The translations under genes and the position numbers were made by a program. A stretch of 33,751 bases of DNA from Thermodesulfovibrionia bacterium (GTDB taxonomy: Bacteria; Nitrospirota; Thermodesulfovibrionia; JACRGW01), in assembly GCA_919902995.1 (NCBI GenBank), contig CAKKSD010000041.1:1-33751 (forward strand), in the 5' to 3' direction. Under the pieces are notes generated by a model. The model was not told the origin of the DNA, ran no database searches, and saw only the letters and a list, made by a program, of their open reading frames with translations. Below, one piece after another: positions 1-33,751 of the stretch (position 1 is its first letter; each line of letters starts with the position of its first letter).

Positions 1-1
1 G

Positions 2-184
2 GCACTTAGGATACTATTTTATCCTAAGTGTTGCACTTCCTTATTGAACTGGGGACTTAAAAAAGACGATGGATATTTTAGATTAAAGGAAATATCAACT
101 GATTCAACTATTAGAATTCAAACATCTGATTTATTTATGTCAAAGATTTTCTGGAACTATTTCACCCGACATGTAAAAGAATGA
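2..184 (+). CDS. C-terminal fragment of an unidentified protein (cut by window start)
   Basis: A reading frame is open from the window edge to a TGA at 182-184 and gives about 60 residues, ending near ...YFTRHVKE. No start codon is visible and I do not recognise the family. It ends ten bases before the methyltransferase gene on the same strand, as expected for the preceding gene of a defence operon. An open frame of this length can occur by chance in AT-rich DNA, and the start of the frame contains a strong inverted repeat, so the call is weak. Confidence 0.35.
   Translation, partial: ALRILFYPKCCTSLLNWGLKKDDGYFRLKEISTDSTIRIQTSDLFMSKIFWNYFTRHVKE
3..30. repeat. Perfect 11-bp inverted repeat (hairpin)
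   Basis: The arms CACTTAGGATA and TATCCTAAGTG are separated by six bases. No T-run follows, so it is not a typical intrinsic terminator. It lies inside the open frame at the window edge and could be an operator or an element end. Confidence 0.45.
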
Positions 185-193
185 GAATTCCTA

Positions 194-1891
194 ATGGCTA
201 AATTCAGATACGACAACTATACTAAAGAGCAGCTTTTAGAAAAAATCAAGCAGCTTGAAAAGCACCGCTACGGACTTGCGTGGGAAGACAAACAGGAAGA
301 TGTTGCAGAACAGTGTGTTAAAGAATTGCCAGCGTTACATGAAGAAATTACAAAAGAAATTATAGCCAACGATAAGTTACCGAACAATATTTTAATTGAA
401 GGAGACAATTACCATTCTCTTTATACTCTCAATTTTACTCACAAGCGAAAAGTTGACGTAATCTACATTGATCCACCCTACAATACAGGCAATAAAAGCT
501 GGCGTTACAATAATAACTATGTTGACAAAGAAGATAGATATAGACATTCTAAATTCATATCCTTCATGAGCAAACGCTTGCGATTAGCGAAGAAACTTTT
601 AAGGGACAGCGGAATATTAATTTGTGCGATTGACGATTATGAGTTAGCAGCATTAAAACTATTGCTTGATGACATCTTTAATGAGCAAAATCGACTAGGA
701 ACATTGGTGGTGGTTCACAATCCAAGAGGAAGAAATGACGACAAGTTTTTTGCAACCCAACACGAGTATTTGCTTATCTACGCAAAGAATTCTGAGAAAG
801 CGCATGTAGGTCATTTCTCGTTGACCGAGGAAGATAAAGACCAATACAAGCAGTTTGATGACATCTCAACCTTCTCAGAAACATCTTTTATCAGAACAGG
901 AAATAATTCAAAAAGAGAAGAACGACCAAATTTATATTATCCTATTTACTACAATGAAAAGAAAAAACAACTATCACTTGAAAAACAAGATGGTTGGCAA
1001 AAACTTTTACCAATTAATGCAGAGGGAGAAGAAAGAACTTGGAGATGGGAGAAAAAAACATTTCTAGAATTGCACGAAACCGAGCTCTTTGTAAAAAAGG
1101 TAAAAGGCTTAAACAAAATATTCAAAAAAAGAAGACTGCGTGAAACCACTGGTAAAAAGCCGAAGACAGTTTGGTATGATCCCAAGTATGATGCTTCTAG
1201 CAATGGGATTATGATTCTTCAAAAAATATTAGGGAGAGGAAATACATTCAATTATCCTAAATCATTGTATGCAGTTAGAGATATTCTAGAAATAACTACA
1301 AAGCCGAACTCTTGTATTTTAGATTTCTTCGCCGGCTCTGGCACAACAGGTCATGCGGTTTTAGAATTAAATCAACAGGACGGAGGCAATCGCCAATTCA
1401 TTCTTTGCACAAATAACGAAAACGGAATTTGCGAAGAAGTTTGTTATCCCAGAATAAAAAAAGTCATAAAGGGATATAACGGGAACAAACCTATTCCTGC
1501 CAATCTCAAATACTTCAAAACAGAATTTGTTCCACAAGTAATTACTGATAACGACAAACGGGTGTTAGTAAATCGCAGCACAGAATTACTTTGCCTTGCT
1601 GAAAATACTTTTGAACTCGTTAAGCAGTCAAAACGAAAACTGGAGTTTGCGATTTACAAAAACAACAAGCAATTTACAGCCATCATTTATGATGAAGATG
1701 CCATTGAGAAATGCAAAGAAGAATTGAAAGCGTTAAAGCCAAAAGTAAAAACAGCAATTTATGTTTTCAGTTACGACCATGACTATAACGCAGAAGATTT
1801 TGATGACTTAACTATTCGCTTTGATGTAAAGCCAATTCCCGAAGCGATCTTAAATGTGTATCGCAAAAACGCAAAACTCAGAAAAAAATGA
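194..1891 (+). CDS. mod: Type III restriction-modification system, DNA methyltransferase subunit (Mod)
   Basis: This is a 565-residue site-specific DNA methyltransferase, most likely making N6-methyladenine. The catalytic motif DPPYN is at residues 93-97 and precedes the SAM-binding motif FFAGSG at 378-383, which is the beta-class order typical of type III Mod proteins. The segment between them should carry target recognition. The C-terminal 150 residues lack further methylase motifs and may contact Res. The stop overlaps the ATG of the next gene by four bases (ATGA), so the two are translationally coupled, as usual for mod-res pairs. No Shine-Dalgarno sequence precedes the ATG. A modification role protecting host DNA from the Res partner follows from family knowledge; the recognition sequence cannot be read from the protein. 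Confidence 0.9.
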   Translation: MAKFRYDNYTKEQLLEKIKQLEKHRYGLAWEDKQEDVAEQCVKELPALHEEITKEIIANDKLPNNILIEGDNYHSLYTLNFTHKRKVDVIYIDPPYNTGNKSWRYNNNYVDKEDRYRHSKFISFMSKRLRLAKKLLRDSGILICAIDDYELAALKLLLDDIFNEQNRLGTLVVVHNPRGRNDDKFFATQHEYLLIYAKNSEKAHVGHFSLTEEDKDQYKQFDDISTFSETSFIRTGNNSKREERPNLYYPIYYNEKKKQLSLEKQDGWQKLLPINAEGEERTWRWEKKTFLELHETELFVKKVKGLNKIFKKRRLRETTGKKPKTVWYDPKYDASSNGIMILQKILGRGNTFNYPKSLYAVRDILEITTKPNSCILDFFAGSGTTGHAVLELNQQDGGNRQFILCTNNENGICEEVCYPRIKKVIKGYNGNKPIPANLKYFKTEFVPQVITDNDKRVLVNRSTELLCLAENTFELVKQSKRKLEFAIYKNNKQFTAIIYDEDAIEKCKEELKALKPKVKTAIYVFSYDHDYNAEDFDDLTIRFDVKPIPEAILNVYRKNAKLRKK

Positions 1892-4698
1892 AAAATATAA
1901 ATTATCAGGATACTTATATTAATGAACTAGCTGATACAGCTTTGAAATTTCTGAATGCTAAATTCAGGGGCCAAAGCACAATTGTATTTAAAGCGCCGAC
2001 TGGTTCAGGCAAAACTTACATGGTTTCACAGGCTCTTACAAAAATTGTAAAAAGCAGCAAAACATCTTATTCATTTATCTGGATCTCTGTCAACACGCTT
2101 CACGAACAAAGCCGGCAAAACCTTTTAAGATATTTGGAAGATGAACGCCTTTTAGACTGTATTACTATCGACGAAATCCAAAACAAAACTATCGAGGAAA
2201 ACGAAATTATTTTCATTAATTGGGATAGCTTGATTAAAGAGAACAATATTTTTCGAATGGATAATGAAAGTGACTGGAATTTAGAAAGTGTTGTTTCCAA
2301 TACAAAAGAAGAAGGCAGAGAAATTATTTTAATTATTGACGAAAGTCATCGTACAGCTAAGGCCGAAAAAGCAAAAGATGTAGTTAAAGAAATTAACCCT
2401 AAACTTATTCTTGAAATGACAGCAACGCCTTTGCCAAGCCAAGGAACGTTGATTGATATTCCGCTAGGTGAAGTAATTGCTGAAGGAATGATTAAGCGTG
2501 AAGTGCAAATCAATCCGGGGGCACATCATATTAAAGAGAACAAGGAACTTTTAGATGTTGCTTTAAAAAAGAGAAAGCAACTAAAAGCCGCCTATGAAAG
2601 CAGGGGACTAAAAATAAATCCACTTCTGCTAATTCAAATCCCGAATAAAAGAGCGACCGATATGACAGCACCGGAAGATTACATCATCGGCCTTTTGGCG
2701 GAACATAATATTACGCAGTCCAATGGTAAGTTGGTCACTCGCCTATCTGGTGACGATATTAAAGAACTTGATGCAAGAGTTAAACCTAATGACAGCTCAG
2801 TTGATGTTTTAATTTTCAAAGAAGCAATTGCATTAGGTTGGGATTGCCCCCGCGCTTCAATTCTTTTTTTGCAGCGCGAGTGGAAACAAGATAGGTATGT
2901 CTTTAACATACAAACCCTCGGGCGCATTATGCGAATGCCTGAGCAGAAGCATTATGAAGAAAAACCCGAACTCAATGTCGGCTATGTATATTCCGCCTCT
3001 GACAATTTTGAAATTGTTCAAGAATTGGCAGACGACTATGCAAGTTCGTTACAAATGGAAAGAGACGAGGATAGGTATTTAAAGCCTGTGAAAATTCACA
3101 GCGAATTTATCCGAAGAAAGAGAGAACTTACACGGCTTTCAGGTGATTTCAAAAAATGTTTATTTGAAGCAGCAGATGACTTGCTAATTAAAAACAACAT
3201 AAACCCAAACACAAAAGAGATAACTAAATCATTCGCTGTGGAAGGGAAAGCAACAACCATTGATATTGCCCAGAAAATCGAATTTGAAAAACGAATCAAT
3301 ATTAAAAAAGACATCAGAGAAATAACTGATAGTTATTCTAACTTTTGCGGCGATTTGGCGTCGCCATACTCCAAAGCCCGTTCATCCCAAATCATCAAAT
3401 CATCGCTTCGCTCCTGGTTTAAGGAAGTTTTTAGCATTGCGGATGAAGACCAAATTGCAATTATCGTAATGCAACGCAATAATAATCCTAATTTCAAACA
3501 ACTGCTTGAAGACGCCAAAGAGAAATACAAATATCTTCCAACGAGAAGCGAAGAAGTTGTTTCAACAGAAGATTGGGAAGTTCCAGAGACTATCAGTATC
3601 TTCACTGATTTCGCAATCGTCGAAAATTCATCAAAATCAATTATCAAAGAAACCGACAATAGGAAACTTTGTACAAAGAAAAATAAGAATGGCAAAATCG
3701 ATTTATCAAATCCTGAATTGCAATTTGTTGAAGGATTAGAGAATTCCGACGATGAACTTCAGTGGTGGTTTAAGAATTCTTCTGGAGAAAGTAAATACTT
3801 CGGCATTGCTTATAAAAAAGAGACTGGACACTATTATGGTTTTTATCCTGACTTCATTATTAAAACCAAGAAAGAAATACTGATAATTGAGATTAAAGAC
3901 AATAAAGATTTTAGAAATGCTGACAATGCTCTGAAACTTCAAGCGGGCAGGGATTATATATCAAGGTTTGAGCGCAAAGAAAAAATACGTTTCTATATTC
4001 TTTCACCCGATGACTACTATTATTTTTATCAGCTTCTTCAAGAGCAGGATTTGGATAAGTTTAAATCAACTTTTGAAGAAAAGTTGCTCCGTTTCAGCCA
4101 AAGTCAACGGAAAATTATAGAAAATAAAAAAGAACAGGAGAGGAGTGAAAGCGATAAGTTTACCTTAGAATTATTGTCTGAACTTGATACGACTATAAAT
4201 GAACTTGAAGACCACAAACTAAGAAACGAACTCCTGCGGCTTACTTTGAAAGATGCGCAAGAAAATATTGAAACGCTTTCAAAACAACTTTCAGAGCAGA
4301 AACCTGAAAAAGATGAAAAAGTAAAAAACAAAATACCGACACCTTTCAACATCTGTATTTTAGGTGAAGTTTCAGATGAAACACTAATAATGCAAGAATT
4401 ACAAAAATATTTCACTAAGCAAGGCATTGGAACAAAGGACTGGGACATCAAGTTTATTAACAATGCCAAACTTAAGAACGCTGACGTATTACGTTCACTT
4501 GTAAAAGGACAAAGCCATTTCAACCTGCTTGTAACTGGGCAAATTCACCATCATGCAGGAAAAAGTAACAAAAGTGCAAACATCATTTCCGAACTTGCGA
4601 AGCCCAAATATGTCACTCATAAAATCGGTAGCGATCCGAAGGAACTATTGACACCAGATAAAGCCCTATCTGCTGTGGACAGCTACTTGCGGAAATAG
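1888..4698 (+). CDS. res: Type III restriction-modification system, restriction/helicase subunit (Res), with an unusual C-terminal domain
   Basis: This 936-residue protein combines a superfamily 2 helicase and a nuclease. Walker A is APTGSGKT (36-43), motif II is DESH (151-154), motif III is TATP (178-181), and the motif VI region QTLGRIMR is at 342-349. A PD-(D/E)xK nuclease centre follows: PD at 654-655 and EIK at 668-670. It would translocate or switch on DNA using ATP and cut together with Mod. The nuclease is normally near the C-terminus in Res proteins. Here about 265 residues follow it: a charged region likely to form a coiled coil (about 740-815) and a compact alpha/beta segment (about 818-936) that begins FNICILGE and contains a GQIHHH motif. 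I do not recognise that segment. The start overlaps the mod stop. Confidence 0.88.
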   Translation: MKNINYQDTYINELADTALKFLNAKFRGQSTIVFKAPTGSGKTYMVSQALTKIVKSSKTSYSFIWISVNTLHEQSRQNLLRYLEDERLLDCITIDEIQNKTIEENEIIFINWDSLIKENNIFRMDNESDWNLESVVSNTKEEGREIILIIDESHRTAKAEKAKDVVKEINPKLILEMTATPLPSQGTLIDIPLGEVIAEGMIKREVQINPGAHHIKENKELLDVALKKRKQLKAAYESRGLKINPLLLIQIPNKRATDMTAPEDYIIGLLAEHNITQSNGKLVTRLSGDDIKELDARVKPNDSSVDVLIFKEAIALGWDCPRASILFLQREWKQDRYVFNIQTLGRIMRMPEQKHYEEKPELNVGYVYSASDNFEIVQELADDYASSLQMERDEDRYLKPVKIHSEFIRRKRELTRLSGDFKKCLFEAADDLLIKNNINPNTKEITKSFAVEGKATTIDIAQKIEFEKRINIKKDIREITDSYSNFCGDLASPYSKARSSQIIKSSLRSWFKEVFSIADEDQIAIIVMQRNNNPNFKQLLEDAKEKYKYLPTRSEEVVSTEDWEVPETISIFTDFAIVENSSKSIIKETDNRKLCTKKNKNGKIDLSNPELQFVEGLENSDDELQWWFKNSSGESKYFGIAYKKETGHYYGFYPDFIIKTKKEILIIEIKDNKDFRNADNALKLQAGRDYISRFERKEKIRFYILSPDDYYYFYQLLQEQDLDKFKSTFEEKLLRFSQSQRKIIENKKEQERSESDKFTLELLSELDTTINELEDHKLRNELLRLTLKDAQENIETLSKQLSEQKPEKDEKVKNKIPTPFNICILGEVSDETLIMQELQKYFTKQGIGTKDWDIKFINNAKLKNADVLRSLVKGQSHFNLLVTGQIHHHAGKSNKSANIISELAKPKYVTHKIGSDPKELLTPDKALSAVDSYLRK

Positions 4699-4727
4699 AT
4701 ATGAGAAAATAATAAAGGAGACAAGCT

Positions 4728-4774
4728 GCTTTATTCAGAATAAAGCGGTCGCCCCGGCGATACTCTTCGCTGGG
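4728..4774. repeat. Two tandem hairpins in the res-OLD gap
   Basis: The 234-base gap (4699-4932) after res holds two neighbouring inverted repeats. The first is GCTTTATT / AATAAAGC around a CAG loop (4728-4746). The second is CCCGGCGA / TCGCTGGG with one G-T pair and a six-base loop (4753-4774). Neither is followed by a T-run, so termination is uncertain. I see no gene in the gap beyond an 18-codon open frame at 4777 that I do not trust. Confidence 0.4.
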
Positions 4775-4932
4775 TAATGGAAATAAAGGACAAGTACATT
4801 ATCTGCAGGGCAAAGGGTAAGAGATTGAGATAGTAGAGTGGAGAGGGTGAAATTTACAAGTGTTATAAAGAGGTTTGCCTGCCCTTCTGGTTCGTCAAAA
4901 ACTGCTTTGAAAAGTCAAGAAGTGTGTGAGGG

Positions 4933-6804
4933 ATGTTTGTAGATAAACTTTACATCAAGAATTATCGCTGTTTTGGAGAAAGTCCTTCAATAGTTGAGTT
5001 TTCCAACTCTGGATTAACTGCTTTGATAGGACCCAATAATGTGGGTAAGAGCACTGTTTTAAAAATACTGGACATCTTGCTCGGCGATAAATGGCCCTCT
5101 TCAAGGTTCACCGAAGATGACTTTCATGACAATAAGTTAGATAAAGATATTGTTTTAGCTTGTACTTTTACTAATCCGATAAGGTTCGACATAAAAGGCT
5201 CTAACATACCTGTGGATGGGGTTGCAATAAAAGCAAAACACCTGTCTACAGGTTATGGAGAAAGTTCAATTGATGTAGAATATAAATTACTGGAAAGCAA
5301 CAACAATATTGATGATTTAGATTTTGAAAGCCTTGATATAGCTACCTATAGAAAATGGGATGGAACTAAAGGTAATCCTGTTTATATCGGGCAAGAAATC
5401 AAAAACCAGTTACCTATAGTAATAACAATACCGTTGATTAAGTTACAAGCAGAGCAGCCTACAAATAAGTGGAGCGTTTTGGGAAGAATGTTGCAGAAAG
5501 TAGAAAGTGGCTTTACTAAAGATAAAGACCTAAAGGAGTCCTTTGAAGAAAAGATAAAAGAGGCTGTCAAGATACTTAGAATTGGTGACTTTAATGAAAT
5601 TGAAGCGGATGTCAAAACATTCTGGAATAACATGAAGCCTACAAATTTAACCGGTACTGAACTCAAATTTCTTGACTATGAACCGTGGCGCTATTACCGC
5701 CAATTTAAACTCTCGATAAAACAAAATGGCAAAGATGTTCCTATTGAATCTTTAGGTGAGGGTGTCCAACGTCTTGCAATCATCGCCTTGTATCGTACAT
5801 ACCTGAAAAAACATGGAAGAAATGAAAGGGCAATCTTGCTTATAGAAGAGCCTGAAAGCTATTTACATCCTCAGGCGAGAAAGACCCTGTTCCATATTCT
5901 TAAACAAGCAATCAAAGAGGAAGCCGCTGTCGAAGGGCAAATTATTTATACAACACACTCAGAAAATTTTATTGAATGCGGTGATTTCGATGATGTCGTA
6001 ATTTTTTTACGTAAAGGGGATGGTGGCAATGTTGAAGTAAGACATATAAGTGAGGAGTCATTAAAGAAGCATACGATAGCGCTTGGCCAACCGGAATCAG
6101 AAATTAGCGATCAGCACATCCACTATCGGCTTATAGAGACAATTTCTCAGGGTCTAAAGGAGGCATTGTTTACTCATAAAACGGTTATCGTGGAAGGCCC
6201 CTCAGAAATTGAGCTATTCATATTTTTCAGCGACGCCGAAAAAGAGCAGATTGGTATTGTCTCTGCTGGCGGAAAAAGCAACATTCCTGCCATTTATTCC
6301 TTTCTCACTGCCTTTGGTGTGCCGTGCTTGGTTGTTATAGATAGAGATTCAGAGAAGGCAGAGAGAACTAATGAAGACAATAGTAAGATTGTTAAAGCAT
6401 TAAGTCAGGAAAATGCGAGAGAACCGGATGAGACTAAAATGGATATTTTGTTGGATGAAATATCAAAAGTAGAAGATGGCGAGATATTTTCGAGAGATCA
6501 CCTTTTAGTTTTTGGGAAGAACTTAGAGACTGTTTTAAGCAAAAAGGTTTTCGAATGGGCAGAACTTTTAAAGTCGCTTCGGGAGTCTTTTAAGTTACCT
6601 GCTGAAAAAGCCAAGCCCGGTCCACGAGATGTTCAAGCATTAGGTCTTGTTTATGCCGGTGAAGATTCGGGGAGTGAAGAATTAAAGGGGAAAATAGAAA
6701 CAGCCAACTCGGGCTTGGAGCAATTACGGAAAACACTTAATGAGTTCATAGCACAAGAAGTGAAGAATCCTCAACTATTGACTCCTAAGGATTCAGGACG
6801 TTAA
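4933..6804 (+). CDS. OLD-family ATP-dependent endonuclease (ABC ATPase plus TOPRIM)
   Basis: The protein has 623 residues. The N-terminus is an SMC/RecF-like ABC ATPase: Walker A GPNNVGKST (33-41), signature SLGEGVQ (273-279) and Walker B ILLIEEPE (301-308). The C-terminal half is a TOPRIM nuclease: VIVEGPSE with the acidic residue E421, and DRD at 470-472. This is the architecture of OLD (overcoming lysogenisation defect) nucleases, which act against phage or foreign DNA. GajA of the Gabija system has the same plan but is paired with a UvrD-like helicase GajB. No such helicase gene is adjacent, so a stand-alone (class 1) OLD is the better call. The ATG at 4933 is chosen because FVDKLYIKNYRCF is the usual family start; a GAGGG run sits directly against it, which is too close for a good Shine-Dalgarno site. 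It stands alone, 234 bases after res. Confidence 0.87.
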   Translation: MFVDKLYIKNYRCFGESPSIVEFSNSGLTALIGPNNVGKSTVLKILDILLGDKWPSSRFTEDDFHDNKLDKDIVLACTFTNPIRFDIKGSNIPVDGVAIKAKHLSTGYGESSIDVEYKLLESNNNIDDLDFESLDIATYRKWDGTKGNPVYIGQEIKNQLPIVITIPLIKLQAEQPTNKWSVLGRMLQKVESGFTKDKDLKESFEEKIKEAVKILRIGDFNEIEADVKTFWNNMKPTNLTGTELKFLDYEPWRYYRQFKLSIKQNGKDVPIESLGEGVQRLAIIALYRTYLKKHGRNERAILLIEEPESYLHPQARKTLFHILKQAIKEEAAVEGQIIYTTHSENFIECGDFDDVVIFLRKGDGGNVEVRHISEESLKKHTIALGQPESEISDQHIHYRLIETISQGLKEALFTHKTVIVEGPSEIELFIFFSDAEKEQIGIVSAGGKSNIPAIYSFLTAFGVPCLVVIDRDSEKAERTNEDNSKIVKALSQENAREPDETKMDILLDEISKVEDGEIFSRDHLLVFGKNLETVLSKKVFEWAELLKSLRESFKLPAEKAKPGPRDVQALGLVYAGEDSGSEELKGKIETANSGLEQLRKTLNEFIAQEVKNPQLLTPKDSGR

Positions 6805-6863
6805 AAGAAAAGGGATAGGAACAATGTCTGGGGGGAGAAGTAAGAGATAGTGGAGGGTAAGAA

Positions 6864-6968
6864 ATGAAACTCGATCAAATCGGCTTCTGGTCTGAAATCA
6901 AGCTTGAGATTATCAAGAAATACGTCAGCACATATGCACATAATGAGGAACTTATAACCCAATCCTGA
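6864..6968 (+). pseudogene. tcmP: N-terminal remnant of a three-Cys-motif partner protein (TcmP)-like gene
   Basis: A 34-codon frame begins MKLDQIGFWSEIKLEIIKKY, which matches my memory of the conserved start of TcmP proteins, and then stops at TGA after HNEELITQS. Full TcmP proteins are several hundred residues long, so nearly all of the gene is missing. A good Shine-Dalgarno sequence (GGAGGG) lies seven bases before the ATG, which supports that this was once a real gene start. The truncation is followed directly by a degenerate CRISPR remnant, so the end may mark a deletion junction. Confidence 0.6.
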
Positions 6969-6993
6969 CCTCACGTCTCGGATAGTGAGGCAA

Positions 6994-7105
6994 ATCTCTG
7001 ATATTCTTCCAAAGAAACAAGGATTGAAACAATTTATTAGATTCCTCGACTTCGCTCGGAATGACAACGTCTCAGAGATACTTCCAATAAAACAAGGATT
7101 AAAAT
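6994..7105 (+). CRISPR. Degenerate two-repeat CRISPR remnant, not type I-C
   Basis: Two 37-base units lie 75 bases apart (6994-7030 and 7069-7105) and agree at 29 of 37 positions. Both contain AACAAGGATT; the first ends ATTGAAAC, the hallmark 3' end of many CRISPR repeats, and the second ends ATTAAAAT, as expected for a decayed terminal copy. The 38-base segment between them has spacer size. It contains a sequence (7040-7065) with a GGAATGAC end like the dispersed chromosomal elements elsewhere in this window. The repeat differs in sequence and length from the type I-C repeat at 8073. No adjacent cas genes match it. Confidence 0.5.
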
Positions 7106-7156
7106 CTTTTCGGTCAAACGAGTAAAGTCAAATCATTTATTGCGGAGTTGAGGTAT

Positions 7157-7411
7157 TCAGTAATGATAGCGCAGTTGGGCGATAAAGATTGCATCTTCGG
7201 CAGGACGGTAGACTATCCTGTGTTCGTCATTGATGCGACGGGACCAGTAGCCGGAAAGCCCGTGTTTGAGCGGTTCAGGTTTGCCGGTGCCTGTAAAAGG
7301 ATCGCGCATTATCTCATTGATGAGGCTGTTAATGCGTTTGAGCATTTGCCGGTCTGTCTTCTGCCAGTACAGATAGTCTTCCCATGCATGACTCGAGAAG
7401 ATGAGTTTCAT
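7157..7411 (-). CDS. yoeB: Toxin YoeB (RelE superfamily mRNA endoribonuclease)
   Basis: This 84-residue protein keeps the full YoeB pattern: an early W-x-D region (HAWEDYLYW), GTGKPEPLK with the catalytic glutamate, SRRI, HRIVY, and the C-terminal RYHY with the catalytic histidine as residue 83. YoeB cleaves mRNA at the ribosomal A site and is held inactive by YefM. The start overlaps the yefM stop by four bases, as usual for antitoxin-first operons. It appears intact. It sits between CRISPR debris on both sides and may help stabilise the island. Confidence 0.92.
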   Translation of the reverse strand: MKLIFSSHAWEDYLYWQKTDRQMLKRINSLINEIMRDPFTGTGKPEPLKHGLSGYWSRRINDEHRIVYRPAEDAIFIAQLRYHY

Positions 7412-7659
7412 TCAGCAAGTTTGCGGGCCTTGCCTCCGCCCCGCTCAAGCTCAGCGATGGATTCGAGAAGACGCCTTGCGTTTTTAGGCACACGCAAAAG
7501 GTATGCAGTCTCCTCAAGAGCGGTGAAGTCCTCAAGAGAGAGCATTACTACAGACTCTTCTTTCTGCCGGGTAATGATGACAGGCTCGTGGTCTTTGCAA
7601 ACCTTTTTCATTGCCTGCGCCAGGCTTGCACGGGCGGCTGAATATTTAATAGTGTTCAT
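7408..7659 (-). CDS. yefM: Antitoxin YefM (Phd/YefM family)
   Basis: This is an 83-residue antitoxin with the typical N-terminal DNA-binding region (NTIKYSAARASLAQAMKKV), PVIITRQKEESVVMLSLEDF, and a charged C-terminal tail that would wrap YoeB. A GGAGG Shine-Dalgarno site lies five bases before the ATG. Upstream are a TTGACA/TACAAT promoter and two TTGTACAA palindromes, the known arrangement for autorepression by YefM and YefM-YoeB. Confidence 0.92.
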   Translation of the reverse strand: MNTIKYSAARASLAQAMKKVCKDHEPVIITRQKEESVVMLSLEDFTALEETAYLLRVPKNARRLLESIAELERGGGKARKLAE

Positions 7660-7677
7660 AAGAACCTCCAGGATATA

Positions 7678-7697
7678 TTGTACAAATAATTGTACAA
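7678..7697. promoter_or_regulatory. Paired YefM operator palindromes
   Basis: Two TTGTACAA palindromes (7678-7685 and 7690-7697) are centred 12 bases apart. The yefM-yoeB operator of E. coli also consists of TGTACA palindromes with this spacing. The upstream one overlaps the -10 box of the yefM promoter, so binding should block transcription. Confidence 0.8.
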
Positions 7698-7717
7698 ATA
7701 AAAAATTAGTTTGTCAA
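7689..7717 (-). promoter_or_regulatory. Promoter of yefM-yoeB
   Basis: On the minus strand TTGACA (7717-7712) and TACAAT (7694-7689) are separated by 17 bases. Expected transcription start is near 7682. The -35 box touches the ribosome site of the cas1 remnant that runs the other way. Confidence 0.75.
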
Positions 7718-7725
7718 GAGGAGAT

Positions 7726-7944
7726 ATGAAGAAACTTCTTAACACTCTCTTTGTTACAACTCAGGGAGCATATCTTTCAAAGGAAGGCGAGACCGTTATT
7801 GTGAAGGTTGACGGCGAAATATCCCTTCGCCTGCCTGTTCACACACTCGGAGGGATTGTTTGTTTCGGGCAAGTATCATGCAGTCCGTATTTGATGGGAT
7901 TCTGTAAGTTCACATGGTTTCTTAATAGTGTTCGCAACAATTGA
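7726..7944 (+). pseudogene. cas1: Truncated cas1 (type I-C), N-terminal 60 codons only
   Basis: The frame begins MKKLLNTLFVTTQGAYLSKE and continues with LPVHTLGGIVCFGQVSCSP and YLMGFC, an excellent match to the N-terminus of type I-C Cas1 integrases, normally about 340 residues. After Cys60 (nucleotide 7905) the sequence becomes unrelated (KFTWFLNSVRNN) and stops, so a deletion junction lies near 7906. The catalytic Glu-His-Asp residues and all of cas2 are lost, and cas3, cas5, cas8c, cas7 and cas4 are absent upstream. An AGAGGAG ribosome site lies just before the ATG. The product cannot be an active integrase. Confidence 0.85.
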
Positions 7945-8072
7945 AAGTTGTTTTGAAACAAAGAAATATTTATACTGCTCTTTGACAACTGATTTTTTTT
8001 CGAATCGTATATTGAGGGGATCGCAAAAAGCGGTCAATAAGTAGTTAATTTATAATGAGTTATAAGAAGACA
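7945..8072 (+). other. Probable CRISPR leader remnant
   Basis: This AT-rich, non-coding 128-base stretch lies between the cas1 fragment and the single type I-C repeat, where the leader of the array would be. It contains CTCTTTGACAAC and a T-run. The identification rests on position only. Confidence 0.45.
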
Positions 8073-8104
8073 GTCGCCCCTCGCACAGGGGCGTGGATTG
8101 AAAC
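8073..8104 (+). CRISPR. Solitary type I-C CRISPR repeat
   Basis: A single 32-base unit starts GTCGCCCC and ends GTGGATTGAAAC, the canonical form of type I-C repeats. It has a seven-base-pair stem (CGCCCCT / AGGGGCG) around CGCAC. No second copy follows: after 35 bases, one spacer length, comes the 3' end of the tRNA-Cys gene. It is what remains when an array collapses to one repeat, and it matches the subtype of the nearby cas1 scrap. Confidence 0.8.
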
Positions 8105-8139
8105 AAATTCTTTAAGTTTCTGTGTCTCATTAAAAAAAT

Positions 8140-8215
8140 TGGAGGCGGCGAGCGGATTCGAACCGCTGAATAAAGGTTTTGCAGACCTCTGCCTTATCCA
8201 CTTGGCTACGCCGCC
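8140..8215 (-). tRNA. tRNA-Cys (GCA)
   Basis: Read on the minus strand it folds as a full cloverleaf: acceptor GGCGGCG pairing with CGCCGCC, anticodon loop CTGCAAA with anticodon GCA, TTCGAAT in the T loop, the U discriminator typical of tRNA-Cys, and an encoded CCA (8142-8140). It lies one base after tRNA-Gly in the same transcript. Its 3' end is the right border of the defence island. Confidence 0.95.
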
Positions 8216-8216
8216 C

Positions 8217-8291
8217 TGGAGCGGGAAACGGGATTTGAACCCGCGACTCTCGCCTTGGCAAGGCGATGCTCTACCACTGAGCTATTCCCGC
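8217..8291 (-). tRNA. tRNA-Gly (GCC)
   Basis: On the minus strand the acceptor GCGGGAA pairs with TTCCCGC, the D arm is GCTCAGTGGTAGAGC, the anticodon loop TTGCCAA carries GCC, and TTCAAAT is in the T loop. The discriminator is U and CCA is encoded. It is the first gene of a two-tRNA transcript. Confidence 0.95.
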
Positions 8292-8318
8292 ATCTATATA
8301 AAATTAATCTGATAAATA

Positions 8319-8348
8319 ATCTTATCAAAAGCCACTTTTTACTGTCAA
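8319..8348 (-). promoter_or_regulatory. Promoter of the tRNA-Gly/tRNA-Cys transcript
   Basis: On the minus strand a perfect TTGACA (8348-8343) is followed by GATAAG at 16 bases or TAAGAT at 18 bases. The start would be about 20 bases before tRNA-Gly. Confidence 0.6.
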
Positions 8349-8376
8349 TAACTAAATAATGTACCTTGAATTTTAA

Positions 8377-8408
8377 TTGTGAACCTTAATTTTATTTGGT
8401 GTTGACAA
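8377..8408. promoter_or_regulatory. BirA-type biotin operator
   Basis: TTGTGAACC (8377-8385) and TGTTGACAA (8400-8408) are separated by 14 bases. This fits the known BirA box, TTGTnAACC-N14/16-GGTTnACAA, with one mismatch (T for the first G of the right half). The right half-site covers the -35 box of the bioB promoter, so holo-BirA binding would block RNA polymerase when biotin is ample. Confidence 0.65.
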
Positions 8409-8429
8409 ATATAGGCATACCTGTATAAT
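8402..8429 (+). promoter_or_regulatory. bioB promoter
   Basis: Both boxes are consensus: TTGACA (8402-8407) and TATAAT (8424-8429) with a 16-base spacer. The expected start at 8436-8437 is only six or seven bases before the bioB ATG, and there is no Shine-Dalgarno site, so the transcript is nearly leaderless. Confidence 0.85.
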
Positions 8430-8442
8430 CATAACAGTTTAA

Positions 8443-9414
8443 ATGGACAATGATATTTCGACTTTAACTGAAAAGATCCTTAAGGATGCCCAGATAGAAA
8501 AGGATGAGGCACGCTTTCTTACAACACTTAATGGTTCTGATGTCTATAAACTCTTTTCATATGCAAACAGTATAAGAGAATTTTTCAGGGGAAATTTCAT
8601 CGATCTCTGCTCCATTATAAATGCGAAATCTGGAGCCTGTCCTGAAGACTGTAGTTATTGTGCCCAATCTACACATTATAATACAAAGGTAGATGTATAC
8701 CCCTTAATTTCTGAGTATAGAATAATTGAAAGGGCAAAAGAAGCTAAGAAAAATGGCGCCAGACGCTTCTGTATCGTAACGAGCGGTAGGAAGATTGATA
8801 ACCCTGATGAAATCAAAACCATTGCCACTTGGATTACTCAGATAAGAGATATTGGCTTACTTCCCTGTGCAACCCTTGGATTACTCAGAGAAGAAGATCT
8901 TTATACCTTAAAAGAAGCAGGTCTGAACCGCTACCACCATAACCTCGAAACCTCTGAAGCCTTTTTCCCTGAGATATGCACTACCCATACATACAGAGAA
9001 AAGGTGAAGACAGTTAAGAAGGCGCAGGAACTTGGCCTTTCTGTCTGTAGCGGTGGGATATTCGGGATAGGGGAAGGGTGGGAAGAAAGGATTGAGATGG
9101 CCTTCTCCCTGAGGGATCTTGATGTCGATTCAATACCGATTAATTTTCTTAATCCTATCCCAGGGACACCTTTAGAAGGAATGGGTTATCTTAACCCCAT
9201 TGAGGCACTGAAGATTATAGCAATCTACCGTTTTATCTTGCCTGATAAAGAGATAAGAATATGCGGTGGAAGAAATGTTGCGATTAGAACCCTTCAACCC
9301 TTTATATTTCTTAGCGGTGCTGATGGACTTCTTATAGGTGATTATTTAACAACCCAAGGAAGAAACCCTGATGATGACCTCAAAATTATGGAGGATCTGG
9401 GCCTTAGATGGTAA
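8443..9414 (+). CDS. bioB: Biotin synthase
   Basis: BioB is a radical SAM enzyme that inserts sulphur into dethiobiotin, the last step of biotin synthesis. The 323-residue protein has the CxxxCxxC cluster motif GACPEDCSYCAQ (Cys66, Cys70, Cys73) for the [4Fe-4S] centre, plus conserved stretches such as HNLETSEAFFPEICTTHTY and NFLNPIPGTPLEG. Length is typical. It leads the biotin cluster behind a BirA-type operator. The ATG at 8443 lacks a ribosome site and lies six or seven bases after the predicted transcript start. The stop overlaps the bioW start by seven bases. Confidence 0.97.
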   Translation: MDNDISTLTEKILKDAQIEKDEARFLTTLNGSDVYKLFSYANSIREFFRGNFIDLCSIINAKSGACPEDCSYCAQSTHYNTKVDVYPLISEYRIIERAKEAKKNGARRFCIVTSGRKIDNPDEIKTIATWITQIRDIGLLPCATLGLLREEDLYTLKEAGLNRYHHNLETSEAFFPEICTTHTYREKVKTVKKAQELGLSVCSGGIFGIGEGWEERIEMAFSLRDLDVDSIPINFLNPIPGTPLEGMGYLNPIEALKIIAIYRFILPDKEIRICGGRNVAIRTLQPFIFLSGADGLLIGDYLTTQGRNPDDDLKIMEDLGLRW

Positions 9415-10262
9415 AATCCTTCAATGACAATTACAATAGGAACCAGACAGCATTCAGTCTCAGGATGAGGGCATCAATGGATGGAATGCATATATCAGGA
9501 GCTGAAAGGATACTATCTGAAGATAAACTTCCATCTGAATTGGTTTCATTATTTAACAGGGCAATAAATCACGGTATTGGAACCCCTGATGAAATCTATT
9601 TCTCTGTAGAGGAGATCAAGGAAGATATCCTCTTTGCAGGCTCCCTTCCTATATCAACAATTCTGACAGAAGGGTCAGAGGATAGCAGAAGGAAGACGAA
9701 AGAACTTCTGAAACTACACAATATCTCTGAAAAAACAATAAGCAAAGCATTTAATGACATATCCAAAGGTGCGTCACCAGACAGCAAAAATATGCGTGGG
9801 GCAATTGTTATTGATATAGATACAGGTGAAAGGTTAGAACCTGACCCTTACAGAGGTGTAAGGGTCAGCAGGATGGATATCTGTGAAGAAGCCGAGGATA
9901 CCCTTAGTATAGAAATGAAAAGGATAGACACAGAAGGTCTTAGGGTAAAAGAGGCACTCATTTTAGCTACAAAAGTTTCTATGGCAGGAACTGTGGCAGA
10001 ACTTTGCTGGTCAGACAATCCTGACTATACTACAGGTTATGTAGCCTCAAAGAGGTATGGTTATGTGAGGTTTCCTGATCTGAAGAAAAAAGGGGATATA
10101 AAAGGAGGAAGGGCATTTTTCTTTAAAGGTCAGGTATCAGATATCTATAGTTACATTAATTTTCTGCAAAAAAGACCTGTACTTATAGAAAGGGTTACAC
10201 AAGGTTTTAGACCCTGCACATGGGAAGAATTCCTTTCGAGGACTCGTAGAGATGAGATATGA
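9408..10262 (+). CDS. bioW: 6-carboxyhexanoate-CoA ligase (pimeloyl-CoA synthetase)
   Basis: BioW activates pimelate with ATP and CoA to give pimeloyl-CoA, the substrate of BioF. The family signature FSLRMRAS followed by HISGAERI is at residues 16-35. RGVRVSRMD and the C-terminal segment GYVRFPDLKKKGDIKGGRAFF are also characteristic. At 284 residues it is a little longer than the shortest BioW proteins but has no extra domain. It overlaps bioB at its start and the lipid kinase gene at its end (ATGA), so all three are probably co-translated. Presence of bioW implies that this organism uses free pimelate rather than the BioC-BioH route. Confidence 0.93.
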   Translation: MVKSFNDNYNRNQTAFSLRMRASMDGMHISGAERILSEDKLPSELVSLFNRAINHGIGTPDEIYFSVEEIKEDILFAGSLPISTILTEGSEDSRRKTKELLKLHNISEKTISKAFNDISKGASPDSKNMRGAIVIDIDTGERLEPDPYRGVRVSRMDICEEAEDTLSIEMKRIDTEGLRVKEALILATKVSMAGTVAELCWSDNPDYTTGYVASKRYGYVRFPDLKKKGDIKGGRAFFFKGQVSDIYSYINFLQKRPVLIERVTQGFRPCTWEEFLSRTRRDEI

Positions 10263-11146
10263 AGATCAAACTTATTGTGAATCCGAAGTCTGGAACAGAA
10301 ATTGTTAGAAAGATTAAAAATAGCGAAGATCTGCTCAGAAAATCCGGAGCAGATCTTCACGCATTTATAACATTAAAGAGAGGGGATGCGGAGGTATGGG
10401 CAAAGAATGCTATCGAGGAAAGTTTTGAAAGGATAATAGTTGCAGGTGGCGATGGAACAATCAATGAAGTCATAAACGGCATAGTTAATCCAGAAAAAGA
10501 TATGATACAGCCACCAATAGGGATTATTCCAGTGGGTGTAAGTAATGTCCTCGCTCTGGAAATCGGTATCCCCTTGAATATGGAGGAATCTACCGCCATC
10601 GCAATCAAAGGAAAAATTAAACCTGTATCTCTTGGTATTTCTAACGGAAGATATTTTTCCCTCATGGCTGGTGCAGGTTTCGATGCAGAGGTGGTCTGCA
10701 GGTTGAACCTTAAACTCAAGCGTTATCTTGGGAAATGGGCCTATATAGTAGCTGGCATAAAACTAATCTTTAATTATAAACCGCCTCTCTTAGAAATCAT
10801 TACAGATTCAGGAGAGGTATTGAAAGGATACTCTGCAATTGTTGGTAAGTCTAAATATTACGGTGGAAAATTTACAGTAACACCAGAGGCAGGTATAGAA
10901 AAGGAGGAACTTGACCTCTGTCTCTTTCAGAAAGGAAAGAGGAGGGATATTTTACGATATGTCTTTGGTGTCTTAACAAAGATTCATCTCGGGTTTAAGG
11001 ATGTAGTTTATAGAAAAGTGAAGGGATTAAAGATTACATCTCAAGGAAGGGTACCAGTTCAGATAGATGGGGACTGTTTTGGAGAATTACCTGTTAATAT
11101 CTCTCTAAAGCCAGAGGCGGTAAGGCTTGTATTTCCAAAGGAATGA
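10259..11146 (+). CDS. Diacylglycerol/lipid kinase family protein (DagK/YegS-like)
   Basis: The 295-residue protein has the lipid kinase signature: NPKSG at 8-12, GGDGT at 63-67 with NEVINGI after it, and GVSNVLALEIGIP as the second nucleotide-binding loop. The C-terminal half is the beta-sandwich domain of the family (YYGGKFTVTPEAG, VQIDGD). It would phosphorylate diacylglycerol or a similar lipid at the membrane. The four-base overlap with bioW ties it to the biotin transcript, though no direct role in biotin synthesis is known for the family. The exact substrate cannot be told from sequence. Confidence 0.88.
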   Translation: MKIKLIVNPKSGTEIVRKIKNSEDLLRKSGADLHAFITLKRGDAEVWAKNAIEESFERIIVAGGDGTINEVINGIVNPEKDMIQPPIGIIPVGVSNVLALEIGIPLNMEESTAIAIKGKIKPVSLGISNGRYFSLMAGAGFDAEVVCRLNLKLKRYLGKWAYIVAGIKLIFNYKPPLLEIITDSGEVLKGYSAIVGKSKYYGGKFTVTPEAGIEKEELDLCLFQKGKRRDILRYVFGVLTKIHLGFKDVVYRKVKGLKITSQGRVPVQIDGDCFGELPVNISLKPEAVRLVFPKE

Positions 11147-11150
11147 AATC

Positions 11151-11258
11151 GTCATTCCCACGAAAGTCTATGACCCGTGGGTCACGACCCATAGGGTGGG
11201 AATCTAGACACTATTCCTGTTAAACAGAAAACTGGATTCCCATTTACACGGGAATGAC
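11151..11258. repeat. Dispersed GTCATTCC element between the lipid kinase gene and bioF
   Basis: A 108-base non-coding element has inverted ends GTCATTCCC / GGGAATGAC and an internal hairpin TGACCC-GT-GGGTCA. It fills nearly the whole gap. The same ends occur in other gaps of this window. The right end stops about 20 bases before the bioF ATG. Confidence 0.7.
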
Positions 11259-12422
11259 AGATTCTTATTAATACAATTTTAATGTTTGAAAAAGAATTAG
11301 AGGAATTAAATCAAAAAAGTCTCCTTAGAACCCTGCGAAGGATAAATTCTGCTCAAGGTCCCAGGGTAAAAATAGACGGGAGAGAAATAATCCTTCTTTC
11401 GTCCAACAACTACCTTGGTCTTGCTAATCACCCAAGAGTTAAAGAAGCAGCCATAAGGGTAATAGAAAAATACGGCTTTGGGTCAGGTGCATCAAGACTT
11501 ATTTCAGGAAATATGACCCTCCACGAAGAACTTGAAGAAAGAATTGCTGACTTTAAAGGGACTGAGGCTGCCATCCTCTTCAATTCAGGTTATACCGCCA
11601 ATATCGGGATAATCCCTGCATTAGTAGGAAAGGGAGATTTTATTTATAGCGATGAACTTAATCATGTAAGTATCATTGACGGCTCGAGACTGAGTAGTGC
11701 AGAGATAAGGATCTATCCTCATAAGGATATGACAGTGCTTGAGGAACTCCTCAAAAAAGACAAAAATAATGGGAGAAAACTTATAGTGACAGACACTGTC
11801 TTTAGCATGGACGGAGATATAGCACCTTTAAAAGATATTTACAACCTCTCACAAAGATATTCAGCCTTTCTTATGGTAGATGAGGCACACGCAACGGGTG
11901 TACTCGGGAGTAAGGGCAGAGGAGCGGTTGAGCATTTCGCTCTTAAAGGAGAAAATATTATCCAGATGGGAACTCTCGGTAAGGCACTGGGCACCTTCGG
12001 GGCTTATATTGCAGGGTCAAAGGACCTTATAGTTTATCTAAGAAATAAAGCAAGGAGTTTTATCTATACTACTTCTCTTCCACCTGCGGTAGCTGCAGCA
12101 GCGATAGAGGCAATAAATATTATTGCAGAGGATAATTCACTTATTAAGGGCTTGTGGGATAACAGGAAGGTATTTATAGATGGACTCCATTCTTTAGGAT
12201 TTGACACACTTTCCTCGGAGACACCTATAATACCAGTCCTGGCAGGAAATATCCATAAGGCATTGGAGATGGCTGAAACACTTTATGAAGAGTGTATTTA
12301 TGCACCAGCCATAAGGCCACCAACCGTCCCTGAGGGAAGTTCCAGAATAAGGACTACAGTAATGGCTAATCATACAAAAGAAGACATAGAGGCTGCTCTA
12401 TCCGCATTTAGAAAGATAAAAA

Positions 12423-13878
<1,456 letters not shown>

Positions 13879-13963
13879 AAATGCACAACAAGCACATTCC
13901 CGTAGCTTGCTGAATGGAGTTTCAATATCACTCACCATTGACCATCTTCCAATTGAGAAAAGA

Positions 13964-13992
13964 TTGAGGTACAGGATGAATTATGATATCAT
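13964..13992 (+). promoter_or_regulatory. hisS promoter (leaderless type)
   Basis: TTGAGG (13964-13969) and TATCAT (13987-13992) are separated by 17 bases. The -10 box ends eight bases before the hisS ATG, so transcription should start at or next to the start codon. Confidence 0.55.
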
Positions 13993-14000
13993 GTTAAACC

Positions 14001-15284
14001 ATGGAAGCAAAGGGTATAAAAGGTTTTAAAGACATCCTACCTGATGATATTAAAAAATGGCATTTTCTGGAAGAAACGGCTAAAGAGGTTTTCGAAAATG
14101 CAGGTTATTCTGAGATAAGGGTTCCCATAATGGAGTTTACCGAGATCTTCTCGAGGAGTATTGGGGAAGATACGGATATTGTAGAGAAGGAGATGTATAC
14201 ATTTCAGGATAAAAGCGGAAGGAGCATAACACTCAGGCCGGAAGGTACGGCATCTATTGTGAGGGCATATATAGAGCACGGGCTTCATGCTGACCCTCAA
14301 CCGACAAGACTTTACTACCTAGGCCCCATGTTCCGTTACGAAAGACCTCAGGCAGGGAGATACCGCCAGTTTTACCAGATAGGTGTAGAGGCGCTTGGCA
14401 TAGATGAACCACTACTCGATGCAGAGGTAATAATGATGCTCTGGCATCTGTTTGAAAGACTGAAACTCAATTACCTGGAACTCCAGCTAAATTCACTCGG
14501 ATGTAAAAATTGCAGACCTCTTTACATTAAGACACTAAGGAATTACCTTACTGATAAACTGCCTCTTTTATGCCCGGACTGTAAGAAGAGATATGAGGTG
14601 AACCCATTGAGAGTTCTCGACTGTAAGCGTGAGCAGTGCATTAATGCAGTAGCAAATGTACCTGGCATATTTGATTCACTCTGTCCCTCCTGTAAAAAAC
14701 ATTTTGATGAGGTAAAGGGGTATCTCAGAGAGCTATCTATACCATTCGTGGTAAACCAGAAGATTGTGCGTGGACTCGATTATTACACAAAGACAACATT
14801 TGAGGTAATTTCAGAAAAACTGGGTGCACAGAATGCAGTTGCTGCCGGAGGAAGATACGATGGACTCGTGAAAGATCTGGGCGGTCCTCCAACCCCGGGT
14901 ATAGGATTTGCGATAGGTGTTGAAAGGACTATATCGCTTTTTAAGAATACACCCCCTGAACAGAAACCTTTAATATTTTTAGCATCGTTAGGTAATTCAG
15001 GACAAGCCTTCTCGATGAAATTGGCACGACAGATGAGGGATGCAGGTATAAAGGTGGAACTTGGATACGGAGACAGTCTGAAGAGCCAGATGAGAAAGGC
15101 AGATAAGTCAGGAACAGGTTATGTCCTGATAATAGGCGATGAAGAGATTAAGAAGGGTTCTGCGATACTCAGGAATATGAGAACAAAGTCTCAGGAAAAT
15201 ATTCCCTTCGGGAGTGTATTCGAGACAGTGACGAAAAGGCTTCGTCCTGAGGCCCAACCCGAAGGATTATCCGACAATATCTAA
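14001..15284 (+). CDS. hisS: Histidyl-tRNA synthetase
   Basis: This class II synthetase charges tRNA-His in the cytoplasm. The 427-residue protein has LRPEGTASIVRAY (ATP/His site), motif 2 GPMFRYERPQAGRYRQFYQIGVE, the HisRS-specific LDYYTKTTFEV, AAGGRYDGL, and motif 3 PGIGFAIGVER, followed by the anticodon-binding domain. Length is typical. Two Cys-pair clusters (CKNC, CPDC and CPSC) lie in the insertion domain and may bind zinc. No ribosome site precedes the ATG. Its end overlaps the convergent TatD-radical SAM gene by 18 bases. Confidence 0.97.
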   Translation: MEAKGIKGFKDILPDDIKKWHFLEETAKEVFENAGYSEIRVPIMEFTEIFSRSIGEDTDIVEKEMYTFQDKSGRSITLRPEGTASIVRAYIEHGLHADPQPTRLYYLGPMFRYERPQAGRYRQFYQIGVEALGIDEPLLDAEVIMMLWHLFERLKLNYLELQLNSLGCKNCRPLYIKTLRNYLTDKLPLLCPDCKKRYEVNPLRVLDCKREQCINAVANVPGIFDSLCPSCKKHFDEVKGYLRELSIPFVVNQKIVRGLDYYTKTTFEVISEKLGAQNAVAAGGRYDGLVKDLGGPPTPGIGFAIGVERTISLFKNTPPEQKPLIFLASLGNSGQAFSMKLARQMRDAGIKVELGYGDSLKSQMRKADKSGTGYVLIIGDEEIKKGSAILRNMRTKSQENIPFGSVFETVTKRLRPEAQPEGLSDNI

Positions 15285-16652
15285 TTCCCTTACTCTGAAC
15301 TTCACTCCCCAATCCTTTGCCATCCTCTCACAGGCCCTTATATCTACCTTAGGGAGTGTAATCACAGTTATGCCGACTTCAGGAATATATTTCTTTGCCT
15401 CGATAATGAAATCCTTCATTGCTTCAAAAGTCTTTTCTCCAAATTCTGGATGGCAGACCTCATTGTATATTTCAGCCCTGTCGGCATTAAGACTTATTGA
15501 GATATAATCGACAAGACCTTTAAGCTCCGGGAGGATATTCCTGCCATGGATTAGATTGCCCTGGCCATTTGTATTCAACCTTACCCTTCCACCTCTTTCT
15601 TTTATCCAGGCAGCCACAGCCTTCACAAGATCAAGGCGTATCAGTGGTTCACCATATCCGCAGAAGACCACTTCCTTGTAAGACCTTGGATCACCTATTG
15701 ACTTTATTACATCTTCAAAAGAGGGTTCCTTCTTAAGCCTTAGATTATGCCCCTTAACAAAATCAGAATAATAACGGATACAGAAATCACAATGGTTCGT
15801 GCAACGGGTTGTAATATTAAGATAGAGGGAATCTCTTATTTTGTAGGCTATTTCACCTTCTTCCTCGATCCTGCCTATCTTTAAAAGCTTCATGGCATTA
15901 TAGGATGTGACTCTGGCCACATCCTCAACAGTAAGGCCTGAAAGCTCGGCTATAGCCCCTGCTATATACCTGAGATAGGAAGGTTCATTCCTTTTCCCCC
16001 TGAAGGGTTCCGGTGAAAGATAAGGAGAGTCTGTCTCAATCAATATGCTTTCAATAGGTATTTCTTTAACGATTACCTTTAGCCTTTCCGCTTTTTTAAA
16101 TGTTACAGGACCGGCGAAGGATATATAAAATCCCATCCTTATGGATTTTTTAGCCATATCTATATCCCCTGAGAAGCAATGCATAACACCTCCTGCACTT
16201 TTTGCATCCGCCTCTTCAAGAATTCTGAGTGTATCATCCCTTGCCTCTCGGCTGTGGACAATTATGGGAAGTTTGAGCTCTTTTGCTATCTCTATCTGCT
16301 CCCTGAAACACCTTCTCTGGACATCCCTCGGTGAGAGGTCATAGTGGTAATCGAGGCCTATTTCACCGTAAGCAACAACCTTTTGCACTCTTGCCAGCCT
16401 CCTAATCTCATCGTAGGTACTATTATCTATATCTTTTACTTCATGGGGATGGATTCCGACTGATGCATAAACAACAGGGTTTGATTCAGATAGCTCTACT
16501 GCCCTCCGGCAACTCTTGATGTCAGAGCCGACAGTCAGTATATAGTCTATCCCTGCATCTTTAGCCCTATTTATCACCTCTTCTCTATCTTTATCAAAAT
16601 CCTCCATCTCAAGATGGACATGGGTATCGATAAGCATGTGATAATATAACAT
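15267..16652 (-). CDS. TatD-family metal-dependent hydrolase fused to a radical SAM domain
   Basis: About 461 residues in two parts. Residues 6-260 are a TatD nuclease: HVH (11-13), GEIGLDYHYD with Glu97, His133, His158 and Asp208 as metal ligands. Residues 275-461 are a small radical SAM domain with TTRCTNHCDFCIRYY (Cys284, Cys288, Cys291) and GYGEP for SAM binding. TatD-linked radical SAM proteins are a known family, sometimes fused and sometimes separate; the reaction is unknown. The ATG at 16652 has GGGAG upstream. The ATG at 16637 (MLIDTHVH) is the usual TatD start and is equally possible; a longer frame from 16691 is less likely. It is divergent from selA and converges on hisS. Confidence 0.9.
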   Translation of the reverse strand: MLYYHMLIDTHVHLEMEDFDKDREEVINRAKDAGIDYILTVGSDIKSCRRAVELSESNPVVYASVGIHPHEVKDIDNSTYDEIRRLARVQKVVAYGEIGLDYHYDLSPRDVQRRCFREQIEIAKELKLPIIVHSREARDDTLRILEEADAKSAGGVMHCFSGDIDMAKKSIRMGFYISFAGPVTFKKAERLKVIVKEIPIESILIETDSPYLSPEPFRGKRNEPSYLRYIAGAIAELSGLTVEDVARVTSYNAMKLLKIGRIEEEGEIAYKIRDSLYLNITTRCTNHCDFCIRYYSDFVKGHNLRLKKEPSFEDVIKSIGDPRSYKEVVFCGYGEPLIRLDLVKAVAAWIKERGGRVRLNTNGQGNLIHGRNILPELKGLVDYISISLNADRAEIYNEVCHPEFGEKTFEAMKDFIIEAKKYIPEVGITVITLPKVDIRACERMAKDWGVKFRVRELDIVG

Positions 16653-16750
16653 AAAACTCCCATTTATTTCCCCTTTACTAAAGATGAGCATGGAGGGATT
16701 AAGAAAATACTCTTTTAAAATCTGAGGATATTTTATATACTATATCTCCT

Positions 16751-18169
16751 ATGGCAGATGTTAAGGAAATTCTAAGAGAGATCCCTTCTGTTGATGAGGT
16801 TCTCAAAAGCCCTCTTTGTCAGGAATGGCTTAAGACCCATCCAAGGTCACTTGTCCTCAAGGCGATAAGGGATATCCTTCGGCTTAAGAGAGAATCTATA
16901 CTTGCAGGGGCAAATCCTGCAGCATCAAGAGTCCTTTCCTTTGATACTATCTTCTCAGAAATAGAGAATACCCTTAATGACCTTTCTTCTTTCAAACTAA
17001 GACCACTCATAAATGCAACAGGGATAATTATACATACAAATCTCGGCAGGTCTATTCTTGATGAAGTTGTCATAAGAAATATGGAGGGAATTGCCAAAAG
17101 ATATTCAAACTTAGAGTACGACATTGAGAAAGGAGAAAGGGGCAAGAGACATGCCCATCTTGAGGAGATACTGAGAACGCTTACAGACTCAGAGTCATCA
17201 GTCATTGTGAATAATAATGCTGCGGCAGTCCTTCTTGTATTAAATAGTATGGCACAGGAAAAGGAAGTGATAGTCTCGAGGGGTGAGCTTATAGAGATTG
17301 GTGGTTCCTTCAGGATACCAGAGGTGATGGAGAGAAGCGGTGCAGTACTCAGAGAGGTAGGGACCACAAATAAAACCCATCTCAGGGATTATGAAGGTGC
17401 GATAAATGAAAGAACTGCCCTGCTCCTTAAGGTACATACAAGCAATTACAGAGTCCTTGGCTTTGCATCGGATGTTTCACTTCAAGACATGGTGTTCCTC
17501 GGACAGAAAAGGGGTATACCTGTAATGAATGACCTGGGAAGCGGATGTATCATTGACCTTAAGAAATATGGTATCTATGGAGAACCCACAGTAAAGGAAG
17601 TCCTTAAGAGCGGTGTGGATATAGTAACTTTCAGCGGTGATAAGTTACTCGGAGGCCCCCAGGCAGGTATCATCCTGGGAAAAGAAGTTTATATAGATAG
17701 AATCCGTAAAAATCCCCTTGCAAGGGCAGTACGGATAGACAAGCTCTCACTTTCAGCCATGGAGGTGACACTGAGAGAGTACCTTGATGAGGAGAGGGCT
17801 GTAAAAAAGATCCCTACTCTTAGAATGCTCACTCAACCCTTGAAGGATATTGCGAAAAGGGCAAAGAAGATAGAAAGGTTACTTAAAAACGTTAACGCAC
17901 TGTTCAAGGTTAAAGTCATGCAGGACTCCTCTCAGGCAGGTGGTGGTTCTCTGCCACTTCTTAACCTACCTACATTTGTTGTTGCCCTCAGTCCTGCGGT
18001 TCAAGGTTCACAATTTTCTGTAAATGATTTTGAGGAAAGACTGAGGAAAGGTGAACGTCCTGTAATAGCACGGATAAAGGATGACGCACTACTTCTCGAT
18101 GCGAGAACCATACAGGATGGTGAGATAAAAGAGCTTGTTGATTCTGTAAAAGTTGCTCTAAAAAAATAA
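16751..18169 (+). CDS. selA: L-seryl-tRNA(Sec) selenium transferase
   Basis: SelA is a PLP enzyme that converts seryl-tRNA(Sec) to selenocysteinyl-tRNA(Sec) using selenophosphate, as a large ring in the cytoplasm. The 472-residue protein has the SelA N-terminal domain, INATGIIIHTNLGRS, TNKTHLRDYEGAI and the Schiff-base Lys298 in SGDKLLGGPQAG. Length matches the bacterial family. The ATG lacks a Shine-Dalgarno site; TATACT (16736-16741) is a plausible -10 but the -35 is poor. It lies 98 bases from the divergent TatD fusion gene and is followed by selB. No tRNA-Sec gene or SECIS hairpin was recognised in this window. Confidence 0.96.
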   Translation: MADVKEILREIPSVDEVLKSPLCQEWLKTHPRSLVLKAIRDILRLKRESILAGANPAASRVLSFDTIFSEIENTLNDLSSFKLRPLINATGIIIHTNLGRSILDEVVIRNMEGIAKRYSNLEYDIEKGERGKRHAHLEEILRTLTDSESSVIVNNNAAAVLLVLNSMAQEKEVIVSRGELIEIGGSFRIPEVMERSGAVLREVGTTNKTHLRDYEGAINERTALLLKVHTSNYRVLGFASDVSLQDMVFLGQKRGIPVMNDLGSGCIIDLKKYGIYGEPTVKEVLKSGVDIVTFSGDKLLGGPQAGIILGKEVYIDRIRKNPLARAVRIDKLSLSAMEVTLREYLDEERAVKKIPTLRMLTQPLKDIAKRAKKIERLLKNVNALFKVKVMQDSSQAGGGSLPLLNLPTFVVALSPAVQGSQFSVNDFEERLRKGERPVIARIKDDALLLDARTIQDGEIKELVDSVKVALKK

Positions 18170-18181
18170 TTTTATCATTTT

Positions 18182-18227
18182 AATTTTGCATCGTACATTT
18201 TAAACTCAAAATTTGAGATGCAAAATT
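18182..18227. repeat. Inverted repeat after selA
   Basis: AATTTTGCATC (18182-18192) and GATGCAAAATT (18217-18227) are perfectly complementary over 11 bases with a 24-base loop, 12 bases after the selA stop. A T-rich stretch is upstream and none downstream. It could terminate transcription or protect the 3' end of the selA message. Confidence 0.5.
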
Positions 18228-18236
18228 CTCACATCT

Positions 18237-18297
18237 GTCATTGTACGACTTGATCGGACAATCCAGACGCTGACCCCCGATTTAATCGGGGAATGAC
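18237..18297. repeat. Short dispersed GTCATT element between selA and selB
   Basis: A 61-base element starts GTCATTG and ends GGAATGAC, with the internal palindrome CCCCGATT-T-AATCGGGG. It matches the ends of the elements at 11151, 23307 and 32655. It ends 15 bases before the selB start codon, with the selB ribosome site right after it. Confidence 0.6.
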
Positions 18298-18312
18298 GGA
18301 AGGCGGAGGCAT

Positions 18313-20262
18313 ATGCGTTACGTTACCCTCGGAACTGCCGGCCATATCGACCACGGAAAAAGCGCCCTTGTAGAGGCACTCACAGGTATTAATCCCGATA
18401 GACTTAAAGAGGAAAAGGAGAGGGGCATAACCATAGACCTTGGATTCGCGTTCCTTGACCTTTCAGACGACTTGAGGATAGGCATTGTTGATGTACCCGG
18501 TCATGAAAGACTTATAAAGAATATGCTGGCAGGTGCAGGGGGGATAGATATTGTCATGCTCGTAATTGCTGCTGATGAAGGTATTATGCCACAGACAAAG
18601 GAACATCTTGCTATATGTAATCTCCTCAGGATAAAGAAGGGACTTGTCGCTCTGACAAAATATGACCTTGTAGAAGAAGACTGGATTTCCCTCATTATGG
18701 AGGATATTAAAGAATTTATTAAGGGGAGTTTCCTTGAAGGATCAAAGATCATACCAGTATCCTCTAAATCAGGACATAATCTTGATCTTCTCAAAGATAC
18801 GATAAAGGAAATTTCCCTTCAGGTAGAACCAAAATCTTCTGGTGGACTTTTCCGACTTCCTGTTGACAGGGTATTTACAATGAAGGGATTTGGCACAGTA
18901 GTTACAGGGACAATCCTATCAGGGAAAATATCTAAAGAGGATACAGTAGAATTACTGCCCCAGATGATAAAATTGAGGGTAAGAGGAATACAGTCTCATA
19001 ACCGGAAGGTATCTGAGGCTATTGCTGGACAGAGGACAGCACTTAATCTTCAGGGAGTAGAAAAGGAAGATATCATAAGGGGAAATGTTGTGACCCTGCC
19101 AGGTTTTATACATCCATCTTCTCTTCTGGATGTTAAGATAGAGATTCTCAAAGAAGCACCTCCTTTAAAGCTCAGGGATCGGATAAGAGTTCATACAGGA
19201 ACAACCGAAGCAATAGGGAGGGTGATACTTATTGGGACAAAGGATATCGTACCAGAAGAAGAAGGTTTTGCCAGGGTCAGGCTTGAGAGTCCGTTAACAG
19301 CTATGTCAGGAGATAGATTTATAATCAGGAGATTTTCCCCTCTTGAGACTTTAGGGGGAGGGGTTATACTCGATACCAGTCCTGAGAGATTTAGGACTAA
19401 AATCAAGAGTCAAAAAACAAGTCTCATAAATGAATTGAAGATATTTGAGAAGGGTTCTCTTTATGAAAAGCTATCAAGGAAGATCTTTTCTAAAGGCTTT
19501 TACGGAATTGATACAAACAGTCTGTATGGCTGGATAAACAATAACCTCAAGGAGATAGACCTTACCCTTGAAGCCCTTAAAAATAATGGTGAGATAATCC
19601 TTATTGATGGAAGGTATTTACATAGGTCGGTTTTTGATTCTCTTAAAAAGGACATCTTTTCGTCTATCGAAGAATTCCATAGACTAAACCCAATAAAAGG
19701 AGGGATGCCAAAAGAGTCTATAAGTTCCAAGTTTCAGGTTCCAGGATCGAACTTAGAAATAAGAAAAGTTATAGATAAGGCACTTGAAAATATGGAAAGG
19801 GAAGGAGTAATATTCATTGAACAGGAAAGAGTTAAATTGTCATCCTTCAAGGTTGATATGAAGGATTATGAAACCCTCAATCAGAAAATACTTGAACTTT
19901 ACAGAAAAGGTGGTACTCAGCCTCCTATGAGAGAAGAACTGAGCAGTATTCTAAAGATGGACGACAAGAAAATCTTAGACCTCCTTAAAATCTCTGCGGA
20001 AAAGGGTCAACTTGTCAGGATTAACGATACTCTTTATCTCGATAAGTTAAAATATGATAATATTTTAGATGAGTTGCAGGGATATCTTAAAGTAAAAAAT
20101 GAGATTACTGTGGCAGAATTCAGGGATATATTTAAGACCTCAAGAAAATATGCGGTTCCTATTCTGGAATATTTAGACGGTATAAAGTTTACTTTAAGGG
20201 TTGGAGATAAAAGGGTACTGAGAACACAATTAAGTAGTCAGAAGTTTATAAAAAATTTATAG
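18313..20262 (+). CDS. selB: Selenocysteine-specific translation elongation factor
   Basis: SelB delivers selenocysteinyl-tRNA to UGA codons marked by a SECIS element. The 649-residue protein starts with an EF-Tu-like GTPase: GTAGHIDHGKS (7-17), DVPGHE (60-65) and TKYD (115-118; the first position is Thr, as often in SelB, not Asn). Beta-barrel domains follow. The C-terminal 250 residues look like the winged-helix repeats that bind SECIS RNA. It is slightly longer than E. coli SelB. A GGAGG site is well placed before the ATG. It works with selA upstream, though a 143-base gap with repeats separates them. Confidence 0.96.
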   Translation: MRYVTLGTAGHIDHGKSALVEALTGINPDRLKEEKERGITIDLGFAFLDLSDDLRIGIVDVPGHERLIKNMLAGAGGIDIVMLVIAADEGIMPQTKEHLAICNLLRIKKGLVALTKYDLVEEDWISLIMEDIKEFIKGSFLEGSKIIPVSSKSGHNLDLLKDTIKEISLQVEPKSSGGLFRLPVDRVFTMKGFGTVVTGTILSGKISKEDTVELLPQMIKLRVRGIQSHNRKVSEAIAGQRTALNLQGVEKEDIIRGNVVTLPGFIHPSSLLDVKIEILKEAPPLKLRDRIRVHTGTTEAIGRVILIGTKDIVPEEEGFARVRLESPLTAMSGDRFIIRRFSPLETLGGGVILDTSPERFRTKIKSQKTSLINELKIFEKGSLYEKLSRKIFSKGFYGIDTNSLYGWINNNLKEIDLTLEALKNNGEIILIDGRYLHRSVFDSLKKDIFSSIEEFHRLNPIKGGMPKESISSKFQVPGSNLEIRKVIDKALENMEREGVIFIEQERVKLSSFKVDMKDYETLNQKILELYRKGGTQPPMREELSSILKMDDKKILDLLKISAEKGQLVRINDTLYLDKLKYDNILDELQGYLKVKNEITVAEFRDIFKTSRKYAVPILEYLDGIKFTLRVGDKRVLRTQLSSQKFIKNL

Positions 20263-20334
20263 GACATGTATCTACAGATGTATTAAAGACTTTATCTTAA
20301 ACAATTAGATTCTGGTCTCCTTCCTAAACTGCTA

Positions 20335-20363
20335 TTGATATCTTTCAATGAGTATGTTAAAAT
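20335..20363 (+). promoter_or_regulatory. gspE promoter (leaderless type)
   Basis: TTGATA (20335-20340) and TAAAAT (20358-20363) are separated by 17 bases, and TG one base before the -10 gives an extended -10. The GTG start of gspE lies seven bases after the -10 box. The TTG of this -35 box is in frame with gspE and would be mistaken for a start codon. Confidence 0.7.
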
Positions 20364-20370
20364 TTTTAAT

Positions 20371-22068
20371 GTGACAAAGAATAAAAAAAGTCTCGGTGAA
20401 CACCTCTTAGAAGAAGTCTTAATCAATAAAGATAAGCTTGAATGGGGCCTTAAGGAACAGGTAAACACCAAAGAGAAAATAGGTGAAACCCTTGTCAGGC
20501 TTGGTATCCTCTCCCAGGAAGATCTTATTAAAACATTGAGCAAACACTTTGGCCTACCTTATCTGTCCCTTTCAGAGTTTCCGAAGATATTCCCTGGCAA
20601 TATTGGCCTTCCTGTTAAATTTATGAAGTATCATAAAGTATTTCCTCTCGGAATTTATAATGACAAAGTGAGGGTAGCTATGGCAGATCCGCTCAATGTG
20701 TATACAATCGATGCAATAAAACTGGTCTCAGGAAGGGAATTAGATATCCATCTCAGCACAGAGAAAGATATCCTTGAGGCTATAGAGCAGTTTTTCGGAA
20801 AAGGTAACACAAAGATGGCGAGGATAATAGAGGATATCAGCGAGGAGGAGTATGACATATCTGCAGAATCCCTGGAAGAGGATGTCCACCACCTGAGAGA
20901 TTTAGCCCTGGAGGCGCCAATAATAAAACTTGTAAACCTCGTTATTTCTAGAGCAGTTGAGGAGAGGGCAAGCGATATCCATATAGAGCCATTCGAAAAT
21001 AATCTCCATGTTCGTTATCGCATTGATGGAATACTCCATGAGGTAGAATCACCACCAAAGAGGCTACAATCAGCAGTAATATCAAGAGTAAAGATCATGG
21101 CCAAGCTTAATATTGCTGAGAGGAGACTACCACAGGACGGGAGGATAAGACTCAGGGTATCAGGCAATGAGATAGACCTGAGGGTTTCTACAATACCTAC
21201 CCTGTATGGTGAAAGCGTGGTAATGAGAATCCTTGACAGAACTACTGCGATCATAAGTTTAGAAAACCTTGGCTTTCCAAAGGAGGCGCTGAACAGATAC
21301 GAAGAGTTGATCACGAGGCCCTATGGGATCCTCCTGGTTACCGGTCCTACAGGGAGCGGCAAAACCACAACCCTTTATGCCTCTCTTAACAAAATAAATT
21401 CCTCCGAAAAAAAGATCATCGCTATCGAAGACCCGATTGAATATCAGTTAGAAGGCATTAACCAAATACAGGTAAAGCCAAAGATTGGACTCACATTTGC
21501 AACCGGCCTGAGGCATATCGTCAGGCAGGACCCTGATATTATTATGGTTGGCGAGATAAGGGATTTGGAGACAGCGGATATATCTATCCATTCTGCCCTC
21601 ACAGGGCACCTTGTCTTTAGCACCCTGCATACAAACGATGCCCCCGGGGCTGTTACACGTCTCCTCGATATGGGGATAGAAAGCTTTCTTGCGTCTTCTT
21701 CTTTGATTGGGGTTCTGGCTCAGAGGCTTGTGAGGGTTATATGCCATAATTGTAAGGAACCACTTGTCCCATCAGATGATATCCTGCAAGAGATCGGAGG
21801 GAGGGTGGGTACTGTGATTTACCATGGTGCCGGATGTGAAGAATGTAGATATACAGGCTATAAAGGGAGGACAGGGATATTTGAGCTCATGATGATTACA
21901 GATGATATAAGGCGTCTCATCCTTGATAAGACAAGTGCAAATATTATCAAAGAGAAAGCCCTGTCCCATGGGATGCAGACCCTGAGAGAGAACGGATGGC
22001 AGAAGGTGAAAAAGGGAATTACTACAATTGAAGAGATACTAAGGGTGACACAGGAAGAGGATATCTGA
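20371..22068 (+). CDS. gspE: Type II secretion ATPase GspE
   Basis: GspE is the cytoplasmic hexameric ATPase that drives the type II pseudopilus. The start is set at GTG 20371: the protein then begins with KNKKSLGEHLLEEVLI, typical of the family, and the 12 codons further upstream coincide with promoter sequence. The 565-residue protein has an N-terminal GspE domain, Walker A GPTGSGKT (325-332), AIEDPIEYQ, Walker B PDIIMVGEIRD, the His box TGHLVFSTLHTNDA, and two Cys pairs (CHNC and CEEC) for zinc. No Shine-Dalgarno site is present. TGATG links it to gspF. Confidence 0.94.
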   Translation: MTKNKKSLGEHLLEEVLINKDKLEWGLKEQVNTKEKIGETLVRLGILSQEDLIKTLSKHFGLPYLSLSEFPKIFPGNIGLPVKFMKYHKVFPLGIYNDKVRVAMADPLNVYTIDAIKLVSGRELDIHLSTEKDILEAIEQFFGKGNTKMARIIEDISEEEYDISAESLEEDVHHLRDLALEAPIIKLVNLVISRAVEERASDIHIEPFENNLHVRYRIDGILHEVESPPKRLQSAVISRVKIMAKLNIAERRLPQDGRIRLRVSGNEIDLRVSTIPTLYGESVVMRILDRTTAIISLENLGFPKEALNRYEELITRPYGILLVTGPTGSGKTTTLYASLNKINSSEKKIIAIEDPIEYQLEGINQIQVKPKIGLTFATGLRHIVRQDPDIIMVGEIRDLETADISIHSALTGHLVFSTLHTNDAPGAVTRLLDMGIESFLASSSLIGVLAQRLVRVICHNCKEPLVPSDDILQEIGGRVGTVIYHGAGCEECRYTGYKGRTGIFELMMITDDIRRLILDKTSANIIKEKALSHGMQTLRENGWQKVKKGITTIEEILRVTQEEDI

Positions 22069-23288
22069 TGGAGACCTATTACTATCATGCTTCAGACAGG
22101 ACAGGGAAGATAGTTAGTGGAACAATGGAGGATAATAATGAGAGGGCGATAATTGACAGGCTTCAGGACATGGGACTATACCCTATGAGGGTAAGTAAAC
22201 AGGCAGTTGAAGAGTCAGGCCTTGTTAAACCTATAAGAATATCGCTCGGACGAAAGATAAGGCTCAAGGATGTGATGACGTTCACCCAGCAGTTGGGCGC
22301 CCTTCTCGAGGCAGGTTTGCCATTGGACAGAAGCCTTTCCATACTTTCTGATGTAACTGAAAAGTCCGGCATGAAAGAGATTATAAGGGATATCCTGTTG
22401 GACATTCAGAAAGGGAACACTATTTCTGACAGTCTGGCAAGACACCAGAAGGTCTTTCCGCCTATCTATACAAATATGGTGAAGGCAGGAGAGGCAGGAG
22501 GCGTACTTGAGCCGGTCATAGCAAGGCTTGCTGAATACCTTGAGAATTCCCAGAGGATTATGGAGGAGGTCCGGTCAGCCCTGATCTATCCTGCTATCCT
22601 TACCTTTGTAGGTGGCGGTGCTGTTGCATTTCTCCTTACCTTTGTCGTACCCAAATTTACACAGATCTTTAAAGAAATGGGACAGAATCTTCCTGTTCCG
22701 ACAGTGATACTGTTATCCATAAGTAATGGTTTAAGAGGGTACTGGTGGCTCTTCTCGGGAATTATTGTCATAGTTTTTTTCGGACTTAAGAATTTCATAA
22801 AGAGCGAGGTAGGAAGGTCATGGTGGGATGCCTCGCTGCTGAGGATACCTCTTTTCGGTGACCTTCTTCAGAAGACTGCTGTCTCCAGTTTTGCAAGGAC
22901 GCTCGGTACCCTCCTGAACAGCGGAGTACCGATACTTCAGGCATTAAATATAGTTAAAGAGAGTATCGGGAATAATGTCATAGCTAAAGGGGTCTCTACA
23001 ATAAGGGAGGATGTAAAGAGGGGAAAGGGGATAGCAAAACCTCTGAGGGACAGCGGGGTATTTCCTCCTCTTGCCGTACATATGATGGTTGTGGGAGAAG
23101 AGACAGGGAAACTCGATGAGATGCTCATAAAGGTTGCTGACCGCTATGATAGCGAGACGCGAATAGCTATAAAACGTCTGCTCTCTCTCTTGGAGCCCGG
23201 GATGATACTTTTCATGGGGCTGATTATAGGTTTTATAATTGTGGCAATACTTCTTGCCATATTTAGTGTGAACGAGATACCGTTTTAA
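22068..23288 (+). CDS. gspF: Type II secretion inner-membrane platform protein GspF
   Basis: GspF is the polytopic platform that couples GspE to pseudopilin assembly. The 406-residue protein has two repeated GspF domains (FTQQLGALLEAGLPLDRSL near 75-93 and SFARTLGTLLNSGVPILQAL in the second half) and three membrane segments: near 170-190 (PAILTFVGGGAVAFLLTFVV), near 222-240, and at the C-terminus (PGMILFMGLIIGFIIVAILL). Length is typical. The start overlaps the gspE stop by one base. Confidence 0.95.
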   Translation: METYYYHASDRTGKIVSGTMEDNNERAIIDRLQDMGLYPMRVSKQAVEESGLVKPIRISLGRKIRLKDVMTFTQQLGALLEAGLPLDRSLSILSDVTEKSGMKEIIRDILLDIQKGNTISDSLARHQKVFPPIYTNMVKAGEAGGVLEPVIARLAEYLENSQRIMEEVRSALIYPAILTFVGGGAVAFLLTFVVPKFTQIFKEMGQNLPVPTVILLSISNGLRGYWWLFSGIIVIVFFGLKNFIKSEVGRSWWDASLLRIPLFGDLLQKTAVSSFARTLGTLLNSGVPILQALNIVKESIGNNVIAKGVSTIREDVKRGKGIAKPLRDSGVFPPLAVHMMVVGEETGKLDEMLIKVADRYDSETRIAIKRLLSLLEPGMILFMGLIIGFIIVAILLAIFSVNEIPF

Positions 23289-23306
23289 AATAAGAGTTAA
23301 CATAAT

Positions 23307-23497
23307 GTCATTCCTGCAAAGGCATGAATTCAGCAATAGTCTGTCATGCTCGAGATTCTTAATCGGGTATCCAGATTTTTTGTATTCTGGTTCCTCTGTT
23401 CCCCGATTACTACCTTCGAGGACAAGTTTCACAGGGATGGCGTCTGGATTAAAATTCCCTGCTTAAAGATTGCAGGGACAAGTCTCGTGGGAATGAC
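23307..23497. repeat. Dispersed GTCATTCC element inserted between gspF and gspG
   Basis: A 191-base non-coding element begins GTCATTCCTGC and ends GTGGGAATGAC. Its middle has CCCCGATT then CTTCGAGG (23401-23418), also found in the element at 32655-32748. It occupies almost all of the 232-base gap within an otherwise tightly packed operon and leaves the gspG ribosome site intact. Confidence 0.7.
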
Positions 23498-23520
23498 GAT
23501 AGTGGTATTAGGAGGGAAAA

Positions 23521-23952
23521 ATGCACATAGTGAAAGAGAGAAAAGGTTTTACACTTATAGAACTCCTTGTTGTTATAACGATCCTCGGTCTTCTTGCCCT
23601 TCTGGTTGCACCGAAAATGCTTGGAAGGGTAGGTCCTGCAAAACAAAAGGCAGCGCAGACACAAATAGAACTCTTTGGAACAGCCCTCGATACATTCCGT
23701 CTTGATGTCGGGAGGTACCCAACAACATCTGAGGGTCTTCAGGCCCTCAGGACAAATCCAGGGATCGAAGGTTGGAATGGGCCTTACCTTCAAAAGGAGA
23801 TACCCCTGGACCCATGGGTTAATCCCTATATCTATACCTCACCCGGGAACCATGGAGAATACGATCTGATCTCCCTGGGTGCGGATAAGATCCAGGGAGG
23901 TGAAGGGGAGAACCAGGATATCGTTAGCTGGAAGGGCCTTGATCAGAAGTGA
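23521..23952 (+). CDS. gspG: Major type II pseudopilin GspG
   Basis: GspG forms the shaft of the pseudopilus. The prepilin leader is cleaved after Gly9 (KERKG / FTLIELLVV), with Glu at +5 and a hydrophobic helix behind it. The rest has the GspG landmarks RYPTTSEGLQAL, WNGPYL, DPWVNPYIY and the C-terminal EYDLISLGADK calcium-loop region. Length is 143 residues. A strong GGAGGG site sits right upstream, after the dispersed element. The GTG of gspH overlaps its stop. Confidence 0.96.
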   Translation: MHIVKERKGFTLIELLVVITILGLLALLVAPKMLGRVGPAKQKAAQTQIELFGTALDTFRLDVGRYPTTSEGLQALRTNPGIEGWNGPYLQKEIPLDPWVNPYIYTSPGNHGEYDLISLGADKIQGGEGENQDIVSWKGLDQK

Positions 23953-24440
23953 GGAATTACAAGACTTCAGACTTCAGACTCCAGACTCAAGACTCAAGAC
24001 TAAAAGGTTTCACACTCCTCGAACTCCTTATTGTAATTACAATTATCGGGATTGCATCTGCAGTTGTGGGTATCACCCTGTTTGGCGGCATGGGAAATTT
24101 AAAGCTGAAAAGCTCTGCAAAAGAGGTTGCATCAGCGTTAAGATATGCAAGAAGTATGGCTGTATCTGAGAAAAATATCTATATCTTCAGTCTCGATCCT
24201 CAAAACAGGATTTATTATATCTCTTCGTTGATTTCTTCTGACTCTGTCTCTTCTCAATCCCATCCTCTCTCAAAGCCCTTTCCTGATGGAATATTTCCGG
24301 TCAGTAAGAACAGAGTAGACATCTTCTTTTATCCCCTCGGAAGCTCTACAGGGGGTGAATTCATTCTTTCAAATGAGAAGGGTTCCAAATGGACCATTAA
24401 AATAGACCCTGCTACTGGCAGGGTGACCCTTGCAAAATGA
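23949..24440 (+). CDS. gspH: Minor type II pseudopilin GspH
   Basis: The 163-residue protein has a prepilin site after Gly20 (RLKG / FTLLELLIVI) with Glu at +5, and a GspH-type body. GTG at 23949 is chosen because it overlaps the gspG stop (GTGA). The leader is unusually long, and most of it (23963-24000) is encoded by a run of seven-base repeats. A later true start within the repeat run cannot be excluded, though no ATG lies there. Its stop overlaps gspI (ATGA). Confidence 0.88.
   Translation: MRNYKTSDFRLQTQDSRLKGFTLLELLIVITIIGIASAVVGITLFGGMGNLKLKSSAKEVASALRYARSMAVSEKNIYIFSLDPQNRIYYISSLISSDSVSSQSHPLSKPFPDGIFPVSKNRVDIFFYPLGSSTGGEFILSNEKGSKWTIKIDPATGRVTLAK
23963..24000 (+). repeat. Seven-base tandem repeats in the gspH leader
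   Basis: Five units run GACTTCA, GACTTCA, GACTCCA, GACTCAA, GACTCAA, followed by GAC. The unit is not a multiple of three, so gain or loss of one unit would shift the gspH frame. Confidence 0.85.
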
Positions 24441-24856
24441 GAAATTTCAAATTTCAAATTGCAAATTTAAAATGTTTTAGAGGTTTCAGCCTTCTGGAGG
24501 TGATAGTGGCTATTGCCATTATCGGGATAGGTCTGGTATTGGTTATGGAACTTTTTTCTGGTGCTCTCAGGTCAGGAAGGGTTTCGAAGGATTACACAAA
24601 GGGATTAATTTACGCAAAGGGGAAAATGGACGAGATATTGATAGGGCCAAAAGAGGGTTCTGATACAGGTGAGTTTAAGAACGGATACCGCTGGCAGAGC
24701 GAAGTGATGCCTCTTGATAAAGATAAAGATTCGGGAATTAAAACCAATGAACAACTGAAAACCTATAAGATTAAGGTTAAGGTTCTTTTCCCCGGCATAG
24801 GAGGAGAGAAGGCAATTGAGCTGGTAACCCTTAAGACTGTGCCTTCGAAAGAATGA
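24437..24856 (+). CDS. gspI: Minor type II pseudopilin GspI
   Basis: The 139-residue protein has a prepilin site after Gly16 (CFRG / FSLLEVIVAI) with Glu at +5. The position in the operon, the KGLIYAKGKMDEIL helix and the short beta-rich tail fit GspI, which nucleates the pseudopilus tip with GspJ and GspK. Its leader codons 3-11 are built from seven-base repeats (24442-24469). It overlaps gspH and gspJ by four bases on each side. Confidence 0.88.
   Translation: MRNFKFQIANLKCFRGFSLLEVIVAIAIIGIGLVLVMELFSGALRSGRVSKDYTKGLIYAKGKMDEILIGPKEGSDTGEFKNGYRWQSEVMPLDKDKDSGIKTNEQLKTYKIKVKVLFPGIGGEKAIELVTLKTVPSKE
24442..24469 (+). repeat. Seven-base tandem repeats in the gspI leader
   Basis: Four units run AAATTTC, AAATTTC, AAATTGC, AAATTTA. 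They lie at the same relative place, ahead of the prepilin cleavage site, as the different heptamer run in gspH. Confidence 0.8.
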
Positions 24857-25485
24857 ATACTTCAGACTTCAAAGAAAGAGGTTTCACCCTTCTTGAACTT
24901 ATTATTGCCTTCGCCATATTAGTGGTAATCATTCTTATTATTGGAAGTGGCCTCAGGATTGGAGTAAAGGCATGGGAGAAGGGGGAAGAGATTGTAGATG
25001 AAACGCAGAGGATAAGGATTCTCTGGGAGAGACTTTCTTTTGAAATACGATCCACCTATCCTTACCAGACAGACAAGATGGCTGATAAAAAGATAGCCTT
25101 TGAAGGAAAATCCGATTCTATCAGTTTTGTCACATCTGCGGTCGAAACTGACGGGAAAGGCGGGATGAAATGGGTTTCATATTATACGAAGGATAATGGT
25201 TTGATGCTGAAGGAGAAGAGACTTCCTGATAAGGAACTCGATGAAGCAAAAGGAAAGGAGATTATCCTTGATCCGTGGATTAAAGATATAAGGTTTGAAT
25301 ACTATGAAAAAAATAAGGAAGATTGGGAGACATATTGGGACAGTAAAGAGAAGGGGAGACTGCCGGAGGTTATTAAGGTGTCAATCTATTTAAAACAAAA
25401 GGGATCTAACAGAAAGGAGGAATTGTCCTTACCGCCTCTTCTTATCTCAGTTCCTATCGCATATAGTACAGAAGGGGGCATGTGA
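24853..25485 (+). CDS. gspJ: Minor type II pseudopilin GspJ
   Basis: The 210-residue protein is cleaved after Gly10 (KERG / FTLLELIIAF) with Glu at +5. The following RIRILWERLSFEIRS helix and later beta region (ISFVTSAVETDGKGGMKWVSYY) match GspJ, part of the pseudopilus tip complex. The start overlaps gspI (ATGA). The next gene starts 17 bases after the stop. Confidence 0.88.
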   Translation: MNTSDFKERGFTLLELIIAFAILVVIILIIGSGLRIGVKAWEKGEEIVDETQRIRILWERLSFEIRSTYPYQTDKMADKKIAFEGKSDSISFVTSAVETDGKGGMKWVSYYTKDNGLMLKEKRLPDKELDEAKGKEIILDPWIKDIRFEYYEKNKEDWETYWDSKEKGRLPEVIKVSIYLKQKGSNRKEELSLPPLLISVPIAYSTEGGM

Positions 25486-25502
25486 AGATTGTCAACATTT
25501 AG

Positions 25503-26468
25503 ATGAAAGAGAAATATCGTATAAAAGAAATTGACGAAAACGGCGTTGCCCTTATTCTTACTTTATGGATACTTGTTCTTCTTACTATTATAGTAGCTGA
25601 GTTTTCGACATCTATGAGAACAGAAATAAATATCACAAGGAACTTCAAGGAGGAGTCAGGGTCTTACTACCTTGCCCTTGCAGGAATAGAGAAGGCCAAA
25701 GAGGAGATCATAACCCCATCGTTTGTCCAATGCCTTGATGAGAAAGGCCAGTTAATTTTTAAAGAGATAGGGAAAGGAGAAGAAGAGAAAAAGGAGGCAC
25801 CTCAGAGGGAGGGTCTTAAGCTCGAAAATGGAACATACTCTTATGTAATTATAGACGAGGAAAGAAAACTTAATCTCAATACCGCTACACCTGATATGTT
25901 GAAGAGACTTTTCATTTCTACAGGTGTAAAAGATAAAGTACTTGATACAATAGTAGACTCTATAATAGACTGGAAGGATCCTGATAATCTCAAACATCTG
26001 AACGGCGCTGAAGAGGACTATTACCGTTCTCTGCAGGAGCCGTACAGTTCTAAGGACAGGAACTTCGATACTGTAGAGGAACTCCTCCTTGTAAAGGGGA
26101 TGACACAGGAGATCTTCTACGGCTCTGCGGGAAAGGAGGGGGAGAATTCATACAAAGGAGTGTCAAAGTTTCTTACTGTGAAAAGTTCAGGCATGATAAA
26201 TATTAATACAGCACCGAAAGAGGTCCTTGAGGCGGTCTTCGGAAGTATCCAGGCTGATATCATAAATGCCCAGAGGGAACAGATAGGGTGTTTTGCATCA
26301 CCTTTAATAAATATCCGTAATAGTGTAATCAAGTCTACAAATTTTATGATAATATCAACAGGAGGACATAAAAACTCTGTTAACAGGACAGTAAAAGCGG
26401 TTGTAACTAAAACACAGAATAAAATAAAGGTTCTTTATTGGAATGATAATTTCTATATTAATAGATAA
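25503..26468 (+). CDS. gspK: Minor type II pseudopilin GspK
   Basis: GspK caps the pseudopilus tip. The 321-residue protein has a prepilin-like site after Gly14 (DENG / VALILTLWIL) without Glu at +5, which is normal for GspK. The large globular part has LNLNTATPDML and INTAPKEVLEAVF, two helix-hairpin-helix-like motifs of the family. No Shine-Dalgarno site is seen before the ATG, and translation may be re-initiated after gspJ. It ends the E-to-K block, and a new promoter follows. Confidence 0.9.
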   Translation: MKEKYRIKEIDENGVALILTLWILVLLTIIVAEFSTSMRTEINITRNFKEESGSYYLALAGIEKAKEEIITPSFVQCLDEKGQLIFKEIGKGEEEKKEAPQREGLKLENGTYSYVIIDEERKLNLNTATPDMLKRLFISTGVKDKVLDTIVDSIIDWKDPDNLKHLNGAEEDYYRSLQEPYSSKDRNFDTVEELLLVKGMTQEIFYGSAGKEGENSYKGVSKFLTVKSSGMININTAPKEVLEAVFGSIQADIINAQREQIGCFASPLINIRNSVIKSTNFMIISTGGHKNSVNRTVKAVVTKTQNKIKVLYWNDNFYINR

Positions 26469-26507
26469 GGGCCAGGTAATTAGATAAAAGTCTTTGACTA
26501 ATGGCTC

Positions 26508-26536
26508 TTGACCATAGCATTTATTTAAAGTATATT
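26508..26536 (+). promoter_or_regulatory. gspL promoter (leaderless type)
   Basis: TTGACC (26508-26513) and TATATT (26531-26536) are separated by 17 bases, and the gspL ATG begins seven bases after the end of the -10 box. Transcription would start at the A of the ATG or within a base or two of it. No ribosome site exists. Confidence 0.75.
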
Positions 26537-26542
26537 TAATAT

Positions 26543-28165
26543 ATGATTCCCTACCAGAACTCGCTTGGAATAGAGATCAGGGAAGATGCTGTAGTCCTTG
26601 TCCATCTCAGGAGAACCCTTAGTGAGACAAAGATACAGAATTCCCTAATGGTGCCATTTTCTTTCCCCCTCGCCCCTGAGGCAGAAGCTGAGTTTGTGGA
26701 TTCCTTTAAAAAGTTTATCAGTCATGCAAGGGTAAGATCTGAAAGGACGGTAGTAGGTATACCGAGGAAATTGGCTGTCTTGAGGTTCATCGAAATCCCT
26801 TCCCTTGATAAGGCGAACATTACTCAGTTGTTGGAGTATGAGATTGAAAAACACCTGCCTTTCAGCCAGGAAGATGTCTACTATGATTTTGAAGTTATGG
26901 AGAAGGCAGATGAGAATATTTACAGGGTTCTTATTACTGCCGTGAAGAAGGACCTGATAGATTATCTGAAGGACCTCTTTGAAAGGGTTCCGCTGAAGCC
27001 AAAGATTTTCGATCTCTCTACTTTCGGTATTATCAATGCATTAAGGTTCGGTAACGGTTTTTCTGATAATAAGATTGATACACTTATCTTTATGGGGCAA
27101 AGGGATATTGAATTGGAGTTGTTGCAGGGTGGGGTTCTGAAATATTCGAGGGTTCTGAGTAATGGGGACTCATTTATAGAAGGACTCTCAAGAGAAATAG
27201 ATATTGCCCTTTCAAATATTGATACAAAAGGAAGAGATAGGAAGATCGAAAACCTTATCCTCTCAGGCCCTGGTTCTCTTAAACCCGGCCTTATCGAGTT
27301 GGTCAGAGAAAGGATATATCCTGGTGCAAGGATAGAGGATATAGCCGGAAAGGTTATTATGAGGCAGATGGAAAGGCACGACCTCTATTCCCTGATACCT
27401 GCTACAGGACTGGCCCTGAGGGGGCTTGGTGAGGCAGAGACAAAGATAAACTTTCTCCCCCATAAGAAGGAAGTCGGAATAAACAGGAAAGATCTATACC
27501 CTACGATAATTACTTTAGTGACGGTTATATTACTTGGATTGTCAATATTGGCGAGCTATGTCATAAAGGAAGGTATTGAAATAAAACGTGTGGAGAAGAA
27601 GATAGAGAGCCTTAGGTCTCATGCAGATACTGTTGAGAAGATCCGGAAGGAGATAAAGGGTATCGAAGAAAGAAAGGGACTTCTTGTTAAGTTTAAAAAG
27701 GAAGACCTGAGCAAACTCGATACCCTTTCAGAGCTCACAAGAGTTATACCAGATGACGCATGGCTTTTAAGCCTTGATTATTCAGAGACATCAGAGCAGA
27801 AGGAAATGAAAGACACTAACGGAAAAACCAGAAGGGAGATAATTATCAGTGGATTTGCTAATGCGGCATCAAAGCTGATTCCCTTATTAGAAAATTCTCC
27901 TGTATTCGAAAATGTTGAATTTGCAGGCCCTATAACATCAGATGCTGAAGGAAAGGAGAGGTTCAGAATAAAGGTTCTGTCTAAAAAGGTTGCAGGTATG
28001 GATCTCTCTGTTAGAACATCTCCGAAACAGGTAAAACCTGAGATGATAAGGGAAGAGATTCCCCGGAATCCACCGACAGTCAAAAAGACAATAACAGAAG
28101 AGACCCTTATGGATAAATCCCAGGGAAAAGTGGGCGCACCAATGCCCATGGGAAAAGGGAGATGA
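26543..28165 (+). CDS. gspL: GspL-type assembly protein (PilM-like actin fold joined to a PilN-like domain)
   Basis: The 540-residue protein starts with an actin-like cytoplasmic domain (LGIEIREDAVVLVHL near 7-21, VVGIPRKLAVLRFIEIPS, LLEYEIEKHLPF), which would hold GspE at the membrane. One membrane segment lies near 318-340 (IITLVTVILLGLSILASYV). A coiled-coil and a PilN/GspL periplasmic ferredoxin-like domain follow. The last 55 residues are rich in proline and lysine and probably disordered. PilM and PilN are separate proteins in type IV pili; their fusion is the GspL arrangement. The start overlaps no gene and sits directly behind its promoter. The end overlaps gspM (ATGA). Confidence 0.88.
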   Translation: MIPYQNSLGIEIREDAVVLVHLRRTLSETKIQNSLMVPFSFPLAPEAEAEFVDSFKKFISHARVRSERTVVGIPRKLAVLRFIEIPSLDKANITQLLEYEIEKHLPFSQEDVYYDFEVMEKADENIYRVLITAVKKDLIDYLKDLFERVPLKPKIFDLSTFGIINALRFGNGFSDNKIDTLIFMGQRDIELELLQGGVLKYSRVLSNGDSFIEGLSREIDIALSNIDTKGRDRKIENLILSGPGSLKPGLIELVRERIYPGARIEDIAGKVIMRQMERHDLYSLIPATGLALRGLGEAETKINFLPHKKEVGINRKDLYPTIITLVTVILLGLSILASYVIKEGIEIKRVEKKIESLRSHADTVEKIRKEIKGIEERKGLLVKFKKEDLSKLDTLSELTRVIPDDAWLLSLDYSETSEQKEMKDTNGKTRREIIISGFANAASKLIPLLENSPVFENVEFAGPITSDAEGKERFRIKVLSKKVAGMDLSVRTSPKQVKPEMIREEIPRNPPTVKKTITEETLMDKSQGKVGAPMPMGKGR

Positions 28166-28767
28166 AAGTTAAGTTAGGCAAAAGGGAAAAGAAGGTAATC
28201 ATCTTAGGTTGTATCGCTGCATTCCTTATCTTTTCATATCTTTTAAACGACTGGTTTTCAGTATACAGGATGAATCTTGCTTCAAAGAAGGAAGTTAAGA
28301 GAATACAGTTAAGCCACACGATAGGAAAAATCTCTGAGAGGGAAGAGACCGAGAAGAGAATCATTGAGGCAAGGATAGAACTGGAAGATGCTGAAAAAGG
28401 GCTTATACCAGGAGATAAACCAGCAGTAGGGACTGCAGAGCTACAGAAGATCCTTAAAAATATGACCATCGCTGCGGAGATAGAGGTAAAGTCTGAGAGG
28501 ATTATAAACCCTGTAAGTATTAATGCCTACACTGCTATTTCTGTTGAGATAACTTTTGTATCTACAGTTTCAAGACTCAGCAATCTTCTTAATAGTATAG
28601 AAACATCTCCCTTTCTTCTCACTATCCCTGATATGAAGATAAGAGTGACGAACCTGAAAAAACCAGGTGATATCCATGTTAATCTAATGGTGAAGGGACT
28701 GATGAGAAGGTTTGATGAAAGTAAAAAAGCGGAATCGACTCGTTCTGAGAAAGAAGGAAATATCTAA
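28162..28767 (+). CDS. gspM: GspM/PilO-like inner-membrane protein
   Basis: The 201-residue protein has one N-terminal membrane segment (about 11-27, KVIILGCIAAFLIFSYLL), a coiled coil (about 40-95) and a periplasmic ferredoxin-like domain with VEITFVSTVSRLSNLLNSIE, as in GspM and PilO. It would pair with GspL in the inner-membrane platform. The name rests on position and topology, since the family is poorly conserved in sequence. It overlaps gspL and shares one base with gspC. Confidence 0.8.
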   Translation: MKVKLGKREKKVIILGCIAAFLIFSYLLNDWFSVYRMNLASKKEVKRIQLSHTIGKISEREETEKRIIEARIELEDAEKGLIPGDKPAVGTAELQKILKNMTIAAEIEVKSERIINPVSINAYTAISVEITFVSTVSRLSNLLNSIETSPFLLTIPDMKIRVTNLKKPGDIHVNLMVKGLMRRFDESKKAESTRSEKEGNI

Positions 28768-29360
28768 TGAGGAGGTTTTTTCTTATAAACATTATCTTAT
28801 CATTCTTAGTCCTCTTTCTCGCATTTAGATTGTATGGGATATGGACAAAACCAGAGGAAAAGGTTCTTCCTCAGAAAAAAACATTTTCACAGAAAGAAAA
28901 AACAGAAATTACTGAAACAAAGAAGGACATCAATTTTTATAAGATAGTTACTCAGAAAGATCTATTCAGACCAAGCAGGACTGGATTGGTGGGTGAGGAT
29001 ATAAAACCTGGCTTGTCTTTATCAACTAAGCTAAAACTCTTTGGTGTTTTGATTATGGATGACGATAGGATTGCTATCCTTGAAGACCCAATATCGAATA
29101 AAAGGAAGAAATACCGTGTAAAAGACCACATAGGTAATTTTATAGTCGCAGAAATAGAGAGCAACAGAGTTTTACTCCTGAGAGGAGAAGATAAAATTGT
29201 TGTTAACCTCAGAGAGATAAAGATCTTATCTCCGCCAACCATGGCAGGTGCTGTTCCACCAAAACCGACTCAAAGGCCTGTTCCTATAGTTCCTCAAAAA
29301 TCGCCTACTCCAGCCCTACCTCCACAACCTCATTCTCCAATGACTGAAACTATGGAATGA
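28767..29360 (+). CDS. gspC: GspC-like inner-membrane protein
   Basis: The 197-residue protein has a short cytoplasmic start, a membrane segment (about 5-24), and a periplasmic homology region (about 60-150) with KDLFRPSR and LKLFGVLIMDDDRIAILEDP, the GspC/PilP pattern that binds the N-terminal domain of the secretin GspD. There is no PDZ domain, and the protein ends in a proline-rich tail. Its place immediately before gspD agrees. In classical proteobacterial loci gspC comes first; here it follows gspM. Confidence 0.82.
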   Translation: MRRFFLINIILSFLVLFLAFRLYGIWTKPEEKVLPQKKTFSQKEKTEITETKKDINFYKIVTQKDLFRPSRTGLVGEDIKPGLSLSTKLKLFGVLIMDDDRIAILEDPISNKRKKYRVKDHIGNFIVAEIESNRVLLLRGEDKIVVNLREIKILSPPTMAGAVPPKPTQRPVPIVPQKSPTPALPPQPHSPMTETME

Positions 29361-29471
29361 TCCTCTGAGGTAGCACCAATTTACTGAGTGAGCTATCCTA
29401 TTGAAATAAGACAATATTCTTGAAGATACTATACCCTCGGGAAAAAAGACATGCCAGCAAACAACATCTTT

Positions 29472-29608
29472 TGCACCGCATAAAAGGCTTTAGTGTGCAT
29501 CTTTTCATATCCATCTGAAAGAAAGGCGGTGCATTCTGACAGTTTTTCGGAAAAGGTTAAATATTGTATACGTAGAAAGAGTTAAATTATGCCTGTCTTT
29601 GCCGAAAA
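29472..29608 (+). other. Structured 5' region of unknown function ahead of gspD
   Basis: The 323-base gap between gspC and gspD contains an eight-base stem TGCACCGC (29472-29479) / GCGGTGCA (29526-29533) enclosing 46 bases with an inner imperfect hairpin, and a second long-range pair TTTTCGG (29544-29550) / CCGAAAA (29602-29608). I recognise no known riboswitch. It precedes the predicted gspD promoter, so it would belong to the gspLMC message or to a longer gspD leader. Confidence 0.35.
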
Positions 29609-29623
29609 GATCTTATAAAGGAC

Positions 29624-29653
29624 TTGACGAAAGGGAGTTCCTTGAGTTATAGT
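29624..29653 (+). promoter_or_regulatory. Putative gspD promoter
   Basis: TTGACG (29624-29629) and TATAGT (29648-29653) are 18 bases apart. The start would be near 29660, about 24 bases before the gspD ATG, with AGGGG at 29666-29670 as a possible ribosome site. Confidence 0.5.
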
Positions 29654-29683
29654 TTGGCTACTTCCAGGGGTATTAACCTTAAC

Positions 29684-31603
29684 ATGAAAAATGAAAAACT
29701 TGTATTTTTAATTGTTCCATTAATAATTATCTCCTGTGCTACAAAGTCCAAGGATATCAAAAAGGAAGAGATTCCCTCTGCCCCCCCTGTTGAAGTAACC
29801 CAGGTATCACCTCCTCAAGAGATAAAACCTGAGGAAAAACCTCCCCCTCCTATCTCTCCACAACCCACCCCTGAGAAGTTTGTCCTGCTAAATTTCGATG
29901 ATGCTGATCTGAGGGATATAATTACCCTTGTGAGCGATGTCACAGGATTGAATTTCATCATTGCCCCAGGTGTTACAGCGAAGATAACGATATATTCTAC
30001 AAAAAAGATACCTGCCAGCGAGCTCTTTTCTATCGTTGAAACAATCCTCGAGGTGAATGGTCTCGCAGTCGTGAAATCAGAAAACTTTTATATAATAGTC
30101 CCGAAAGGAAGAGAACCCTCGCTTATCAATAGTACAAGAATAAGGATTTTCAACCCTAAGAATGTTGATGTCAGGACGCTTTCAAGAGAGCTTATGAATA
30201 TCATTAATACCATTACTTTTGGAAGAGAAGGGATTTCCCTCATACCCTTAGAAAGGCTTAACGAGCTTATCATATTCTCACCAAATGAGAAATTCCTAAA
30301 GACAATCGAAGAATGGGCAAAAAAACTTGATGAAGAGATTGTACCGCGTGGTCTTACGACATTCGTCTACCCTGTAAGGAATGTAAAGGTAAAGGAGATA
30401 GCAGAGGTCCTTAAGGCTATATATGAGACAAAGGAAGGTGTAAAACCAGCAACAAAACCAGCAACAACAACTACGACTATAGCCCCCAAATCTACTCAAA
30501 CTCCCCAAACTACACAGAAGGTAGAGGTTTTTGAAACAAGAGGAACGGGGGAGATAAAGATTGTTGTCTATGAACCCACCAATTCCATCGTAATCCTTGC
30601 ATCTTTTGCGGATTATAAACAGATAGTTGAAACAATAAAAATGCTTGATGTATATCCAAGGCAGGTCTTGATAGAGGTTCTTATAGCAGAGGTAACCCTT
30701 ACTGATGAAACCCGTTTTGGAATTCAATGGTCACTTCTGAGTCAGGGAAAGGCAAATGTTTTTGGAGAGACCCATACCTTTGAAGGCCTGAGCCAGTTCA
30801 GACCTGGAACATCGTTATATTCAGTTGAAGAAAGCCCACTTCCACCAAGTATATCAGGTGGACTGACTCCTGCTACAGGAGGATATTCCTATTTACTCTA
30901 TGAGGCAGGAAGGCTAACGGCAATGCTCCATGCCTTAGCGACTGAGGGAAAGGTTAATGTCTTGTCGAGCCCACATCTCCTCGTAAAAGATAATCAGGAG
31001 GCGAGTATTGATATTGGTTCAGAGGTTCCAATATCGACCGGTGTAACACAGCAAGTTACCGGAGCCCAGACCCCCCTATCCCAGAGTATCCAGTATAAGA
31101 CCGTAGGAGTAAAACTCAAGATGAAACCTGTAATCAATGATGAAGGAACAGTGGTGCTGGACATTACTCAGGAGGTAAGCGAACAATCAACCGATGTAAA
31201 TGTTGGCGGGCTTTCTTATCCCTCTTTTTCTAAGAGGGAAGCAAAGACAGCTATTGTAGTAAGCCATAGCCAGAGCATTGTTATAGGAGGAATTATGAGA
31301 GAAATAAGTAAGAGAGACTATGAAGGCATCCCGCTTTTAAGCAAGATTCCACTTATTGGAAATCTCTTTAGATATACAGTAAATAAAAATGAAAAAACAG
31401 AGCTGATAATTCTTCTTACCCCACATGTAATAGAAAATAAGATAGATGTAGATGTTATAACACAAAAGTTCAAAGAAAAAGTTAAGGACCTAAAGAAACC
31501 ACTGAGGAAGTTAGAGAAAGAAGAAGAAAAGAGGAAGATGGAAAAGAAGGATAAGGAAGAAGAAAAGAAGGATAAGAAAGAGGAATCTCAGCCTTCGGAA
31601 TGA
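29684..31603 (+). CDS. gspD: Type II secretion secretin GspD, predicted lipoprotein
   Basis: GspD forms the outer-membrane channel. The start is set at ATG 29684 because the protein then begins with a signal peptide and a lipobox, IIISC (Cys18); the TTG 60 bases upstream coincides with a -35 box. The 639-residue protein has a proline-rich linker (about 30-65), an N0 domain (LLNFDDADLRDIITLVSDVTG), N1/N2 repeats with a Thr/Pro-rich insert, and the secretin domain (VLIEVLIAEVTLTDETRFGIQW to RYTVNKNEKTELIILLTPHVI). The last 50 residues are almost all Lys and Glu. Lipidation would make it a liposecretin, able to reach the outer membrane without a pilotin. It touches the next lipoprotein gene. Confidence 0.93.
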   Translation: MKNEKLVFLIVPLIIISCATKSKDIKKEEIPSAPPVEVTQVSPPQEIKPEEKPPPPISPQPTPEKFVLLNFDDADLRDIITLVSDVTGLNFIIAPGVTAKITIYSTKKIPASELFSIVETILEVNGLAVVKSENFYIIVPKGREPSLINSTRIRIFNPKNVDVRTLSRELMNIINTITFGREGISLIPLERLNELIIFSPNEKFLKTIEEWAKKLDEEIVPRGLTTFVYPVRNVKVKEIAEVLKAIYETKEGVKPATKPATTTTTIAPKSTQTPQTTQKVEVFETRGTGEIKIVVYEPTNSIVILASFADYKQIVETIKMLDVYPRQVLIEVLIAEVTLTDETRFGIQWSLLSQGKANVFGETHTFEGLSQFRPGTSLYSVEESPLPPSISGGLTPATGGYSYLLYEAGRLTAMLHALATEGKVNVLSSPHLLVKDNQEASIDIGSEVPISTGVTQQVTGAQTPLSQSIQYKTVGVKLKMKPVINDEGTVVLDITQEVSEQSTDVNVGGLSYPSFSKREAKTAIVVSHSQSIVIGGIMREISKRDYEGIPLLSKIPLIGNLFRYTVNKNEKTELIILLTPHVIENKIDVDVITQKFKEKVKDLKKPLRKLEKEEEKRKMEKKDKEEEKKDKKEESQPSE

Positions 31604-31620
31604 CAATGGGACAGGCGAAC

Positions 31621-32349
31621 ATGAAATCTATAAAGGTAATTGGCATTATCTTAATATCTCTATCTATCTTTTACTGTGGCAGGCCAGGGGGGAAAGACGA
31701 GGAAAATGCACCCGGTAGCTATCTGCAGGTAACATCTGTAACTCTGAGTGGTAACACCGTAACCATAACTGTAAAGAATACATTCAAAGACACTTCAGTT
31801 ACCACCCCTAATTCCTTATATGATGTTACACTTACGAGCTATACTTTAACATATTTCAGTGGAGACGGATCTATCATCCTTACCTCTACCCAAAATAATT
31901 CAATCTATATCTATATCCCAGTTAAGGGGGAGGCCGAAGACGTACCTATCACTTTAGTCCCCGGTCCGAGTTCTATTTCCTATTCAAGTGCGAGTGTATA
32001 TCTTTCAGGGAAGAATGGTTTTGGTAATAAGATCGCGACCACATTCTACCTTCCAAGGCTCGGTGGAGGTATAGGTACGGCCGCCCCAACAGTAACCTCT
32101 GTAAGTCCTAATAGTGGTTCAACAGGCAATAGCTATACTGTGTACATATATGGCACTAACTTTGTAAGTGGGGCAACAGTAACATTTGGATCTGGTATAA
32201 CAGTCAACTCCACCAGTTTTGTTAGCTCTACACAACTTACAGTTAATATAACTATAGACTCCGATGCATCCACAGGGACAAGAGATGTAACAGTAACGAA
32301 TCCAGACGGACAGTCAGGCACAGGTACAGGAATATTTACTGTAACATAG
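31621..32349 (+). CDS. IPT/TIG-domain lipoprotein of unknown function
   Basis: From ATG 31621 the 242-residue protein starts with a hydrophobic signal and Cys19 (SIFYC), an atypical lipobox. A start at 31600, overlapping the gspD stop, would add seven residues. A beta-rich, Ser/Thr-rich central part follows. The last 85 residues form one IPT/TIG immunoglobulin-like domain (PTVTSVSPNSGSTGNSYTVYIYGTNFV, then VTVTNPDGQSG). The close link to gspD suggests a surface or outer-membrane accessory of the secretion system, or a substrate. That role is inference. Confidence 0.75.
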   Translation: MKSIKVIGIILISLSIFYCGRPGGKDEENAPGSYLQVTSVTLSGNTVTITVKNTFKDTSVTTPNSLYDVTLTSYTLTYFSGDGSIILTSTQNNSIYIYIPVKGEAEDVPITLVPGPSSISYSSASVYLSGKNGFGNKIATTFYLPRLGGGIGTAAPTVTSVSPNSGSTGNSYTVYIYGTNFVSGATVTFGSGITVNSTSFVSSTQLTVNITIDSDASTGTRDVTVTNPDGQSGTGTGIFTVT

Positions 32350-32389
32350 CAGTACATTCCGGAAAATCGGAACTTTAATGCAGTGGGAA

Positions 32390-32415
32390 CTCCCCGCCTG
32401 TAAAGGCGGGAATGA
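32390..32415. repeat. Partial dispersed element with hairpin
   Basis: CCCCGCC and GGCGGG flank six bases and are followed by AATGAGA, resembling one end of the GTCATTCC family. It begins the 487-base gap (32350-32836) after the lipoprotein gene, which holds only repeats and hairpins. Confidence 0.4.
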
Positions 32416-32481
32416 GAGCAGATTCCAGTGTCTTCCAAATCTTCATCAGGACAGGTTCTAAACAAATCAAAGACTTATGAG

Positions 32482-32529
32482 ACCCTGAAATCGGAGACAC
32501 TGAATTTATTTCAGGGCAAAGTTCAGGGT
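32482..32529. repeat. Hairpin element with two alternative partners
   Basis: CCCTGAAAT (32483-32491) pairs with ATTTCAGGG (32508-32516), and the overlapping ACCCTGAA (32482-32489) pairs with TTCAGGGT (32522-32529). Only one can form at a time. CCCTGAA-type repeats are common dispersed elements in related genomes by my recollection. Confidence 0.5.
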
Positions 32530-32616
32530 GACACTTAAAAATGTTTATTGGTTTTTTATCACAGAAGAGATAATGCTTACTAACTATAATTAAATTGACA
32601 TTTTGCTAAAACTGAT

Positions 32617-32637
32617 AACCCGCTGCTTGCAGCGGTT
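32617..32637. repeat. CCGCTG-CTTG-CAGCGG hairpin
   Basis: A six-base-pair stem with a CTTG loop, almost the mirror of the hairpin at 32772. No gene is near. It could belong to the same repeat family. Confidence 0.5.
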
Positions 32638-32654
32638 GGGAAACATTTTGTTTT

Positions 32655-32748
32655 GTCATTCCTGCTAAAAGCAGGAATCCAGTATTTATGTTCCTGGATT
32701 CCGCATCCCCCGATTGATAACTTCGAGGGCAGGCGAGTGCGGAATGAC
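32655..32748. repeat. Dispersed GTCATTCC element, 94 bases
   Basis: It has ends GTCATTCC and GGAATGAC, an outer hairpin ATTCCTGC / GCAGGAAT, a nine-base stem GGAATCCAG / CTGGATTCC, and the CCCCGATT...CTTCGAGG core (32708-32728) shared with the element in the gspF-gspG gap. Confidence 0.75.
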
Positions 32749-32771
32749 GATGTTGTTTTTTAGTTTATGAT

Positions 32772-32793
32772 ACCCCGCAGCTTGCTGCGGGGT
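32772..32793. terminator. Terminator-like hairpin
   Basis: ACCCCGCAG and CTGCGGGGT form a nine-base-pair GC-rich stem around CTTG, followed on the plus strand by TTACTTTTTAG. It could stop transcripts from the secretion locus before the convergent higA end at 32837. The T-run is short and delayed, and it may be a dispersed repeat instead. Confidence 0.4.
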
Positions 32794-32836
32794 TACTTTT
32801 TAGTTAGTCCGTTTTTCTTTGTTGTAACGTTAACAT

Positions 32837-33145
32837 TCACACATTTGCGTATTTAAGTTTGTTGACTGTGTGAATGGATTCAATATCTTTCTTATACCGT
32901 TTTTGTGCCTCTTCAATATCATAAAGCGTCTGCAGATTCATCCAGAACTCTGCTGGGATGCCGAAAAACTTACCGAGCTTTAAAGCAGTTTCTGCTGTAA
33001 CGCCTCTTTCACCCTTTATAATCTGGCCTAATCTTGTTTGTAACAGGCCTGTTTCTTTAGAGAGGCGATAGACGGATATCCCCATCGGCTCCAAAAATTC
33101 TTCTTTAAGCACTTCTCCGGGGTGTATATTCTTTAATGTCCTCAT
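32837..33145 (-). CDS. higA: Antitoxin HigA (helix-turn-helix, addiction-module type)
   Basis: The 102-residue protein begins with the family signature IHPGEVLKEEFLEPMG and carries an XRE-type helix-turn-helix (about 24-60: VYRLSKETGLLQTRLGQIIKGERG) and FGIPAEFWMNLQTLYD. It would neutralise HigB and repress the operon. It follows higB by 12 bases, the inverted toxin-first order usual for higBA. Confidence 0.92.
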   Translation of the reverse strand: MRTLKNIHPGEVLKEEFLEPMGISVYRLSKETGLLQTRLGQIIKGERGVTAETALKLGKFFGIPAEFWMNLQTLYDIEEAQKRYKKDIESIHTVNKLKYANV

Positions 33146-33157
33146 ACTAACCTCCTT

Positions 33158-33445
33158 TCAATGATAATCTGTTATTTCAACATCAAAGGCGTTTCCACCT
33201 TCCCACTTAAAACATATACGCCATTGGTCATTTATCCTTATGCTCCATTGACCTTCTCTGGTTCCCTTTAATGCCTCAAGTCTATTATTGGGAGGAACCC
33301 TCAGTGTTTTAAGTGTCGTTGCTGCAGCAATCATTCTCAATTTTCGTCTCGCCGTATTATGAATCTGAGAGGGTAGCCTTATCTTCTTTGAAAACCGCCC
33401 CTTCCATACAAATTCGGACTCCTCGTCTTTAAATGATGCTATCAT
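33158..33445 (-). CDS. higB: Toxin HigB (RelE/ParE superfamily)
   Basis: The 95-residue protein has the HigB pattern: SFKDEESEFVWKG, a helical middle with LRMIAAATTLKTLRVPPNNRLEALKG, GQWSIRINDQWRICFKW and the C-terminal VEITDYH. HigB cleaves mRNA on the ribosome. The start codon lies eight bases behind a -10 box and has no Shine-Dalgarno site, so the mRNA should be nearly leaderless. Confidence 0.93.
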   Translation of the reverse strand: MIASFKDEESEFVWKGRFSKKIRLPSQIHNTARRKLRMIAAATTLKTLRVPPNNRLEALKGTREGQWSIRINDQWRICFKWEGGNAFDVEITDYH

Positions 33446-33453
33446 CTAACAAT

Positions 33454-33483
33454 AGTATCACAAAAAAGAAGTATGAATGTCAA
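33454..33483 (-). promoter_or_regulatory. higBA promoter (leaderless type)
   Basis: On the minus strand TTGACA (33483-33478) is followed after 18 bases by GATACT (33459-33454) with TG one base before it (extended -10). The higB ATG at 33445 begins nine bases after the end of the -10 box. Confidence 0.65.
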
Positions 33484-33751
33484 CCAGATTTTTTATAAAG
33501 TACATCAGACGGAAGAGCAGGGGTTGTTTTCTTTAAAACATTCCCGACTACCCTTACAAACCGCGAAAAGTCAAGTATGTAGGGTAATGGAGAAGTTATT
33601 AACGTTTTCTCTGTTCCCAGGAACAGCATTTTCAAGTTTTTCCTCTTTTTGGTTGCTGCGTTTTGCCTGCAAAACTGCCTGCAATATGCAGGCAAAATGT
33701 TGTCAACAAATAGAATTGTCCGGTTATAGAGCACATAAACTGTCCGGTCTG
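33484..33751. other. Gap with palindromes; no supported gene
   Basis: The region upstream of higB contains CTGTTCC-CA-GGAACAG (33611-33626), an 11-base inverted repeat TTTTGCCTGCA / TGCAGGCAAAA (33661-33671 and 33687-33697) with a nested TGCCTGCA / TGCAGGCA hairpin, and two TGTCCGGT copies (33717-33724, 33741-33748). An 84-codon minus-strand frame crosses all of these and is not recognisable. The TGTCCGGT repeats could be the end of a mobile element that continues past the window; this is a guess. Confidence 0.35.

Follow-up and report, generated by a model that had tools for sequence, protein, structure and literature searches.

Beside two tRNA genes lie the beginning of a cas1 gene, a leader-like stretch, and a single CRISPR repeat. 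Do these pieces represent the remains of a type I-C CRISPR-Cas locus, by how many losses did they arise, and how long ago? The segment belongs to a stretch of 33,751 nucleotides, analyzed as a whole and called the window below. The initial annotation had described a collapsed I-C locus produced by one deletion. On the strength of its layout and of the deletion documented below, we consider it very probable that the segment is a recent relic of such a locus; its features are collected in Table 1.

Table 1. Features of the relic and of its immediate surroundings (positions in the window)
Feature	Position	Strand	Basis
Decayed repeat 1 of a second CRISPR type (37-nt class), ~130 nt from the yoeB 3' end	6995..7029	+	83% identical to copy 7070-7104
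Decayed repeat 2 of the same 37-nt type, ~50 nt from the yoeB end	7070..7104	+	Repeat comparison, family search
yoeB toxin gene, full length, 84 aa	7157..7411	-	Pfam YoeB_toxin, 1.8e-39
yefM antitoxin gene, full length, 83 aa	7408..7659	-	Pfam PhdYeFM_antitox, 3.6e-24
Likely yefM operator, TGTACA cores at 7679-7684 and 7691-7696, 12 bp center to center	7679..7696	.	Sequence; spacing as in the excerpted text of PMC7730913
Predicted yefM promoter, TTGACA-17-TACAAT	7689..7717	-	11/12 consensus bases
5' stub of type I-C cas1, codons 1-60	7726..7905	+	TIGR03640
12 extra codons read from leader DNA up to the first stop	7906..7944	+	Sequence, leader alignment
I-C leader, complete but for its beginning (left half of the GCGAACC...GGTTCGC pair)	7906..8072	+	Alignment with 12 intact loci
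Single canonical 32-nt I-C repeat	8073..8104	+	Assembly search; identical first repeats in L032 and L021
35 nt separating the repeat from tRNA-Cys	8105..8139	+	Residual spacer or tRNA trailer
tRNA-Cys and tRNA-Gly, right edge of the relic	8140..8291	-	Rfam; sequence

The cas1 stub, leader, and repeat

Residues 3 to 61 of the 72-residue frame at 7726-7944 aligned with positions 1 to 59 of the 340-position Cas1c profile TIGR03640 (E value of 1.6e-20). Pfam Cas_Cas1 matched residues 8 to 60 with 47.7 bits (cutoff, 22.3), and PADLOC called the stub Cas1c. When two full-length Cas1 proteins were searched against the whole window by tblastn at E values up to 1, only residues 1 to 60 were recovered, in one frame. 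The initial annotation had proposed that only the first 60 codons of cas1 remain and that the reading changes abruptly after Cys60, near position 7906. Both points were borne out: homology stopped at codon 60 (position 7905), and the frame then reads leader DNA up to its stop. The fragment is specific to Cas1c, in frame, and in native order with the leader and the repeat. It shared 95 to 97% amino acid identity with the two best intact loci (among the best 80 of 402 relatives).

A frameshifted, otherwise complete cas1-cas2 was rejected as an explanation of the abrupt end, and we give it almost no credence. With the full-length Cas1 and Cas2 queries, none of the window's frames showed the homology resuming; Cas2 gave only short matches (E values of 0.38 and 0.63), located elsewhere or on the opposite strand. 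No point in favor of a frameshift was found.

Among the matches listed, the nearest intact cas1 was that of genome G020, which differs from the stub by 22 bases over the 60 codons. Twenty-one of these differences fall at third codon positions and one at a first position, and a single amino acid is changed. For comparison, 29 pairs of intact cas1 ends with 18 to 28 differences showed 1 to 8 residue changes. Relaxed selection has left no sign yet in the stub. Amino acid change being nearly absent, the loss is therefore recent on that scale, in support of the earlier suggestion that it may be so.

The leader was aligned with its counterparts from 12 intact loci, of which genome G138 contributed two. 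All 37 columns that were invariant among the 12 loci were retained in the window, including TCTTTGACA and two TCGC blocks. What had been annotated as a leader-like stretch is thus a true I-C leader that has lost its start; missing from this region are the end of cas2 and the GCGAA block that opens the leader. The repeat had been annotated as the one canonical 32-base repeat; indeed, a search of the 2.01-Mb assembly that allowed up to three mismatches found no other match, and the reversed control gave 0. The array with the same repeat that the annotation had proposed to look for was not found elsewhere in the assembly at this threshold, and the test for an array returned one repeat, not two or more.

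Beyond the repeat, positions 8105 to 8138 had no match beside this tRNA in six relatives and are therefore read as a residual spacer or tRNA trailer. Genome G144 also carries the adjacent tRNA-Cys/tRNA-Gly pair, and at its gathering thresholds Rfam listed nothing but the two tRNAs. One contig of G002, from the same family, starts at tRNA-Gly, and ARAGORN found no complete tRNA in five stretches beside bioB-like genes of relatives. A predicted leader transcript (7980-8291) would run through the lone repeat and become antisense to the two tRNAs, which lie on the opposite strand.

Could the leader and its one repeat still work, either as a naive array or as a regulatory unit of the CreTA/CreR kind? 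The conserved columns of the leader and the repeat are intact, and CreTA modules, as described in the excerpted text of PMC9458426, use one or two repeats with a toxin. The same excerpts portray CreTA repeats as degenerate and dependent on Cascade, whereas the repeat in the window is canonical, being identical to the array repeats of L032 and L021. The gene content of the assembly also argues against a working mini-locus. The assembly (2.01 Mb, 69 contigs) is 94.45% complete, so that an intact locus could lie in a gap. Pfam Cas1 found the stub alone, while the same family was detected in 9 of 14 control genomes. Likewise, no RAMP proteins (effectors of type III, sought as candidate partners of the second repeat type) were found in it, although G140, G144, and 4 of 14 control genomes have the family. 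In the window, searches for Cas3, Cas5, Cas8, Cas7, Cas4, and Cas2 at E values up to 1 yielded nothing beyond weak short matches; Cas3, Cas5, Cas8c, and Cas7 are absent, as is a complete cas1 with cas2. One joined query of seven proteins recovered only the stub from the assembly and hence no cognate effector, a result to be read in the light of a query without a positive control for effectors: in G020 it found cas1, cas4, and cas2, and in none of five genomes an effector gene. We therefore regard a working mini-locus as very improbable. The relic itself has no CRISPR function.

Traces of related systems were seen outside this assembly. The same-genus genome G001 has a contig whose edge holds the last part of an array with repeats of this type; at 83% completeness, this genome gave no match to the joined query. 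In a plasmid collection, three Nitratidesulfovibrio plasmids matched with 68 to 69% identity over 37% of the query.

The deletion joint and the number of losses

G020 matched the window in two collinear pieces, 7726-7904 (88% identity) and 7907-8105 (80%). In G020, 1,284 nt separate them, covering the remainder of cas1, cas2, and the 19 nt that follow its stop codon. The same two-piece match with missing DNA between was found in G138, G124, G129, L032, and L034. The matches of cas1, repeat, leader, and junction are far beyond chance. Since intact relatives carry both sides of the joint with about 1.28 kb between them, the joint is, judged by these alignments, a deletion of that size relative to G020 and not a frameshift. 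Codon 60 of cas1 is thereby fused to sequence that starts about 20 nt downstream of cas2, where the left half of the leader's GCGAACC...GGTTCGC pair has just ended. In some relatives, CTG is found on both sides of the joint and would allow a candidate 3-nt microhomology.

The joint lies away from any repeat, which argues against an assembly artifact, whether a multispacer array collapsed onto one repeat or a misjoin of cas1 and leader. The assembly is fragmented, the contigs of several relatives end in or near arrays, and the array end in G001 likewise sits at a contig edge, all of which would suit an artifact. However, the repeat occurs on no other contig of the assembly (though contigs with spacers could have gone unbinned), the same architecture exists in the independent genome G056, and an artifact would leave the missing upstream cas genes to be explained separately. 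An artifact is thus improbable.

Returning to the deletion account, we infer that at least three losses are needed, because the leader survives between the lost genes and the array and because the upstream cas genes are gone as well. Contraction of the array must have been a separate event, since the leader lies between it and the deleted genes. The earlier proposal that one deletion had taken the rest of cas1, cas2, and all but one repeat was therefore right about the losses and wrong about the single event. The collapse of a type I-C locus stands, but its extent has to be widened: cas3-cas5-cas8-cas7-cas4 are absent from the window, too. The ancestral layout would have been cas3-cas5-cas8-cas7-cas4-[yoeB-yefM]-cas1-cas2-leader-array. 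One loss would have removed cas3 to cas4, on the side that now holds a decayed second array and other defense genes; another, everything from cas1 codon 61 to some 20 nt downstream of cas2; and a third would have reduced the array to one repeat, most simply by repeat-repeat recombination, including its tRNA-side end. Any order among them is likewise an inference.

The second array is represented by the two decayed repeats at 6995-7104, which had been missing from the initial list of remnants and are spaced by 75 nt. Their 37-nt family was found in 22 of the 150 genomes searched, our own included (reversed control, 0), and, by eye, the genes near it elsewhere resemble type I-B or III. In 2 of 19 other YoeB-bearing stretches, yoeB was closely followed on its 3' side by repeats of this family with the same relative orientation: one copy in G081 (L146, 8484-8509) and five copies at a contig end in G144 (L151, 4308-4627). 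Lone intergenic copies were seen at L108 10109-10134 (contig C32 of our own assembly), L201 2737-2762, L202 1534-1559, and L200 1226-1251, and a lone copy after a rodA-like gene (named by eye) is common to our genome and G001. The defense genes to the left of the relic (194-6804) are mod (194-1891) and res (1888-4698) of a type III restriction-modification system and an OLD-like ATPase/TOPRIM nuclease (4933-6804; best PADLOC match, Old). At the far end of the window (32837-33445, minus strand) lies a second small gene pair, HigA/HigB-like by eye, of 102 and 95 aa.

The yefM-yoeB pair and the proposed cas4-cas1 slot

The yefM-yoeB pair stands head to head with the cas1 stub, and the -35 box of the predicted yefM promoter is 8 nt from the cas1 start codon. 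A promoter scan found 2 sites compared with 2.1 in shuffled sequences, so the yefM promoter is called on its match to 11 of 12 consensus bases and on its position. The translation of yoeB contains all four of the residues that we take to be catalytic in the Escherichia coli toxin (Glu46, Arg65, His83, and Tyr84). With its own operator and predicted promoter, the pair may still work.

Did the pair belong to the lost locus? In the intact I-C loci L031 and L036, yoeB-yefM lies between cas4 and cas1, accompanied in L036 by an IVP gene. The joint between yefM and cas1, GTCAAGRGGANANATG, is common to the window, L036, and contig C41 of G138; on C41, which carries cas1, the operator and the few bases before cas1 are as in the window and L036. 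A tree built from 22 yefM-yoeB sequences placed the window as sister to contig C45 of G138, where the pair adjoins cas4-cas7-cas5-cas3; the support of 94/96 was just below the mark of 95. C45 and C41 are unjoined and neither has yefM next to that operator, so the intact G138 locus is a reconstruction from the ends of two contigs. The pair also occurs independently of cas genes: 8 of the 18 members of the window's clade came from stretches without an adjoining cas gene, among them L150 with a cas4-like match about 3 kb away. Sequence comparison nevertheless points to yefM-yoeB as most likely a part of the ancestral I-C locus, and the list of remnants was incomplete in this respect as well. An unrelated pair, with the edge of the upstream deletion at yefM, was ruled out, given that intact I-C loci carry the pair.

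The position of the pair within I-C loci varies. In L018, L019, and L147, it occupies the interval from cas7 to cas4, with partial and full copies of IVP on its flanks, and in L145 it stands between full and broken cas4 copies; the pairs of L019 and L147 are identical and may represent the same locus. The flanking IVP or cas4 copies and the pair span 5899-7270 in L018, 6125-7352 in L019, 6615-8536 in L145, and 2479-3706 in L147, and give the impression that yefM-yoeB comes in along with a duplicated part of the neighboring gene. Such changes of place favor an alternative in which yoeB-yefM and the 5' end of cas1 were transferred as a unit into the island beside the tRNAs. G081 fits that picture, as one flank of an I-C array there holds the pair and a 46-codon stub, and a repeat of the 37-nt type adjoins yoeB. 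In the window, however, leader and repeat follow the stub in native order and orientation, the direct product of a deletion in place, and we think a moved cassette unlikely.

A census of such relics comprised 102 distinct cas1 5' ends (at least 27 places listed plus the best 80 of 402 relatives, minus five duplicates). Being seeded by the 5' end of cas1, it is blind to 3' stubs, and it is a nonrandom sample of the nearest relatives of one 60-residue query. Among these matches, 97 ends were full, 3 were cut by contig ends, and 2 were true stubs. On contig C26 of G081, a stub of 46 codons adjoins yefM-yoeB and is followed by unrelated DNA. On contig C5 of G056, 41 to 48 codons (the edge is inexact) adjoin a frameshifted RhuM gene and are followed by the leader tail and one I-C repeat. 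The architecture of the window thus recurs once among the matches listed. This lone I-C repeat of G056, like the shared copy of the 37-nt repeat described above, directly follows a rodA-like gene. The yefM-yoeB pair of G140 has 22 nt of an I-C repeat some 75 nt ahead of yefM, and the 8 kb examined there showed no cas gene.

Five duplicate loci, three contig-cut cas1 copies, and two intact copies with no cas4 nearby were set aside before the space between cas4 and cas1 was examined. It exceeded 250 nt in 24 of the 95 intact loci with cas4 in reach (best 80 of 402 relatives and the matches listed). By Pfam and tblastn, these spaces contained RhuM (10 loci, one copy truncated and just under the cutoff), Bro-N (3), DUF433 with or without DUF5615/DUF2283 (3), MazE-like and PIN genes (2, one MazE below the cutoff), yefM-yoeB (2), DUF4160/DUF2442 (1), and 23S_rRNA_IVP (1). 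The two wide spaces without a clear gene, L026 and L027, were outside the domain scan. Examples of such cargo, mostly of toxin type, are found in L020, L028, L098, L047, L080, and L101. Cargo adjoined all 3 stubs, the window included, versus 24 of 95 intact loci (one-sided P of 0.019, or 0.070 without the window); the enrichment is suggestive only.

These patterns raise the possibility that, in the I-C loci of this clade, the space between cas4 and cas1 is a slot for the exchange of toxin cargo and that the cargo acts as an addiction anchor that shapes decay. Deletions would then eat the cas genes on both sides and stop at the cargo, leaving a scar of cargo, cas1 stub, leader, and one repeat. 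Since yefM and cas1 share the region between them, the antitoxin operator could have controlled cas1-cas2 before decay. The 5' end of cas1 might persist because it directly abuts the yefM promoter. Two observations speak against addiction: the RhuM cargo of G056 is itself frameshifted, and contig C83 of G137 has a yoeB with two internal stops inside a largely intact I-C locus. We hold the slot, the anchor, and the former control of cas1-cas2 together as a tentative proposal, more doubtful than probable.

Alone, the relic is one more decayed CRISPR locus. Its added value is that decay was caught soon after the cas1 deletion and that one other species bears the same scar. If the survival of particular deletions is indeed biased by toxin pairs, why type I cas loci harbor toxin-antitoxin genes could be tested from genomes alone, and relics should keep cargo more often than intact loci carry it.

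Comparison with known systems

Both CRISPR decay and toxin-antitoxin genes inside cas loci are known already. In Escherichia and Salmonella, decay proceeds by partial or total cas deletion, and the methods of that study allowed single-repeat loci (PMC2886076, excerpted text). Cas gene deletion and single-repeat loci are what the window has in common with it; the study, in those excerpts, concerned four Escherichia/Salmonella CRISPR loci, whereas here a cas1 5' stub, a leader, and one I-C repeat lie beside a toxin-antitoxin pair. PhdYeFM antitoxins, toxin partners, and 23S_rRNA_IVP genes occur within cas loci according to the excerpted text of PMC3936711, in whose collection toxin-antitoxin systems were confined to type I loci and IVP was often found with Cas4. 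Those excerpts name no cas4-cas1 slot and no survival of a pair after loss of the system, and RhuM is absent from the text of that paper. No report of the slot, or of cargo that outlives an I-C system, was found in the searches of the PMC literature, which is thin in subscription papers.

With the intact type I-C loci L032 and L031, the window shares the 5' end of cas1, the leader, and the repeat, and it differs from them in having no effector genes, cas4, cas2, or array. The addiction idea and a repeat beside a toxin recall CreTA. As presented in the excerpts of PMC9458426, however, CreTA is an RNA pair under the control of Cascade, whereas the window has a protein pair with its own predicted operator. 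The closest likeness in the pair itself is to the yefM-yoeB type II system of PMC7730913, with which, as far as its excerpted text goes, it shares both genes and the TGTACA cores 12 bp apart; it differs from that system in standing head to head with a remnant of cas1.
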